From Acidobacteriaceae bacterium (lineage in GTDB: Bacteria; Acidobacteriota; Terriglobia; Terriglobales; Acidobacteriaceae), in NCBI GenBank assembly GCA_003134435.1, contig PLBE01000212.1, positions 1 to 60,127 on the forward strand: 60,127 nucleotides of DNA, read 5' to 3'. How positions within the stretch are numbered: the stretch's first letter is position 1; each line of letters starts with the position of its first letter. The notes beneath the pieces are model-generated. The model saw only the letters and a list, made by a program, of their open reading frames with translations. It was not told the DNA's origin and did no database searches. The translations under genes were made by a program, and so were the position numbers. This document shows positions 1 to 60,127 of the stretch, piece after piece.

Positions 1-1031
1 ATGTTGGCGGGCTTGATGTCGCGATGGATAATGCCCTGCGAGTGTGCGCAATCGAGCGCGTCGGCGATTTGGACGCCGTACTGGATAATCTCCTCCCGCG
101 TCAATTGTTTCTGCTTGATCAAATGGCGCAGGGTCTCGCCTTCCAGCAACTCCATCACGATGAAATAGCGGCCCTCGAAATCGCCGACATCGTGCACAAT
201 GCAAATATTGGGATGGTTCAGCGATGAAGCCGCCCGGGCTTCCTGCATAAAACGCTCCATCCGCGACCGGCTTTTCCATTGGTCTTCGGGCAGAAACTTT
301 AGGGCGACCCGCCGGCCCAGCCGCAGATCCTGAGCCTCGTAAACAATCCCCATCCCTCCGCCCCCGAGTTCTTTGAGAACCTTGTAGTGCGAAACCTGGC
401 AACCAATCATCGGATCCGGGCTCGTCTCGGCGGCGGGAAGAATAGAAAACTTTCTCAGTCTCTCAGGAGGCTCGGCATTCCCGAAATCATCACCGTAACA
501 ATTGAAGATCTGTAATCGATCCCCTTCTCGTGCCTCCAGCCCACCGAGATCGTGCAACGCTGCAGCCCCGCGGCTCAAGGGCTGCAGCAGTTCGGCCGTA
601 GCCCCGGTAACCAGTATGTGACCAGCGTTCCCGTATTCCGCAACCTCCTGAGCAATGCCCACACCGCCGCCCATCACGCCGCAGTTCGTGCGCAGACTGG
701 CCTCGCGATACGCCGGCCCACTGTGGATTCCCATGCGCACTTTCAAGTGCGGCGAGCGGGCGCGGAGAGCGCGGCTCAGTTCCACCGCGCATCGCACCGG
801 TGCTTCCGGATCGCCGAAGAAAAGCAGGGCCAGTCCATGATCCCCACTTTGAAGAGTGGTCTGATTGTTCCTGGAACCGCGTTCGAATTCAGAGCACGCC
901 CTGACCACGCCCTCCACATCGTGCTCCGCGCGCTGCTTCTCGTCCGCTGACATCGCTGGGTCGAGCAAGAGATCGACGCCCAGCACGTGGGCCATTTCCA
1001 GCGCGGGCGTTGGACTTTCCATCGGAGGCAT
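1..1031 (-). CDS. Ser/Thr protein kinase with N-terminal degenerate cyclase domain (partial)
   Basis: The frame stays open to the left edge, so the C-terminal part is missing. The start is bounded: ATG at 1031 is directly preceded in frame by TGA. Residues about 10-165 resemble a class III nucleotide cyclase (VRMGIHSGP, then GGGVGIAQEV and GHILVT), but the usual catalytic Asn and Arg of the VN-x-A-x-R region read Gly and Glu, so catalysis is unlikely. From about residue 207 a Hanks-type kinase follows: glycine loop LGGGGMGIVYEA, VALKF lysine, and catalytic loop HRDIKPAN right at the edge. It probably phosphorylates proteins on Ser/Thr, with the cyclase-like part acting as a sensor; that role is inferred. 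The kinase family call is firm, the cyclase homology fairly so. Confidence 0.88.
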   Translation of the reverse strand, partial: MPPMESPTPALEMAHVLGVDLLLDPAMSADEKQRAEHDVEGVVRACSEFERGSRNNQTTLQSGDHGLALLFFGDPEAPVRCAVELSRALRARSPHLKVRMGIHSGPAYREASLRTNCGVMGGGVGIAQEVAEYGNAGHILVTGATAELLQPLSRGAAALHDLGGLEAREGDRLQIFNCYGDDFGNAEPPERLRKFSILPAAETSPDPMIGCQVSHYKVLKELGGGGMGIVYEAQDLRLGRRVALKFLPEDQWKSRSRMERFMQEARAASSLNHPNICIVHDVGDFEGRYFIVMELLEGETLRHLIKQKQLTREEIIQYGVQIADALDCAHSQGIIHRDIKPAN

Positions 1032-1376
1032 TCAGCACTGCTTTCAGGGGGATGACTCGGCGACCAACTGCAGACCGAGTGGCGCGACGGCCGCCGCTAC
1101 GTGGACCATCCCAGATCAGCGGCACGCGCCAGGCTGCAACCGCCCGAACGCAGAATCGTAAGCTGTTTTCCTGCCATTTTCAAGACAGTAGCGCAGCGGG
1201 TACTGTCCTAAATTTGGTTTTCCAATCTTGAAGGGTGAGAGCTTCAAATCAGGACACTACCGCGCAGCGCTTGTACCGGCAGTTGTCGTGCAGTTGTCGC
1301 TCTGTCGAGGTCGCTACCTCGTTTAGAGCTTGGCCAGGCATGGGAGCCGGACATTTCCGCCCGGCCTTCAAGCTGC

Positions 1377-1405
1377 GCAGGGACAGGCGAATTGCCTGTC
1401 CCTGC
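1377..1405. repeat. Perfect 12-bp inverted repeat (terminator or REP-like hairpin)
   Basis: Arms GCAGGGACAGGC (1377-1388) and GCCTGTCCCTGC (1394-1405) flank the loop GAATT. It lies 33 bp past the stop of the minus-strand SYLF gene and could end its transcript, but no T-run follows on either strand, so a REP-like palindrome is equally possible. The rest of 1032-1437 contains no credible gene. Confidence 0.6.
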
Positions 1406-1437
1406 TGACGCACTGGTTGAAAATGAGCCGACTGCCG

Positions 1438-2157
1438 CTACTTGGCGACGTGCTTTGGAGACGCTCTCCGCAGCAGTGCCAGCAGCGGCCGCGCCGACGC
1501 CGGGGGCATGACTTTTCCCTCTCGAACAATTTCCTTGGCGCTGAGTTCCTTGCCGTAAAGGGTCTTGTTGGCCCCGTCGTCGGAGCGCATCGTCGAACCC
1601 TCCAGCGACACGCCCGCAAACAGTCCCTGGGCTCTGGAATAGGAGAGAATCTCGGCCTTCATGACGATATCAGTGGCTGCGGAAGCATCGCGTCCCACGG
1701 GCCCGGCCGCCACCGAGGCGTCCCCGCCCAGTTTCACCTTGCTCGACATCACTGAGTTTGCGCCGGCATCATTCATGACCAGCAGCACGAAATCGGTTTC
1801 CTGCCCGCCAATCTGAAAGCCGACACTCCCGGCTTCCAGCGCGAACATCGCCGGCGCGCTCCACGAGCCTGCAAAATCATGGCCCTTGCGGCAGGTGATC
1901 AGGCCCCGGCCGTAGCTGCCGCCCACAATGAACGCCGCCTTCTTTACCGACGGATAAATCGCCACGCAATAGGCCTTATTGAGCAGGTCCTTCGGAATCC
2001 CATCCGGCATCCCAAGGATTTCCTTGAACACGGTCGCGGACTGAGAAATGCGCTCGTCAACCTTTTCTTCCTTCTTGTCTTCGGCCAACATCGGCAGCAC
2101 ACAGGCCAGCATAAGGACTACCAGCAAAACTTTGTTCTTCATAAAACGGTTTTTCAT
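1438..2157 (-). CDS. Exported lipid-binding SYLF (YSC84-type) domain protein
   Basis: 239 aa. A basic start and hydrophobic stretch (KNKVLLVVLMLACVLPMLA) form a signal peptide. The remainder is a SYLF domain: YCVAIYPSVKKAAFIVGGSYGRGL near the start, then GSVGFQIGGQETDFVLLVMND and SYSRAQGLFAGVSLEGS, all typical of the YSC84 family, which binds phosphoinositides in eukaryotes. The bacterial role is poorly known; an envelope location is inferred from the signal peptide. AAAGGAGGG lies just before ATG 2157; a second Met five codons on is possible but less well placed. The gene stands alone. Confidence 0.9.
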   Translation of the reverse strand: MKNRFMKNKVLLVVLMLACVLPMLAEDKKEEKVDERISQSATVFKEILGMPDGIPKDLLNKAYCVAIYPSVKKAAFIVGGSYGRGLITCRKGHDFAGSWSAPAMFALEAGSVGFQIGGQETDFVLLVMNDAGANSVMSSKVKLGGDASVAAGPVGRDASAATDIVMKAEILSYSRAQGLFAGVSLEGSTMRSDDGANKTLYGKELSAKEIVREGKVMPPASARPLLALLRRASPKHVAK

Positions 2158-2285
2158 AAACCCTCCTTTGTTATCGACTATTTATCGACGATCGACAATC
2201 GACGTAAGTTGAACAACTTGAAATCGACGATTCAGAAATAAAACGACCCAGGCTGTATGGAAGAAGTATATCGAAAATTATCGGC

Positions 2286-2831
2286 TTATTTCTGCTGTGC
2301 TGCCGGTGGCGCCACATCTTGTGGAAAACTCTTCAGCGCAACCTCGTGCGCATGGGAAGATGTTTTTTGGGATTCGTCAGTTGTGTTCTCGACCAGAGTT
2401 CCCTGCAACACGTAATATGCTTCGTCGCCACGGACCTTGCCCTCGCCACGCTCGACCGTCCCCCGAAAGTCGAAAGACACGCCACGTACGATGTCGGTGG
2501 TAAACACGAGGTGATTGCCCTCGAGCTTTCCCGACTTGAAGTAGTGATCGACAAAATCGCCGCCATCGCCCTCCGCATCGCGGTAACGCGAAACATAGCC
2601 GGTGACGCGTCCCTGGTCTTCAACCGTGATCTGCGCAAACTCGCCTTCGCGCAAGAAGCTGTACATGCCGGAGTAGTCCGCGCCCGGCGTCGCGGAACTT
2701 CGGCGGCCTTGATCGTCATTGTTAGTATTATTGTGCCCATCCGGTTTCGCTTGCGCGCCCGCGAGCATCCAAACCAAGACAAGGAAACACGTAAGCTGTA
2801 ACGCGCGGAACCGGTTGTCGGGAATCGGCAT
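2286..2831 (-). CDS. Exported protein of unknown function
   Basis: 181 aa with an N-terminal hydrophobic segment (LTCFLVLVWMLAGAQA) that looks like a cleavable signal. After a polar linker rich in Asn, Asp and Gly comes a region with beta-strand character (YSGMYSFLREGEFAQITVEDQGRV, then GKLEGNHLVFTTDIVRGVSFDFRGTVERG), which suggests a small beta-barrel or lipocalin-like fold. GAGGT precedes ATG 2831. No family was recognised. It is followed by 128 bp before the SYLF gene start on the same strand, so co-transcription is possible. Confidence 0.75.
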   Translation of the reverse strand: MPIPDNRFRALQLTCFLVLVWMLAGAQAKPDGHNNTNNDDQGRRSSATPGADYSGMYSFLREGEFAQITVEDQGRVTGYVSRYRDAEGDGGDFVDHYFKSGKLEGNHLVFTTDIVRGVSFDFRGTVERGEGKVRGDEAYYVLQGTLVENTTDESQKTSSHAHEVALKSFPQDVAPPAAQQK

Positions 2832-3104
2832 ATTTACCTCGGAACCGTCAGTATAGCCGCCGCGACAGGATGCGGGCGTTAAAGCAGGGGCATTAAAGAA
2901 TGGCGCTAGAGGATGTTACAGGCCACCGGCTTCTTCGCCAGCCATCGCGCCAAGCATCGTGGATGAGTGGGGCGCCCGATTGTCGGCTATAATCTTGCTA
3001 CGAATCGGCCGTCCGTGGCCAGCCCGCAAAGGCGCCCGGATCCCGCCTGCCGGGGGCACCGTCGTAGCAGGGAAATCAGTTCGCTGGAGGACTTGGACCT
3101 AGAA

Positions 3105-4712
3105 ATGGAATCCCCGGGCAAAAATATGTTGAGACTGCTAGTGGAACGCGATCCGGCGAGCCCGGAGTTCCGGAGCGGAGTGCGGGCTGCTCTGCGCTCG
3201 GAATCGCGCCCGGCAGTTCTGCGTGGCGAGCCTGATCTTTGGCACGACGTTTTTGTCCAGCAGAGATTGCCCTGGGGACGATTCCTGCAATCCGTGGTCT
3301 TGCACGCGGCCGCCTTTGCCCTCATATATACGATCTCGATTTCGTGGATCCGGCAGCAGAAGATTCTGGATCGCGCCACCTTTGACCGGTCGTCGCTGGT
3401 GACCTATTCGCCGGAAGAATATCTGCCCCCTCTCGACACCGGCGCCACCGAGGCTCCGAAGGCACAAACGGGAGACCCCGCGTACGCCAAACAGCCGATC
3501 CTTTCGGTTCCGCCGGAAGCGGACAACCGGTCCCAAACCATCGTCGTGCCGCCCGATTTAAAGCTGGACCGCGACATTCCGCTGCCCAACATCGTGGCCA
3601 CGGGGGCGATTGTTCCCGCAGTTCCGCTGGATGCGACGCGAGCTTCGCTGAGCCGGGTTGTCGCCCCCGAGGCGCAAGTGGTGGCGCCCGCGCCTGAAGT
3701 CGAGTTTGCCCCCGATCGGGTGGTTCGAGCGGCCATGAAATCGGATGTGATCGCGCCGCCTCCGGAGTTGACGCCATCGCCCAAGGGCAAAGTAGGGCTC
3801 ATGAATATTGGTCCGAGCGAAGTAGTGGCGCCCGCTCCGCAACTCGCGGTGGCCGAACAACATTCCCTGGCATCTCGCGGCGGCGGGCGTTTACTGGGCG
3901 ATAGCGTGCAACCCGTAGCTCCTCCGCCAAGCATGGCGGCGGGGAATGCCAGCGCTGGCGGTCGGCTGATCGCGCTGGGCATTCATCCGGTTGCTCCCAC
4001 CGGCCCGGTTGCCGTACCCACCGGCAATCGCCGCGGAACATTCTCGGCGGGCCCGCAGGGGAAATCAGGCGCTTCAGGAACACCAGATTTGACGGGCTCG
4101 AACTCGGCCGCAAAAGGCTCGGGCGCATCCGGCCGCCGCGGCTCTCTACCGGCGGGCCTGCGTGTGGCTTCGGCCGACTCGCGCGCCACATCGGCGGTCG
4201 AGGGCAACGGCGCGGACGGCACTCGCGACCCGGCTACCCTTTCGTCAATGGGCGCGCGCTCGGGAACGCGGGCCGCCTCTCCCGTGGCCAACGATAAAAT
4301 CACCGACGTGGACCGCCAGGTTTTTGGCGGCAAGCGCTTCTACGCCATGACGCTGAATATGCCGAATTTGAACTCCTCCACCGGCAGTTGGGATATCCGG
4401 TTCGCGGAACTTTCGGCGCAACGAAGCGACGGGGAGTTGCTGGCCCCAGTCGCCACCGAGACATCGGACCCCGGCTATCCGCTGGAACTAATTCGCGCCA
4501 ATGTGCATGGCATGGTCACGCTTTATGCCGTGATCCATTCCGATGGCAAAGTGAGCGACATTCGAGTTCTCAACAGCCCGGACGACCGTCTCGATGTCTA
4601 CGCGACCAAAGCCCTGGCACGCTGGAAATTTGTGCCGGCGGAAAAAGCAGGGAAGCCGGTCGCCCTCGAAGCCGTGGTTAAGATTCCATTTCGAGTTCGA
4701 CGGAATTTCTGA
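3105..4712 (+). CDS. TonB-like energy transducer protein
   Basis: 535 aa from ATG 3105, chosen because GGAGG lies at 3086-3090 and upstream residues look non-coding; the frame is open from 2967. One membrane helix sits near residues 50-75 (SVVLHAAAFALIYTISISWI). A long Pro/Ala/Val-rich periplasmic section follows, with repeated short VVAPAPE/VAPPP-type motifs. The C-terminal 75 residues form a TonB domain (GMVTLYAVIHSDGKVSDIRV and ALARWKFVPAEKAGKPV). Such proteins pass proton-motive-force energy from ExbB/ExbD to outer-membrane transporters; no exbB, exbD or receptor gene is nearby. It may instead be an orphan TonB-domain protein, which Acidobacteriota carry in numbers. Confidence 0.85.
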   Translation: MESPGKNMLRLLVERDPASPEFRSGVRAALRSESRPAVLRGEPDLWHDVFVQQRLPWGRFLQSVVLHAAAFALIYTISISWIRQQKILDRATFDRSSLVTYSPEEYLPPLDTGATEAPKAQTGDPAYAKQPILSVPPEADNRSQTIVVPPDLKLDRDIPLPNIVATGAIVPAVPLDATRASLSRVVAPEAQVVAPAPEVEFAPDRVVRAAMKSDVIAPPPELTPSPKGKVGLMNIGPSEVVAPAPQLAVAEQHSLASRGGGRLLGDSVQPVAPPPSMAAGNASAGGRLIALGIHPVAPTGPVAVPTGNRRGTFSAGPQGKSGASGTPDLTGSNSAAKGSGASGRRGSLPAGLRVASADSRATSAVEGNGADGTRDPATLSSMGARSGTRAASPVANDKITDVDRQVFGGKRFYAMTLNMPNLNSSTGSWDIRFAELSAQRSDGELLAPVATETSDPGYPLELIRANVHGMVTLYAVIHSDGKVSDIRVLNSPDDRLDVYATKALARWKFVPAEKAGKPVALEAVVKIPFRVRRNF

Positions 4713-4775
4713 GCCTAGACGGAAGTGCCGGGACAAAGAGACCAGGAAAAGATGAGTCAGCGTGGTGGCGTGGCT

Positions 4776-7031
4776 CTAGCCTCGAGTGGAGGCGGATTTT
4801 TCTCCCGGGAGGGCCGCATAGACGGCCGCATTCGCGCAGACCTCGTAATACCAGCGATCGGTCCAGCGCAAGATCGAGAGGTCGCGAACATCGACCTGGG
4901 CGATGCGGCTTTTGCGGATGGCAATCTTGCGAAAGTTTCCGTTGGCAATGGGAACTGTGCCCACGAAAAACTCGCAGAGCTCGTCAACCCACGGTCCGGT
5001 AAAGCCGGTTGCGCCCGGGTTTGACTCCCAGGATGTGAGCGAAATTTCCTGCTTTAGCTTGTGGAAGGCTGCTTCACTCAGACAGATCCCGCCGACGTTG
5101 TAGTTGAGCCGCATTTCCTCGGTTCCCACTTCGGCGCTTGCGCTCTCACTGTTGCCGTTGCCACCGCCCCCGATCAGAACCGAGTACACCTGGAATACTC
5201 CCGCGTCCGGAGCGATTTTCTTGCGGACGCGCTTGCTGCAGGATGAAAGCCGGTCGCTGTCATTGATGGCGTCCGAAATCATGATGCGATGCTCGCCATC
5301 CATCAGGTAGAGCGGAGGCGAGTCCTGATAGGCGATGCCCACCCCCACTTCCATCGGAGGCAGTCCGGACTGCTCCAGAAGTTCGTTGTACTCGCGCAGC
5401 AGGCTGACCATTTCCCAGGCCAGCACGCAGGTGCGGCCCACGCTGAGCCGGGCTTCGCCTTCGCGCTCGAGCAGCGCCACAATAATGGCATCGCCTTCGA
5501 GAAAGACCTTGGTGGCGCCGTACTTTGCCAGCAGCTTGTTGACCGGACCGTAGAAATTGAGGCTGAAGTAGGAGGCGGCGTTCATGCCTCTTTCCATCAG
5601 CGACCGCGTGAGACGCGAAGAATCTCGCACGTCGGCCTTAAGAATCACGTGATGAACCACCCGATCCTGGGCGGGCTTCTGGTCTTCGGGCGGCAGAAAC
5701 TCGTAGAGCATGCCGTTCAAACTGGAAAGCTCCCGGACTTTTTCGTCGCTGACCAGATTGATGTGGTCAAAACCGGTGTTGATGGTTTCGAGGCCGCGCA
5801 GATCGCGGTGATACGAGAAAAGGTCGTACAGCACGCGGGCGGCAAAATGGCTGCGTTCCGAGTTGCGGCAGGAGGCCACCCGACCCACCGCGGCAAACAG
5901 GCGGTCGGAGTGAAGGCGGCTTTCGGCGATGATTCTCTCCACTCGTTCCGCTTCTTCGCGGAAGATGAGCGCGTTCTTGATCTGCTGCGGATTCACTCGA
6001 GGCGCATACTCTGCCAGCAGGGGAACCGCCTCATAAGACGCAACCACGTGCGCAAGCACCCCCTGCCGTTGTAACAGACGCGTCCAGATGTCGAGGCGGT
6101 CTTGCTTATTGCGGTCTTCCTGCGTCGCGTCTTCCCCGTTGCCTGTCCCCACCAGTGCGATGGCATTTTCCGGAACATTGAGCGCCTGCTCCAGATGCTC
6201 GTCATCCACTGCTTCGCCGTATCCCAGTTCGCGCAGAAAGCTAAGCGCGCACTGGCGAAGATTGGTGAAACGGTCGGGATCTTTGTCGAAGTTGCCGAAC
6301 ATGTAATAGTGCTCGGCGCAGAGATAGTCGTCCCGGCCCTCATCGGTAAAGACCAGCGGATTGAGAAACAGCTGGTAGCAGTCGGCGGGCGATTCGCCCA
6401 GAAGCGAGTGGCGGGTGCGCGCCAAAGTTTCGGTTTCAATCTGCCGAAGCAGGCGGAACATTTCCTGCCCGGCACGGCGCAAAATGATTTTCTTGCCCAC
6501 TCGGAATGAGGAAACGAGTTCCTGGGTCTGCATCATTTTCAACTGCCGCACACCCTCCAGCGACTTCGCCTTCATGCGGCACTGTTCCAGTATCTTGGCG
6601 TACTGCGTTTGCAGTTCGTTGCGGATGAACTTGAGCACGGCCAGTCGCCCAAGCATATCGATCGACGGATTGCCTTCAGCCTTGGCGCGATTCAGGATCG
6701 CCAGATGAATCGAGGCCAGCACAGTCTTCAGGTCGGCGGGGGTGGCTTTGCGCAGCTTGGCGGGACCCTCGCCGGAGCGAATGAATTTGTTCTGAATCGG
6801 CGCCGGAACGTCCATTTCAAGCAGCGATTCCACTGCTCCGAAACGGCAAATGTAGCGCGCCAGATGGAAGCTCAAATCCGACGTAATGCGCGGACTCAGA
6901 CAGACATCGTAGCGGAGATTGTCGACGCCTAGTTGCAAATCACTGAAGGCGAGCGTCAGGCCGTAGTATTGCAGATCGGGACGACTGGTCGGTTCAGAAG
7001 TGCGCAACCGGAAAATCGGGACCTTGGGCAT
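4776..7031 (-). CDS. Large protein with C-terminal class III nucleotide-cyclase-like domain
   Basis: 751 aa, no signal peptide or membrane segment seen, so cytoplasmic. The N-terminal 450 residues match nothing I recognise and are mostly helical. From about residue 470 the sequence follows the class III cyclase pattern: ILKADVRDSS (first metal Asp), VFLEGDAIIVALLE (second Asp region), VGVGIAYQD, and ISDAINDSDRLSS, which keeps the Asn-x3-Arg pair used in catalysis. Activity is therefore possible, though about 150 residues of unknown sequence follow. No Shine-Dalgarno is obvious before ATG 7031. The gene faces the TonB-like gene (64 bp apart) and lies 169 bp after the redoxin gene on the same strand. 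Confidence 0.8.
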   Translation of the reverse strand: MPKVPIFRLRTSEPTSRPDLQYYGLTLAFSDLQLGVDNLRYDVCLSPRITSDLSFHLARYICRFGAVESLLEMDVPAPIQNKFIRSGEGPAKLRKATPADLKTVLASIHLAILNRAKAEGNPSIDMLGRLAVLKFIRNELQTQYAKILEQCRMKAKSLEGVRQLKMMQTQELVSSFRVGKKIILRRAGQEMFRLLRQIETETLARTRHSLLGESPADCYQLFLNPLVFTDEGRDDYLCAEHYYMFGNFDKDPDRFTNLRQCALSFLRELGYGEAVDDEHLEQALNVPENAIALVGTGNGEDATQEDRNKQDRLDIWTRLLQRQGVLAHVVASYEAVPLLAEYAPRVNPQQIKNALIFREEAERVERIIAESRLHSDRLFAAVGRVASCRNSERSHFAARVLYDLFSYHRDLRGLETINTGFDHINLVSDEKVRELSSLNGMLYEFLPPEDQKPAQDRVVHHVILKADVRDSSRLTRSLMERGMNAASYFSLNFYGPVNKLLAKYGATKVFLEGDAIIVALLEREGEARLSVGRTCVLAWEMVSLLREYNELLEQSGLPPMEVGVGIAYQDSPPLYLMDGEHRIMISDAINDSDRLSSCSKRVRKKIAPDAGVFQVYSVLIGGGGNGNSESASAEVGTEEMRLNYNVGGICLSEAAFHKLKQEISLTSWESNPGATGFTGPWVDELCEFFVGTVPIANGNFRKIAIRKSRIAQVDVRDLSILRWTDRWYYEVCANAAVYAALPGEKSASTRG

Positions 7032-7200
7032 GGGCGACGGCGTGTCTCTGGTCTAGTACGCCGTTTGCAAATGGATGAGACGGCAGTACTAAAGAGAGGC
7101 TAGCATGCTGCGGGAACGCTCGAAAGTTACCCAAGTGCAAGCGCGGCCAACCAGCAGTGAGGGCGTTTTTCCCGCGACCGCGGGATCAGTTTTTCGATCC

Positions 7201-7752
7201 TCAACCAGCGCGAAAGTCGCGGACATCCTCTCCCGGCTTAAAGATCGGCGGGAGCGTGATCTGCTGCGCGGCCGCGAGCTTCCGATTGATGTCTTCCACT
7301 TCCTGTTTCACCCATCCCACGCTGCTGATTTCGATTTTCCCGTCCCGTCCGATCAGGAACAAAGACGGAACATTGGTCAGGCCGTAAGCATTCGAAACCG
7401 CGTAACCATTGGGGTCGTCAAGCAGCGTGCGAAAGGTAATCCCGTACTCCCTCACGAAAGCGGCAGTGTCGCTGCCGTCGTTCTGCGAAATGCCCACGAT
7501 CGTGATCTTCTTGTCGCCGTACGCCTGGTGCAGGCGTTCGAGATACGGAAATGTGTATTGGCAGGTTGGGCAAGACACTTTGAAAAAGGCGGCCAGCACG
7601 GGGCCCCGCCGGAGAGCGGCTTGCAACGAAAAGTTACCGCCATCGTCTTTTCCGCCGCCAACCGCGGGCAGAGAAAACTCGGGTGCTTTGCTTCCGGCCG
7701 GCAATGCAGCCATATCGTTCGGACCTCCGAATAAACGTTCGAGCCACTTCAT
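7201..7752 (-). CDS. TlpA/AhpC-type redoxin
   Basis: 183 aa thioredoxin-fold protein. The redox centre is SCPTCQY at about residues 60-66, a CxxC pair as in TlpA/ResA rather than a one-Cys peroxiredoxin. KITIVGISQND and the cis-Pro region NVPSLFLIGRDGKI complete the fold. There is no signal peptide, so it acts in the cytoplasm. It begins 20 bp after mutY and is probably the last gene of the lipoprotein-mutY-redoxin run. Function in thiol redox or peroxide defence is inferred from family. Confidence 0.88.
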   Translation of the reverse strand: MKWLERLFGGPNDMAALPAGSKAPEFSLPAVGGGKDDGGNFSLQAALRRGPVLAAFFKVSCPTCQYTFPYLERLHQAYGDKKITIVGISQNDGSDTAAFVREYGITFRTLLDDPNGYAVSNAYGLTNVPSLFLIGRDGKIEISSVGWVKQEVEDINRKLAAAQQITLPPIFKPGEDVRDFRAG

Positions 7753-7772
7753 GGAAGAAATGCCTCACCAGA

Positions 7773-8849
7773 TCAGATGATACCGTCGGCCTTCAGGATT
7801 TTCCGCGTCAGCCCGGTGATTGGGAGCTGAGAAACGCTATCCAACGCAATCCATTTGCCCCTGGGCGCGGCCGAATGATCGGCGCGGATACTCCGAAGCA
7901 CATGCACGGTATAGTTCGTGATGGTAATGGAATGGCGGAAGGTACGCCAGTGAGACGCCGTCTTCCAGGCAGGGGGAGCTTCCGCCGACTGGGGTAGTTC
8001 CCACATGCCGGGCATCAGCGATGCTTCCCTCGGCCGCTGTACCAGGCGGATGTCACCGTTGCGAAGGCTGAGCCAGCACCAGAGTTTTTTCTTGATGGGA
8101 GGGGCTGAGGGCGGCTTCAGCATCCCGCGGGCCGAGGGCGCCCCGTTTTCTTGGGCGATCGTGCCGCACCATTTCCGGACCGGGCAGAAGGCGCAGCGAG
8201 GCTCGCCGGGAACGCACACTGTGGCGCCGAGTTCCATCATGGCCTGATTGAAATCGCCGGGCCGCGAGGTCGCGAGCAGTTCTTGCGCGAGCTGCCAGGT
8301 TTGCGGCGTGGTGAGAGCGATCGCAGTCCTCTCCTTGCCAACCAGTCTTTGCAGCACGCGTTCGACATTGCCATCCACCACGGCAACCGGTTCGTCAAAT
8401 GCGATGCTCGCGATGGCGGCGGCAGTGTAGCGTCCAATGCCGGGCAAGGCGATCAACGCTTTGGAATCGGGCGGGAAGCAACCGCCATGTTGTTTCGCGA
8501 TACGCTGGGCGCAGCGATGCAACATGCGGGCCCGCCGGTAGTAGCCTAATCCGCTCCAGGCGGAGAGTACGGTGTCTTCGGAAGCTGCGGCCAGAGACTG
8601 GATATTCGGAAAACGCTGGAGAAAAATCCGGTAGTGTTCCAGCACTGCGGCCACGCGCGTTTGTTGCAGCATGATTTCACTGAGCCAGATGCGGTAGGGA
8701 TCGCGAGTTTCGCGCCATGGCAAATGGCGGTGATGGTGGTCGTACCAGCGCAACAGCGCCCGCCGGAAAGCGCCCAGGCTCTGGCCGTTCGGTGGGAAGG
8801 GCGATGCGGCCAGTGACCGCTCTGCAGTGATGGACTTGGACACGAGCAT
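7773..8849 (-). CDS. mutY: A/G-specific adenine glycosylase MutY
   Basis: 358 aa. MutY removes adenine mispaired with 8-oxoguanine or guanine in base excision repair. The helix-hairpin-helix glycosylase part shows LSEIMLQQTRV with the catalytic Glu, LPGIGRYTAAAI, and VDGNVERVLQRL with the catalytic Asp. The [4Fe-4S] loop has four Cys spaced C-x6-C-x2-C-x5-C (CVPGEPRCAFCPVRKWC). A C-terminal NUDIX-like domain recognising oxidised guanine follows (WCWLSLRNGDIRLVQRP, PGMWELPQ). Start ATG 8849 abuts the stop codon of the preceding lipoprotein gene, indicating translational coupling. Confidence 0.97.
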   Translation of the reverse strand: MLVSKSITAERSLAASPFPPNGQSLGAFRRALLRWYDHHHRHLPWRETRDPYRIWLSEIMLQQTRVAAVLEHYRIFLQRFPNIQSLAAASEDTVLSAWSGLGYYRRARMLHRCAQRIAKQHGGCFPPDSKALIALPGIGRYTAAAIASIAFDEPVAVVDGNVERVLQRLVGKERTAIALTTPQTWQLAQELLATSRPGDFNQAMMELGATVCVPGEPRCAFCPVRKWCGTIAQENGAPSARGMLKPPSAPPIKKKLWCWLSLRNGDIRLVQRPREASLMPGMWELPQSAEAPPAWKTASHWRTFRHSITITNYTVHVLRSIRADHSAAPRGKWIALDSVSQLPITGLTRKILKADGII

Positions 8850-9374
8850 CTATGGTTGGCTGACACTGTGCGCGATGACCACCCACCCCGTTTTTTGCTG
8901 CTGCCACACCGTCATCATGCGCTCGGGCGCCGACGGCAGCGGTTGTGCGCCACTGGTGCCGTTCGAGATGACGCCGTTCAGTGTGATGGTATAAGTCACC
9001 ACGATGGTAGTTCCGTTCAACTCGGTTTTCAGATCGCCAATGGTGAAGTCCTTCAACTGCCAGGCGCGATACTGTTCCAACGCGGCGGAGCGGTCGAGCA
9101 TGCTATGGGGAGTTACGCCGGCGTAATTCGAAGCCAGAGCTCGTTCTACCTCCACCCAGTTCGCAGCTTGCACCTGTTTCCAGAAAACGCGCTCCATGGC
9201 CTCTCCTCCGGTCGCCTGTGACAGGGCGCGCGCCGGATGATCGCCATAAAAGGTACAGCCTGGCGCAACGATAAGCACTAGCGTAAGCATCAAAGCTGGC
9301 ACCATGCCGGGCGTCAAAATCGGAATCAAAGTCAGGGAAAGTGGAGACCTGGGGGCGGCTATCCTCGGAAGCAT
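8850..9374 (-). CDS. Putative lipoprotein with NTF2/SnoaL-like domain
   Basis: 174 aa from ATG 9374; the frame is open to 9563, but residues before this Met are unlike protein and the signal begins here. Residues 1-32 are a long hydrophobic signal ending in VAPGC, a plausible lipobox. The mature part (AANWVEVERALASNYAGVTP, YRAWQLKDFTIGDLKTELNG, WQQQKTGWVVIAHSVSQP) follows the DUF4440/SnoaL-like pattern of small cone-shaped domains. Role unknown. Its TAG stop is immediately followed by the mutY ATG, so the two are almost surely co-expressed, although no functional link is obvious. Confidence 0.75.
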   Translation of the reverse strand: MLPRIAAPRSPLSLTLIPILTPGMVPALMLTLVLIVAPGCTFYGDHPARALSQATGGEAMERVFWKQVQAANWVEVERALASNYAGVTPHSMLDRSAALEQYRAWQLKDFTIGDLKTELNGTTIVVTYTITLNGVISNGTSGAQPLPSAPERMMTVWQQQKTGWVVIAHSVSQP

Positions 9375-9577
9375 GGCGTGATTGTACCGTGACCTGGCGG
9401 ATCTGCGGACCACCGCATGGGGACGAATGGAAATGAAAGCATGGCGACATGGCTGTGACCCGCTTTCACGTAAAACGAGAAAGGGCAATTGACCGATTGC
9501 CCGCGAGCCCACGATAATGATGAAGCTTGGTAACCGCGATAGACGCGTGAATATTAATCCCAACCGGCAGGACGGTT

Positions 9578-9802
9578 ATGACCGAATTCGATCGCAAGGT
9601 GGAAGAGGCTTCCGCGCGGATCAATCGCTCGGTAACGAATCTCGCCCAGACTCTGGAAAAAGAGACCGCGGAACTGGTCAAGTATCTGAACGACGAAGTG
9701 GTACCGGCGGTTCGCACCGGCTCGTCGAAGGGATTGCGAACGGCTGCGGGAAAGCTCTCGGAGTTCGCCGATTTTCTGGAAACTCACCGCAAGAATTCCT
9801 GA
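9578..9802 (+). CDS. Small helical protein of unknown function
   Basis: 74 aa, AGGA five bases before ATG 9578. The sequence is highly charged and heptad-like (FDRKVEEASARINRSVTNLAQTLEKE), so one or two amphipathic helices or a short coiled coil is expected. No signal or membrane segment. Its TGA stop overlaps the proposed CTG start of the RlpA-like gene, which suggests translational coupling and a real gene. Family not recognised. Confidence 0.6.
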   Translation: MTEFDRKVEEASARINRSVTNLAQTLEKETAELVKYLNDEVVPAVRTGSSKGLRTAAGKLSEFADFLETHRKNS

Positions 9803-10587
9803 AGCGCAGCGCCAGTTGCGCGGCCAGGAAAGTTCGCCAGAGGCCGCCCGCGCCTTCGTTTATTCTCTTGATCTTGCTGGCCAGTTTGCTGGTCAGCGCG
9901 TGCGGCCATAAGCAAACGCCCGCGCCAGTTCCGCCTCCGCCCTCACTTTCGCCGCCGAAAGAAAAACCAGGCCCGACTCCAGCCTCCCCAGGAACTACGA
10001 ACGAAGAAGATAAATTCGACATTCCCGCCGACGCCAAGCCCATTTTTGAACAAACCGGGACGGCGAGTTGGTACGGCGCTCCCTACCACAACCGGCGCGG
10101 ATCGAACGGCGAAGTTTATGACATGAACGCCATGACGGCGGCGCACCTCACCTTGCCGCTGGGCTCAATTGTGCGCGTCACGAATCTGAAAACCGGGAAA
10201 TCGGCGCTGGTGCGAATCACCGATCGCGGCCCCTTCGTCGAGGGTCGGATTGTCGACCTTTCGCTCGCTGCCGCCAAAGCCATTGACGTCTACTTGCCGG
10301 GCACGGCAAAGGTTCGCCTGGAAGTACTGCAAGCCCCCGTGGCTCTCGACACCGGCGGACGCTGGGCGGTTCAGATCGGTTCCTTTACTGGACAGAAGGC
10401 GGCCGCGGAAACAGCCGTCCACCTGCAGCAACGTTACCAGACCGCCAAGGTCATCAAGTTTGTCAGTCCCGTAGGCGACTGGTGGGTGCGGGTGCGCGTG
10501 CTCGACGACGACCGCCAGCGCGCCATTGCTCTCGCGCACGAGACGGAGACGCCGGAGGGATCGGTGTTTCTGGTGCGGCTGGACTGA
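9799..10587 (+). CDS. RlpA-like septal lipoprotein with SPOR domain
   Basis: 262 aa if started at CTG 9799, whose last two bases begin the TGA of the upstream gene. The frame is open from 9517, but that part overlaps the small gene and looks non-coding; no ATG, GTG or TTG lies nearer the signal. Residues 20-35 form a lipoprotein signal ending LLVSAC. A Pro-rich linker leads to the double-psi beta-barrel domain (GTASWYGAPYHNRRG, then ITDRGPFVEGRIVDLS) that in RlpA cleaves glycan strands lacking stem peptides. A C-terminal SPOR domain (RWAVQIGSFTGQKAAAETA) binds such denuded peptidoglycan at the septum. Family call is firm; the start is not. Confidence 0.88.
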   Translation: MKRSASCAARKVRQRPPAPSFILLILLASLLVSACGHKQTPAPVPPPPSLSPPKEKPGPTPASPGTTNEEDKFDIPADAKPIFEQTGTASWYGAPYHNRRGSNGEVYDMNAMTAAHLTLPLGSIVRVTNLKTGKSALVRITDRGPFVEGRIVDLSLAAAKAIDVYLPGTAKVRLEVLQAPVALDTGGRWAVQIGSFTGQKAAAETAVHLQQRYQTAKVIKFVSPVGDWWVRVRVLDDDRQRAIALAHETETPEGSVFLVRLD

Positions 10588-10707
10588 CATTTTTTTACCG
10601 GACGCCGCTCTGCGGAGTGGTATTGTTTTGGGCCAGAGACAAGAGCACGTATCATCGTCAGCGGATTGCCCTGAGATCGTAATCCGGCGCGAGAGGGAGA
10701 CTTAACC

Positions 10708-11049
10708 ATGGCGGATTGCCTGTTCTGCCGTATCATTCGGGGCGAAGTGCCGTCCAAAAAGGTCTATGAAGACGAGCACATCTACGCTTTTGAAGATCTG
10801 AATCCGCAAGGCCCGACTCACGTTCTGGTCATACCAAAAAAACACATTACCGGTTTGAAAGAAGCCAAAAAGGAAGACGCCGAACTGGTGGGCCGCTGTC
10901 ACCTCGTGGCCGCCCACATCGCGCGGGAACGGTCCATTGAGGACGGCTACCGCACCGTGTTGAATGTCGGTCCCCGCGCCGGCCAATCGGTCTTTCATTT
11001 GCACGTGCATCTCATCGGAGGCCGCTCCCTGCAGTGGCCGCCGGGCTAG
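10708..11049 (+). CDS. HIT-family nucleotide hydrolase (HinT-like)
   Basis: 113 aa, the usual length for HinT-type proteins. The histidine triad is HLHVHL near residues 96-101, preceded by the conserved N-terminal CLFCRIIRGEVPS and VLVIPKKHI. Members hydrolyse purine nucleoside phosphoramidates or AMP-lysine. GAGGGAGA precedes ATG 10708. It is followed by a 66-aa unknown gene and the PP2C phosphatase gene, all plus strand, with gaps of about 55-60 bp, so an operon is possible. Confidence 0.95.
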   Translation: MADCLFCRIIRGEVPSKKVYEDEHIYAFEDLNPQGPTHVLVIPKKHITGLKEAKKEDAELVGRCHLVAAHIARERSIEDGYRTVLNVGPRAGQSVFHLHVHLIGGRSLQWPPG

Positions 11050-11103
11050 GCCGGCTGCCAGCCTGCCTCTTCCGCCCCACATGCTCTGGCTTACAATCGC
11101 TGG

Positions 11104-11304
11104 ATGGCAAATCTGACATTGATATATGGCCTGCGTCTGCTGCCTTCCGACGAGGTTGCGGAAGTCGGTTCAGCGACGATCAAACTCAAGAATGGACGCG
11201 ATGCCCACATCGCTTTGCACATTCTGGACGGCAGCAAGGACGAGATCGAGAAGCAGCTCCAAGCGAGTCTCGCCGCCTTCTTCGACATCTACCCTGAAAT
11301 ATGA
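11104..11304 (+). CDS. Small conserved-looking protein of unknown function
   Basis: 66 aa. The sequence has a plausible small alpha/beta fold (TLIYGLRLLPSDEVAEVGSA, IALHILDGSKDEIEKQLQ) and coding-like composition. No signal peptide and no recognised domain. It sits between the HIT gene and the phosphatase gene in the same orientation. Confidence 0.55.
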   Translation: MANLTLIYGLRLLPSDEVAEVGSATIKLKNGRDAHIALHILDGSKDEIEKQLQASLAAFFDIYPEI

Positions 11305-11364
11305 CTTGGGCAGAGATTCCGGCACTGGCGGCCTCTATAATCGGGCGATGAATCCGGCAGCACG

Positions 11365-13500
11365 ATGAGACTGATTTCTCTCGAACTCGAAAGCCGCCTG
11401 CGTGCCCGGAAGCTCTGGCCGCAGAGCTGGACGGCGTGGGCGGCGCTCTATGTGCTGGCGCTCGACCTGCTCTTGTTCCTGGGGCAGTGGCTGACGCGGC
11501 GGGCGAGTCCGTCGACCTCCTCCAGCCTCGAGGGCTGGGTGATTTTTCTTAGCCTGCTGGCGATTGTGTTGCTGACGATCGCGGCTTTCCGGTGGCTCCG
11601 TTCGCAATTGCTGTGGCGATTGCGAAACCGGTTGATCGTAACCTACGTCTTTATCGGCGTCATCCCGGGCATTCTGCTGGTGATGATTTCTCTCATCACC
11701 CTCTATCTGCTCGCCGGCCAGTTCGCCAGCTTTGTCGTAACCTCGGACATCACCACCCACCTGCGCAGCATGGAGTCGGCCGATCGCGCCATCGCCCATC
11801 ATCTGGTGACCCAAATCGCGGACGGGAAAATGCTCAATGCGGAAACGCTTAGCCAGGTCCGATCGCGCCGTCCGGAGTGGTCGCGGCGTCAGGTGTGCGC
11901 CTGGTACCGGAGCCAGCCCCAGCCCTACTGTTCGGGGCCCGCGGCGCCGGCCAGCGTTAGCTTTCCAACCTTCATCACCGCTGATTTTCGCGATATCGTC
12001 AACGACCGGGGCACGCTCTATCTGAGGACTGCGACCCTGGCCGAAGCCGGGCCAGAGTCGCTGCGCGTGGTCTTGAGCGAACCGCTCGACAAGGACTTTG
12101 TCGAGGGCATCGCGGGCGACCTCGGCCAGATCGCGGTCTATGGCACCGAGAGCGGCACCGAAAGCGTTACCCCGAGCCCCACTGCAAGCTCGCCGGACGC
12201 ATCAAAGTCCTTCCTGGCGTTCGATGAAGGGAAACCGCGGCAGCAGACCTTCTCCGCCGGGACGATTCCACCGGCTAGCGACATGTTTGATCGCCAAGTT
12301 ACTTTCCCTATTCCCCTACAGGTCGTCGATTGGAAAACGGGAGAGCGAAAGCGCGCGGGTGCACTGGCCGAGGTTGAAACCCGGCCCTCGGTGCTCTATG
12401 CGAGACTTTTTGCCGCACTCGGAGATTACGCCAAGGGCGTCGAGTATATCTTGCTTTCGATTGCGATTGTGTTCGCCATCATCGAACTGCTGGCGCTCTT
12501 GGTCGGCACCAAGCTGACCCGCAGTATCACCTCGGCGGTAGCTGAACTCTACGAAGCCACCAAACACATCAATCGTGCCGACTTCAGCCACCGCATCGCC
12601 GTGCACTCCAGCGACCAACTGGCCACGCTTGCCAACTCTTTCAACTCCATGACCACGTCCATCGAAAAGCTGGTTCAGGAGCAGAAAGAAAAGCAGCGGC
12701 TGGAAGGCGAGCTGGCCATTGCCCAGGAAGTGCAGGCCCAGCTCTACCCCAAACTCATCACCCAATTGGAGAGCTTCGAGGTTCACGGCTTCTGCCGCCC
12801 GGCGCGTACCGTAAGCGGCGACTATTACGATTTTCTCGCGCTCAATTCCGACAAGATGATGCTGGCGGTGGGCGACATCAGCGGCAAAGGAATTTCAGCG
12901 GCGCTGTTGATGGCGACGATCCACTCCGCCGTGCGCGCCTACAGCATTGAAGACGTGCCCGTACTGCGCGAAGCCGCCGCCGGTGCTCACGAGGCCGCGG
13001 GATTGATGCTGGCGTCCGATTCCAGAGGAGGGGACGCTTCCCCGGCAACCCTGCTGGCGCTCTTGAACCACCAGCTCTACGAAAGCACTCCGGCGGCCAA
13101 GTATGCGACGTTGTTCTTGGGAATCTACGACGGAGCGACGCGCCGCTTTACTTATGCCAACGGCGGTCATCTGCAGCCCATCCTGATTTCTGACGACGGC
13201 TCGTCGCAATTACTGAGCTGCGGCGGAACCGTGGTCGGTCTGTTCGACAACCTGAGTTTTCCGGAAGCGTCCGTGCAACTCCGCCCCGGTGATTTGCTGG
13301 TGGCTTACAGCGACGGGGTGACTGAACCGGAAAACGACTATGGCGAGTTTGGCGAGGAGCGCCTGCTCCAGTTGGCGCAAGAGAATCGACACCTGCCCCT
13401 GGAGCGCATCACCGAAATTGTCATGGCCGCCGTGGCCGACTGGATCGGAGATAACGAACAGCCCGACGATGTCACCCTGGTATTGGCCCGCGCAAAATAG
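11365..13500 (+). CDS. Membrane HAMP-PP2C (SpoIIE/RsbU-type) serine phosphatase
   Basis: 711 aa. Three hydrophobic segments lie near residues 20-40, 52-70 and 90-120, then an extracytoplasmic sensor region of about 240 residues, then a further helix (YILLSIAIVFAIIELLALLVG, about 359-380). A HAMP linker and short coiled coil precede a PP2C domain from about residue 460. Metal-binding and catalytic motifs are complete: SGDYYDF, VGDISGKGISAALLM, YSDGVTEPEN and PDDVTLV. Such proteins dephosphorylate anti-sigma-factor antagonists in partner-switching stress pathways. The ligand and partner are unknown; no anti-sigma gene is adjacent. Confidence 0.93.
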   Translation: MRLISLELESRLRARKLWPQSWTAWAALYVLALDLLLFLGQWLTRRASPSTSSSLEGWVIFLSLLAIVLLTIAAFRWLRSQLLWRLRNRLIVTYVFIGVIPGILLVMISLITLYLLAGQFASFVVTSDITTHLRSMESADRAIAHHLVTQIADGKMLNAETLSQVRSRRPEWSRRQVCAWYRSQPQPYCSGPAAPASVSFPTFITADFRDIVNDRGTLYLRTATLAEAGPESLRVVLSEPLDKDFVEGIAGDLGQIAVYGTESGTESVTPSPTASSPDASKSFLAFDEGKPRQQTFSAGTIPPASDMFDRQVTFPIPLQVVDWKTGERKRAGALAEVETRPSVLYARLFAALGDYAKGVEYILLSIAIVFAIIELLALLVGTKLTRSITSAVAELYEATKHINRADFSHRIAVHSSDQLATLANSFNSMTTSIEKLVQEQKEKQRLEGELAIAQEVQAQLYPKLITQLESFEVHGFCRPARTVSGDYYDFLALNSDKMMLAVGDISGKGISAALLMATIHSAVRAYSIEDVPVLREAAAGAHEAAGLMLASDSRGGDASPATLLALLNHQLYESTPAAKYATLFLGIYDGATRRFTYANGGHLQPILISDDGSSQLLSCGGTVVGLFDNLSFPEASVQLRPGDLLVAYSDGVTEPENDYGEFGEERLLQLAQENRHLPLERITEIVMAAVADWIGDNEQPDDVTLVLARAK

Positions 13501-13602
13501 ACTCGGGCCATCGGCTTTCGCTCTGCGCTTCGCCTTCTGTCGCAAGCGCTGGGGCTTGAGCAGGCCAAGAAGTCTTCTTCCACTTCTGCGCATTTTTTGC
13601 GG

Positions 13603-13616
13603 GTGATCCAGATCAC
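13603..13616. promoter_or_regulatory. Crp/Fnr-like palindrome upstream of the megasynthase (distal)
   Basis: GTGATCCAGATCAC is a perfect palindrome of two 6-bp arms around CA. It fits the Crp/Fnr-superfamily form GTGA-N6-TCAC, and the right flank CACAA matches TCACAA. It lies about 150 bp before the proposed megasynthase start. Confidence 0.55.
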
Positions 13617-13633
13617 AAATCCGCCCCCCGAAA

Positions 13634-13651
13634 TAGTGACGAACGTCACTA
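13634..13651. promoter_or_regulatory. Crp/Fnr-like palindrome upstream of the megasynthase (proximal)
   Basis: Perfect 8-bp arms TAGTGACG and CGTCACTA around AA, again containing GTGA-N6-TCAC. Its centre is 33 bp from that of the first palindrome, close to three helical turns, so two dimers could bind the same face. No -35/-10 pair was convincing nearby. Confidence 0.55.
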
Positions 13652-13759
13652 ACCACGCGACTACTCTCATGACATATTAGGAACTAAAAGGCTTACACCG
13701 CAGCCGCAATCGGAACTTCTGTTTGTTGTTGGGCTCGTCAATTGCTCGCGAAGGGCAAG

Positions 13760-16700
13760 ATGGGAGCAGGAGTGAACTTTTCTCTCCACGAATCTGGTTA
13801 CGATACCCTCCGGGATTATCCTCTGACGCGAGGCCCGCACCAGTTCGTCGAAGATCAAGCGGAGCGCACTCCCGATGCCCCCGCTCTGACTATTGCTCAA
13901 CAGCAGATTTGCTACCGCGAGTTGAATTCCCGCGCCAACCGTCTGGCCCATTTCCTCCGCGAACACGCAGTCCGTCCCGAAACCCTGGTCGGCGTCTGTC
14001 TTGATCGATCGGTAGATTCTGTGGTCAGCCTTCTCGCCATCCTTAAATCCGGTGGCGCCTACCTGCCGCTGGATCCAAGATTTCCCAAAGACCGACTTGC
14101 TTTCATGCTTGCGGATTCCGAAGTTTCCCTCCTCCTGACGCATTCTTCGCTTCGCGAAAGGCTGGGCGAAACCAGCGCTCGCGTGATCCAGCTCGACGCA
14201 CCGCTCGACCACGAGGCCGAGACGCTCGTCCGTCTTCCTGCCTCCAACCTCATCCCGACCGGCGATCCTGAACATCTCGCCTACCTCATCTACACTTCGG
14301 GCTCGACGGGAAAGCCCAAGGGAGTCATGATCCCGCGGCGGGCGCTGGTCAATTTCCTCTTGTCCATGGCGGAAGCGCCCGGCATGGCTGCTTCCGATAC
14401 CCATTTGGCGGTTACCACAACTTCCTTTGACATCTCGATCCTCGAATTCCTGCTTCCTCTAATCAGTGGCGCGCAGATCGTCATAGCCACCGCTGAGCAG
14501 GCCGCCGACGGCCGTGAACTGCAGAGATTGCTGCGGCACCACGCCATCACCGTGATGCAGGCGACGCCGACCACCTGGCGCATGCTGCTGGAAAGCGGTT
14601 GGGAAGGGAAGAGCGACCTCCGCATTTTTTGCGGAGGCGAGGCTCTTACTTCCGACCTCGCCCGTCAGTTGCTTCCGCGCTGTCGCGAACTGTGGAATAT
14701 GTACGGGCCCACCGAAACCACGATTTGGTCTTCCACCCAGCGCATTACAATCGCCGACCAGATCTCGCTTGGCCTGCCCGTGGCCAACACCCAATTCCAT
14801 GTCCTGGATGAAAATCTCAAGCCGGTGCCCGACGGAATGCCCGGTGAACTCTGGATTGGCGGCGCCAGCCTGGCTCGCGGCTATCTCAAGCGTCCCGAGC
14901 TCACCGCCGATAGGTTTGTGGTTTGTCCGGATGCTGTCATTACCGATTCTGTCGATTCCAATCAGCAGGTGCAGAGTGCGCGTCTCTATCGCACCGGAGA
15001 CGAGGTTCGCTATCGCTCCGATCACTCGCTTGAATTTCTCGGTCGCCTCGACCATCAGGTAAAACTCCACGGGTTTCGCATTGAACTGGGTGAGATCGAG
15101 AGCGTCCTGGCTAGGATCGACGGAATCACGCAGGCCGTCGTCATCCTTCGAGAAGACGGCCCCGGCGAGAAACGTCTGGTCGCTTATTACACCGGCCCCG
15201 CCGCCTTAAGCTCTACCTCTTTAATTCAGACCCTGCGGGCCACTCTCCCGGTTTATATGGTTCCGGCCGCCTTTGTGCGTCTGGAGAAATTTCCCCTCAC
15301 TCCCAATGCCAAACTCGATCGCCAAGCCCTGCCGCGTCCCGAAGGTAAACGGCCTCTTCTGGCGCAGGACTTTATCGCCCCGCGAACCATGGCGGAAAAG
15401 CAATTGGCCAGTCTCTGGGGTGAACTCCTGCAACTGGAGGAGATTGGCATCGACGACAGTTTCTTCGACCTCGGGGGCAACTCGCTGGCTGCGCTGCGCA
15501 TGGTCAGCCAGTATCAAACTCGCTTCGGACGCGAGATTCCTCCCGTCAAAGTTTTCCAATATCCCACCATCGCCAAGCTTGCGGAATTCCTGGAATCGAG
15601 AGAAGCCAAGTCCGATTTTCTCGCCGATGCCGAGAGCCGGGCGACGCGTCAGCAACGCCGTCGCCAGCACGACTCGCAGGCTGATTCACATGACGGAAAC
15701 GACGGCGTTCGCGATGCCGTTGCCATCGTCGGCATGACCGGACGCTTTCCGGGCGCAGCCAATCTCGATCAGCTCTGGAGCAATCTCTGCCAAGCCGTTG
15801 AATCCATCTCGTTCTTTACGCCTGAAGAACTGGGTCCCGGTATCGACGAAAATCTTCGCCGCGATCCCGACTACATTCGGGCTCGAGGCTTGATCGAGGG
15901 CGCGGATCTCTTCGATGCCGCGTTCTTTGGCATCAACCCCCTCGAAGCCCGCGTCATGGACCCGCAACAGCGCGTCTTTCTCGAACTCGCCTACCACGCG
16001 CTTGAAAACGCAGGCTGCGATCCCGAGCGCTATCCCGGCCGCATTGGTGTGTTTGCCGGCATCGGAGACAATCACTACTACACCACCAACCTTCTCACCC
16101 AGCCCGATCTGCTGGCCATGGCCGGCAAACTCGCCGTCGAATACGGCAACCAGAAGGACTACATAGCGCTTCGTACCGCCTATCTGCTCGATCTCCGCGG
16201 ACCCGCCGTCAGCCTCAATACCGCTTGTTCCACCACCCTCCTGGCGGTCGATCAGGCCTACCGCTCGCTGCTGGACTATGAGTGCGACCTCGCGCTTGCA
16301 GGCGGCATCGACATAACGGTCCCGCAGAAAAGCGGCTTTCTCTACCAAGAGGGAGGCACGTTCGCCAAGGATGGCCATTGCCGCCCGTTCGACGCTGATG
16401 CCACAGGAACGATGTTCTGCGACGGTGCCGGTGTGGTCATCCTCAAGCGTCTAGCCGACGCTCTCGCCGATGGAGACACCATCTATGCCGTGATTCGCGG
16501 CACGGGTAAGAACAATAACGGAGCCCGTCCTGCTTCCTTTCTCGCCCCGAGCGTCGACGGCCAAGCCGATGCCATTGCCCTGGCGCAGTCGAATGCCAAT
16601 GTTCCCATCGAGACCATTCGCTACATCGAAGCGCACGGCACCGGCACTCCAGTCGGCGACCCCATAGAATTTGAAGCGCTCAGGAAAGTCTTTGAGGGCA

Positions 16701-19700
16701 AGACCGCGAAAAAGCAGTTTTGCTATATCGGTTCCATCAAAGGAAATATCGGGCATCCCACCAATGCCGCCGGAGTAGCCGGCCTGATCAAAGCCGCTCT
16801 GGTTCTGCATCAGGAACAAATTCCTCCTACCCTCCACTTCAAACATCCCAATCCTAAAATCGATTTCGACGGCAGCCCTTTCCTGATTGCCGATAAGCTC
16901 ATCCCCTTTCCTCGCGGAGAGCAAGTGCGCCGCGCCGCAGTCAGTTCTTTTGGATTTGGCGGGACCAACGTGCACGTTGTCCTGGAAGAAGCGCCCGATC
17001 CCGATAAGACGCCAGCACGCGCATCGCGACCGTTGCAACTTCTGCCGCTTTCCGCCAAGACCCCCGCTGCGCTCGATGCCTACAGCCATGCCTTGGCGGA
17101 GCATCTTGCCAGTTCGGCTCCGGAGGCTTTCGCGGACGCAGCCTACACCTTCCAAACCGGGCGCAAACAGATGGCCCACCGGCGCTTCGTGGTCGCCGCC
17201 GATTCCACCGAAGCGGCTAAGCTACTCGCGCAGCCAAATCCTTTGCGCTGCGGCAGCAAACGCTGTGAACGCCGCAATCCTCCTATAGTTTTTCTGTTCG
17301 GCGGTCAGGGCACGCAGTACGTCCACATGGGCCTGAACCTCTACCGCGACGAGCCTCTATTCCGCGCCGTGGTCGACGATTGTTGCGAATACCTCCAGCC
17401 CCATCTCGGTCGCGATTTGCGCGAACTTCTCTATCCCCGGAGTGGCGATGAGAAGACCGCCCAGATCGCGCTGCAGGACACTTTCTTTACGCAGCCCTCG
17501 ATTTTCGTCATCGAATATGCGCTGGCGCGTTTGTGGCAGAGCCTGGGTATCGAACCCGCGATCATGGCCGGACACAGCATTGGAGAATTTGTCGCCGCCA
17601 CACTCGCCGGGGTATGGCAGCTTGAGGACGCGCTCAGCATCATCGCTCTTCGCGGCCGCCTGATGCAGGACTTGCCGCGTGGTTCCATGATGGCTGTGAA
17701 CGGCAGCGCGGAGTCGATCACGAAAACTCTTCCCTCTACCCTTCAGCTTGCTTCTAATAACGCTCCCGCTCTCTGCGTAGTGTCAGGCCGGGAAGCGGAT
17801 GTCGTCGAATTCCAGAAGCAACTCGAAGCGCATGACGTCGTCTGCCGCCACCTGCATACTTTCCATGCTTTCCACTCCGCGATGATGGATCCCATGGTCG
17901 AACCGTTGCGCGCGGCTGTCGCTAGAATCCAGTTGCGCGTGCCCACGAAGCCGATTGTCTCGACCGTCACCGGACGTCCGCTCACCGCCGCGGAAGCCAC
18001 CAATCCGGCATATTGGGCGAATCATGCGCGGGCCACGGTTGAGTTTTCGAAAGCAATCCAGTGCATCAAAGACCACGGATACGACCTCTTCCTCGAATGT
18101 GGCCCGCGTTCCACGATGTGTTCGCTGGCTCGCCAGCACTTCGCACCCGAACATCCCTGCGTCGCCGTACCCACATTGGCTGACACGCATGAAAACAACA
18201 CCGAGTGGGCGACTCTGCTCGTTGCCCTCGGAAGTCTCTGGCAGAACGGCGTGTCGATCGATTGGGACGCCTTCTACGCCCACGAACAACGCCGGCGCAT
18301 TCCCCTGCCAACCTATCCCTTTGAGCGGCAACGCTTTTGGGTCGACCCTGCCGCAGTGGCAACTGCTGCACCAGGTCCAGAACGAAGTCCCGAACCATGT
18401 CCTGAGCCACGTCCTGAGCCATGTCCTGAACCCAGCTCTCAACTTTCTGAACCGCGCTTCGAGGCCGCGTCCTCCAAGACCGGCGTCGATTCGCCGGTTG
18501 TTTTGCGGAAAGACCGTATCGCTGCTCGCGTTCTCGACCTGCTCGTACCGGTTTCGGGGCGCGACCGCTCACAAATCAATACCTCCGGCACGTTCATGGA
18601 GCAGGGATTTGATTCTTTGTCCTTGACTCAGGTCGCCTTCGCCATTCGCAAGGAATTTTCGGTCAAAGTCAGCTTCAGTCAACTCATGAATCAGTGGCCC
18701 AACATCGACCTGCTTGCCGCCCATCTGGATGCAACTCTTCCGGTCAACATTCTCGCGGAAACTCACCCTGTCCCGGCTCCTCTGCCTGCTCCTCGACTTC
18801 CCGCTGCATCTTATGCGGCGGGCACAAGGCCGGATGTACGAGCAACGAACAGCGTGCTCGAAGAGGTTATTGCCGAGCAAGCGCGCACGATTACTCGTTT
18901 GGTGACGCTTCTCGAAAACGCCGGCAAAAATCATCCCACGGAAGCTGCCTCGACCAATGGCAACCATCTCGACAGGGCAGCCATCGTCGCTCCACCGAAA
19001 ACTGCTCCGCTGCCTGCCGGCCCGCCTGAAGTCGAATCTACCGTCCCGCAGCGCGGTATCTACGCTTCGTCGCGTCTTTCCGAACATTTGTCGGCTTCCT
19101 ACAACGAGTCTATGACCGTGCGCTTCACCGGCAATATCTCGATCGAAAAAATGACACAAGCCATGCAGCGCGTCGTCGATCGTCATGATGCGCTTCGCGC
19201 CAGCTTCGACGAAGCCGGTCAGGTGATGAAAATCGCGCCCGCCCAGAAGATCACGGTGCCCGTCACCGACCTTTCCGCGCACGGCCAAACGTTGCTTCAG
19301 GAGGATCGTCTCCGAAAAATAATTGGCGATGAGACCGCCTTTCCATTTCCCCTGCCCGCGGGCCCGCTGTTCCGCTGCCAGATGATCTTGCTCGACCCTG
19401 ACCGCGCCGCGGTCATCTTCACCGCCCACCACATCATCTGCGACGGTTGGTCGTTGGATGTTCTGATCCACGATCTCTGCGCTTTTTATGCGGAAGAAGT
19501 TTCGGGCGCGCCTGCATCGCTGCCGCCCGCGCAGTTCTATGCCAGCTACGTGCAGGCAGTAACCGAGCGTCATCGTTCCGACGAATTCAAGGAAGCTGCC
19601 AGCTATTGGCATGAGAAGTTCAACCATGGTTTTCCCGTGCTCGCGCTGCCCACCGACCACCCTCGAAGCGCGCGCCGCGAATTCAACGCGCGCCGTGCCG

Positions 19701-21625
19701 ATCACACCATTCCAGCCCCGGTAGTCGAAAGCCTCAGAGCGGCAGCGGCCAAGCAGGGGTGCAGTTTTTTTACCGTCGTGCTTGCTTCCCTGGCGATCCT
19801 TCTCGCTCGCATCTCACGGCAGCGCCGTTTTGTGATCGCTCTGCCCATCGCGGAACAGCCCGTAATCGGCCAGCCCGGGCTCGTCGGACACTGCGTGAAC
19901 CTGCTGCCCTTCCTGGTGGATTTGCGGCCCGGCGAAATCACCGGCGCTTTTCTCCAGAGAGTGCAGGGCGAGCTGCTGGCGGCTCAGGACCATGCCATTT
20001 TCACCATGGTCAGCTTGCTGGAAGACCTCCACGCCGCCGCGCCAGCGCTAGGCATTTCTCCGATTTCGGTCGGCCTTACCAACGTCAAGAAATTCAAGCC
20101 GAACGAACTGCCGCAGTCCGGATTCACCGTCGATTACGATGCCAACCCCAAAGCTTTCGAATCTTTCGAGCTCTATTTGAATGCGGTCGAGATGGAAGAC
20201 AGGCTGGACCTGCGCTGTCACTATGACACCAGGCTTTTTGCCGACCTGACCATTCGAGGATGGCTGACAACGCTGGAAACTATTTTTGAACGCTTGGCGG
20301 CAGATCCCTCGCGGGAAGTTCTTGATCTTGCCCGGCTCACCCGCGCCAACGCCTCCCTTGCAACTGAACTTGTCTACACGCAGAGCTCACACTGCGAAGC
20401 GCCTTGCGAATGTTCTTCCGCAGTTTCGACTTCGGCGGCAGAACCGCGCCCGCACTCGTCAGACTCGGCGGTGGCTTCTGCGAGATTCACGACGACGTCG
20501 GAACCCGCCTTGCTCCAGGCCCTGCTCCCGCTCTGGCAACGCGTAATGGACATCCGTGCGATCGGGCCGGACGATGATTTCTTCGCTTTGGGCGGACATT
20601 CCATCGCCGCGGCGCAGTTGTTCAGCCTTATCCAGCGTGAGTTGGGATGCAGCGCGCCGCTCGCCATTCTCTACGAAGCCTCCACCCCGCGCCTGCTGGC
20701 CACTGCCTTGTGCCGGGATAGCCAGGAAAAAGAAAAAGATTGGAAGTCCCTGGTGCTGATCAATCGTGGCGGAGATCGCCCGCCACTTTTTCTTGCGCAC
20801 GCCGCCGAAGGCAACGTCCTGCTCTACCGGTCGCTCGCGGCCCGTCTCGGAGCAGATCAGCCCGTCTTCGGCTTGCAGTCCGCCGGTCTCGATGGCCGAT
20901 CTCCCATCGATGGCAAGTTTGAAAATGTGGCTCGCCGCTACCTCGAAGAGATCCGCCAGGTACAACCGCATGGCCCCTACATGCTTGGCGGTTACTGCCT
21001 GGGTGGAACGTTGGCCCTGGAAATGGCGCGGCAACTGATCGCCTCGGGCGAAACTGTGGGACTCGTTGCCTTGATTGAGATTTACAATATCCGTTCGCTC
21101 CGGTGGCCGCTCCCCTGGCACCAGAGATTTGCCAATCGCTTTATGCTCAACCCCTACTTCCACCTGCGGAACGTTATGGCGGCGGAGGGTGAGGGCAAAC
21201 GCGCCTTCTTCATGGAAAAACTGCGGGTGGAGATTTCCAGAGCCAAGGCATCAGCCAGCCTCGGTTGGGCGTGGATTCGTCATCATTTCCTGCCGGAGAC
21301 CGGCGCACCTACGCCTCGAGCCAAGATTGCGGATATTTACGAAGAGGCCCTGGCTCAATACGATGTCCGGCCCTATCCGGGCGAACTGACTCTTTTCCTG
21401 GCGGAACGCCATCTGGCGGGATTTCACGATCGTCTCGGTGGCTGGGGTGAAGTGGCGCAAGGCGGCGTGCGGCTCTTTTCTCTGCCCATTAGCCCTCGCG
21501 GCAGCCTGGTAGAGCCCTATGTCGCGCAACTCGGCGCCCTTCTGCGCGCCTGCCTTGACCAGGCAATCAAAGGTTCGAAGATGGCAGTGGATCATTCGGC
21601 TCGGGATCTGGTCGGCACGCACTAG
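13760..21625 (+). CDS. Hybrid peptide/polyketide megasynthase (A-T-KS-AT-T-C-T-TE)
   Basis: 2621 aa from ATG 13760 (AAGGG five bases before; TTG 13742 is the longest option). Order by eye: adenylation about 25-530 (YTSGSTGKPKGVM); T 541-613 (GGNSLAAL); KS 651-1078 with NTACST, EAHGTGT and KGNIGH; AT 1175-1463 (GHSIG, HAFHS, the malonyl-CoA type); Pro/Glu linker with 12-bp DNA repeats; T 1583-1663 (FDSLSLTQ); condensation 1763-2183 (HHIICDG); T 2250-2320 (GGHSIAAA); thioesterase 2332-2603. It should load an amino acid, extend it once with malonate without beta-keto reduction, and then condense. The A-domain pocket reads roughly DILQICMIWK, nearest to glycine-type codes I recall; tentative. No A domain follows C. 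The TE has GYCLGG (Cys for Ser) and SPR where GDH is expected. No tailoring, MbtH, transport or phosphopantetheinyl transferase gene is adjacent. Confidence 0.95.
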   Translation: MGAGVNFSLHESGYDTLRDYPLTRGPHQFVEDQAERTPDAPALTIAQQQICYRELNSRANRLAHFLREHAVRPETLVGVCLDRSVDSVVSLLAILKSGGAYLPLDPRFPKDRLAFMLADSEVSLLLTHSSLRERLGETSARVIQLDAPLDHEAETLVRLPASNLIPTGDPEHLAYLIYTSGSTGKPKGVMIPRRALVNFLLSMAEAPGMAASDTHLAVTTTSFDISILEFLLPLISGAQIVIATAEQAADGRELQRLLRHHAITVMQATPTTWRMLLESGWEGKSDLRIFCGGEALTSDLARQLLPRCRELWNMYGPTETTIWSSTQRITIADQISLGLPVANTQFHVLDENLKPVPDGMPGELWIGGASLARGYLKRPELTADRFVVCPDAVITDSVDSNQQVQSARLYRTGDEVRYRSDHSLEFLGRLDHQVKLHGFRIELGEIESVLARIDGITQAVVILREDGPGEKRLVAYYTGPAALSSTSLIQTLRATLPVYMVPAAFVRLEKFPLTPNAKLDRQALPRPEGKRPLLAQDFIAPRTMAEKQLASLWGELLQLEEIGIDDSFFDLGGNSLAALRMVSQYQTRFGREIPPVKVFQYPTIAKLAEFLESREAKSDFLADAESRATRQQRRRQHDSQADSHDGNDGVRDAVAIVGMTGRFPGAANLDQLWSNLCQAVESISFFTPEELGPGIDENLRRDPDYIRARGLIEGADLFDAAFFGINPLEARVMDPQQRVFLELAYHALENAGCDPERYPGRIGVFAGIGDNHYYTTNLLTQPDLLAMAGKLAVEYGNQKDYIALRTAYLLDLRGPAVSLNTACSTTLLAVDQAYRSLLDYECDLALAGGIDITVPQKSGFLYQEGGTFAKDGHCRPFDADATGTMFCDGAGVVILKRLADALADGDTIYAVIRGTGKNNNGARPASFLAPSVDGQADAIALAQSNANVPIETIRYIEAHGTGTPVGDPIEFEALRKVFEGKTAKKQFCYIGSIKGNIGHPTNAAGVAGLIKAALVLHQEQIPPTLHFKHPNPKIDFDGSPFLIADKLIPFPRGEQVRRAAVSSFGFGGTNVHVVLEEAPDPDKTPARASRPLQLLPLSAKTPAALDAYSHALAEHLASSAPEAFADAAYTFQTGRKQMAHRRFVVAADSTEAAKLLAQPNPLRCGSKRCERRNPPIVFLFGGQGTQYVHMGLNLYRDEPLFRAVVDDCCEYLQPHLGRDLRELLYPRSGDEKTAQIALQDTFFTQPSIFVIEYALARLWQSLGIEPAIMAGHSIGEFVAATLAGVWQLEDALSIIALRGRLMQDLPRGSMMAVNGSAESITKTLPSTLQLASNNAPALCVVSGREADVVEFQKQLEAHDVVCRHLHTFHAFHSAMMDPMVEPLRAAVARIQLRVPTKPIVSTVTGRPLTAAEATNPAYWANHARATVEFSKAIQCIKDHGYDLFLECGPRSTMCSLARQHFAPEHPCVAVPTLADTHENNTEWATLLVALGSLWQNGVSIDWDAFYAHEQRRRIPLPTYPFERQRFWVDPAAVATAAPGPERSPEPCPEPRPEPCPEPSSQLSEPRFEAASSKTGVDSPVVLRKDRIAARVLDLLVPVSGRDRSQINTSGTFMEQGFDSLSLTQVAFAIRKEFSVKVSFSQLMNQWPNIDLLAAHLDATLPVNILAETHPVPAPLPAPRLPAASYAAGTRPDVRATNSVLEEVIAEQARTITRLVTLLENAGKNHPTEAASTNGNHLDRAAIVAPPKTAPLPAGPPEVESTVPQRGIYASSRLSEHLSASYNESMTVRFTGNISIEKMTQAMQRVVDRHDALRASFDEAGQVMKIAPAQKITVPVTDLSAHGQTLLQEDRLRKIIGDETAFPFPLPAGPLFRCQMILLDPDRAAVIFTAHHIICDGWSLDVLIHDLCAFYAEEVSGAPASLPPAQFYASYVQAVTERHRSDEFKEAASYWHEKFNHGFPVLALPTDHPRSARREFNARRADHTIPAPVVESLRAAAAKQGCSFFTVVLASLAILLARISRQRRFVIALPIAEQPVIGQPGLVGHCVNLLPFLVDLRPGEITGAFLQRVQGELLAAQDHAIFTMVSLLEDLHAAAPALGISPISVGLTNVKKFKPNELPQSGFTVDYDANPKAFESFELYLNAVEMEDRLDLRCHYDTRLFADLTIRGWLTTLETIFERLAADPSREVLDLARLTRANASLATELVYTQSSHCEAPCECSSAVSTSAAEPRPHSSDSAVASARFTTTSEPALLQALLPLWQRVMDIRAIGPDDDFFALGGHSIAAAQLFSLIQRELGCSAPLAILYEASTPRLLATALCRDSQEKEKDWKSLVLINRGGDRPPLFLAHAAEGNVLLYRSLAARLGADQPVFGLQSAGLDGRSPIDGKFENVARRYLEEIRQVQPHGPYMLGGYCLGGTLALEMARQLIASGETVGLVALIEIYNIRSLRWPLPWHQRFANRFMLNPYFHLRNVMAAEGEGKRAFFMEKLRVEISRAKASASLGWAWIRHHFLPETGAPTPRAKIADIYEEALAQYDVRPYPGELTLFLAERHLAGFHDRLGGWGEVAQGGVRLFSLPISPRGSLVEPYVAQLGALLRACLDQAIKGSKMAVDHSARDLVGTH
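18396..18431 (+). repeat. Three 12-bp direct repeats in the AT-T linker
   Basis: Three adjacent 12-bp units, CATGTCCTGAGC, CACGTCCTGAGC and CATGTCCTGAAC, encode part of a Pro-Glu-rich linker (PEPCPEPRPEPCPEP). Two further bases differ between units at most. It looks like slippage expansion in a flexible interdomain linker. Confidence 0.8.
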
Positions 21626-21715
21626 CAGGCTGCTAGACGCGGGATACCTCTGAACAGGTACTCGGCTCATCAGGTAGCAGGATCATGGGCGGCAGGGCAG
21701 TATCACGGCGCGGGC

Positions 21716-21756
21716 TCTTCGCGGACTAGAGTGTCCTCGCCACACTTAGTCAGAGA
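21716..21756. repeat. Dispersed intergenic repeat, copy 1
   Basis: About 41 bp matching 42577-42617 at 34 of 41 positions. The core GAGTGTCCTCGCCACACTT differs from the other copy at one base. A short GGAC-N6-GTCC stem is kept in both. It lies between the convergent megasynthase and HD-GYP genes. Confidence 0.65.
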
Positions 21757-21772
21757 TGCCCTCCAGTTCCTT

Positions 21773-21791
21773 CCCCGGTGTCCCTCCGGGG
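21773..21791. terminator. Hairpin between convergent genes
   Basis: CCCCGG and CCGGGG separated by TGTCCCT, between the stop codons of two converging genes. It could serve as a two-way terminator. There is no T-tract, so the call is weak. Confidence 0.35.
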
Positions 21792-21826
21792 TAAAAGCTG
21801 CTGACTTCCCCAGACACCAGGATTCG

Positions 21827-24307
21827 CTAGTTCACCGAAACCGGACGGGAATGCCGCGCCTCGTGGGGCAACTCCAGTTCATTGCCCTGGTAGTGGAGTT
21901 GTTTCGCCGCATACATTCTTCGGTCTGCTTCCGCCAGCAGATGCTCCGCGTCCAGGCCATCCTGCGGGTAGAAGGCCGCTCCCAGACTCAGGGACAATAT
22001 GTCTTTGCCGGAAACTTCGCGCCCCGCTTGCTGCGCCAGCGAATTCAATAGAATCGTTTTCTCCTGCACCGCATCCGCGGTCATGTTGGAGGCGATGACG
22101 ACGAATTCATCTCCGCCCATGCGCGCCACATAGTCGTACTCGCGGCATACGTCCTTCAGCAGGTTGCCGAAAAGCTTCAGCGTCCGGTCGCCTTCCTGGT
22201 GGCCGTACTGGTCGTTGATCTGCTTGAATCCATCCAGATCGCACACCATCACTACGACGCCGGAGTCCTCCCGCACGCAGCGCGCAAGTTCCTGGTCCAG
22301 ATGCATGAACAAGGAACGCGCATTCGGCAGTCCCGTCAGATAGTCGGTCGTAGCCGAACTCTCCGCTAGCCGATACTTCAAGGCATTTTCAATGGAGAGC
22401 GCGACCTTCGATGTGATCACCTGTAGGATGCGCAAGTGGTCGGTGGTGAAGGCGTCCGCTTCTTTTCGATAAAGGGCGAGCACGCCGACCAGTTGACTGG
22501 AGCCTTCCAGCGGCACGGCCAGGGCGGAGCGCAATTCCGCGCCCCTTCGCGCCTCCGAGGCATAGCCGGGCTCGACGGCCGGGTTCCCGTTGATGATGGG
22601 TTTCGCGTTCTGCGCCACCCATCCGCAGAGACCCTCCCCCACCGGAATCTGAAGCTGTGAAAAGAGCCGGAAATGATCTCCGGTAACGAATTCAGGCTCG
22701 AGTTTGTCGGCTTTGCGCACAAACACAACCAGGGAATCGTAAGGAATGAGCTTGCGCAGCAGAGACGAGACCAGGGAAAGGGTCTCGTCGAGACTGAGCG
22801 AACTCCCCAACTCCTGGCTGAGTTCGAAAAGAGTGTGCGCTTCCTGCCGGGCTGAGGCGATCGAAAGAAGGAAGTCGGTGTCGTTTTCGGTGCGGCTGGC
22901 ATTCAGTTCAAACCCAGTCGCCGGTTTTTCCCCTCGTTCCACTTTGTAATCCGTCGCCGTTCCCAGGTGCTCGGCCGTCCCCATGGTCTTGGCGGCCATG
23001 CGCTCCAGTTCAATGTAACGGCGCTGGAGAATCTCTACCACTTTGGGATCAAATGATTTTCCGGACTCCTCAGAAACCTTATGCATCGCCTCATCCAGAG
23101 GTAGAGCGCGGCGGTACTGGCGATGCGAAGCCAGAGCGTCGAGGCAGTCCACAGCCGCCAGCACGCGGGCGCCGATCGGAATCTCTTCCCCTTTCAGACC
23201 GTCTGGGTAGCCGCTGCCATCCCATTTCTCATGATGCGATCTCACGATGGGAGCGACCGGATACGGAAACGCCACTCTCTCCAGGATCTCCGACCCGACA
23301 ATCGGGTGGATCTTCATCTTGTCGAACTCTTCCGGAGTCAAGCGTCCCGGTTTGCTGATGATGTGATCGGGCACGGCCAGCTTGCCAATGTCGTGCAACA
23401 AGGCTGCCGCTCGCAGGGCTTCGGACTCCTGCTCGTCCAGCCCCAGCTCTTTGGCAATCTCTACCGCGTACGTACGCACCCGGTGCAAGTGTTCGTGAGT
23501 GGTATGATCTTTCGCGTCAATGGCGAGGGCCAGAGCTTCAATGGTTCGCAAGTGCAATGCCGAAACTTCTTCTACATGGCGCTTTTCCGCCTCCACTTGC
23601 AACTTCTCGATTTCAACCCGCTTCTTTTCGTCTTCCAGTCGGCCCAGGTAAAGATGGTAGGAACGGTAGATCCAGTACATCACCGGCAGCACCAGAAGAG
23701 TGCTCTGCCATCCCACATGGCGGTTCGAAAAGCTGACGAAGCCGACCACCGCGGCGCCCACCAGATAATAGGGAAACGACCAGAAGTAAGTCTCTCCCCA
23801 GATCGTGCGCAACGGCCTTTGCTCGGACAATGCGATCACAATGGCGACGGGGATGGTGTTGCTCAGGAAGTAGGCGCAGGCGGCGGCCACCAGCAGCAAG
23901 GGCATGCTGTTTCCAAGAGGCTTGGCCAGCAACTGGTAGGCAAAAAACGACAACACGATGGCATTCGCCGTCATGCTGAGAACGTTGAAGACCACCTTCA
24001 CCCACTCTGGATGCTTTGCTTTCCACACGCTCTGCACCAGGGCCGCGGTGCAACCGATGACCAGAGTTTCGGGCAGTGACAGTTCGAGGATACCAAGCAG
24101 CACGAATAGAAAGTGCACCGACATGGTGCCCTCGACGCCCGGTAATTGAACCTTCATCGTCGCGGCCAAAACCGCGATGAGAAGGTAGCAGCCAAACTTC
24201 AGCAGATCATTGGAATGCCAGTGCAGCAGAGCTGTTCCCAGCACTGCGGCTCCGCACGCGGCGGTGACCGCGATGAAAAATTTGGCTTTTAGCGGCATGG
24301 AAAACAT
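21827..24307 (-). CDS. Membrane HD-GYP / GAF / GGDEF cyclic-di-GMP protein
   Basis: 826 aa. Residues 1-220 hold about six to eight membrane helices, resembling MASE-type sensor domains. A coiled coil (EKKRVEIEKLQVEAEKRHVEE) leads into an HD-GYP phosphodiesterase (HDIGKL, HHEKWDGSGYPDGL), then a GAF domain (about 480-640), then a diguanylate cyclase with intact GGDEF. The inhibitory I-site RxxD is present five residues before GGDEF (REYD-YVARM-GGDEF). One protein may thus both make and break cyclic-di-GMP; which dominates cannot be read from sequence. It converges on the megasynthase gene. Confidence 0.93.
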   Translation of the reverse strand: MFSMPLKAKFFIAVTAACGAAVLGTALLHWHSNDLLKFGCYLLIAVLAATMKVQLPGVEGTMSVHFLFVLLGILELSLPETLVIGCTAALVQSVWKAKHPEWVKVVFNVLSMTANAIVLSFFAYQLLAKPLGNSMPLLLVAAACAYFLSNTIPVAIVIALSEQRPLRTIWGETYFWSFPYYLVGAAVVGFVSFSNRHVGWQSTLLVLPVMYWIYRSYHLYLGRLEDEKKRVEIEKLQVEAEKRHVEEVSALHLRTIEALALAIDAKDHTTHEHLHRVRTYAVEIAKELGLDEQESEALRAAALLHDIGKLAVPDHIISKPGRLTPEEFDKMKIHPIVGSEILERVAFPYPVAPIVRSHHEKWDGSGYPDGLKGEEIPIGARVLAAVDCLDALASHRQYRRALPLDEAMHKVSEESGKSFDPKVVEILQRRYIELERMAAKTMGTAEHLGTATDYKVERGEKPATGFELNASRTENDTDFLLSIASARQEAHTLFELSQELGSSLSLDETLSLVSSLLRKLIPYDSLVVFVRKADKLEPEFVTGDHFRLFSQLQIPVGEGLCGWVAQNAKPIINGNPAVEPGYASEARRGAELRSALAVPLEGSSQLVGVLALYRKEADAFTTDHLRILQVITSKVALSIENALKYRLAESSATTDYLTGLPNARSLFMHLDQELARCVREDSGVVVMVCDLDGFKQINDQYGHQEGDRTLKLFGNLLKDVCREYDYVARMGGDEFVVIASNMTADAVQEKTILLNSLAQQAGREVSGKDILSLSLGAAFYPQDGLDAEHLLAEADRRMYAAKQLHYQGNELELPHEARHSRPVSVN

Positions 24308-24541
24308 CAGCTTAACAGCTTGTACATCGGCACAAAAGACTGTGATGAATAGCTGCGCTTACGTTGGTTCCCGGTTTCATTACTTTCGGGCTAGACCCGA
24401 ATTGCGCCCGCGCGAAGCGCGCCGGAAACCGTTCCAGATCGATGGCGGTGCAATGCGATCGGTGCACAATGCGATGCCGCAGTCGTCGCCTCGAAGGTCC
24501 GTGATGAGGATGGCACCGCAGGGTTCTGTCCGAGGCCATCC

Positions 24542-24577
24542 TGTCCCATGGGCCCGGCGGTGGGACAGATTGTCCCA
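24542..24577. promoter_or_regulatory. TGTCCCA/TGGGACA repeat cluster (activator-site candidate)
   Basis: TGTCCCA (24542-24548), TGGGACA (24561-24567) and TGTCCCA (24571-24577) form two overlapping palindromes; the right pair is TGGGACA-GAT-TGTCCCA. A near copy, TGTCCGA, starts at 24527. The cluster lies about 90-125 bp before the inferred start site of the sigma-54-like promoter, the normal place for a bacterial enhancer-binding protein. Confidence 0.5.
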
Positions 24578-24638
24578 TCGCGCGTCCACCGTGATTCCGC
24601 ATTAGTCCACTCTCTCAACAGCTTGCAAACCTTCGCGG

Positions 24639-24654
24639 TGGCGTGTCGCGTGCA
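24639..24654 (+). promoter_or_regulatory. Candidate sigma-54 promoter of the subtilase gene
   Basis: TGGC at 24639-24642 and TGC at 24651-24653 place GG and GC exactly 10 bp apart, as required for -24/-12 elements; the full match is TGGCGT-N5-GTGCA against TGGCAC-N5-TTGCA. The start site would be near 24665, about 60 bp before the gene. The remainder of 24308-24725 shows no gene. Confidence 0.45.
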
Positions 24655-24725
24655 CTTCAATAACGCGAAGCGCGTCTGCGTACACAGCCGCGAATCACAT
24701 TGCAGTCCGAGAAAAGAGATAGAGA

Positions 24726-26483
24726 ATGTCTAGTCAGTGCACCACCGCGTTCTTGCCGAAGACCGTCATGACGATGTGCGCGGTAGTTATTTGTGCGAGC
24801 ATGGCTTTTGCCGGCTCGCCCGTGATTTCCTCCAGCATGCCCCCGAAGATGTCCACCGACCTGGCCGGTAAACACTCCTCCGCCATGGTCGACGTTATCG
24901 TCCAGTTCACGCAGATTCCTACTGCCCGTCACCATCAAAAAGTGTTGAGCCGCGGCGGGACTCTCAAACAAGAACTGGGCGTGGTGAAGGCTGGAGCGTA
25001 CTCGATACCGGCATCGGCGCTGGCCGATCTCGCCGCCGATCCCGAGGTCGTTTATATCTCGCCCGATCGGCATCTGGCGGGTTTTCTTAATAATGGAGCA
25101 CCCGCGGTCAATGCCCCCTACGCCTGGGCGAAGGGATTGGACGGCAGCAACATGGCCGTAGCGGTCATCGATAGCGGTATTCAGGACAACACTGCCGCAG
25201 CCAGCTTGCTGGGGGCGGCGTCGGCCACGAAACTCGAGAACCTGCTCGGCGAAATCGTCGGAAACCCCGACCTGGATCAACTGAACTCAAGAACTTCGCG
25301 GGTGGTTTACAGTCAGTCCTGGGTAAACGATGGAAACGGTGCGATGGACGTCTACGGCCATGGCACGAACGTGGCCGGCATCGTTGCCGGGAACGGCTCC
25401 AAATCAACGGGAGCAAAGTTTATCAAGACGTTCAAGGGCATCGCTCCCAACGTCAACCTGATCAATCTTCGCGTTCTCGACGGCACGGGCATGGGAACCG
25501 ATAGTTCGGTGATTGCCGCAATCGAGACCGCTGTGAAATTGAAGAGCACCTATAACATTCGAGTCATCAACCTGTCTCTGGGCCGGCCGGTATTCGAGAG
25601 TTACACGCTCGACCCGCTTTGTCAGGCGGTAGAAGCGGCCTACCAGGCTGGCATCGTAGTTGTGGCCGCGGCAGGCAATGATGGCCGGGATAACTCCGAG
25701 GGAACGACCGGATATGCCACCATCGACTCTCCCGCGAATGACCCCTATGTCATTACCGTGGGCGCCATGAAGTCCATGGGAACTCCCACTCGCGCCGACG
25801 ATTTGATTGCCACCTATAGCTCCAAGGGGCCGACTTCAATTGACCACATCGTGAAGCCGGATATCGTCGCTCCCGGCAATCAACAGGTCGCGCTCTACGG
25901 CTGGGTAGCCAGCTTGGCGGGCAGTTATCCTGGGAATAAAGTGCCGCTCAGCAGCTATGTGAGTGGCGCTACTTCAGGAAACTCCCCCTATTACTACATG
26001 ATGAGTGGCACCAGCATGGCCGCTCCCGTAGTTAGCGGCGCGGTGGCCTTGCTCCTCCAGTCACAGCCCACACTAACGCCCGATCAGGTAAAAGCGAGGC
26101 TGATGCTGACGGCCTACAAAACCTTTCCGTCCTACAGCAGTTATACCGATCCAACTACGAGTATCACCTACACGAGCCAGTACGACATATTCACCATTGG
26201 AGCGGGGTACCTCGACATTCAGGCTGCTCTGAACAGTACCGCGGTCGCTACCGGGGTGGCGAAATCGCCGACCGCCGCGTACGACCCGACAACTAACAGC
26301 GTGTACTTCGTCAACGACTCTTCCGCCATGTGGGGCAGTTCCGCGATGTGGGGTAGCTCCGCCATGTGGGGGAGCAGCACCTCGCAGGGCTTCAGCGCGA
26401 TGTGGGGCTCAAGCGCGATGTGGGGAGCCAGCACCTCCAACACCACCGAATCGATCGGTATCCTGATCAACGGGGAAAACTAA
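24726..26483 (+). CDS. Exported S8 (subtilisin-like) serine peptidase with SAMWGS repeats
   Basis: 585 aa. A signal sequence (VMTMCAVVICASMAFA) is followed by an inhibitor_I9-like propeptide region (VDVIVQFTQ, VVYISPDRHLAG). The peptidase domain keeps the full catalytic set: Asp in AVIDSGIQ, His in YGHGTNVAGI, oxyanion Asn in AAAGNDG, and Ser in SGTSMAAPV. A short unfamiliar C-terminal part (532-585) contains five SAMWGS-type hexapeptides and ends NGEN. I have the impression that such tails occur in acidobacterial subtilases, but could not check. Start ATG 24726 is the longest; Met15 is also possible. Promoter elements and a strong terminator suggest a one-gene unit. Confidence 0.95.
   Translation: MSSQCTTAFLPKTVMTMCAVVICASMAFAGSPVISSSMPPKMSTDLAGKHSSAMVDVIVQFTQIPTARHHQKVLSRGGTLKQELGVVKAGAYSIPASALADLAADPEVVYISPDRHLAGFLNNGAPAVNAPYAWAKGLDGSNMAVAVIDSGIQDNTAAASLLGAASATKLENLLGEIVGNPDLDQLNSRTSRVVYSQSWVNDGNGAMDVYGHGTNVAGIVAGNGSKSTGAKFIKTFKGIAPNVNLINLRVLDGTGMGTDSSVIAAIETAVKLKSTYNIRVINLSLGRPVFESYTLDPLCQAVEAAYQAGIVVVAAAGNDGRDNSEGTTGYATIDSPANDPYVITVGAMKSMGTPTRADDLIATYSSKGPTSIDHIVKPDIVAPGNQQVALYGWVASLAGSYPGNKVPLSSYVSGATSGNSPYYYMMSGTSMAAPVVSGAVALLLQSQPTLTPDQVKARLMLTAYKTFPSYSSYTDPTTSITYTSQYDIFTIGAGYLDIQAALNSTAVATGVAKSPTAAYDPTTNSVYFVNDSSAMWGSSAMWGSSAMWGSSTSQGFSAMWGSSAMWGASTSNTTESIGILINGEN
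26319..26432 (+). repeat. 18-bp tandem repeats encoding SAMWGS
   Basis: Three adjacent 18-bp units (SSAMWG), an 18-bp interruption (TSQGFS), then two more units encode the Trp-rich tail. Units differ mostly at third codon positions, e.g. GCC/GCG and AGT/AGC, so the peptide rather than the DNA appears conserved. Confidence 0.9.
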
Positions 26484-26498
26484 ACCAAATGCCCATCG

Positions 26499-26546
26499 CG
26501 GGGCCGAGTCAACCGGGGAGCGTTCGCCTCCCTGACCTCGGCCCCG
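26499..26546 (+). terminator. Intrinsic terminator after the subtilase gene
   Basis: Arms CGGGGCCGAG (26499-26508) and CTCGGCCCCG (26537-26546) pair perfectly over 10 bp, with GGGAG/CTCCC able to pair inside the loop. TCTAATTTTT follows directly. It lies 15 bp past the stop codon. Confidence 0.8.
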
Positions 26547-26646
26547 TCTAATTTTTCCGACAACGGGCTGTGTTCAGCGCCAAAAACTCCTGAGTTGTGC
26601 ATTTCTCCGATCTTGGCCACAATGATTCAGGGTTGGAGCCGTTGCT

Positions 26647-28464
26647 TTGCAGAGGGACCAAGCTCATCGCGATTTATCGAGTCTGCGCTGGCGAACGCCG
26701 TCGCGAACGCCGTCGCGAACGTCGCGTTGTGCCCTCGGCTTTCTTGTTCTGGGCATCGTGTGCCTGAGCTACATTTCCTCCGCGCAGTCCGCGTCCGACA
26801 GCAGCAACACCATTCGTGGCATCGTCCTCAACAGCGTGACCCATGAGCCGATTGCCCGCGCCCTGGTCACTTCCGAAAGCAACCACTTTGCCGCCTTAAC
26901 CAACAGCGATGGGCGCTTTGAATTTACTTTGCCGGACGCGCACTCAGCCACCGAGGACACTTCGATTTCGCCCCATCCAGCCAACGGCCGGATCCCGCCC
27001 GCTTCCACCCGCCCGATCTCGCTGATGGCTCGCAAGCCGGGCTTTCTGTCCGATCCCAACAACGCCGGACAAACCTTCAGGAACAGCCCTTCCAATGGTC
27101 CTTCCACTTCGCCTTCGAAGGACGTGATCCTCACCCTCATTCCGGAGGCCCTCATTATCGGCGCCGTTACTCTTTCCACCGCAGAAGCGCCCGAAAGCGT
27201 CACGCTGCAACTCTACCGCCACGTCGTCCAGGATGGCCGCGCTCACTGGAGTCCGGCTGGAACCACCCGTTCCACGTCGGACGGTCAATTCCGCTTTTCC
27301 GATCTGTCTGCTGGCACCTATAAACTGCTGAGCAACGAACTGCTGGATCGCGATCCCGTTACTTTTGATCCGCGCGAAGAGGCCCGCGGACCATTGTTCG
27401 GCTACCCGCCTGTCTATTATCAGAGTGCTCCCGACTTCGAAGCCGCGAGCGCTATCCAGTTGTCCCCAGGCCAGACGCAGACAGTCAATCTCGCTTTGGT
27501 GAAGCAGCCGTATTACCGTGTGAAACTGCCGGTTGTCGTTCCGGCCAGCGAGCAATCGGAATTTGAATTGGGCGTGACCGTGTACGCCCACGGGCATAAG
27601 GGCCCGGGCTTTTCTCTCGGCTACAATCCGCTGCACCATGCCGTTGAAGGCATGTTGCCCAATGGAACTTACACCGTGGAGGTCACATCCGTTCGGCCCA
27701 ACGGAGCGTCCGGCTTGCAGACCATCACCATCAAGGGCGCCCCAATCGATGGTCCGACGATGGCTTTGTTGCCGAATTCTTCGATTCGCATCAACGTCAG
27801 GGAAGAGTTCACCGCCAGCGACCATTCCGGCGATCCGGCGAATGGCCCACGTCGTTACCTGGATATCAGCATGGAGCCGGCCGACGACGTGGGGGTGGGG
27901 CGCAGCGTGCCACTCAGCAACCCAGCCGGGCCCGGTGACGAGTCATTGCTTCTCGAGGGCGCCGGTGCGGGTATTTATTGGGTGCGCGTCCATTCCTCGC
28001 GCGGCTATCCCGCATCCATCCGTTCGGGTAACCTCGACCTGCAGCATCAGCCCCTGGTCGTCGGCGCTGGCGGTGGCGCGCCTCCTATCGAAATCACCAT
28101 GCGCGACGATACCGCCGAGATCAGCGGCACCGTGGATATGCCCCAAACTCATGGGCCGGGTAGCTTGGGCGTCGGCGCGGCGCAAGGCCGGGCCCACGTC
28201 TATTGCATCCCTATGCCCGACAGCCCCGGGCAATTTACCCAGATCTGGGTCCATCCGGATGGGACGTTCGACGCGCCCGGACTGGCTCCAGGCTCCTATC
28301 GCCTGCTGGCCTTCGATGGCATGCAAAACGACCTCGAATACAGAAACCCTGAAGCGATGCGTTCTTACGAATCGAAGGGGCCGGTGGTCCGCGTGGTGGC
28401 CGGGCAGAAGGAACACGTCCAGTTGCAGTTGATTCCGGCGAACGCTTCGGGGAACGAAGAATGA
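26647..28464 (+). CDS. Exported carboxypeptidase-regulatory-like domain protein (1)
   Basis: 605 aa from TTG 26647, supported by GGAG eight bases before it. An Arg-rich start (three near-identical RTPS units from a 12-bp DNA repeat) precedes a hydrophobic signal (ALGFLVLGIVCLSYISSAQSA). The mature N-terminus is a CarboxypepD_reg beta-sandwich (IRGIVLNSVTHEPIARALV, TNSDGRFEFTL); a similar sandwich recurs near the middle (FRFSDLSAGTYKLL) and the end (DGTFDAPGLAPGSYRLLAF). No catalytic motif. These are usually surface or secreted proteins. The stop overlaps the next start by 4 bp. Confidence 0.85.
   Translation: MQRDQAHRDLSSLRWRTPSRTPSRTSRCALGFLVLGIVCLSYISSAQSASDSSNTIRGIVLNSVTHEPIARALVTSESNHFAALTNSDGRFEFTLPDAHSATEDTSISPHPANGRIPPASTRPISLMARKPGFLSDPNNAGQTFRNSPSNGPSTSPSKDVILTLIPEALIIGAVTLSTAEAPESVTLQLYRHVVQDGRAHWSPAGTTRSTSDGQFRFSDLSAGTYKLLSNELLDRDPVTFDPREEARGPLFGYPPVYYQSAPDFEAASAIQLSPGQTQTVNLALVKQPYYRVKLPVVVPASEQSEFELGVTVYAHGHKGPGFSLGYNPLHHAVEGMLPNGTYTVEVTSVRPNGASGLQTITIKGAPIDGPTMALLPNSSIRINVREEFTASDHSGDPANGPRRYLDISMEPADDVGVGRSVPLSNPAGPGDESLLLEGAGAGIYWVRVHSSRGYPASIRSGNLDLQHQPLVVGAGGGAPPIEITMRDDTAEISGTVDMPQTHGPGSLGVGAAQGRAHVYCIPMPDSPGQFTQIWVHPDGTFDAPGLAPGSYRLLAFDGMQNDLEYRNPEAMRSYESKGPVVRVVAGQKEHVQLQLIPANASGNEE
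26691..26726 (+). repeat. 12-bp direct repeats at the 5' end of the gene
   Basis: GCGAACGCCGTC occurs twice in direct succession (26691-26702, 26703-26714) followed by a partly matching third unit GCGAACGTCGCG. It encodes the Arg/Thr/Pro-rich start ahead of the signal peptide. Confidence 0.8.
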
Positions 28465-30188
28465 CGCGGTTGCTCATCTCAATGCAAAGATCATTTCGGA
28501 GCCTTCGCGGCTGCCGAGTCCCATGTCTCGCGCCATTCGCTACAGCGGGACTCGGGTTTAAGATTCTCGTGTTCGGGATGCTGACGCTTACAGTTTCCGC
28601 GCTCGCGCAAGTGGAGAATGCCGAGCCAGCGCAGATTCCACCGGGCCCTTATCTCATTTCTGGAACCGTCGTCAACGCGAAAGGCACCAACCCGTTGTCG
28701 CGCTGTCGCGTCACCATCGCCAGTGTCAAGAATCGCCTGAGCATGCAAGCGATGATCACCGACGACGACGGACGCTTCGAGTTTCATGTGCCCGCGGGCA
28801 AGTACTCGCTGACCGGCGCCAAGCGCGGATTCATCACCGCTGCTTATAACCAGCACGAGCAGTTTTCGACCGCGATCGCGGCCGGCGCCGACCTCGATAG
28901 CCAGAATCTTGTGCTGCGGCTGGCTCCGAACGCGGTGCTCACCGGCAAGGTGCTCGACGAAGTCGGAGACCCCGTTCGCCACGCGCAAATCACGGTGTAT
29001 CGCGACGATCACTCGCAGGGCGTAGGCCGGATCGTGGGCTCCGGCGGCGCCGTGACTGACGATCAGGGCCACTATGAATGGACCCCGCTCGATGAGGGTA
29101 CGTATTTTGTCGCTGCCAAAGCATCCCCCTGGTATGCGGTCCATCCCACGTTGCATGATGAGAGTTCGACCAGCGCGCCCGCTCAGGTGGATTCATCGCT
29201 CGATGTCGCCTACCCCATCACCTATTACGGCGATGCCACCGAAGCAGCGGACGCGGTTCCCATCCCGGTTCGTGGCGGCGATCGTCTGGAAGCCGACATC
29301 CACCTCAACCCCCTCCCCTCGCTACATCTCATCGTGCACGTTCCCGATGACACCACCCACGGATTCAACCTCCCAACCTTACAGAAGCCCGCCTTCGACG
29401 GCGTCGAACAGGTGGAGAGCACCACCATCCGGAATGTTGCGCCCGGCTTGTACGAGTTAAGCGGAGTCGCGGCCGGCCGCTATACGGTCCGGATGCCAGA
29501 TTCCACCGGCCGTGTCCGGGAATCGAGCGATGTCGATCTCAACAGCGGCGGAGAACTCGACCTGTCTGCCGCCAACTTGACCGGCAAGATCAAGGCGACG
29601 GTGAAAGTCGAGGGCGCGGCGGAACTGCCCGCGCAGCTCCAGATTGGCTTGCGCAACAACAAAGGCCGGGTAGAGTCCACTCCCCTGGACGCCCGGGGCG
29701 AGGCCAATTTTACAGATGTGATTCCCGGCAGGTATGAAGTCGTTGTCAGCTCGCAGGCGCAGCGTTATTCGGTCGTTCGCATCGCATCCGAGGCAGGAGC
29801 AATTTCCGGTCACACGCTGACCGTGCCCGCGGGTGCGTCCCTCTCCATTTCACTCTCGCTGCTAGCCGGCTCCGTTTCCGTCGAAGGTTTTGTCAGGCAC
29901 GCCGGGAAGGCCGTCGCCGGCGTCATGGTCGTCCTCGTGCCCAAGAATCCGGAAGACAATCGCGACCGCTTCCGCCGCGACCAGAGCGACTCCGACGGCA
30001 GTTTTACCCTGGCCGAAGTATTTTCCGGCTCCTATACTGTAGTCGCCATCGAAAACGGCTGGGATCTCGACTGGGCCGAACCTGCCGTGCTCGCGGGCTA
30101 TCTCAAGCACGGACAAGCGATCGAAATCCCAAGCCAATCCCAAACCACGGTGCGTTTGCCGGAAGCGGTTGAAGTGCAGGGGAGGTAA
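28461..30188 (+). CDS. Exported carboxypeptidase-regulatory-like domain protein (2)
   Basis: 575 aa, ATG 28461 overlapping the previous stop as ATGA, so translation is coupled. A signal helix (ILVFGMLTLTVSALA) lies at about residues 35-49, ending ALAQ. At least three beta-sandwich repeats follow: ISGTVVNAKGTNPLSRCRV with DDDGRFEFHVPAGKYSL; LTGKVLDEVGDPVRHAQITV with DDQGHYEWTPLDEGTYFV; and VEGFVRHAGKAVAGVMVVL with SDGSFTLAEVFSGSYTVV. The architecture matches its neighbour, so the pair probably arose by duplication or acts together at the cell surface. No enzyme motif seen. Confidence 0.87.
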   Translation: MTRLLISMQRSFRSLRGCRVPCLAPFATAGLGFKILVFGMLTLTVSALAQVENAEPAQIPPGPYLISGTVVNAKGTNPLSRCRVTIASVKNRLSMQAMITDDDGRFEFHVPAGKYSLTGAKRGFITAAYNQHEQFSTAIAAGADLDSQNLVLRLAPNAVLTGKVLDEVGDPVRHAQITVYRDDHSQGVGRIVGSGGAVTDDQGHYEWTPLDEGTYFVAAKASPWYAVHPTLHDESSTSAPAQVDSSLDVAYPITYYGDATEAADAVPIPVRGGDRLEADIHLNPLPSLHLIVHVPDDTTHGFNLPTLQKPAFDGVEQVESTTIRNVAPGLYELSGVAAGRYTVRMPDSTGRVRESSDVDLNSGGELDLSAANLTGKIKATVKVEGAAELPAQLQIGLRNNKGRVESTPLDARGEANFTDVIPGRYEVVVSSQAQRYSVVRIASEAGAISGHTLTVPAGASLSISLSLLAGSVSVEGFVRHAGKAVAGVMVVLVPKNPEDNRDRFRRDQSDSDGSFTLAEVFSGSYTVVAIENGWDLDWAEPAVLAGYLKHGQAIEIPSQSQTTVRLPEAVEVQGR

Positions 30189-30440
30189 TCCAGCCGGCAT
30201 CGGGTGATCGATGATCGCCTATTGTCCACGTTCCCAGGCGCGGCCAAGTTCCTCGATGAAGCCTTCCACATCCAGCGCCTCGACCCCGCGAGCGATGGCT
30301 GCGGTCCCACCCGGCGCGGCCCCGTTATCACCACTGCCGGAAAGTGCCGGGATGCTTCCAGAACCACCGGAGCCAGTTTTCGCTGAACGATTGATATGCG
30401 ACAATCGCTGTCCGCGAGTGGGTTACTTTGCGTGGTGATT

Positions 30441-30456
30441 GCGCCTGGAAAGGCGC
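30441..30456 (-). terminator. Possible hairpin after the methyltransferase gene
   Basis: GCGCCT and AGGCGC with a four-base loop lie 14 bp past the methyltransferase stop on the minus strand. No T-run follows. The surrounding stretch 30189-30469 has no gene I can support. Confidence 0.3.
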
Positions 30457-30469
30457 GAATACCATGTTC

Positions 30470-31156
30470 TCAGGACGACGCAGGCAGAACCGTTGCGGCT
30501 TTCCTCTTGCCGATCACGACCAGTCCGTGCGCGTAATCGACGCTCAGCAGGTAGCAGAGAATCCGCATCGCGAAAAACCTCAGCCAGGGAATGCCCTTTG
30601 GCCATGCGCCATAGCGCACCCGGAACGCTTCCACTTCATAGCCCCGCACCACGAAATCCGCCGCCAGATCCGCCAACGGATACTGCTGCACGTGCCCGGG
30701 ATCGCCCGCCCACATCGGAACGACGCAGAGAGGATTTGGCGTGCCGATGACGAGCGTACCACCCGGACTCAGCAGTTTGCCGAACTCGTCCATCAGGTCC
30801 ACGTAGTCGTTGAGCGACATATGCTCGATCACTTCCAGGCACAGGATCGCGTCGAACCGGCCAGCGACCTCGGAAATCGAGGAATATTCATGTGCATCCT
30901 CAGCCGACATGTCGAGAGTCTCATAGCGACCCTTGAAACCAGCGGCCAAAAATTTGGCTTTGAGCTTCTTGTCACCCGCGCCATAGTCCAGCAGTCGCGT
31001 TGCTTGCCGGGTGCGACTGAAGATCGCTTGCTCCATTTCATTCAGTTCGGGGCCCTCCTCGCAGGAGACGCAGCGCGCCCTGAGGGTGCGGTTCATGACG
31101 TCGCGCGCCATATGTCTTGCCCAGTAATTGCGATACCACTTGTCCACATCCGACAC
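30470..31156 (-). CDS. Class I SAM-dependent methyltransferase
   Basis: 228 aa from GTG 31156, with GGGGA seven bases before; TTG two codons earlier is possible, while the frame upstream to 31699 is inside the flippase gene and not coding. Motif I is LLDYGAGDKKLKAKF, the acidic end of strand 2 is ETLDMSAED, and motif IV-like FDAILCLEVIEHM follows, as in UbiE/Coq5-like methyltransferases. Four Cys (ARCVSCEEG and others) are not arranged as a clear zinc site. Its position after flippase and gmd suggests methylation of a sugar or lipid-linked glycan. Substrate unknown. Confidence 0.82.
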   Translation of the reverse strand: MSDVDKWYRNYWARHMARDVMNRTLRARCVSCEEGPELNEMEQAIFSRTRQATRLLDYGAGDKKLKAKFLAAGFKGRYETLDMSAEDAHEYSSISEVAGRFDAILCLEVIEHMSLNDYVDLMDEFGKLLSPGGTLVIGTPNPLCVVPMWAGDPGHVQQYPLADLAADFVVRGYEVEAFRVRYGAWPKGIPWLRFFAMRILCYLLSVDYAHGLVVIGKRKAATVLPASS

Positions 31157-31218
31157 GATCAAATCCCCGTCAGCTAAATCAGCGGTCCCTCTGATACTAA
31201 CCGCACCCGCTAGGGTCG

Positions 31219-32763
31219 CTATGCGGGACTGGCCGCCGCGTCCCCGTCTCCCGCACCCGCTCGCCAGCTCATCACCATCCGCAGCAGAAACACGGCGCAG
31301 ATCGCTCCCTCCACCGCCAGCAGTCCCGCCAGCCGGTAAATCGACGAGATGGCGAACGACCGCATCATCAGGAAATTTCCCAGCACCAGCGCGGCGCTCA
31401 ATAACAGGGGCTCGCGCAGGGGCGCGAAGACGCTTAGTCCATCCATCCTGCGGGCGTGAAAAAAGGCCAGCAGCCATGTGATCTGCAGCACCGCCTGAAA
31501 TATTGCGAAGCCATAGAGTCCGTAGTGATACACGGTGTAGGTTCCCAGCGTCCAGGTCGGGATGGTCCACCACAGGCACAATCGCAGGTTGAACCACGCG
31601 TCGTCCTGCGCAAAAAATAATTCCGACAAGGGCACACCGACGGCGGTGAATACCGCTGTTACGCAATAGGCATACAGCAGGCTCTGCGCCGGGAGCCATT
31701 TATCGGTGAATACCAGAGCGATGATGGGCGTGCTCAAACTGGCCAGCACGGCGCATGCGGGCCAGGCGATGCTGGCGTTGATGCGCAGAGATTTCTCCAC
31801 TCGCGACTTGAGCAGGGTGGGATCGCTGGCGGCGCTGCTGAAGGCGGGCAAGTAAATCCGGGCCATGGCATTGCAAATCACCAGTGGGTAGAGCGACAGT
31901 GTGGACGCCCAGGAAACATATCCCACCGCATTCTTGCCCAGCAGGCTGGCGATCATGATCGGCGGAAAGGCGAGGGTCGCCATGTTCAGCAGCGAGCCTC
32001 CCTGATAGACCAGGCTGAAGCCGACGTGGGGGCGGATCGATGCCCAGGAAAATTTGCGAAAGGGGGGACGCGCGATCAGGTTAAACGCCAGGCTCCCGAA
32101 CAGGTCGCGGCATCCCATCGCTACCACGTAGCACCAGATGCCCTGGTGCAAGAACGCCAGCGTGGCCAGCAGAACGGTGTAGATCAGGCTCTCGCCCGCT
32201 TCCACCGCGCTCACTACCTTGAAGCGCATGGCGCGTTCTAAAAGCGCCAGCGGCACCATGCGCTGGTTGCGCACAATCAGCAGCACCAGAAAAACGATGG
32301 CCGGAAAGTAATTTTCCGGGCCCAGTTTCACCAGCGGCAGGGCCACCGGCAGAAGCGCGCCAATCACCAGCGCGAAGGTGATTGAAATCCCGAGAATTAC
32401 CTTCTGAGCGCTGGCCAGTTCGGTTGCTTCCAGATCGCCGCGCTTGCGAATGAGTGCCGCCTTCAGCCCCAGGTCGCCAAAATAGCCGAGAATTCCCTGC
32501 GTTACGAAGATCAGAATGGCGAAGCGTCCGACGATTTCAGGACCGAGCCAGCGCGAAACGGCGACGCTGCTGCCCACGCTGAGCGCCATGACGACGATCT
32601 GGCGGATGACCAGCGCAATCGCAGCCGCGCTCATCTGTCCGCGAAACAGAGTCTGCAACAAGGCGCGGTAGCCGGACGACGGCGGAACCGAAGCGATCGC
32701 ATCGGCGAGGTCGCCGGTCTCGCGCGGCAATTCCTCATCGAGAAGCAGCGGACGCTCGGTCAT
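31219..32763 (-). CDS. Polysaccharide flippase (MOP superfamily, Wzx-like)
   Basis: 514 aa with roughly 12-14 hydrophobic segments spread over the whole length, starting near residue 45 (MSAAAIALVIRQIVVMALSVGSSVAVSRWLGPEIVGRFA). The RxxLGPExxGxFA entry and overall pattern are those of polysaccharide_synt/MOP exporters that move undecaprenyl-linked repeat units across the inner membrane. ATG 32763 abuts the gmd stop codon. The gene order gmd, flippase, methyltransferase indicates service in surface polysaccharide assembly. Confidence 0.93.
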   Translation of the reverse strand: MTERPLLLDEELPRETGDLADAIASVPPSSGYRALLQTLFRGQMSAAAIALVIRQIVVMALSVGSSVAVSRWLGPEIVGRFAILIFVTQGILGYFGDLGLKAALIRKRGDLEATELASAQKVILGISITFALVIGALLPVALPLVKLGPENYFPAIVFLVLLIVRNQRMVPLALLERAMRFKVVSAVEAGESLIYTVLLATLAFLHQGIWCYVVAMGCRDLFGSLAFNLIARPPFRKFSWASIRPHVGFSLVYQGGSLLNMATLAFPPIMIASLLGKNAVGYVSWASTLSLYPLVICNAMARIYLPAFSSAASDPTLLKSRVEKSLRINASIAWPACAVLASLSTPIIALVFTDKWLPAQSLLYAYCVTAVFTAVGVPLSELFFAQDDAWFNLRLCLWWTIPTWTLGTYTVYHYGLYGFAIFQAVLQITWLLAFFHARRMDGLSVFAPLREPLLLSAALVLGNFLMMRSFAISSIYRLAGLLAVEGAICAVFLLRMVMSWRAGAGDGDAAASPA

Positions 32764-33801
32764 CTACTTGCCAGTTGCAGGTTGCAGAGTGCGGGCGGCG
32801 GGATTCGCCTGGGTATGGTCGCCGGGGCGTGAATAAAGCTCCAGGTCGGAGTGAACCATATCGCGCACCAGTTCGGTGAAGGTCGTCTTGGCCGACCAGC
32901 CCAGATGCTGGCGCGCCTTGGCCGTGTCGCCCAGCAGAACATCGACTTCGGCGGGGCGCAGGAAACGTTCATCCAGCACCAGATATTTGTAGGGATCGAG
33001 CCCCAGCAACTGGAACGCGCATTCCAGAAACTCCCGAACCGAATGCGTTTCCCCGGTCGCGATCACATAATCGTCGGGTTGATCCTGCTGCAGCATGAGC
33101 CACATGGCTTCCACGTATTCGCGGGCGTGGCCCCAGTCACGTTTGGCTTCGGGATTGCCCATGCGGATTTCCGTGGCCAGGCCAAGTTTGATTTGCGCCG
33201 CCAGGGAAGAAATCTTACGGGTCACAAACTCCATGCCGCGCCGCGGCGATTCGTGGTTGTACAACATGCCGCAGGAGGCGTGCAGATGGTAGGCCTCGCG
33301 ATAGTTGCGCGTCAGATGATAACCGGCCACCTTCGAGATGCCATAAGCGGAGCGCGGACGAAATGCCGTCAGTTCGTTTTGCGGAGCCGGCGCGGAGCCG
33401 AACATTTCGCTCGATCCGGCAAAATAGAACCTCGCCTTCGGCGCGACATCGCGGCAGGTGGAAAGCAAATAGTGGGTGCCGTTCACGTTCACCTCGAAGG
33501 TAGAGAACTCGTCTTCGAAGGAATAGCTGACATAGCTCTGCGCCGCCAGGTGATACACTTCGTGCGGCTGCACGGCGGCTACCACTTTCATCAGGCTGGG
33601 ATAGCTCTCGAGCGACGCCGCATGCAGGTGAATCCTGGGCAGCAGGTGATGGATGCGTGACAACCGGTGCTGCGGGTCTTCAATTGCAACCCGCCGCACG
33701 ATGCCGTGGACCTCATAGCCTTTTTGCAGAAGCAATTCCGACAGATAGCTTCCATCTTGTCCTGAAATGCCAGTAATGAGAGCGCGTTTTTGATTCGCCA
33801 C
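32764..33801 (-). CDS. gmd: GDP-mannose 4,6-dehydratase
   Basis: 345 aa from GTG 33801 (V-A-N-Q-K-R-A-L-I-T-G), which matches the usual Gmd N-terminus; a TTG seven codons upstream is the longest option. The Rossmann motif GISGQDGSYLSELL, the catalytic SSEMFG and YGISK, and MLYNHESPRRGMEFVTRKI are all typical of Gmd. It converts GDP-D-mannose to GDP-4-keto-6-deoxy-mannose, precursor of fucose, rhamnose or perosamine. No GDP-fucose synthase or Rmd gene lies beside it. Confidence 0.96.
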   Translation of the reverse strand: MANQKRALITGISGQDGSYLSELLLQKGYEVHGIVRRVAIEDPQHRLSRIHHLLPRIHLHAASLESYPSLMKVVAAVQPHEVYHLAAQSYVSYSFEDEFSTFEVNVNGTHYLLSTCRDVAPKARFYFAGSSEMFGSAPAPQNELTAFRPRSAYGISKVAGYHLTRNYREAYHLHASCGMLYNHESPRRGMEFVTRKISSLAAQIKLGLATEIRMGNPEAKRDWGHAREYVEAMWLMLQQDQPDDYVIATGETHSVREFLECAFQLLGLDPYKYLVLDERFLRPAEVDVLLGDTAKARQHLGWSAKTTFTELVRDMVHSDLELYSRPGDHTQANPAARTLQPATGK

Positions 33802-34140
33802 GATTGATCTCGCTGATGTCAAAATATGATTTGCCGTGAGACGGAAGAACCCACGGCCTGCAGTCGAGGATACTTATTCCGAATTATTGTCTTTGTCGAA
33901 AGCCTGCTGCTGCGGCCCTAACTATGCGTTCGCAATGGGGTATGCGAGCATCCAGGACGATGTTCCCATCGATAAGGCAGTGTAGCACAGCGCCAATATT
34001 TCCTGGCCGTTTTGCGCCTTGAACGTTGTACAATTACGAGACCCTCCGGTGGACCTTCCGGTCAACTTGACTCCCCGGATTCGCTTCTGCTGTTTTGCCC
34101 GCCTCCCCGCGCGAAAACATCGGTGTGCATGGAGTAGTGA
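33802..34140. other. Divergent intergenic region between gmd and the Wzc-type gene
   Basis: About 340 bp between oppositely reading exopolysaccharide genes, so both promoters should lie here. A TACAAT hexamer at 34029-34034 could be a -10 box for the plus-strand unit, but no good -35 box is spaced from it. No gene and no strong hairpin were found. Confidence 0.5.
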
Positions 34141-36438
34141 ATGGATCCTGAAAATTTTCGGACGTTGATGCCGCGCCGGGATGAGCTGCAGGCCTCGCGT
34201 CCCGCCGAGGGTGGGGGTTTCCCGGGAGCGTATCCTTTGCCTGCCAGCCACGTCCCGAGTCTGTGGGATTACTGGCCCATTGCGCTCCGGCATAAGTGGA
34301 CGATTCTCTCCGCCATGCTGGTGGCCTTGCTGGTTGGCGCCGTGGTTTCCTTTTCCACCACGCCGGTTTACGAAGCGGTGGGCCGAATCGTGATTAATCG
34401 CGAGGGAGCCGACACTGCAGGCTTGAAGAATTCCGACTCCAGCGGCAGCGATTCCTCCGACGACTACATGGTTGCCATGGATACGCAAACCCATGTGCTG
34501 CAAAGCGATGCCATCGCCAAACTTGTGATCCGCAGGTTGAGCCTCGATTCCGATCCCGGGTTCGCCGGCAAGGGAGCCGTGCCCACGAATGCTTTGCCCG
34601 CGGCTGCCCAAGGCCAGTCGCGCGAGATCGAACCTCATCGGGAAGCCGCGCTGGTCGCCAAGTTTCATGGAGCGTTGCAGATCAGTTCCATCCCCCGCAC
34701 CCGGTTGCTCGAAATTCGTTTTTCCAGCCCCGACCCCGCTCTGGCCGCCCGGGCGGTGAATACTCTGATCGACACCTACATCGAGCAGAATTACAAGACC
34801 CGCCTCGACGCCACCGTGCGCACCTCCGACTGGCTGGCGCAGCAGTTGTCCGAACTGCAGATGAAGGTCGAGGAATCGCAGGAAAAACTGGTTCGCTATC
34901 AAAAAGAGCATGGCATCCTGGGCATCGACGAGAAAGAAAACATCATCACCTCCAAGCTCGATGAACTGAATAAAGAGTTGACGGCTGCGGAAGGCGACCG
35001 CATGCAGAAGGAGTCCGTCTATCGCCTGGCCAGTTCCGGCGAGCCCGACCTGCTGTCGAATATCGACCCATCCAGTCCCATCGTCAAGCTGCGCAGCCAG
35101 GAAGAGGATTTGCATCGCCAACTGGCGCAGGCCAGCGTTCACTTCCAGCCGACCTATCCCAAAGTGGAAGAACTCAACCAGCAACTGGCTGCGGTTCAGG
35201 CGGACATCAAGGCTGAAGTCACACGCCTCGCCACTAAATACCAGAAAGACTACTTGGCCGCCTTAGGGCGCGAGAAGTTGCTGCGAGCCTCCCTCGAAAA
35301 TCAGAAGACTGAGGAGAACCGGCTGAATGAAAGCGCCATCGAATACAGCCTCCTCAAGCGCGACGTGGACAGCAACCGCCAGCTCTATGAGGGCCTTCTG
35401 CAGAAGCTGAAGGAAGCTGGAGTCATGACCGGCCTGCGCTCCAGCAACGTCCGCATCGTCGATCCAGCATCGGCTCCGACTGCGCCGTCGTCGCCCAATA
35501 TTCCCCGCAACCTCGCGATGTCACTGGCGCTGGGCCTGGCCGGCGGACTGGCGCTCGCATTTATTCTCGAGTCGCGCGACAACACCGTGCACTCTCTGGA
35601 GCAGGTGCGGATGCTTACGGCTTTACCCTCCCTGGCGGTGATTCCCTTCGCATCTCGTTCCAGCAGCCGATCGCCGTCGTCCGTCCTATCGTTGCCCCAC
35701 GCGAAAAGCCTCTCGCAAACCGCGGCGGCGGTGGTCTCGGCTACCCGTCCGAAATCGGAGGTTGCCGAAGCCTATCGCGCGTTGCGAACTTCCATTCTGC
35801 TTTCCCGGACAGGCCGGTCGGCCAAGGTTCTGATGGTGACTAGCGCCTTGCCGCAGGAAGGCAAAACGACAACCAGCGTGAATCTAGCCATCGTCCTTGC
35901 CCAGCAAGGCGCCCGCGTGCTCCTGATCGAAGCCGATATGCGCCGTTCCGGCATCTCGCAACTGCTGCAACTTAAATCGGAGATGGGTCTCAGCAACATT
36001 TTGGCGGACAAGACCATACCCGACCCGGAACACGCCTTCCAGTCCATTGCCGACGTTCCCAATCTCCGGGTGCTGCCAGCCGGGCCTGTCGCTCTTCACC
36101 CCTCCGAGATGCTGGCCTCGCCCCGCATGAGGGACCTGCTGCACAGTCTTGAACCGGAGTTCGACCACATCATCATCGACACTCCGCCCGTTCTCAGCGT
36201 TACCGACGCCGCGCTCCTCTCCGCCCTGGCCGACTCGACGCTCCTCGTGATCCGCGCCGGCGTCACCAGTCGCGCCGCCCTGCGTCGTGCCCACGACGTG
36301 CTCGCCCACGTCGACGCCCGCATCATGGGCGTTATTCTCAATGCCGCCGACTTTAACGGACCGGATCGCTATTACGGCAGCCGCTACGGCAGCTACTACG
36401 ATGACTCCGCATCTGCCGTCGCCGCCAAGCGGGATTAG
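34141..36438 (+). CDS. Wzc-type polysaccharide co-polymerase / tyrosine autokinase
   Basis: 765 aa. A Wzz domain starts with a membrane helix (ILSAMLVALLVGAVVSF, about 57-75), followed by a periplasmic coiled-coil region (about 220-430) and a second helix (LAMSLALGLAGGLALAFI, about 457-475). The cytoplasmic BY-kinase has Walker A SALPQEGKTTTSV, Walker A' LLIEADMRRSG and Walker B-like HIIIDTPP. The C-terminus has a tyrosine cluster (DRYYGSRYGSYYDD), the autophosphorylation site in this family. It sets polysaccharide chain length. It is the first gene of an EPS transcription unit divergent from gmd. Confidence 0.95.
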   Translation: MDPENFRTLMPRRDELQASRPAEGGGFPGAYPLPASHVPSLWDYWPIALRHKWTILSAMLVALLVGAVVSFSTTPVYEAVGRIVINREGADTAGLKNSDSSGSDSSDDYMVAMDTQTHVLQSDAIAKLVIRRLSLDSDPGFAGKGAVPTNALPAAAQGQSREIEPHREAALVAKFHGALQISSIPRTRLLEIRFSSPDPALAARAVNTLIDTYIEQNYKTRLDATVRTSDWLAQQLSELQMKVEESQEKLVRYQKEHGILGIDEKENIITSKLDELNKELTAAEGDRMQKESVYRLASSGEPDLLSNIDPSSPIVKLRSQEEDLHRQLAQASVHFQPTYPKVEELNQQLAAVQADIKAEVTRLATKYQKDYLAALGREKLLRASLENQKTEENRLNESAIEYSLLKRDVDSNRQLYEGLLQKLKEAGVMTGLRSSNVRIVDPASAPTAPSSPNIPRNLAMSLALGLAGGLALAFILESRDNTVHSLEQVRMLTALPSLAVIPFASRSSSRSPSSVLSLPHAKSLSQTAAAVVSATRPKSEVAEAYRALRTSILLSRTGRSAKVLMVTSALPQEGKTTTSVNLAIVLAQQGARVLLIEADMRRSGISQLLQLKSEMGLSNILADKTIPDPEHAFQSIADVPNLRVLPAGPVALHPSEMLASPRMRDLLHSLEPEFDHIIIDTPPVLSVTDAALLSALADSTLLVIRAGVTSRAALRRAHDVLAHVDARIMGVILNAADFNGPDRYYGSRYGSYYDDSASAVAAKRD

Positions 36439-36440
36439 CC

Positions 36441-37691
36441 GTGAAACCGCCGCTACACCCCCGGGTTAGGAGTGCGTGCCTCGTCCTGTTCTGCCTGGGC
36501 GCGCTATCCATCTACGTCGCTAGAATTCTGCGCGTCTATCTCGCGCAGCGTTCCGCCGTCTCTTCTCAAGTCGAGGGCGTCGAGCGCGCCATTCGATTGG
36601 TACCCGATGACGCCGAATTTCCCCACCTCCTCGGCCTCCTTCTTTCCGCCACCGATCAGGACGATGGCCGAGCCCTCGCCCAGTTCCGCCAGGCCGTTGC
36701 GCTCAATCCAAACCATGCCCGCTATTGGCTTGACCTCGCGTCTGTCTATCAGGTCACGGGCGATCCGGCGAAGCAAAATGAAGCGGTTCGGTCGGCTCTC
36801 GAAGCCGAACCCGGCAATCCCGAAGTGGCTGCGGAAGCGGCACAATACTTTCTGGTCGATGGCGATTCCAATCGCGCTTTCCCGCTGTTCCGTCAGGCTC
36901 TTCAGCAGAACCCCGAAGCCGCGAACTCCATTCTTCCGCTGTGCTGGCGCCAGACCCAGGACGCAGGTCTTCTCCTGGCCCAGGTAATTCCTGAGACTCC
37001 ACAGCTGCAATTGGCGTTCCTGCGCATGCTGGCCGAACAGAAGGAAACGGCGGCTGCGGCTACGGTGTGGAAGCATCTCATCGCCGTCCGCCATCCCTTT
37101 CCGCCCCAGCTTAGCTTCTTCTATTTCGATTACCTGCTGAAGCAACACGACGTTCCCGCTTTTGACCGCGACTGGCGAGAACTTGCCGCCCTCTCGCCTG
37201 GCTTGCAGAGTTACTTGCCGGATGAAAATTTGATGGTGAATGCCGGTTTTGAACTGCCCCTGCTGAATTCCGGCTTCGATTGGAGATATGGCCCCGCCGA
37301 CCACGTCGCCGCTGGCATCGACGACCGCATAGCCCACTCCGGCAGTCGCTCGCTTTCGTTGTCTTACGATGGTGGCCCCGCCTATGAGGCCGGCTGGGCG
37401 GAGTTTGTCCCCGTCCTGCCGAACGCCGATTACGAATTCAGCGCCTGGATCAAGAGCGACAACGTGACGACTTCCAGCGGACCGAGAATCGCGATCGTCG
37501 ATGCCTTCACCGGCGCCAATCTCCTCTTGACCGATGACTTGCTCGACACCCATCCCTGGCAGGAAATCAAGGGAAGCCTCCGCGTGCCGGACGGCACCAA
37601 CCTGTTGGCGGTAAAGATCGTCAGAGCTCCGGCGAACACCAGAATCCGCGGCCGAGTTTGGATTGATGACTTGCGCCTGGCGAAGAAGTAG
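36441..37691 (+). CDS. TPR protein with C-terminal carbohydrate-binding-like domain
   Basis: 416 aa, GTG start 2 bp after the Wzc-type gene. One N-terminal membrane anchor (SACLVLFCLGALSIYVARIL). About residues 40-250 are TPR-like helical pairs (ALAQFRQAVALNPNHARYW, LEAEPGNPEVAAEAAQYFL). From about 265 a beta-sandwich typical of CBM4/9-type or galactose-binding-like folds follows (NLMVNAGFELPLLNSGFDW, SGSRSLSLSYDG, YEFSAWIKSDN). Its place between Wzc and polymerase genes suggests a scaffold in polysaccharide assembly. Similar proteins accompany exosortase-linked EPS loci, but no exosortase is seen. Confidence 0.82.
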   Translation: MKPPLHPRVRSACLVLFCLGALSIYVARILRVYLAQRSAVSSQVEGVERAIRLVPDDAEFPHLLGLLLSATDQDDGRALAQFRQAVALNPNHARYWLDLASVYQVTGDPAKQNEAVRSALEAEPGNPEVAAEAAQYFLVDGDSNRAFPLFRQALQQNPEAANSILPLCWRQTQDAGLLLAQVIPETPQLQLAFLRMLAEQKETAAAATVWKHLIAVRHPFPPQLSFFYFDYLLKQHDVPAFDRDWRELAALSPGLQSYLPDENLMVNAGFELPLLNSGFDWRYGPADHVAAGIDDRIAHSGSRSLSLSYDGGPAYEAGWAEFVPVLPNADYEFSAWIKSDNVTTSSGPRIAIVDAFTGANLLLTDDLLDTHPWQEIKGSLRVPDGTNLLAVKIVRAPANTRIRGRVWIDDLRLAKK

Positions 37692-37723
37692 AAAGCAGCG
37701 AAGGGATCAAAGGAAGGTAATCT

Positions 37724-38992
37724 GTGTTTTCTGGGCCAGTCATCGAGGGTGCCGCGCCGCTGGTGAGCCCAGTCAGCGTCCGCCATCGCCTGCATCGCGG
37801 ACTGCGCGTCGCGCTCTTCGTCGCGCTCTGCGGTCTTCTGATCTGCGGGCCGCTCGCGCTCGGTATCGTCAACGACTGGTCGATTGCCTTGTTCGAAGCC
37901 GCTGCCGCCCTCATTCTGCTGCTCTGGATGCTATGGCAACTCACCGCGCCCGAAGTCCGAGTCCGATGGAATCCGCTGTTCGCTCCCATGCTGGCCTTTT
38001 TCGGACTCATCCTGTCGCAGATCGCCTTCCATCGCACCGTCTATCTCTTCGATTCTCTCTCCGAGTTGTGGCTTTACATCGCCTACGGAATTCTGTTCTT
38101 TGTCGCCGTCCAGCGGTTGCGCTCCGATGACATCCGACGCTTCGCTGAAACGATGGCCTGGTTCGGCGCGGCCTACGCCATGTTCGCGGTCATTCAGGGA
38201 TTTACCTCCGAAGGCAGCATCTTCTGGCGGATTAAACCGCATTCCGGAAACGCCTATGGCACCTACGTCAATCACAACCACTATGCCGGATTGATCGAAC
38301 TGCTGCTCCCGCTCGCGCTGGTGCTGGCATTCAGCGGCTCGGTCCGTGGAGGGAAACGGATCCTGCTGGTATTCGCGGCCACTCTGATGGCTGCCTCGGT
38401 ATTCCTGTGCCAATCCCGCGGCGGCATGTTCGCCGTGATCGTCGAAACCCTGTTTCTCGCCATCTTCTGGATGCGCCGGTTTTCACCCCGCAAATCGGCG
38501 GCCGTGTTTGTCGCCTTCTGCCTGGTGACCGCATTGCTCCTGGCCTGGGTCGCTCCGCAGCAGGTTGGGAGCCGCATGACTGACGTCCGCGATCCCGCGC
38601 GCTGGTTGATCCACCGCGACTCCTGGCGCATGTTCGCCGCCCATCCCTTTCTCGGCACCGGCTTTGGAACCTTCGCAACCGCCTTTCCCCGCTATCGCGT
38701 CTTCTACGATGGCTTCTTCATCAACTACGCCCACGATGACTACCTCCAAATCCTGCTGGAAACTGGTCTGGCCGGCTTCGCCGTGGCCGTCTGGTTCCTC
38801 GTCGTGCTCTATCGCGAGGGCCTCCGCAAACTGAGACCGGCCAAGGTTTTTCCCTCTGCTCTCATCAGCACCGCGGCGCTAGCGAGTTGCTCCGGCCTCC
38901 TGGCGCACAGTTTCACCGACTTCAACCTCCATATTCCCGCCAACGCCGCCTTGTTCTACGTAATGTGCGCGCTGGCCACGGCTCCGGTTTAG
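37724..38992 (+). CDS. O-antigen ligase/polymerase family membrane protein
   Basis: 422 aa from GTG 37724. About ten to twelve membrane helices. The signature Wzy_C/WaaL-like segment is present: a long loop with HRDSWRMFAAHPFLGTGFGTF and YAHDDYLQILLETGLAGF, with the conserved His/Asp. GNAYGTYVNHNHYAGLIE is also typical. It should polymerise or ligate undecaprenyl-linked units on the periplasmic face. It is the third gene of the EPS unit, 32 bp after the TPR gene. Confidence 0.93.
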   Translation: MFSGPVIEGAAPLVSPVSVRHRLHRGLRVALFVALCGLLICGPLALGIVNDWSIALFEAAAALILLLWMLWQLTAPEVRVRWNPLFAPMLAFFGLILSQIAFHRTVYLFDSLSELWLYIAYGILFFVAVQRLRSDDIRRFAETMAWFGAAYAMFAVIQGFTSEGSIFWRIKPHSGNAYGTYVNHNHYAGLIELLLPLALVLAFSGSVRGGKRILLVFAATLMAASVFLCQSRGGMFAVIVETLFLAIFWMRRFSPRKSAAVFVAFCLVTALLLAWVAPQQVGSRMTDVRDPARWLIHRDSWRMFAAHPFLGTGFGTFATAFPRYRVFYDGFFINYAHDDYLQILLETGLAGFAVAVWFLVVLYREGLRKLRPAKVFPSALISTAALASCSGLLAHSFTDFNLHIPANAALFYVMCALATAPV

Positions 38993-39089
38993 AAGGTGGA
39001 AAACAGCCGAAACCTGTTGACTGGCAAGGGAATTGGGGCTAAGATTGCCAGATTATATTCGGGGTAACAGCCGAGTAGGGAGCCATACC

Positions 39090-39749
39090 GTGAAAGCAAA
39101 TTTCGTGCTGGTAACTTTCTGCTGGATGATGATCGCGCTTGTGCCCGTCTCTCTTCTGGCCGCTGGCGCGGGAGTGGGCATGCTCCACCCATATGGCACG
39201 GCCTGGCTCAATGGCGCTGCGGTGTCGAAGTCCTCCACGGTCTTCCCGGGAGATTTGGTGCAGACCAACTCCGGTTCGGCTCTCAACATCCGGTCCGCAG
39301 GCTCCAGCGTGACCGTTCTGTCGGATTCATTAGTGAAATTCGAAGGCGACGCCGTTTCGGTGGAACACGGGACCGTCAAACTGGCCACCTCGAAGAGCAT
39401 GTTCGCCCATGCCGGCATGGTGACCGCTGCTCCCGCTTCCGCCGCTTGGACCGAATTCGAATTCACTGAAGCGAATGGCACGGTGCAGATCGTGGCTTTG
39501 AAGGGCGATTTGAAGATCAGCAACGGCTCCCAGTCCACGATTCTTTCGCAAGGCCAGCAGGCTACCCAAAAGGATTCCAATCCCGCTCATGACACGCGCG
39601 GCACGATGGAGCAGGCCGGCTTCGTTCTCGCCGCTGCCGCTCCCGGGTCTCTGGAAGCTGCGACTCGCGATCCACAAACGGCGGCGGCCGTGACCTCCGG
39701 TGTGCAAGCTAATACCGCAGTCAAGGTGATCAGCCCCAAGCTTCCGTAA
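39090..39749 (+). CDS. Exported FecR-like domain protein
   Basis: 219 aa from GTG 39090, with GTAGGGAG upstream; the frame is open from 39033 but the signal starts here (VKANFVLVTFCWMMIALVPVSLLA). The mature part resembles a FecR beta domain: FPGDLVQTNSGSALNIRSAGSSVTVLSDS, then VSVEHGTVKLA and VQIVALKGDLKISNGS. FecR proteins are periplasmic signalling partners of ECF sigma factors, but no sigma gene is adjacent, and exported FecR-like proteins also accompany EPS loci. Ends with an Ala-rich tail. Confidence 0.75.
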   Translation: MKANFVLVTFCWMMIALVPVSLLAAGAGVGMLHPYGTAWLNGAAVSKSSTVFPGDLVQTNSGSALNIRSAGSSVTVLSDSLVKFEGDAVSVEHGTVKLATSKSMFAHAGMVTAAPASAAWTEFEFTEANGTVQIVALKGDLKISNGSQSTILSQGQQATQKDSNPAHDTRGTMEQAGFVLAAAAPGSLEAATRDPQTAAAVTSGVQANTAVKVISPKLP

Positions 39750-39885
39750 CCATAGCCTCCTCAGACACGGGTCGGGTCTTGCCCCCCCGTCTCCGACGGC
39801 CAGGCGCAGATCCTCCTAATCCTCAGAAAATCACCTTGGCGAATACTCCATGTGCTGCCATCTTTCCCCGGTTGCCCATGAGTCC

Positions 39886-39910
39886 TGGTAACTCGCGGTA
39901 ATAGTTACCA
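39886..39910. repeat. Inverted repeat TGGTAACT-N9-AGTTACCA
   Basis: Perfect 8-bp arms at 39886-39893 and 39903-39910. It lies in the 372-bp gap between the FecR-like gene and the small exported protein gene, a gap without coding sequence. It shares AGTTAC with the nested palindrome downstream. Confidence 0.6.
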
Positions 39911-39979
39911 CAGAGCAGAGACCGAAAAACGTACAACCATGTTTCTGAAACGGGCCTGAAAACACTTGCCTGTCAACCG

Positions 39980-40031
39980 CTTCCGGGATTATGAGCCAGA
40001 CGAAGTAACTTGAAGTTACTGTTACCGGAAG
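39980..40031. repeat. Nested palindrome upstream of the 136-aa gene
   Basis: Outer arms CTTCCGG (39980-39986) and CCGGAAG (40025-40031) enclose a 17-bp palindrome AGTAACTT-G-AAGTTACT (40004-40020). It could be a structured leader RNA, an operator or a mobile palindrome. It begins about 140 bp before the gene start. Compare 44559-44604. Confidence 0.6.
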
Positions 40032-40121
40032 GCTACTCGCCCTACGAGATTGGGCCATGTCTTTTCGTGTTGATCCAGCTTACGATCCTCTTACCAACTT
40101 ACTAACTTAACTGGAGCCAAG

Positions 40122-40532
40122 ATGAAGACGAAATTGTTCCTCTCGATTCTTTTGCTCAGCATGGCCGCGCAGGCTCAGAGTTTCACCGCCAGCAGTTCCA
40201 CGCTGCCCGATGCTCCCAGCCAACAGCCGTTCTGGACTGTCGAGAATAAGATCAATGTCAGCATCCTGGCCGGACTCGTCGCCACCGACGCCGTTACCAC
40301 CCAGCGCGGCCTCAACGAAGGCCTGCGCGAAATGAATCCTGTCATGCGTCCCTTCGTGACCCGAGGAGCCGCCGGAGAAGCGGTTGGTTCCGCTCTAGGT
40401 TTTGGAGCAGGCGTGGGCGCCGTTTACCTCTTGCATTGCAGCCATCATTACAAGGCCGAACGCGTTGCCATGCGCCTCATCGTTGCCGGTGAATCGGGTT
40501 TCGTTGCCAACAACATCATTGCGATTCGCTGA
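40122..40532 (+). CDS. Small exported membrane protein of unknown function
   Basis: 136 aa, GGAG nine bases before ATG 40122. Signal peptide LFLSILLLSMAAQAQS. The mature part has two more hydrophobic segments (INVSILAGLVATDAVTTQRGL and EAVGSALGFGAGVGAVYLL), with REMNPVMRPFV between; this recalls DUF5658-like small membrane proteins. Function unknown. It stands alone behind a palindrome-rich leader. Confidence 0.75.
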   Translation: MKTKLFLSILLLSMAAQAQSFTASSSTLPDAPSQQPFWTVENKINVSILAGLVATDAVTTQRGLNEGLREMNPVMRPFVTRGAAGEAVGSALGFGAGVGAVYLLHCSHHYKAERVAMRLIVAGESGFVANNIIAIR

Positions 40533-40706
40533 CAGGCTTTTGACTGTTTTCCCATAGATTGTCGTTGTCTCTGGTTCCTAGCCATCGTTCGAACTCGCTG
40601 CCCGGGCAGTGCGTGTTCAACCGTTCTTCCTGCGCACAGGCCGCTCAAACCGGACGCCCGGTCTGGCTTTTGATCACCTGATCCCGCCGGCAGGTTCCCT
40701 TCACGT

Positions 40707-40712
40707 TATAAT
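40707..40712 (+). promoter_or_regulatory. Possible -10 box for ilvE
   Basis: A perfect TATAAT 80 bp before the ilvE start in the otherwise non-coding stretch 40533-40791. No matching -35 hexamer is spaced from it, so the assignment is weak. Confidence 0.3.
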
Positions 40713-40791
40713 TCTTCACGGGAGACGCAATTTCTCCTCAATCTGGAGAAAATTCCGGCCCCTGCCGCGAATCTTGACCGAAGGAGTCTGC

Positions 40792-41739
40792 ATGGCAATT
40801 CAGAAGACGGACAAAATCTGGCACAACGGCAAGTTTATCGCCTGGGACGACGCGACCCTCCACGTGATGTCGCATGTTGTGCATTACGGCTCCTCGGTCT
40901 TCGAAGGCATTCGCTGTTACTCGCTGCCCACCGGTCCAGCGATCTTTCGCGCTGACGAACACATGCAGCGACTGATCGACTCCGCCCGCATCTACCGCAT
41001 CGACGTCCCCTTCACCCGCGACCAGATGGTCCGCGCCATGGTCGAACTGGTGAAACACAACGCCGTGTGGCCCTGCTACATCCGCCCGATCGTTCTTCGC
41101 GGCTATGGCGAAGCTGGCGTCAATCCCTTCAACTCGCCCACCGAAGTCTATGTCTGCAACTATCCATGGGGAAAGTATCTTGGGACCGATGCCAGCGAAG
41201 GCGTGGATGTGTGCATTTCGTCCTGGACCCGCATCGCCCCCAATACCCTGCCCGCCATGGCCAAAGCGGGCGCGAATTACATGAACTCCCAGCTCATCAA
41301 GATGGAAGCCATCGTCAACGGCTACGCCGAGGGCATCGCGCTGGATGTGAATGGCTACGTCAGCGAAGGCTCGGGAGAGAACCTGTTTGTCGTCCGCAAT
41401 GGCGTCCTCCATACCGCGCCGCTCGGTAACTCCGTGCTGCCCGGAATCACCAGAGACTCGGTTCTGCAGATAGCCCGCGACCTCGGCATCAAGATCGTCG
41501 AGCAGCAGATTCCCCGCGAATCTCTTTATATCGCCGATGAAGTCTTTTTTACCGGAACCGCCGCCGAAATCACACCCATACGCTCCGTCGACAAGATCGC
41601 CGTGGGTAAGGGCAAACTCGGCCCTATGACCAAGTCTCTGCAAGCTGAGTTCTACGGTATCGTTCGCGGCGAGACGGCGGACCGCTATCATTGGCTGACG
41701 CCGGTTCCCGTGGGAGTGAAGCAGCCGGTGAGCGTGTAG
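40792..41739 (+). CDS. ilvE: Branched-chain amino acid aminotransferase
   Basis: 315 aa from ATG 40792, AAGGAG nine bases before; the frame upstream to 40609 is not protein-like. Fold-type IV PLP enzyme: VVHYGSSVFEGIRCY, the catalytic Lys in NYMNSQLIKMEAI, then GYVSEGSGENLFVV and the phosphate-binding GITRDSVLQIA and FFTGTAAEITPI. It transfers the amino group between Leu/Ile/Val and 2-oxoglutarate, the last biosynthetic step. No other ilv or leu gene is adjacent. Confidence 0.95.
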   Translation: MAIQKTDKIWHNGKFIAWDDATLHVMSHVVHYGSSVFEGIRCYSLPTGPAIFRADEHMQRLIDSARIYRIDVPFTRDQMVRAMVELVKHNAVWPCYIRPIVLRGYGEAGVNPFNSPTEVYVCNYPWGKYLGTDASEGVDVCISSWTRIAPNTLPAMAKAGANYMNSQLIKMEAIVNGYAEGIALDVNGYVSEGSGENLFVVRNGVLHTAPLGNSVLPGITRDSVLQIARDLGIKIVEQQIPRESLYIADEVFFTGTAAEITPIRSVDKIAVGKGKLGPMTKSLQAEFYGIVRGETADRYHWLTPVPVGVKQPVSV

Positions 41740-41883
41740 CGCTGTCCCGTGCCGCCACATGTTTAGTGCGATGCCGTTTGCGTCCCGACTTTTCTTGCGC
41801 TATAGTTGCACGCGCCTGATTGCATGCTACTTTGTTGGTCCCCTTAACGTTGTTCCTGCTCCCCAGCCTGAAGGAGGTTTGCG

Positions 41884-42402
41884 ATGTCCGCTCCCACCCC
41901 CGAATTTGTCCTCGGCTATCGCGCTCTGATGCTCGATGGTCTCGCCCGCGAAGTTGAAACGACCAAGAAAGTTATCGCCGCCATTCCCGAAGGAAAAAAG
42001 GATTACCGCCCGGAGCCCCATGCGCGCACCGCCTGGGAACTCGCGTGGCACCTGGCCAACACCGACGTCCAGTTCATGGACGGAATCGCCGACATGAAAT
42101 TCACCATGGCTGCCCGGTCCGAAGCGGAAAAGCCAAAAACCGTCGCCGAACTAGTGGACTGGTACGACAAAAACATGAGACGCAGCGCGGCTCAGGTCCA
42201 CGCGCTCTCGGGGGAGCAGTTGCTGACGCCGGTCGATTTTATGGGCGTCTTCAAATTCCCGGCGGCGTTCTATCTGGGATTTCTGAACAATCATAGTATT
42301 CACCACCGCGGCGAGTTAGCGACGTATCTGCGTCCCATGGGGTCGAAGGTGCCTTCGATCTATGGTGGCAGTTACGACGAGCCGTTTCAGGCCGCGGCCT
42401 GA
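41884..42402 (+). CDS. DinB family protein
   Basis: 172 aa with AAGGAGG before ATG 41884. A four-helix DinB fold: TAWELAWHLANTDVQFMDG supplies the first metal His, and NNHSIHHRGELATYL supplies the HxxxH pair near the end. DinB/YfiT-like proteins bind a divalent metal and include thiol-dependent transferases; the substrate is unknown. A UUCG-loop terminator follows at once, so the gene ends a transcript. Confidence 0.92.
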   Translation: MSAPTPEFVLGYRALMLDGLAREVETTKKVIAAIPEGKKDYRPEPHARTAWELAWHLANTDVQFMDGIADMKFTMAARSEAEKPKTVAELVDWYDKNMRRSAAQVHALSGEQLLTPVDFMGVFKFPAAFYLGFLNNHSIHHRGELATYLRPMGSKVPSIYGGSYDEPFQAAA

Positions 42403-42451
42403 GGCGAGGACTGGCGTCCACGATTCGCCTGCGTTCACCGGTCGCAAAATC

Positions 42452-42471
42452 AGCCGCCCTTCGGGGCGGCT
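42452..42471 (+). terminator. Hairpin terminator after the DinB gene
   Basis: AGCCGCCC-TTCG-GGGCGGCT: perfect 8-bp stem with a UUCG tetraloop, followed by TTGGTTTGG. It lies 50 bp after the DinB stop. Confidence 0.75.
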
Positions 42472-42576
42472 TTGGTTTGGCTGGCGGTCCTGGCAGCCTC
42501 GAACGAAGGGACCTTTGAACAAGTACGCGCCTGATGGGGCAGCAGCATCGTGAGACAGCAGTGTCAGTGCCCAGGT

Positions 42577-42617
42577 TTTTCGTGGACAAGAGTGTCCGCG
42601 CCACACTTGATCAAAGA
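42577..42617. repeat. Dispersed intergenic repeat, copy 2
   Basis: Matches 21716-21756 at 34 of 41 positions, with core GAGTGTCCGCGCCACACTT and the stem GGACA-AGAG-TGTCC. The antisense reads as a spurious peptide WRGHSCP, often mistaken for protein. It occupies the gap between the DinB gene and pilT. Confidence 0.65.
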
Positions 42618-42703
42618 CGACCTGGTAGTCCCATTACCTCCGTCATCTCGTGCGCGGCCCCGGTTCGAGTCATGATAGGCAAGTAGCTGGAGTCCCGCCT
42701 CGC

Positions 42704-43825
42704 ATGAATGTCGACAACCTACTCCGCATCGCCATGGAGCGCCGCGCTTCCGACTTGCATTTGAAGGTTGGCAACTATCCACATTTGCGCATTGACGGCG
42801 ATCTGGTGCCCCTGACGGACCAGGCGCGGGTATCGGCGGAAGACATGTTAAACATGGCTTTCAGCATGATGTCCGCTCGGCAAAAACAAAAATTCAAAGA
42901 GACTACGGAAATCGACATGGCCTACGGGGTTGCCGGCCTGGGACGCTTCCGTGTGAACGTGTTTCAGCAGCGCGGCAACGTGGGGTTGGTGTTGCGCGTG
43001 ATTCCCACGAAAATCCGGGCGCTCGATGAATTGTTCCTGCCGAAAGTGGTGGAGCAGATCTGCGATATGCCGCGCGGTCTGGTGCTGGTAACCGGGGTGA
43101 CAGGGTCGGGCAAATCAACGACGCTGGCGGCCATGGTCGACCGCATCAACTCGACTCGCGCCGAGCACATTATCACCATCGAAGATCCCATCGAATTTCT
43201 GCACCGCGACAAAAAAGGCTACGTGAACCAGCGTGAGGTGGAGGTGGACACGCCGACTTTCTCGGCCGCGCTGCGCGCTTCTCTTCGTCAGGATCCGGAC
43301 GTGATTCTGGTGGGCGAAATGCGCGACCTGGAGACCATCGGGACGGCGCTTCATGCGGCCGAAACCGGTCACATGGTGTTCTCTACTTTGCATACGCTCG
43401 ACGCGGTCGAAAGCATCAACCGCATCATTGCCATTTTCCCGCCGCCCGAGCAGAAGCAGATCCGGCTGCAGTTGGCGGCCGTGTTACGCGCCATCGTCAG
43501 CCAGCGCCTGGTACGCCGCTCCGACGCCGAGGGCCGCGTGCCCGCCGTCGAGGTCATGGTCACCACCGCCTACATCCGGGAATGCATTCTGGTTCCCGAG
43601 AAGACTCGCGCTATCCGTGAAGCGATTTCCGCCGGTACCTCGCAATACGGCATGCAGACCTTTGACCAGTCGCTCTGGGATTTGTTTCAGGCGGGGTTAG
43701 TCAACTACGAGACGGCTCTCGAGAGCGCGTCGAACGCGGATGAGTTCAAGCTGCGTATGCAGGGTATCGCATCCACTTCGGACATTTCGCGCCAGTCCAT
43801 GCAGTCGGCGGGGTTTGGACGCTGA
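42704..43825 (+). CDS. pilT: Type IV pilus retraction ATPase PilT
   Basis: 373 aa from ATG 42704; the 18 codons before it are not protein-like. N-terminal PAS-like pilus domain (MERRASDLHLKVGNYPHLRIDG), Walker A GVTGSGKSTT, Asp box ITIEDPIEFLH, Walker B DVILVGEMRD, His box THTLDAV-type (STLHTLDAVESINRI). The C-terminal MQTFDQSLWDLFQAGLVNYETAL and SNADEFKLRMQGI are standard for PilT. It depolymerises pili for twitching. No other pilus gene is nearby, so it is an isolated copy; PilU or a second paralogue cannot be excluded. Confidence 0.93.
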   Translation: MNVDNLLRIAMERRASDLHLKVGNYPHLRIDGDLVPLTDQARVSAEDMLNMAFSMMSARQKQKFKETTEIDMAYGVAGLGRFRVNVFQQRGNVGLVLRVIPTKIRALDELFLPKVVEQICDMPRGLVLVTGVTGSGKSTTLAAMVDRINSTRAEHIITIEDPIEFLHRDKKGYVNQREVEVDTPTFSAALRASLRQDPDVILVGEMRDLETIGTALHAAETGHMVFSTLHTLDAVESINRIIAIFPPPEQKQIRLQLAAVLRAIVSQRLVRRSDAEGRVPAVEVMVTTAYIRECILVPEKTRAIREAISAGTSQYGMQTFDQSLWDLFQAGLVNYETALESASNADEFKLRMQGIASTSDISRQSMQSAGFGR

Positions 43826-43904
43826 CCATGGGACCGGTACTCGGATTTTGAGGCTGTCCTGCTGAACGTTGTTGCTTGTGCATTTTGTTTCCTCCTTGTA
43901 CCTT

Positions 43905-43930
43905 GGGCGCGCTTCGGCGCGCCCCTTTTT
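43905..43930 (+). terminator. Intrinsic terminator after pilT
   Basis: GGGCGCGC-TTCG-GCGCGCCC, a perfect 8-bp stem with UUCG loop, followed by CTTTTT. A textbook rho-independent terminator 79 bp past the stop. Confidence 0.9.
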
Positions 43931-44093
43931 AGTGTGCTGAGCAGGTTCGCTAGCTGCGGAAAACTCGTGTCCAGACGCTTTCCCGCTCTGGGAGTGCCAC
44001 AAAACCTTGAACCCAGCTTTGGGGAAGGGGACGGCGATCGGATAGAGTCGGCTAGGATCGGAGTCGAGCGAGTATTGCGCGAATCAAGACAAT

Positions 44094-44477
44094 TTAATTG
44101 GGCTTGCGGAACTTGCTCTCGGCAAGATAGCGGAGCATGATCGCGTCGGTCGCGTTCTGAAATTGCTGCTCCATTTCGGGGATCGGAGCAGGCCCATCCT
44201 GGCGCAAGGTTTCGCGGAATTTCTCACCCATCTCGGAATCGCTGGTTACGACTTGCGTGTAAAACCAGAGAAAGTGGCGCATTTGGTCGAGCGCGGCCTT
44301 CAAGGCCTGAATGGATTCCATCTCTGGCGGATCGGCCAGGGCCTCCATGAGTTCGGGATCGGTCGGGGCCTGCATGGCGGCGCAATTGAGCTCGCGCTGG
44401 ATCACGCCCAGGTCGTCAGTGACCCGCAAAATGCGGAGATGAATGTCTTCCATGCTGTCCCGGCTCTCGCGATCCAT
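44094..44477 (-). CDS. Small cytoplasmic protein of unknown function
   Basis: 127 aa, AAAGGG six bases before ATG 44477. Mostly helical with many Met, Glu and Gln; MEDIHLRILRVTDDLGVIQRE and MRHFLWFYTQVVTSDSEMGEKF suggest a helical bundle. No signal, membrane segment or recognised motif. A palindrome lies 82 bp upstream of its start. The stretch 43931-44093 on its other side is empty. Confidence 0.65.
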   Translation of the reverse strand: MDRESRDSMEDIHLRILRVTDDLGVIQRELNCAAMQAPTDPELMEALADPPEMESIQALKAALDQMRHFLWFYTQVVTSDSEMGEKFRETLRQDGPAPIPEMEQQFQNATDAIMLRYLAESKFRKPN

Positions 44478-44558
44478 GGATGCCCTTTCCGTGCTGAGCT
44501 GGCGTTCCCGAACGATACGTACTATTCAAGATCGCATCCTAAAGCGGTGGGGGAAAGG

Positions 44559-44604
44559 TTCCCCGTGTGCATGAGCTTCGGTAATTGAAGTTACCTTCGG
44601 GGAA
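44559..44604. repeat. Nested palindrome related to 39980-40031
   Basis: Outer arms TTCCCCG (44559-44565) and CGGGGAA (44598-44604) enclose GGTAA-N6-TTACC (44580-44595). ATGAGC, GTAA and TTGAAGTTAC are shared in the same order with the element at 39980-40031. It lies between two minus-strand genes. Confidence 0.5.
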
Positions 44605-44678
44605 AAGGCGCAAGGGGCAGCATGGTGGCCGGGCTGATCTTCGGGCTCTCAACCACCCTCAACTCCAGTGCTTCCACG

Positions 44679-45431
44679 TCAAGCGGTCTTGCGGGTCGCC
44701 GCACTCGAGGTGTGCAGTTGAGCGGAACGGATTTCGGGGACAGCTACGATACGGGAGCCCTGCGCCGGCGACTCCACGGCCTCGACCAGCGCGAGGATAA
44801 GTTGGTCAAGGGTAACCAGACCGAGACGCCGCGCGCCGTCGCGTGTAAACGGGAGCCATTCGCAAAGCTTATAGACGGGCAGCAGCGCGTAGGGCCAGTT
44901 GTGTCCCGGTCCGAGCACGTACCAGGGGCGGACGATGGTGGCATTGAGACGTCGTTTCTGGAGTATCTGCTCGCACTCGGCGCGCACCGCAATGTAGTCC
45001 TTCATCACCATCAAGGGCGCCGGCTGGGCAACGCTCAGATAGATGAAATGATGCATGCCGAGTTCGGCGCAAACCTCGATCGCTTCGCGGGCCGACACTA
45101 GATCAACGGCGCGAAACTGAGCGCCCTTAGCCGGAGAAGGGTACGGGACGCCCACCAGGTGGATGAATGTATCCGCCGGACGAATGAACTGTCGGTAACT
45201 ATGGCCGTCGAGCGCATTGCCGGAGACCACTTCGCAGTCGGCCGGCATCTTGGCCTTTGAGCCAGGCCGCAGCAGCGCACGAACCCGGTGCCCACGCTCG
45301 AGCAGAATGGGAATGAGAGCGCTGCCGATATATCCAGTTCCTCCCGTGATGAAAACCCGCCGGGATTCGGATGACTTGGGCAGCACCTTGACTTTCAGCA
45401 AGCGCCGAATATCGGAGATAGATGCGGGCAC
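44679..45431 (-). CDS. NAD(P)-binding SDR protein, NDUFA9-like atypical type
   Basis: 250 aa. Rossmann motif GGTGYIGSALIPILLERGHRVRALLR at about residues 30-55, then FIHLVGVPYPS and FIYLSVAQPAPLMVMKDYIAVRAECEQIL. YxxxK is replaced by the looser YIAVRAE, as in atypical extended SDRs such as complex I NDUFA9-like or YwnB-like proteins; RPWYVLGPGHNWP fits this group. Substrate unknown; it may bind a quinone-related or sugar substrate, or serve as a redox sensor. The gene is divergent from the permease gene; the 272-bp gap between them shows nothing clear. Confidence 0.85.
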   Translation of the reverse strand: MPASISDIRRLLKVKVLPKSSESRRVFITGGTGYIGSALIPILLERGHRVRALLRPGSKAKMPADCEVVSGNALDGHSYRQFIRPADTFIHLVGVPYPSPAKGAQFRAVDLVSAREAIEVCAELGMHHFIYLSVAQPAPLMVMKDYIAVRAECEQILQKRRLNATIVRPWYVLGPGHNWPYALLPVYKLCEWLPFTRDGARRLGLVTLDQLILALVEAVESPAQGSRIVAVPEIRSAQLHTSSAATRKTA

Positions 45432-45703
45432 AAACTTTGTACGCTCCCTCGGGCCGTTCCGGATTGTGATCCCCTGTCGCGATCCCCGGTGACAGGCCCT
45501 GAAGAAGTTTAATTCAAGGGAGGGCTCAGGTGTGGTACAAACGATTTTCCGGGCACGGGATCGGTTTTACAGCGCAACTCGCGAAAACCTGAACCACCAA
45601 CGAAGTATCGGAAGGCTCTTGATCACGAACGCTTCCTGCTCGCGCCTTCGTGACCTTCGTCGGGAGACGGTTTCGCAGAACTGACCCATGGCCGGTCTTC
45701 GCG

Positions 45704-46996
45704 ATGACATCTCCGCAATTTGGCCTGGTGCGGGCGATTGGGCGTTGGAGCCTGGCCGCCCTGGCGCTGAACTCGATTATCGGGAGTGGTATCTTCGGGT
45801 TGCCGGCCACGGTGGCTGGACTTCTAGGCAAGCGCAGCGTGCTGGCCGTGCTGATTGCCGGGGCTGCCATGGGTGTGATCATGGCCTGCTTTGCCGAGGT
45901 CGCCTCGCAATTCTCCGATGCCGGCGGACCTTACCTGTACGCCCGCACGGCCTTTGGACGTCTGACCGGAATACTGGTGGGCTGGATGCTCTACCTGGCG
46001 CAGACGGCGGCACCGGCGGCGAATGCGAATCTGTTCGTCATTTATCTCGCGGAATTCTGGCCGGCAGCAAAACAGCCATGGCCGCGCTTTGTGATCCTTA
46101 CTCTACTGGTGGGCGTGCTGGCTCTCATCAACGCTCGAGGCGCTCGGCAAGGTATGGCGGTGAGTAACGTGTTCACGGTGGCGAAGATTCTGCCCCTGCT
46201 CATGGTGGTGTTGGCGGGTGCGGCGGTTACGATGATTCACCCGGCGCCTTGGGGTGGCGTGGGGCCGCTGCCAGCGAGTGCGTGGATGAAGGCAATGGTC
46301 CTGCTGATCTTCGCCTACGGCGGATTCGAATCCGCGCTGGCACCGATGAGCGAAGCGAAGAATCCATTGCGGGACGCGGCATTTGCCCTGTTTGCCGCGC
46401 TCCTGGCCTGCACTGTGATCTATGCTCTGGTGCAATGGGTGGTCGTCGGGGTGCTTGGCCCCGGCGCCACCACCGACCGTCCGCTCGCCGAGGTCGCGCG
46501 CATCACCATGGGAAATCGCGGCGCAAAACTAGTGGCGATCGGGGCCCTGGTTTCGGTGTACGGTTACCTCAGCGCCAAATTGCTGGGAATGCCACGAGTT
46601 ACCTTTGCGCTGGCGAAGAGCGGCGATCTGCCTTCGTTGTTTGGCGCGGTGAGCCCCAGATTTCACACGCCCTGGTTTTCGATTCTGTTCTATGCGGTGG
46701 CCGTTTGGGGCTTGGCCATGGCCGGGAGCTTTGCGTGGAACGTGACGCTGTCGGTGGTCGCCCGGCTGTTTTACTACGCGGTGGTCTGCGCCGCGCTAAT
46801 CGCTCTGCGCCGCCAACAGCCGCTCTCGCCAGCTTTGCGGATCCCCGGCGGCCCGGCGCTGGCAGTTCTGGGAGTCGGGATTTCCCTGGCGCTGGCGACG
46901 CAGGTGGATTTGAGTAAGTCCCTGATTTTGGCGGCGACGGTAGCGGCAGCTCTGTTGAATTGGATCTGGGCCCGGAGACCGCGAGCTGCGGAGTAA
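45704..46996 (+). CDS. APC-family amino acid permease
   Basis: 430 aa from ATG 45704; a GTG 18 codons earlier is open but would add unlikely sequence. About twelve membrane helices. The first helix has the APC entry ALNSIIGSGIFGLPATVAGLLG, and helix 6-8 segments VLLIFAYGGFESALAPMSEAKNP and RVTFALAKSGDLPSLFGAVSPRFHTP are typical of the APC superfamily. It should import an amino acid or similar solute with protons; specificity cannot be read. Confidence 0.92.
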   Translation: MTSPQFGLVRAIGRWSLAALALNSIIGSGIFGLPATVAGLLGKRSVLAVLIAGAAMGVIMACFAEVASQFSDAGGPYLYARTAFGRLTGILVGWMLYLAQTAAPAANANLFVIYLAEFWPAAKQPWPRFVILTLLVGVLALINARGARQGMAVSNVFTVAKILPLLMVVLAGAAVTMIHPAPWGGVGPLPASAWMKAMVLLIFAYGGFESALAPMSEAKNPLRDAAFALFAALLACTVIYALVQWVVVGVLGPGATTDRPLAEVARITMGNRGAKLVAIGALVSVYGYLSAKLLGMPRVTFALAKSGDLPSLFGAVSPRFHTPWFSILFYAVAVWGLAMAGSFAWNVTLSVVARLFYYAVVCAALIALRRQQPLSPALRIPGGPALAVLGVGISLALATQVDLSKSLILAATVAAALLNWIWARRPRAAE

Positions 46997-47080
46997 GTTC
47001 GATCTGTGCCAAAGGACGGCTTCTGCCGTGCCGCCTTGGAGTCAAAACGAATTCAGTCGCAGAGTAATCGTGGAGGGCTC

Positions 47081-49639
47081 TTGTTAAGGTTCCGTCAGGC
47101 TTGCATTGTTCTTGTTACTTGCATTCCCTGTCTTGCGCAGCGCCAACCCGTGGTCAAACAGATTGACCTGCCGCATCCGTATTACTTTCGGGAGTTGTAT
47201 CTGCCGCAGTTGACCACCGGGCCGAGCGCTGCCGCTTGGTCTCCCGATTCTCGGAGCCTGGTGTATTCGATGGCTGGCTCATTGTGGCGGCAGCAACTCG
47301 GCAGCACCCAGGCTGAGCAACTTACCGCCGGGTCGGGCTACGACTATCAGCCGGATTGGTCGACCTGCGACGGCGGGCGCTGGGTAGTCTTTGCTCGCTA
47401 CCAGCACGATGCGATCGAGTTGTGGTCGCTTGATCTGCAAGGCGGACAGGCGCGCCAGATGACTTCCGGAGGCGCGGTCAATGTCGAACCCAGATTCTCG
47501 CCCGATGGCAAGCGCCTGGCGTTTGTCTCCACATCTTATAAAGGGCACTTCCACATCTTTGTCGGAAACTTCGACCACGGGCTACTCAGCAACGTACTCC
47601 AACTTACTCCCGAGAACACCAGCTCTCTACCTCGCTATTACTACAGTAAGGTGGATCACGAAATCAGTCCGGTCTGGACGCCGGATGGCAAGGATATTCT
47701 TTTTGTCTCGAATCGCGACCACATTCATGGCACGGGTGGCTTCTGGAAAGTCAACTCGCAACCCGGGCCAGAGCCCTCCGACACGCATTACGAGGAGATT
47801 CACTATGAAGAGACAAATTGGAAAGCTCGCCCCGACTTCTCGCCCGACGGCAAGCGCTTGGTCTATGCGTCCTATCTCGGTCAGGCGTGGCATCAACTGT
47901 GGGTCATGCCGGCGGCGGGCGGAGATGCGTTTCCGATTTCTTATGGCGCTTACGACAACGTGAGTCCCAGATGGTCCCCCGACGGATCGAAGATCGCCTT
48001 CGTCTCCAATCGTAATGGCAACACGTCGCTGTGGGTGCAGACGATTCCCGGTGGCGAGCAGACGGAGGTGGTAGTGCGCGAGCGGAAATACCTGAAGTCG
48101 ATGGGGCGAATTTCACTTCGCGTCGTGGATGACTTGACCTTGCAACATCTGGTAGCAGCGCGGGTTTTCATAACTGGCGCTGACGGATTGGCCTACGCCC
48201 CCGAGAACGCATGGATGCATGCCGACGACAGCTTTGATCGTTCCGAGCGGCCGTTTGAAGCGCACTACTTCGATACGTCAGGAGTCTCGGAGATTACTGT
48301 CCCCGAGGGCGAAGTCGAAGTCGACGTCATGCGCGGCTTCGAAAATCATTTTGTGCGGCGTAAAGTGGAAGTAAAGGCTGGAGGTAACACGCAACTCACT
48401 GTTCGGATGGTGCCGCTCTTTGTCGACGTGGACCAAACGTCGACCTGGATCAGCGGCGATGTTCATACCCACATGAACTATGCCGGAACTTACCGGAATA
48501 CGCCCGCGCATCTGGTGGAGCAGGCCTCGGCCGAGAATCTGGCGATCGTCGAAGATCTGGTGGTGAACAAAGAGCAGCGCATCCCTGACATATCGTATTA
48601 CTCACCGCAACTGGATAAGGCCTCAACCCCTGACCACTTACTGCTTCACGGCCAGGAATTCCACACCAGTTACTGGGGACATCTGGGATTGCTCAGCCTG
48701 TCGCGGAACTTCATCCTGCCAGGTTATGCCGCATATCCCAACACCGCGGCGGCCAGCCTCTACCCAGCAAACGCCAATGTCGCTGATTTGGCTCATGAAC
48801 AGGGCGCGCTGGTCGGATATGTCCATCCTTTTGACAGTGTTCCCGATCCCGCGAAGGATGATTCTCTCACCAATGAATTGCCGGTCGATGTCGCGCTCGG
48901 CAAGGTCGATTACATCGAGGTGGTCGGTTTTTCCGACCACAAATCCACCGCTGCAGTGTGGTACAAGCTCTTGAATTGCGGGTTTCGATTGCCCACCGCC
49001 GCGGGCACGGACTTCATGGGAAACTACGCGTCGTTGCGCGGTCCGCTAGGCCTCAATCGGGTTTATGCCGAGGTTTCGGATGGGCCCTTAAGGATCGGTC
49101 CGTGGCTCGCCGCCATCAAGGCGGGCCGCACGTTCGCCACGAACGGCCCGTTGCTCCGCTTTTCGCTGGGCGGTCAGGGAGTTGGCGGCGAAATTCGCTT
49201 AGAGGGAAAGGACGGCAAGACGCACGACGTGCGGTTCTCTGCCGAGATGCATTCCATCGTCCCCGTCGATCATCTGCAAATTGTCTGCAACGGGAAAGTG
49301 GCCCGCGAACTGCCTCTCGAAAGCGGCCATAGCTCGTCCCGAGTCGATGGCTCCATCCCGCTGGCCGCCACCGGTTGGTGCGTCCTGCGCGCTTTCGGCG
49401 ACCGGTCTGAATATCCAATTCTCGATCTATATCCCTACGCCACGACCAGCCCAGTGTATGTATATGTGGCGGGGGCGCCGTTGCGCAGCGCCGCCGACGC
49501 AACGTACTTTGTCACATGGGTCGACCGGTTGATCGCAGCCGCTCGAAGCAACACTTCGTGGAATACGGAGGCCGAGAAGGCCTCCGTGCTGACCACTCTT
49601 GAAGATGCACGAACGAAATATGTGAAGATGGCCGAGTAA
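47081..49639 (+). CDS. Exported beta-propeller / CehA-McbA metallohydrolase fusion
   Basis: 852 aa from TTG 47081, chosen because GGAGGG lies 4-5 bases before and a signal starts there (LRFRQACIVLVTCIPCLAQ); GTG 47006 is the longest option. Residues about 45-340 are a TolB-like WD40/PD40 propeller with repeated FSPDGKRLAFVS and WSPDGSKIAFVSNRNGN blades. A linker beta domain follows (about 350-460). From about 465 the PHP-type hydrolase shows GDVHTHMNY, LLLHGQEF, GYVHPFD, FSDHKST and AAGTDFMGN, a full set of metal ligands. CehA/McbA enzymes hydrolyse carbaryl-type esters in known cases; the natural substrate here is unknown. It ends 26 bp before murG. Confidence 0.9.
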   Translation: MLRFRQACIVLVTCIPCLAQRQPVVKQIDLPHPYYFRELYLPQLTTGPSAAAWSPDSRSLVYSMAGSLWRQQLGSTQAEQLTAGSGYDYQPDWSTCDGGRWVVFARYQHDAIELWSLDLQGGQARQMTSGGAVNVEPRFSPDGKRLAFVSTSYKGHFHIFVGNFDHGLLSNVLQLTPENTSSLPRYYYSKVDHEISPVWTPDGKDILFVSNRDHIHGTGGFWKVNSQPGPEPSDTHYEEIHYEETNWKARPDFSPDGKRLVYASYLGQAWHQLWVMPAAGGDAFPISYGAYDNVSPRWSPDGSKIAFVSNRNGNTSLWVQTIPGGEQTEVVVRERKYLKSMGRISLRVVDDLTLQHLVAARVFITGADGLAYAPENAWMHADDSFDRSERPFEAHYFDTSGVSEITVPEGEVEVDVMRGFENHFVRRKVEVKAGGNTQLTVRMVPLFVDVDQTSTWISGDVHTHMNYAGTYRNTPAHLVEQASAENLAIVEDLVVNKEQRIPDISYYSPQLDKASTPDHLLLHGQEFHTSYWGHLGLLSLSRNFILPGYAAYPNTAAASLYPANANVADLAHEQGALVGYVHPFDSVPDPAKDDSLTNELPVDVALGKVDYIEVVGFSDHKSTAAVWYKLLNCGFRLPTAAGTDFMGNYASLRGPLGLNRVYAEVSDGPLRIGPWLAAIKAGRTFATNGPLLRFSLGGQGVGGEIRLEGKDGKTHDVRFSAEMHSIVPVDHLQIVCNGKVARELPLESGHSSSRVDGSIPLAATGWCVLRAFGDRSEYPILDLYPYATTSPVYVYVAGAPLRSAADATYFVTWVDRLIAAARSNTSWNTEAEKASVLTTLEDARTKYVKMAE

Positions 49640-49665
49640 GCTAGACTCCAGGAAACCAGAATTTC

Positions 49666-50730
49666 ATGCGTATTATTATCGCGGGCGGCGGTACCGGCGG
49701 ACATGTGATTCCGGCGCTGGCCATCGCTCAGCAACTCAAGAAGCAATTCGACGCTGAAGTTCTGTTCATCGGAACGCCGCGCGGCATCGAGACCCGGCTG
49801 GTGCCGCAGGCGGGGTTCCCCCTGGAACTGATTCAGGTTGGAGCGCTCAAGAACGTCAGCCTTCTGACGCGGGCGAGGACGATGTTCGATCTGCCGCGCG
49901 CAATTGCGGCCTCCTCGCGCATGCTCTCGGAGTTCGACCCCGAAGTCGTGATTGGTGTGGGCGGCTACGCCTCGGGACCGGCTATGGTAGCCGCGATTCG
50001 CCGTCGCCTTCCGACGCTCGCTTTTGAGCCGAATGTGGTGCCCGGATTCGCCAATCGTATGATCGCCCGCTGGGTTTCCGCGGCGGCCGTTCACTTTGAA
50101 GAAACTTGCCGCTACTTTCCTCACTGCCGCGTGACCGGCGTTCCCGTGCGGGCGGCATTCTTTTCGATTCCTACAAAAGCTGGCGGCGCGTCCACGCTCC
50201 TGGTTTTTGGAGGCAGTCAAGGTGCGCGCGCCATCAATCTCGCGATGGTCGAGTCTTTGGCCGGGCTGCGCGACAAGATCCCCGGGATCCACATCATTCA
50301 TCAGACTGGGCAGCGTGATTACGAGCGGGTGCTGGCCGCGTATCAAGAGTCGGGAATCTCGGGCGAGGTTCACCAGTTTATCGACGACATGCCCGCTACT
50401 TTCGCGCGCGCTGATTTACTGGTCTGCCGTTCCGGCGCGAGCACGGTCGGCGAGATTGCCGCAGCCGGCAAGCCCGCGATTTTCGTGCCCTTCCCCGCTG
50501 CCGCCGACGATCATCAGAACGTAAATGCCCGTGCCCTGGAACGAGTCGGCGCCGCGGTCGTAGTCGAAGAGAGCAACCTGGGCGCGGCGTACTTGGTCGA
50601 CACGATTGCGGCGCTGATCGGGGATTCCCGGCGCTTGCAAGGCATGTCCGCAGCCGCCAGGTCGCTCGCCCACCCCAGGGCAGTCGAAGACATCGCCGAG
50701 ATGGTTGCGAATCTCGCCGCTGGGTCGTAA
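49666..50730 (+). CDS. murG: UDP-GlcNAc : lipid I GlcNAc transferase MurG
   Basis: 354 aa, typical length. [18 protein letters not shown] at the N-terminus is the MurG G-loop, [11 protein letters not shown] the C-domain G-loop, and [31 protein letters not shown] the UDP-GlcNAc site. It adds GlcNAc to lipid I to form lipid II at the inner membrane. It opens the murG-murC-ftsQ-ftsA-ftsZ run; the usual preceding ftsW is replaced by the hydrolase gene. Confidence 0.98.
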
Positions 50731-50915
50731 CCGCATTGACCCGGCCTAATGCCAAGCAAGCAGAGCAGTTTTGTCATCCTGTGTTTTTCTCCGTGTCCCC
50801 TGTGACCTCCGTGGTTAAGCCTTTCTCCGCCGCTGCGGCGTCTCGGAGCCGAGATGTTCTATCATCAGTTCTCATACGTCAGCCTTTCGGAATAGGTTCC
50901 GGAGACTAGGGTCTA

Positions 50916-52376
50916 ATGTTCGCCAAGATTCAGCGCATCCATTTCGTGGGTATCGGAGGCATCGGCATGAGTGGCATTGCCGAGGTTCTGCTGAATCTCG
51001 GCTACCAGATTTCCGGTTCCGACCTGAGAAATTCACCAGTCACACAGCGCCTTGCCGCTCTCGGCGCGACCACTTTTGCAGGTCACGCGTCCGCCAATAT
51101 CGCTGGCGCGGACGTAGTGGTCACCAGTTCCGCGATTTCCGTCGACAACCCCGAAGTCGCCGAGGCTCGCCGGCTTCATGTTCCGGTAATCCAGCGCGCC
51201 GAGATGCTGGCCGAACTGATGCGTCTGAAATATGGCATCGCGATCGCCGGCATGCATGGGAAGACTACAACAACGTCGATGGTGGCCGCGGTTCTGGCCG
51301 CTGGCGGTCTCGATCCCACGGTTGTCGTTGGAGGCCGCGTCGACGCCCTGGGCTCGAACGCGCGGCTGGGCAAATCGCAATACCTGGTCGCCGAGGCGGA
51401 CGAAAGTGACCGGTCGTTTCTGAAACTGTCGCCGATTCTCTCCGTGGTCACCAACCTCGACCGCGAGCACATGGATTGTTATCGCGACATGCGCGATGTC
51501 CGCCGCACCTTTCTCGAATTCATGGAGCGCGTGCCGTTTTATGGCGTGGTCGTCGGCTGCAACGACGATGCCGTGCTACGGCGATTGTTGCCGCGTGTGC
51601 ATCGTCGTGTTACGACTTATGGAACCGCCGCGGGCTCTGATTTCCTCATCCGGATCGCGCCGCCGCAAACCAAATCGGCCCAGGCGGCCGGCCAGCACAG
51701 TCCGCTCATCCGTTTTCGGGTGACTTACAAAGAAAAGGATCTGGGTGAGTTTACGCTGCATGTGCCCGGTGTTCACAATGTGCTGAACGCGACCGCGGCC
51801 ATCGCCGTCGGCATGGTACTTGACATTCCCGCCGACCAAATCCGTTCCGCGCTCGATGGCTTTCGCGGAGTGGACCGCCGTTTCCAGTTCCGGGGAAAAG
51901 CCGCCGGCGTAACCGTGATTGACGACTACGGACATCACCCGACGGAGATCCGCGCCACCTTGGCCGCCGCCCGCCAGTGCGGATTTCGCCGCGTGCATGT
52001 CATCTTCCAGCCCCACCGCTTCACCCGCACCCGCGATCTGATGGATGAGTTTACGACCGCCTTCGTCGAGAGCGACACCCTTTGCTTGCTCGATATTTAT
52101 CCGGCCAGTGAGAAACCCATCGAAGGCATCACGGCCCAGGCGCTCGGCAGCCGAATTGCCGGGGCAGGGAAGACCGAAGTCAGGTATGTACCTTCTTTTC
52201 CCGACGCCATCGCCACCGTCGTGGATCTCGCTCATCCTGGCGATATGATCCTAACGCTGGGCGCTGGGAGCGTCTCGCAGTTAGGAGCTATGATTTTGGA
52301 GAAACTGGAGGCTCGTAGCCGAGCGCCAGATCCGAACCAACTTGGCACTGTCTCAATTCGCGAAAAGCAGTTATAG
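50916..52376 (+). CDS. murC: UDP-N-acetylmuramate-L-alanine ligase MurC
   Basis: 486 aa. N-terminal HFVGIGGIGMSGIAEVL binds UDP-MurNAc, ATP loop AGMHGKTTTTSM, then EADESDRSFL and the C-domain DDYGHHPTEIRATLAA and FQPHRFTRT. It ligates L-Ala to UDP-MurNAc. The gap from murG is 185 bp without clear structure, so a second promoter may lie there. Confidence 0.98.
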   Translation: MFAKIQRIHFVGIGGIGMSGIAEVLLNLGYQISGSDLRNSPVTQRLAALGATTFAGHASANIAGADVVVTSSAISVDNPEVAEARRLHVPVIQRAEMLAELMRLKYGIAIAGMHGKTTTTSMVAAVLAAGGLDPTVVVGGRVDALGSNARLGKSQYLVAEADESDRSFLKLSPILSVVTNLDREHMDCYRDMRDVRRTFLEFMERVPFYGVVVGCNDDAVLRRLLPRVHRRVTTYGTAAGSDFLIRIAPPQTKSAQAAGQHSPLIRFRVTYKEKDLGEFTLHVPGVHNVLNATAAIAVGMVLDIPADQIRSALDGFRGVDRRFQFRGKAAGVTVIDDYGHHPTEIRATLAAARQCGFRRVHVIFQPHRFTRTRDLMDEFTTAFVESDTLCLLDIYPASEKPIEGITAQALGSRIAGAGKTEVRYVPSFPDAIATVVDLAHPGDMILTLGAGSVSQLGAMILEKLEARSRAPDPNQLGTVSIREKQL

Positions 52377-52419
52377 TAATTTTGCTCAGCGGTTTTCTGT
52401 CGACAACTGAATCGAAAGC

Positions 52420-53874
52420 GTGGCGCGGAAATCAAGTTCCACCGCGGTGCAGGAAGAATTGTATCCGCTTCCCGGCGTTTCTCAGCGCCCGGCTCCCGAA
52501 CGCGAGCCCTTCGACGATGCACGCATTGTCGACCTGGAAGCCGAACAGGAATCTCCGTTCCTTCGTGGCCAGAAGCGCGTCTCCGTCCGCCGTGGATCGC
52601 TCCCCAGGAAGACTGCCAACCGCTTGCTGTGGCTGGGTGCGGCCCTCGTCTCTCTCGCAGTCCTAGGAGCCATTGGTCTCGGCCTCTACCGCTATGGCAA
52701 GCACTCCTGGCGTTTTCGCATCGATTCCAGCGATCAGATCGAAGTCACTGGCGCGCAGCATGTCGCCCACGCACAGATCATGGAGGTGATGGGCGGAGAT
52801 ATTGGCCGCAACATTTTTTTCGTTCCCCTCGCCCAGCGCCAACAACAAATCGAACAGATTCCCTGGGTCGAGTCGGCCAGCGTGATGCGCTTTGTGCCCA
52901 ATCGCCTGCGCATCGAGATTCATGAACGCACGCCAGTTGCATTTGCCCGCATCGGCTCCCACATTTCCCTGATCGACGCCGGCGGCACCCTCATGGAACT
53001 TGCTCCCGGCGGCAAACATAAATATTCCTTTGCCGTGATTGCCGGCATCAACGCCGGCGAACCGCTCTCCACTCGCGCTGCCCGCATGAAGAACTACAAC
53101 GAGTTGGTGCGCGACCTCGATTCCAGCGGCGCCCACTATTCCCAGGAGTTGAGTGAAGTCGATCTTTCCGACACGGACGACGTCAAAGTCCTCGCCGCCG
53201 ATGCCAATGGGGAAGTGCTGGTGCATCTCGGATCGACAAATTACCTGCAGCGTTACAAGACCTACGTCACGCACGTGCGGCAGTGGCGACAGCAGTTCGA
53301 CAAACTGGAATCGGTGGACCTGCGCTACGACGGGCAGATCATCGTGAATCCCGATCTCGACGGCCTGGCCCGCCCGCCGGCTTTGACGCCCGCCGCAGTC
53401 AAAGCGGCGATGGCCGCCGGAGCGAAAACCGCGCCCATCGTGAACTACGAGAAGTTCGCGACCCAGCCCGAACCGCCGTCCCCAGGCTCGCCCAGAGCGC
53501 CTGTCCGAGAAAAGAAGGACGCCAGGTCCAAACTGAAGACTGCACCCGCCACCACGGTTCATCGAGTTTCGTCCAAACCAGCGCTGGCGAAACCAGCATC
53601 GTCGAAACCGGCAGCGCCGCAATTATCCGCGAAAGCCGCGCCGGCGAAATTCGGGCCGCCCAGCCCCGTTTCCGCCAATCAGGCCGTGCAGCCAGCTGCG
53701 ATCAAGACTAAGGTCAAGCCAAACGCCAAGCCAAAGATCAAGACCAACGGAAGTTCGGCAGGCCTTGCCGTCGCGAAGCCGGCTGCGGCCTTGCATCCCG
53801 ATCCCCCAGTTGCCGCCACTTTCACCGGCCAGAAGCCGAGCGCCGCCATCAAGAAGGAGACTCCGCAGAACTAG
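52420..53874 (+). CDS. ftsQ: Cell division protein FtsQ with long C-terminal tail
   Basis: 484 aa from GTG 52420. A cytoplasmic start, one helix (LLWLGAALVSLAVLGAIGLGL, about 68-88), then a POTRA domain (IEVTGAQHVAHAQIMEVMG, IPWVESASVMRFVPNRLRIEIHE) and the FtsQ beta domain (LIDAGGTLMELAPGG, VDLRYDGQIIVNPD). FtsQ links FtsB/FtsL to the divisome. The last 150 residues, after the beta domain, are a low-complexity Ala/Pro/Lys tail not found in ordinary FtsQ of about 280 aa. It ends 8 bp before ftsA. Confidence 0.93.
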   Translation: MARKSSSTAVQEELYPLPGVSQRPAPEREPFDDARIVDLEAEQESPFLRGQKRVSVRRGSLPRKTANRLLWLGAALVSLAVLGAIGLGLYRYGKHSWRFRIDSSDQIEVTGAQHVAHAQIMEVMGGDIGRNIFFVPLAQRQQQIEQIPWVESASVMRFVPNRLRIEIHERTPVAFARIGSHISLIDAGGTLMELAPGGKHKYSFAVIAGINAGEPLSTRAARMKNYNELVRDLDSSGAHYSQELSEVDLSDTDDVKVLAADANGEVLVHLGSTNYLQRYKTYVTHVRQWRQQFDKLESVDLRYDGQIIVNPDLDGLARPPALTPAAVKAAMAAGAKTAPIVNYEKFATQPEPPSPGSPRAPVREKKDARSKLKTAPATTVHRVSSKPALAKPASSKPAAPQLSAKAAPAKFGPPSPVSANQAVQPAAIKTKVKPNAKPKIKTNGSSAGLAVAKPAAALHPDPPVAATFTGQKPSAAIKKETPQN

Positions 53875-53882
53875 CGTCTTTT

Positions 53883-55103
53883 ATGCCGAATCATGAGCCC
53901 AATTTCATTACCGCCATCGACGTAGGCAGCGCCAAGACGGTGGTGCTCGTGGCCGAGTTGAGCGAAAACGGATTGCGTTATCGCGGTCACGGCATCAGCG
54001 AGTCACACGGCCTGCGCAAAGGCGTGATCACCGAACTCGATAAGGCGAGCGGGAGCATTCAAAAGGCAGTCGAGCACGCTGAAGACGTAGCCGGCATTCC
54101 CATCGAGCATGCCCTGATCGGCATCGCGGGCGCCCACATTCGGGGTATGAACAGCCACGGCGGCATCACCTTTGGCGCGCGCTCGCGCGAGATCGGCCGC
54201 GAGGAAATCCGTCAGGCTGTGGACAAGGCGCGCACCGTCCCCTTGCCCAGCGATCGCGAAATCCTCCACTTGCTGCCCCAGGAGTTCATCCTTGACGATC
54301 AGCCGGGTGTGCAGGAACCGACCGGCATGATGGCAATGCGCCTCGAAGTTCGCGTCCACATTGTCACTGCTGCTTCGGGCGCTACCCAGAATCTGGTGAC
54401 TGCGGTGAATCGGGCCGGCGTTCACGTGGACGATACCATCTTCGAGCCCCTGGCTTGCGCGGATTCGGTATTACGTTCCGATGAGCGCGAACTCGGCGTT
54501 TGCCTCGTCGACCTCGGCGCCGGTTCCTGCGATCTGATCGTCTTTCAGCAGGGAGCCGTGGCCCACACCGCCGTCATCCCTATCGGCGGCGACCACTTCA
54601 CCAGCGATCTCTCGGTTGGCATGTGCACGGGATCGGCCGACGCAGAAACCCTCAAGAAGAATTTCGGCAACGCCGTGCCCACTCTCATCCCCGAAGGCAA
54701 CGAAGTCGAAGTGCCCTCGGTCGGAGATCGTCCCTCCCGCATGATGTCGCAACGCATGGTAGGCGAAATTCTGGGCCCCCGCGCTCATGAACTTTTCGAA
54801 CTGCTGCGCGACAACCTGCGCCATGCCGGAGTTCTGGACCACTGCATCGCAGGCTTCGTGCTCAGTGGCGGCGCCTCGCGCCTTCCGGGCATTCTCGACG
54901 TGGCCGAATCGGTGCTGCGCAAAGCCGCGCGTCTGGCCTGGCCAACCCCGATGGCCAGAATGCCGTCATTTATGGCCGAACCCGAGTTCGCGACCGTCCT
55001 GGGAATGGCGTACTACGGCCACCGCGCCCGCATCGCCCGCGGCCTGCAGCAGCCTGGTTTTGGCTCGCGCATGAAGGCCTTGTTCGCGGGGAAAGGCGCG
55101 TGA
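53883..55103 (+). CDS. ftsA: Cell division protein FtsA
   Basis: 406 aa actin-like ATPase. Phosphate-1 AIDVGSAKTVVLVAEL, 1C domain (HALIGIAGAHIRGMNSHGGI), phosphate-2 VCLVDLGAGSCDLIVF, adenosine loop GFVLSGGASRLPGILDVAE. The C-terminus (GSRMKALFAG) is a short amphipathic helix that tethers FtsZ filaments to the membrane. Directly downstream of ftsQ and 98 bp ahead of ftsZ, as in most dcw clusters. Confidence 0.98.
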   Translation: MPNHEPNFITAIDVGSAKTVVLVAELSENGLRYRGHGISESHGLRKGVITELDKASGSIQKAVEHAEDVAGIPIEHALIGIAGAHIRGMNSHGGITFGARSREIGREEIRQAVDKARTVPLPSDREILHLLPQEFILDDQPGVQEPTGMMAMRLEVRVHIVTAASGATQNLVTAVNRAGVHVDDTIFEPLACADSVLRSDERELGVCLVDLGAGSCDLIVFQQGAVAHTAVIPIGGDHFTSDLSVGMCTGSADAETLKKNFGNAVPTLIPEGNEVEVPSVGDRPSRMMSQRMVGEILGPRAHELFELLRDNLRHAGVLDHCIAGFVLSGGASRLPGILDVAESVLRKAARLAWPTPMARMPSFMAEPEFATVLGMAYYGHRARIARGLQQPGFGSRMKALFAGKGA

Positions 55104-55201
55104 AGCAGCGTCGACGGATTGAGCGCGTGGTTTGCGACTGGCGCGAGGGTTTGGTTCTTACCGAGAACTGAGAACTGGCAACTGATTTTACGAGGTGAAG
55201 T

Positions 55202-56500
55202 ATGAATGAAGACAACGGACTCCGCATCTGCTTCAACGAAGAAGCGCGCAACGACGCTCGCATCAAGGTCATCGGTGTCGGCGGCGGCGGCAACAATGCG
55301 GTCAATCGCATGATTGACTCGGGCATGGAAAACATCGAGTTCATCGTCGCCAACACCGACTTGCAGGCGCTGCGCATGTCGCGCGCCGCCACCAAGATTC
55401 AACTCGGCGTGAAGCTCACCAACGGACTCGGCGCGGGCGCCAATCCTGAAATCGGCCGCCAGGGCGCGCTGGAAGATTCGGACAAAATTATCGAAGTGCT
55501 TGAAGGCGCCGACATGGTGTTCGTGACCGCCGGACTGGGCGGCGGTACCGGCACCGGCGCCGCTCCCATCATCGCCTCTCTGGCCAGCGAAATGGGCGCG
55601 CTCACCGTCGCCGTGGTCACCAAGCCCTTTGCCTTCGAAGGCAAACGCCGCATGCAGCAGGCGGAGCGCGGCATCGCCGAACTCATGGAGTCGGTCGATA
55701 CCACCATCGTGATCCCCAACGAAAAGTTGCTCGCCGTCGCCGAGAACGCCGGCTTCTTCGAGTCCTTCCGCATCGCCGACGACATTCTTCGTCAAGGCGT
55801 GCAGGGCATCTCCGACATCATCACCATTCCCGGCATCATCAACCGCGACTTCGCCGACGTGAAGGCGATCATGGCGGGCATGGGCTATGCCGTCATGGGC
55901 ACGGCGACCGCGTCCGGCGATCATCGCACCGTCGAGGCCGCGCAGCGCGCCATCGCCTCACCGTTGCTGGAGGCCGGAGCGATCGACGGAGCTCGCGGCA
56001 TCCTCATCAACATTACCGGCTCGCACTCCCTGAAGCTCGCCGAAGTACAACAGGCTTGCACCATCATCCAGGGCGCCGCGCATGAAGATGCCAACATTAT
56101 TTTTGGCGCGGTGCTCGATGAGAAGATGAAAGACACGGTCAAGATAACCGTCATCGCGACCGGCTTCAGAGAGTCGGAAATGCGCCGTCCGCGCCACCAC
56201 GAAAATTACGATCCCGTGATCATCTCGCGAGAAGTCGCGCGAGACGCTACCGGCCGCCTTTCCCATCCGCGCGACGACTTCGATCAGCCTGAAACCTCGG
56301 CTCAGCCCGCGTCCGCCTTCGTGCCCGAACCGAGCTTCGAGCCAGATCCCGCGCCCGACGCGTTTCAACCGTCGACGCCCGGCAGCGCCGCGCACGCAGC
56401 CGAGGTCATCTCGCTGGAGGCGATGCGTTCCGTTGCTCCCAACTACGAAGAGGATCTCGATGTCCCGGCGTTCCTGCGCAAACGCAGCGAGGTGATGTAG
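55202..56500 (+). CDS. ftsZ: Cell division GTPase FtsZ
   Basis: 432 aa, GAGGTGAAGT before ATG 55202. Tubulin signature [19 protein letters not shown]-terminal [19 protein letters not shown]7 loop region [11 protein letters not shown] with catalytic Asp. A variable linker rich in Pro and Ala (about 345-410) precedes the C-terminal peptide [13 protein letters not shown] that binds FtsA. It forms the Z ring. Last gene of the cluster. Confidence 0.99.
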
Positions 56501-56842
56501 AAGATTTCCAGGTTTCCAGGTCCCAAGGTTTCCTCAAACGACGCATAGCCTGGCCTGGACGATATCGCTCCCAAAGTGCCCGCCGCCGTCTGCCGCCGCA
56601 TTGTGACTGCGCAAGCTCTGGATGCATTCGGCGCCAGTGCTCGCTCTCATCGGTACCCATTGGAGCATCGCCTTCATCGCCATCGTGCAGTTCTACAACG
56701 TCCTTGCCCCGCGTCTTTCCAGGTGACTTCCTTCGTTGCGCGGAGCTCCAATTGGAATTCTCCCTGTCTCCTCTTGGAATTGTCCCTGTCTCCTCGAAAT
56801 ATGGCATAGTATTTTGAACTCCACTTGTTGCGATCCACTCCA
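56501..56842. other. Intergenic region with a 22-bp tandem duplication
   Basis: About 340 bp without a supported gene. It contains two adjacent 22-bp units, 56752-56773 and 56774-56795, differing at one base (GAATTCTCCC against GAATTGTCCC) and each ending CTGTCTCCTC. The GGACAATTCC-like antisense recalls sequences that flank REP elements. No clear terminator for ftsZ was seen. Confidence 0.6.
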
Positions 56843-58006
56843 ATGGCAAGTTCAACCTCGGCGGGGCGGTCATTGACGCCCCCGGCCGCCGGCCTTCTCC
56901 GATCCCGCATGCCGGAACTCGATTCGATTCGCGGAATCGCCGTCTTGCTCGTGCTTTTCTTCCACGGCCTCGGTTTTCGCTACGGCGTCCAGGGCCTTTC
57001 GGGACTTCCAAAACTGTTTGTCGCAGCTACTCTGCCCGGTTGGATGGGTGTGAACCTCTTCTTCGTACTTTCTGGATTCCTCATTACCGGCATCCTGCTC
57101 GATGCCAAGCCCAAGACGGACTACTACCGCACCTTTTACATTCGACGCGCTTTGCGTATCTTGCCGCTGTATTACGCGGTGCTCCTGATTCTCGCAGCCC
57201 TCACCCGAACCGGATGGGTCAACCGCCAGGCATCCTGGGCGTTTTTGGGGTTCAGCTTTTTCTACCTTTCCAACGTCACCGAGCTATTCGGAGTGCCTTC
57301 CCAGTACACCGTGCTCTGGTCTTTGGCGGTGGAAGAACATTTCTACCTCATTTGGCCCGCTGCGGTTCGCTCGCTATCCCGCCACCGGGTTGTGATCGTC
57401 GCTGCCATCATTTGTCTGCTCTGTCCCTGCCTCCGGGCCTTCTGTTTCATTCGGGGCTACGACTCAGGCGCCGGTTATACCTGGCTAGTGGCGGATGGAC
57501 TCGCCGCCGGGGCGCTGTTGGCCGCTTTGGTTCGGGGTCCATGGGGAACACGCGCCACGATGGGTCGCGTCACAGGTGTCCTTTTTTCCGCGAGCTTGCT
57601 GATGTTCGGCGCCGGTTATCCATTCGGAATATTTCGCGCCAGCAGATTCTTAGGATCGACTCTACGCGGAACGGCGCTGAATCTTCTTTTTGCCGGGACG
57701 GTTGCATTGGCGGTTCTGGCCGGAACCTCCCGCTGGAAATCGGTTCTGGACCGCCCCGTGCTACGCTTTTTCGGCGATATCAGTTATGGCGTTTACCTCA
57801 TTCATATGCTGGTCTTTGACCTCGAAGACAACATCGTGGGGCGTTTTTTCCCCAGCCTGCCCGCAGCCCGCGGCCACTTTGGCCTCATGGTCTTGCTTTT
57901 CAGCGTCGCCGCCGCAGTCACCGTCGCCGTCGCCTCCCTTTCCCGCTGGTATTTCGAAGAACCTTTCCTCCGCCTCAAGCGTCGTTTCGAAGTAACCGTC
58001 GCCTGA
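56843..58006 (+). CDS. Acyltransferase 3 (OafA/YrhL-type) membrane protein
   Basis: 387 aa from ATG 56843; a Met 22 codons on (MPELDSIRGIAV) is also a fair start. About ten membrane helices. The family entry ELDSIRGIAVLLVLFFHGL carries the conserved Arg and His; GVNLFFVLSGFLITGILL, FYIRRALRILPLYY and WSLAVEEHFYLIWP complete the pattern. Such enzymes O-acetylate sugars of surface glycans or peptidoglycan. Target unknown; not adjacent to the EPS locus. Confidence 0.94.
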   Translation: MASSTSAGRSLTPPAAGLLRSRMPELDSIRGIAVLLVLFFHGLGFRYGVQGLSGLPKLFVAATLPGWMGVNLFFVLSGFLITGILLDAKPKTDYYRTFYIRRALRILPLYYAVLLILAALTRTGWVNRQASWAFLGFSFFYLSNVTELFGVPSQYTVLWSLAVEEHFYLIWPAAVRSLSRHRVVIVAAIICLLCPCLRAFCFIRGYDSGAGYTWLVADGLAAGALLAALVRGPWGTRATMGRVTGVLFSASLLMFGAGYPFGIFRASRFLGSTLRGTALNLLFAGTVALAVLAGTSRWKSVLDRPVLRFFGDISYGVYLIHMLVFDLEDNIVGRFFPSLPAARGHFGLMVLLFSVAAAVTVAVASLSRWYFEEPFLRLKRRFEVTVA

Positions 58007-58177
58007 TCGGACCCCGCTCTCGTACAGCGCTATTCACGCAAGCCGGCCGGTCGTCACTGCAATCGTGAGCCACTACCGCAATCGAGAACTTCTTCTCGCC
58101 CGTTTGCGTATCATGTCATAGCCTTGCTCGTGCCGTCGTCGTCAAAGTCTTGTCGTCAAAGTCTTAAAGAGGTTTCC

Positions 58178-58756
58178 ATGCGTCGGTTGATCCCCGCTTC
58201 TCTGGTCGTTCTCGCCCTCGCGGTCACGATTCTTCGGGCCGCTTCACCCGATCCCGCCCCCGGACGCCCGCAGTATACCGGCGACAACCAACTCCTGCGC
58301 CCTGCCGATTATCGCGAGTGGATTTTCCTTTCTTCCGGCCTCGGTATGAGCTACAGCACCCAGCCGGGCCATGAAATGTTCACCAACGTCTTCGTGCCGC
58401 AGTGGGCCTACCAGGAATTCTTGAAGTCGGGTAAGTGGCCGGATAAAACCATGTTCGTCGTCGAAGATCGCGGGTCTACCAGCCAAGGTTCGATCAACAA
58501 AGCGGGACACTACCAGACCGATTGGATGGGCATCGGGGTCGAGGTGAAAGACGAAACGCGCTTCCCCGAAAAATGGGCCTATTTCAATTTCGACCAAGAC
58601 CCAAAATCGGCCGCTGCCAATCCCAAGGCTGGATGCTGGACCTGTCACGAGCAGCACGCCGCGGTCGAGCACGTTTTTGTGCAGTTTTATCCCACGCTCA
58701 AGCCGGTCGCCAAAAAATTCGGGACCTACAAAGAAGCCGCGGAGACCATCCAGTGA
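58178..58756 (+). CDS. Cytochrome P460-like exported c-type haem protein
   Basis: 192 aa from ATG 58178 with AAAGAGGT before it. Signal peptide IPASLVVLALAVTILRA. The body follows the cytochrome_P460 pattern: YREWIFLSSGLGMSY, FTNVFVPQWAYQEFLKSGKWPDKTMFVVE, and WAYFNFD. One haem site CWTCHEQH lies at about residues 155-162. P460 proteins oxidise hydroxylamine in nitrifiers, while many relatives have unknown roles; no nitrogen genes are near, so only the family can be stated. Confidence 0.9.
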   Translation: MRRLIPASLVVLALAVTILRAASPDPAPGRPQYTGDNQLLRPADYREWIFLSSGLGMSYSTQPGHEMFTNVFVPQWAYQEFLKSGKWPDKTMFVVEDRGSTSQGSINKAGHYQTDWMGIGVEVKDETRFPEKWAYFNFDQDPKSAAANPKAGCWTCHEQHAAVEHVFVQFYPTLKPVAKKFGTYKEAAETIQ

Positions 58757-58891
58757 AGCCAGTTGTCCAACCGAGTTTGCCGCGCCGCCCGCGCCTGTGT
58801 TAGCTTTCTCCAATCAGTTACGAAAGCCGCAACCCGGCATCCATCCACTTCGTCGCAGCTATCGTCTTTTATCTCTCAGGAGGAATAAACC

Positions 58892-59272
58892 ATGGCAGAC
58901 CTCAATCAACTACGTCAGAAATATCAACCCGTGCTCGATGTGATCCAGAAGGAAAGCGCGAAGGTCGAAGCCCTCGATCTGGATGGCGAGCAGCTTCATC
59001 TGCAGGTTCTCTGCGATTCCGAGGCCAGCAAAAACCGCATCTGGGACGCAATCAAGGCCGTCGACCCCACTTTTGCCGACCTGAAGCACGACATTCAAGT
59101 CGATCCCAATGCGACCCAGACCTACACCGTGCAGCCCGGTGACAACCTCTCGAAAATCAGCAAACACTTCTACGGAGATCCCAATAAATACCCGAAGATT
59201 GCGCAGGCCAATGGCTTGGACGATCCCGACAAAATCAGAGCCGGCATGGAATTGAAGATCCCGGCCGCGTAG
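58892..59272 (+). CDS. LysM-domain protein (Kbp/YgaU-like)
   Basis: 126 aa with AGGAGGAA before ATG 58892. Residues 1-70 look like a BON-type domain (VLDVIQKESAKVEALDLDGEQLHLQVLC). The C-terminal LysM is complete: YTVQPGDNLSKISKHFYGDPNKYPKIAQANGL and IRAGMELKIPA. This layout is that of E. coli Kbp (YgaU), a cytosolic potassium-binding protein; no signal peptide is visible, in agreement. The potassium role is inferred only from architecture. Confidence 0.9.
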   Translation: MADLNQLRQKYQPVLDVIQKESAKVEALDLDGEQLHLQVLCDSEASKNRIWDAIKAVDPTFADLKHDIQVDPNATQTYTVQPGDNLSKISKHFYGDPNKYPKIAQANGLDDPDKIRAGMELKIPAA

Positions 59273-59313
59273 TGCTGTGGTTAGGAACACGTAATCAAGA
59301 GCGCGTGAATCCA

Positions 59314-59373
59314 GTGGAGAGCCGGCGTTCTCGCCCGGCCGCCAATCAGCTGGCGAGCTACCCGGCTTTCCAC
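59314..59373. repeat. Long imperfect inverted repeat (REP/MITE-like)
   Basis: Arms of 22 bp (59314-59335 and 59352-59373) pair at 17 positions around a 16-bp loop; GTGGA/TCCAC, AGCCGG/CCGGCT and CTCGCC/GGCGAG pair without error. It lies between two converging genes and may also end transcription. Confidence 0.6.
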
Positions 59374-59468
59374 ATGTCAGTTTTATTGGGGCGTGTCCCC
59401 GCGAAAAATCTTGCAATGCCGATGAAGTCGCTCGCCCGCGAGTGGCTCGCCATGAACCACTCCCAACC

Positions 59469-59873
59469 CTACGGGCAGGTGAGTTGCGCCGTGCCGACGA
59501 TCGTGCATCCCCCGCCGCAGGCATTGACCAGGTTACACTCGGTCTGTTGCAGCGCGAACACCGTGTAGGTTCCGCTCGCACCGCTGGTGCATTGAGCCAG
59601 ACCTTCCTTCGTCACGGTAACCTCCGACGTTGGCGCGCCCTGATAACAGACGCCCCACAGCGCTGGCTGCGGAGTGACCGTTTGCGGCGGATTGATGTAA
59701 TGTCCGGTGGCGACAAACTGTGCGATCTCCGTATCGGCTGACGCTGGGCTCAGCGTGATGGACTGAAGCTGCCCCGTCGCCGTCGATGAACGCGCGCCCG
59801 CGCCGCAGGAAATCGCGAGTAACACCGACAGAATCAGAGCCAGAAAAGAAAGCCCAAACCGAAGCTGTTCCAT
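59469..59873 (-). CDS. Small lipoprotein with Ig-like beta domain
   Basis: 134 aa, GGGAGGT before ATG 59873. Lipoprotein signal LSFLALILSVLLAISC with Cys at 23. The mature protein begins like a bacterial Ig-like (Big_2-type) domain: LQSITLSPASADTEIAQFVATGHY, then VTVTKEGLAQCTSGASGTYTV. Six further Cys near the end could form disulphides. Function unknown, surface or periplasmic. Confidence 0.78.
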   Translation of the reverse strand: MEQLRFGLSFLALILSVLLAISCGAGARSSTATGQLQSITLSPASADTEIAQFVATGHYINPPQTVTPQPALWGVCYQGAPTSEVTVTKEGLAQCTSGASGTYTVFALQQTECNLVNACGGGCTIVGTAQLTCP

Positions 59874-60127
59874 AAACCTCCCGATGATCGAAACGACCTA
59901 TCCAACCTGAGTAAGAGAATCCGGAGCTGGACCGGACTGCTGGATTGGCCGCGATGCACACATTCTATGCGATGCAGGCCATCAGATTAATGTAGCCCGG
60001 AAAAGTCTCGGGACCCCGCGGTCTCGGGTAGCAGCGGACGCACTCGTCCACCCCGCCGGCATTCCGGAAGTCGTCCATCGAATTTTCGCATGACCGCTGG
60101 GTGCGGCTCCAGCCCTATGCAAGATCG
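59874..60127. other. Right-edge stretch without a recognised gene
   Basis: The region upstream of the lipoprotein gene should hold its promoter. Frames open towards the right edge on both strands but are short and match nothing I recognise, so a gene crossing the edge cannot be confirmed. Confidence 0.4.

What the first reader, a model, noticed from the sequence alone, without database searches (positions are those of the whole stretch)
13760..21625. Solitary hybrid megasynthase with order A-T-KS-AT-T-C-T-TE and no second A domain
Seen: one gene encodes an amino-acid loading module, one malonyl extension module without KR, DH or ER, a condensation domain, a carrier and a release domain. The carrier after C has no adenylation domain, so its amine substrate must be loaded in trans, by the first A domain, or C must act on a free amine. 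Known: C domains normally precede an A-T pair. Inferred: a small beta-keto amide or tetramate-like product from one enzyme without tailoring genes.
Basis: partly seen in the sequence, partly recalled or inferred. Interest (0 to 1): 0.85.

Follow-up and report, generated by a model that had tools for sequence, protein, structure and literature searches.

The report
One-enzyme glycine–malonate–glycine hybrid synthase
An acidobacterium carries one large enzyme that probably joins glycine, a two-carbon unit and a second glycine while using a single amino-acid-activating domain for both glycines; versions of it occur in eight related genomes, but its product is unknown.

Summary
Window 13760-21625 (+) is one intact gene for A-T-KS-AT-T-C-T-TE, with one A domain and no KR, DH or ER found. 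It is no assembly accident: the order recurs in four same-genus genomes, in G421 and palsa_360, in SbA1 (TE replaced by a GNAT-like domain) and in G402 (A end lost at a contig edge). dN/dS against this copy is about 0.13.

The lone A has a glycine-type code in 8 of 8 members that show it. In relatives, loading A domains before KS are glycine-type in 0 of 29 (same frame) and 0 of 19 readable (separate frame), acceptor A domains behind the PKS module in 11 of 14 (same frame) and 12 of 42 (separate frame). So the front A resembles an acceptor-module A. Simplest reading: one glycine A charges both T1 and T3, as HMWP2 does for yersiniabactin, giving Gly-malonyl-Gly. Loading, release and product are inferred.

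The TE is odd: cysteine nucleophile, no histidine at the column where 63 of 79 compared TEs have one. New variant of a known kind.

The parts
13760..21625 (+). Whole gene, A-T-KS-AT-T-C-T-TE megasynthase (open frame from TTG 13742; ATG 13760 aligned in 5 of 5 same-genus copies)
13850..15331 (+). A domain, code D-I-L-Q-F-G-M-I-W (glycine type)
   Evidence: DILQLGMIWK given for Gly in PMC12283262
15401..15592 (+). T1 carrier, Ser581 (codon at 15482)
15713..16840 (+). KS, Cys829, His965, His1005
17288..18205 (+). AT, Ser1279, HAFH motif (malonyl type, recalled)
18509..18736 (+). T2 carrier (approximate ends), Ser1625 (codon at 18614)
19040..20332 (+). C domain, HHxxxDG intact, of the kind that follows PKS modules
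20513..20716 (+). T3 carrier without an A domain (approximate ends), Ser2287 (codon at 20600)
20774..21541 (+). TE: Cys2419 nucleophile (GYCLGG), Glu2446 at the usual Asp column, Pro2585 at the usual His column

Best explanation
A self-contained synthase. A phosphopantetheinyl transferase encoded elsewhere in the genome arms three carriers (inferred). The single A domain activates glycine and charges both T1 and the A-less T3 (inferred; the key step). AT loads malonate for T2; KS condenses it with glycine from T1 to 4-amino-3-oxobutanoyl-T2, left unreduced because no KR, DH or ER was found. C then joins this acyl chain to glycine on T3, giving H-Gly-malonyl-Gly on T3. The unusual TE takes the chain on its cysteine and releases it, either by hydrolysis (C6H10N2O4, [M+H]+ 175.071) or by Dieckmann closure to 3-(aminoacetyl)tetramic acid (C6H8N2O3, [M+H]+ 157.061); both masses were worked out by hand. 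Shown by sequence: domain order, intact active sites, glycine-type code, kinship of A, KS and C, selection. Inferred: double loading, direction of flow, release chemistry, product. In history it looks like a longer A-T-KS-AT-T-C-A-T line whose internal A is gone and whose front A is now of the glycine (acceptor) kind.
For: Order and active sites. Glycine-type code in the lone A of 7 of 7 relatives that show it and of this copy; DILQLGMIWK is given for glycine in PMC12283262 (passages), and three of the eight have its first nine letters exactly. In relatives, loading A domains before KS are glycine-type in 0 of 29 in the same frame and 0 of 19 readable of 25 in a separate frame; acceptor A domains behind C after a PKS module in 11 of 14 in the same frame and 12 of 42 in a separate frame. 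Fisher for 11 of 14 against 0 of 29 is 6e-8 (relatives are not independent). A tree (80 of 175 rows): family A one clade (99) beside glycine A domains of C-A-T modules, not among the loading A domains (those two joins 87 and 90, under the 95 mark). C tree (65 of 142 rows): 9 of 9 family C in one clade (100), on the side of C domains behind PKS or aminotransferase modules, away from all 15 C-T-TE domains. KS sister to an A-T-KS-AT-T-C-A-T protein whose second A is glycine-type (98). Own genome: one other A domain over the amino-acid cut-off, also glycine-type. T3 dN/dS 0.10-0.16. Precedent: HMWP2's A loads PCP1 and PCP2 in cis and PCP3 in trans (PMC9547227, passages). A two-domain transferase of the PF01648 superfamily is in the genome.
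Against: No biochemical data. Glycine is not the rule for acceptor A domains in separate frames (12 of 42; the largest group is DAFWLGGTF, 9), and the C domains nearest the family include several of those, so kinship of C does not fix the acceptor. The C-A-T-TE on contig C1 could serve T3. Related genomes hold separate A or A-T proteins over the cut-off: stand-alone A in SbA1, bog_443 and bog_209, A-T of 642-664 residues in palsa_296, bog_207 and bog_209, one of them glycine-type; so trans loading is not excluded there. G402's A is unseen. A 4-amino-3-oxoacyl thioester could cyclise off T2 by itself (chemistry recalled), leaving C-T-TE idle. The release domain differs among members, so one common product is not assured. 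One C domain behind a PKS carrier (L105) falls on the other side of the C tree. The His column rests on a sequence alignment; the TE model is moderate (mean pLDDT 65).
Confidence: 0.55

Rival explanations
1. T3 is charged in trans by another A domain, as SyrB1 supplies the A-less C-T-TE end of SyrE.
For: SyrE/SyrB1 precedent (PMC8949500, passages). This genome has one other A domain over the amino-acid cut-off, in a C-A-T-TE, glycine-type; in bog_207 and bog_443 a C-A-T-TE lies on the same contig as the megasynthase. Separate A or A-T proteins over the cut-off occur in palsa_296, bog_207, bog_443, bog_209 and SbA1.
Against: Candidates differ from genome to genome. This genome (completeness 100) shows no separate A or A-T over the cut-off, G421 shows only the megasynthase and a 1485-residue protein, and G402 (91% complete) shows none at all. 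The C1 A already sits in its own C-A-T-TE.
Confidence: 0.25
2. T3 carries no amino acid; C uses a free amine, or T3 only hands the chain to the release domain.
For: T3 has no A of its own. The release domain is exchangeable: in SbA1 it is GNAT-like (below Pfam's cut-off), which could pass a chain to an amine. A-less C-T-TE ends recur in other phyla.
Against: The family C groups with C domains of C-A-T modules, not with the 15 C-T-TE domains; T3 Ser and HHxxxDG are kept in 9 of 9.
Confidence: 0.15
3. A decaying or non-functional remnant of a longer assembly line.
For: It lacks domains that relatives have (aminotransferase, internal A), it is solitary here, and neighbours differ among genomes.
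Against: Open frames in all nine members, one cut by a contig end; dN/dS 0.13-0.22 over ten pairs and 0.03-0.16 per domain against this copy; active sites kept.
Confidence: 0.05

Closest known systems
Yersiniabactin synthetase HMWP2/HMWP1
   Same: One A domain loads several carriers, in cis and in trans; [quoted passage not shown]
   Different: There the A lies in another protein than the A-less PKS-NRPS end, loads cysteine, and the condensing domains are Cy; here A and the A-less module are on one chain with a PKS module between, and the A is glycine-type.
Syringomycin SyrE end C-T-TE with SyrB1 A-T
   Same: Terminal C-T-TE without A (PMC8949500, passages).
   Different: SyrE is fed by a separate protein; no separate A common to all holders was found here.
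Fungal PKS-NRPS tetramate synthetases (equisetin, tenellin)
   Same: Dieckmann release to a tetramic acid is the proposed analogy (R* domains: PMC8949500, passages; the rest recalled).
   Different: Those end in R*; this ends in a TE, starts from an amino acid and lacks the internal A.
A-T-KS-AT-T-C-A-T protein of a Deltaproteobacteria MAG (L094)
   Same: Same order without aminotransferase; its KS is sister to the family KS (98); second A glycine-type.
   Different: Has the second A, no TE on the protein; its front A has another code, DVWHISLIW.
KS-AT-T-AMT-C-A-T lines followed by C(-C)-T-TE (e.g. L040 in the same genus; Methylocapsa L121, Methylocella L138)
   Same: C of the same broad group; A behind it glycine-type in these three.
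   Different: They carry an aminotransferase domain and a complete C-A-T.

Membership tests
NRPS-PKS hybrid megasynthases | A, T, KS, AT, C domains on one chain with intact active sites | tested here: met
Yersiniabactin-like lines with one A for several carriers | A-less carrier after a condensing domain | tested here: met
Yersiniabactin-like lines with one A for several carriers | The A charges the distant carrier | not testable with these tools
   needs a loading assay
Yersiniabactin-like lines with one A for several carriers | Cy domain and cysteine-activating A | tested here: not met
   C with HHxxxDG; glycine-type code
SyrE/SyrB1-type trans-loaded ends | Separate A-T partner present in the holders | tested here: inconclusive
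   No separate A or A-T over the cut-off in this genome, G421 or G402; candidates in five others; several genomes are incomplete
PKS-NRPS tetramate synthetases | Unreduced beta-keto acyl donor plus amino acid acceptor | tested here: inconclusive
   no KR, DH or ER found; acceptor inferred
PKS-NRPS tetramate synthetases | Dieckmann-competent release domain | not testable with these tools
   TE of unusual type; needs an assay
Canonical Ser-Asp-His thioesterase domain | Ser nucleophile, Asp and His at the usual columns | tested here: not met
   Cys, Glu and Pro at those columns, though the fold is of the thioesterase kind

The most novel reading that the evidence does not exclude
A single glycine A domain charges two carriers on either side of a PKS module within one polypeptide, and a cysteine TE that lacks the usual histidine closes Gly-malonyl-Gly to a small tetramic acid; the TE belongs to a class in which loss of the histidine goes with Ser-to-Cys replacement and which uses a different release chemistry.
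Probability: 0.2. Interest if true: 0.7.

Novelty: new variant of a known kind. Interest (0 to 1): 0.47.

Why it matters
If right, it is a very short complete line that breaks the one-A-per-module rule within one chain, with a predicted product of only six carbons, and it makes sharing of an A domain across a PKS module directly testable on one protein. The histidine-less cysteine TE would open a question about release chemistry. It also gives a defined enzyme family to peat-bog and other Acidobacteria; I saw no product assigned to it.

Tried and rejected
Considered and rejected: a hidden second A domain (Pfam AMP-binding and NCBIfam TIGR01733 give one stretch each); a frame artefact (all nine members open, one cut by a contig end); a pseudogene; an aminotransferase domain hidden in the T2-C linker (about 100 residues, variable; the aminotransferase reference matches no family member); a C of the C-T-TE kind.

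Counting those in a separate frame behind a PKS or aminotransferase protein gives 12 of 42, which weakens the claim that the C acceptor is glycine by kinship.

Led nowhere: the fold of the SbA1 C-terminal domain (mean pLDDT 38; no PDB match by sequence up to E 1); the epimerase neighbour, found in 7 of 8 genus genomes searched, with or without the megasynthase; paper searches for the domain string (none), dual loading (one listed, not read), a histidine-less TE (ten listed, none read), Sulfotelmatobacter (one listed, not read). Of (seven listed) I saw passages of PMC6668435; (four) passages of PMC8949500; (13) passages of PMC9547227 and PMC10127202; (12 of 22 listed) passages of PMC9723581; (one) passages of PMC12283262. 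No paper was read whole. Trees are quick ones with SH-aLRT only; the C tree warns of long branches meeting at L094. The family and order samples (398 and 397 genomes) overlap. L164 was left out of counts and trees as the same protein as L079; G402 (L163) has no A to count; six of 25 separate loading frames had no readable code.

Full report
What is there. One gene at window 13760-21625 (+) encodes A-T-KS-AT-T-C-T-TE. NCBIfam gives one amino-acid adenylation stretch, 58-467. Catalytic residues of KS, AT, C and the three carriers are kept in 9 of 9 members. Upstream is a SpoIIE/HAMP protein, downstream an HD/GGDEF protein on the other strand, so the gene stands alone here.

Is it real and kept? 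A search with the C-T-TE part found it in 5 of 24 genus genomes, this one included; a profile of five copies matched 8 of 398 family genomes at 1e-130, 7 of 397 order genomes, all already in the family set, and 1 of 396 phylum genomes at 1e-110, this one. Nine genomes in all: this one, four same-genus, palsa_360, SbA1, G421 and G402. Eight show A-T-KS-AT-T-C-T; G402 starts at T1 because its contig ends there. Seven of the nine have a TE of one class: six in one clade (100), palsa_360's of that class but unresolved. G402 has a different TE, and SbA1 a roughly 390-residue GNAT-like tail, below Pfam's cut-off. Pairwise dN/dS among five same-genus copies is 0.13-0.22; against this copy every domain lies at 0.03-0.16 and the linkers at 0.14-0.48.

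What does A activate? The nine readable code positions are DILQFGMIW here and DILQFGMIW (4) or DILQLGMIW (3) in 7 of 7 relatives that show them. PMC12283262 states that four glycine-activating domains share DILQLGMIWK (passages); glycine for the F variant is inference. The tenth position, Lys, is recalled.

Where does the lone A come from? Among relatives and this genus, loading A domains before KS are glycine-type in 0 of 29 in the same frame and 0 of 19 readable of 25 in a separate frame. Acceptor A domains behind C after a PKS module are glycine-type in 11 of 14 in the same frame but only 12 of 42 in a separate frame, where DAFWLGGTF is commonest (9). So a glycine A in loading position is unusual, while in acceptor position it is common, not universal. 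The A tree sets the family beside acceptor-type glycine A domains (87 and 90, moderate). The C tree sets 9 of 9 family C in one clade on the side of C domains behind PKS or aminotransferase modules, and the KS tree sets the family next to L094, an A-T-KS-AT-T-C-A-T protein (98). L095, an A-T-KS-AT-T-AMT-C-A-T-TE protein, has a TE of the same odd class. The picture is a longer line in which the internal A was lost and the front A is now a glycine A.

How does T3 get its amino acid? Self-loading by the front A is the simplest. The only other A over the amino-acid cut-off in this genome is in a C-A-T-TE on contig C1, also glycine-type, so with either of the two glycine is expected. Precedent for one A serving several carriers is HMWP2 (PMC9547227, passages); for trans service of a C-T-TE end, SyrB1 (PMC8949500, passages). 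Separate A or A-T proteins over the cut-off are present in five of the eight genomes searched and absent in this one, G421 and G402, so there is no common trans partner, but in those five trans loading stays possible.

Release. The TE model has the thioesterase fold by Foldseek (Pks13 TE, 7dxo and EntF among the first 50; mean pLDDT 65). In 79 aligned TE domains the nucleophile is Ser in 55 and Cys in 24; the usual His column holds His in 63, Pro in 12, Gln in 3, Thr in 1; all 16 without His have Cys, against 8 of 63 with His (Fisher 3e-11, relatives not independent). Another residue could replace the His in space; I could not test this. A cysteine TE makes the beta-lactone in ObiF, but there with His and Asp (PMC6668435, passages). 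So the family TE may not be a simple hydrolase; hydrolysis and Dieckmann closure both stay open.

Surroundings elsewhere. In bog_443 the gene lies between a phosphopantetheinyl transferase and a UDP-GlcNAc 2-epimerase; in bog_207 a FemAB/GNAT-like gene, the epimerase and the transferase follow it on the same strand. In SbA1 neighbours are LuxE, LuxC and a methyltransferase; in G421 sugar genes; near palsa_360's copy a phage-type integrase. I saw no neighbour shared by all, so no tailoring step is implied. The epimerase is in 7 of 8 genomes searched, with or without the megasynthase, so it is no evidence of linkage.

Novelty. The concept (A sharing, A-less end) is known. This arrangement on one chain was not found in the held library by string search, which is weak evidence. 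I file it as a new variant of a known kind.

Noticed in passing
window 20774-21541 and 78 other TE domains from fetched loci: TE domains without the usual His have Cys instead of Ser (16 of 16, against 8 of 63 with His); 12 of them share a motif P..P(R/A/K/G)G(S/M/I)..EP.
   Followed up: partly
L164:5892-7061 (-), SbA1: TE replaced by a roughly 390-residue GNAT-like domain (below Pfam's cut-off); stand-alone homologues of 384-397 residues in 3 of 60 other genomes searched.
   Followed up: partly
L040:6292-18548 (-); also L041, L042: Same genus: KS-AT-T-AMT-C-A-T followed by C-C-T-TE, an unassigned hybrid line, split over several frames in L041 and L042.
   Followed up: partly
L108, L121, L138, L130, L080, L081: KS-AT-T-AMT-C-A-T followed by an A-less C-T-TE protein in Beijerinckia, Methylocapsa, Methylocella, a Rhodobacteraceae MAG and two Acidobacteria: A-less ends recur in this kind of line.
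   Followed up: no
L043 (own genome contig C1) 2045-17977: Second NRPS locus: class IV aminotransferase, C-A-T-TE, T-TE, aldehyde dehydrogenase, glycosyltransferase and phosphopantetheinyl transferase.
   Followed up: partly
window 24726-26483 (+): Subtilase whose C-terminal end repeats SSAMWG several times.
   Followed up: no
window 4776-7031 (-): 751-residue open frame with no Pfam match at 0.001.
   Followed up: no
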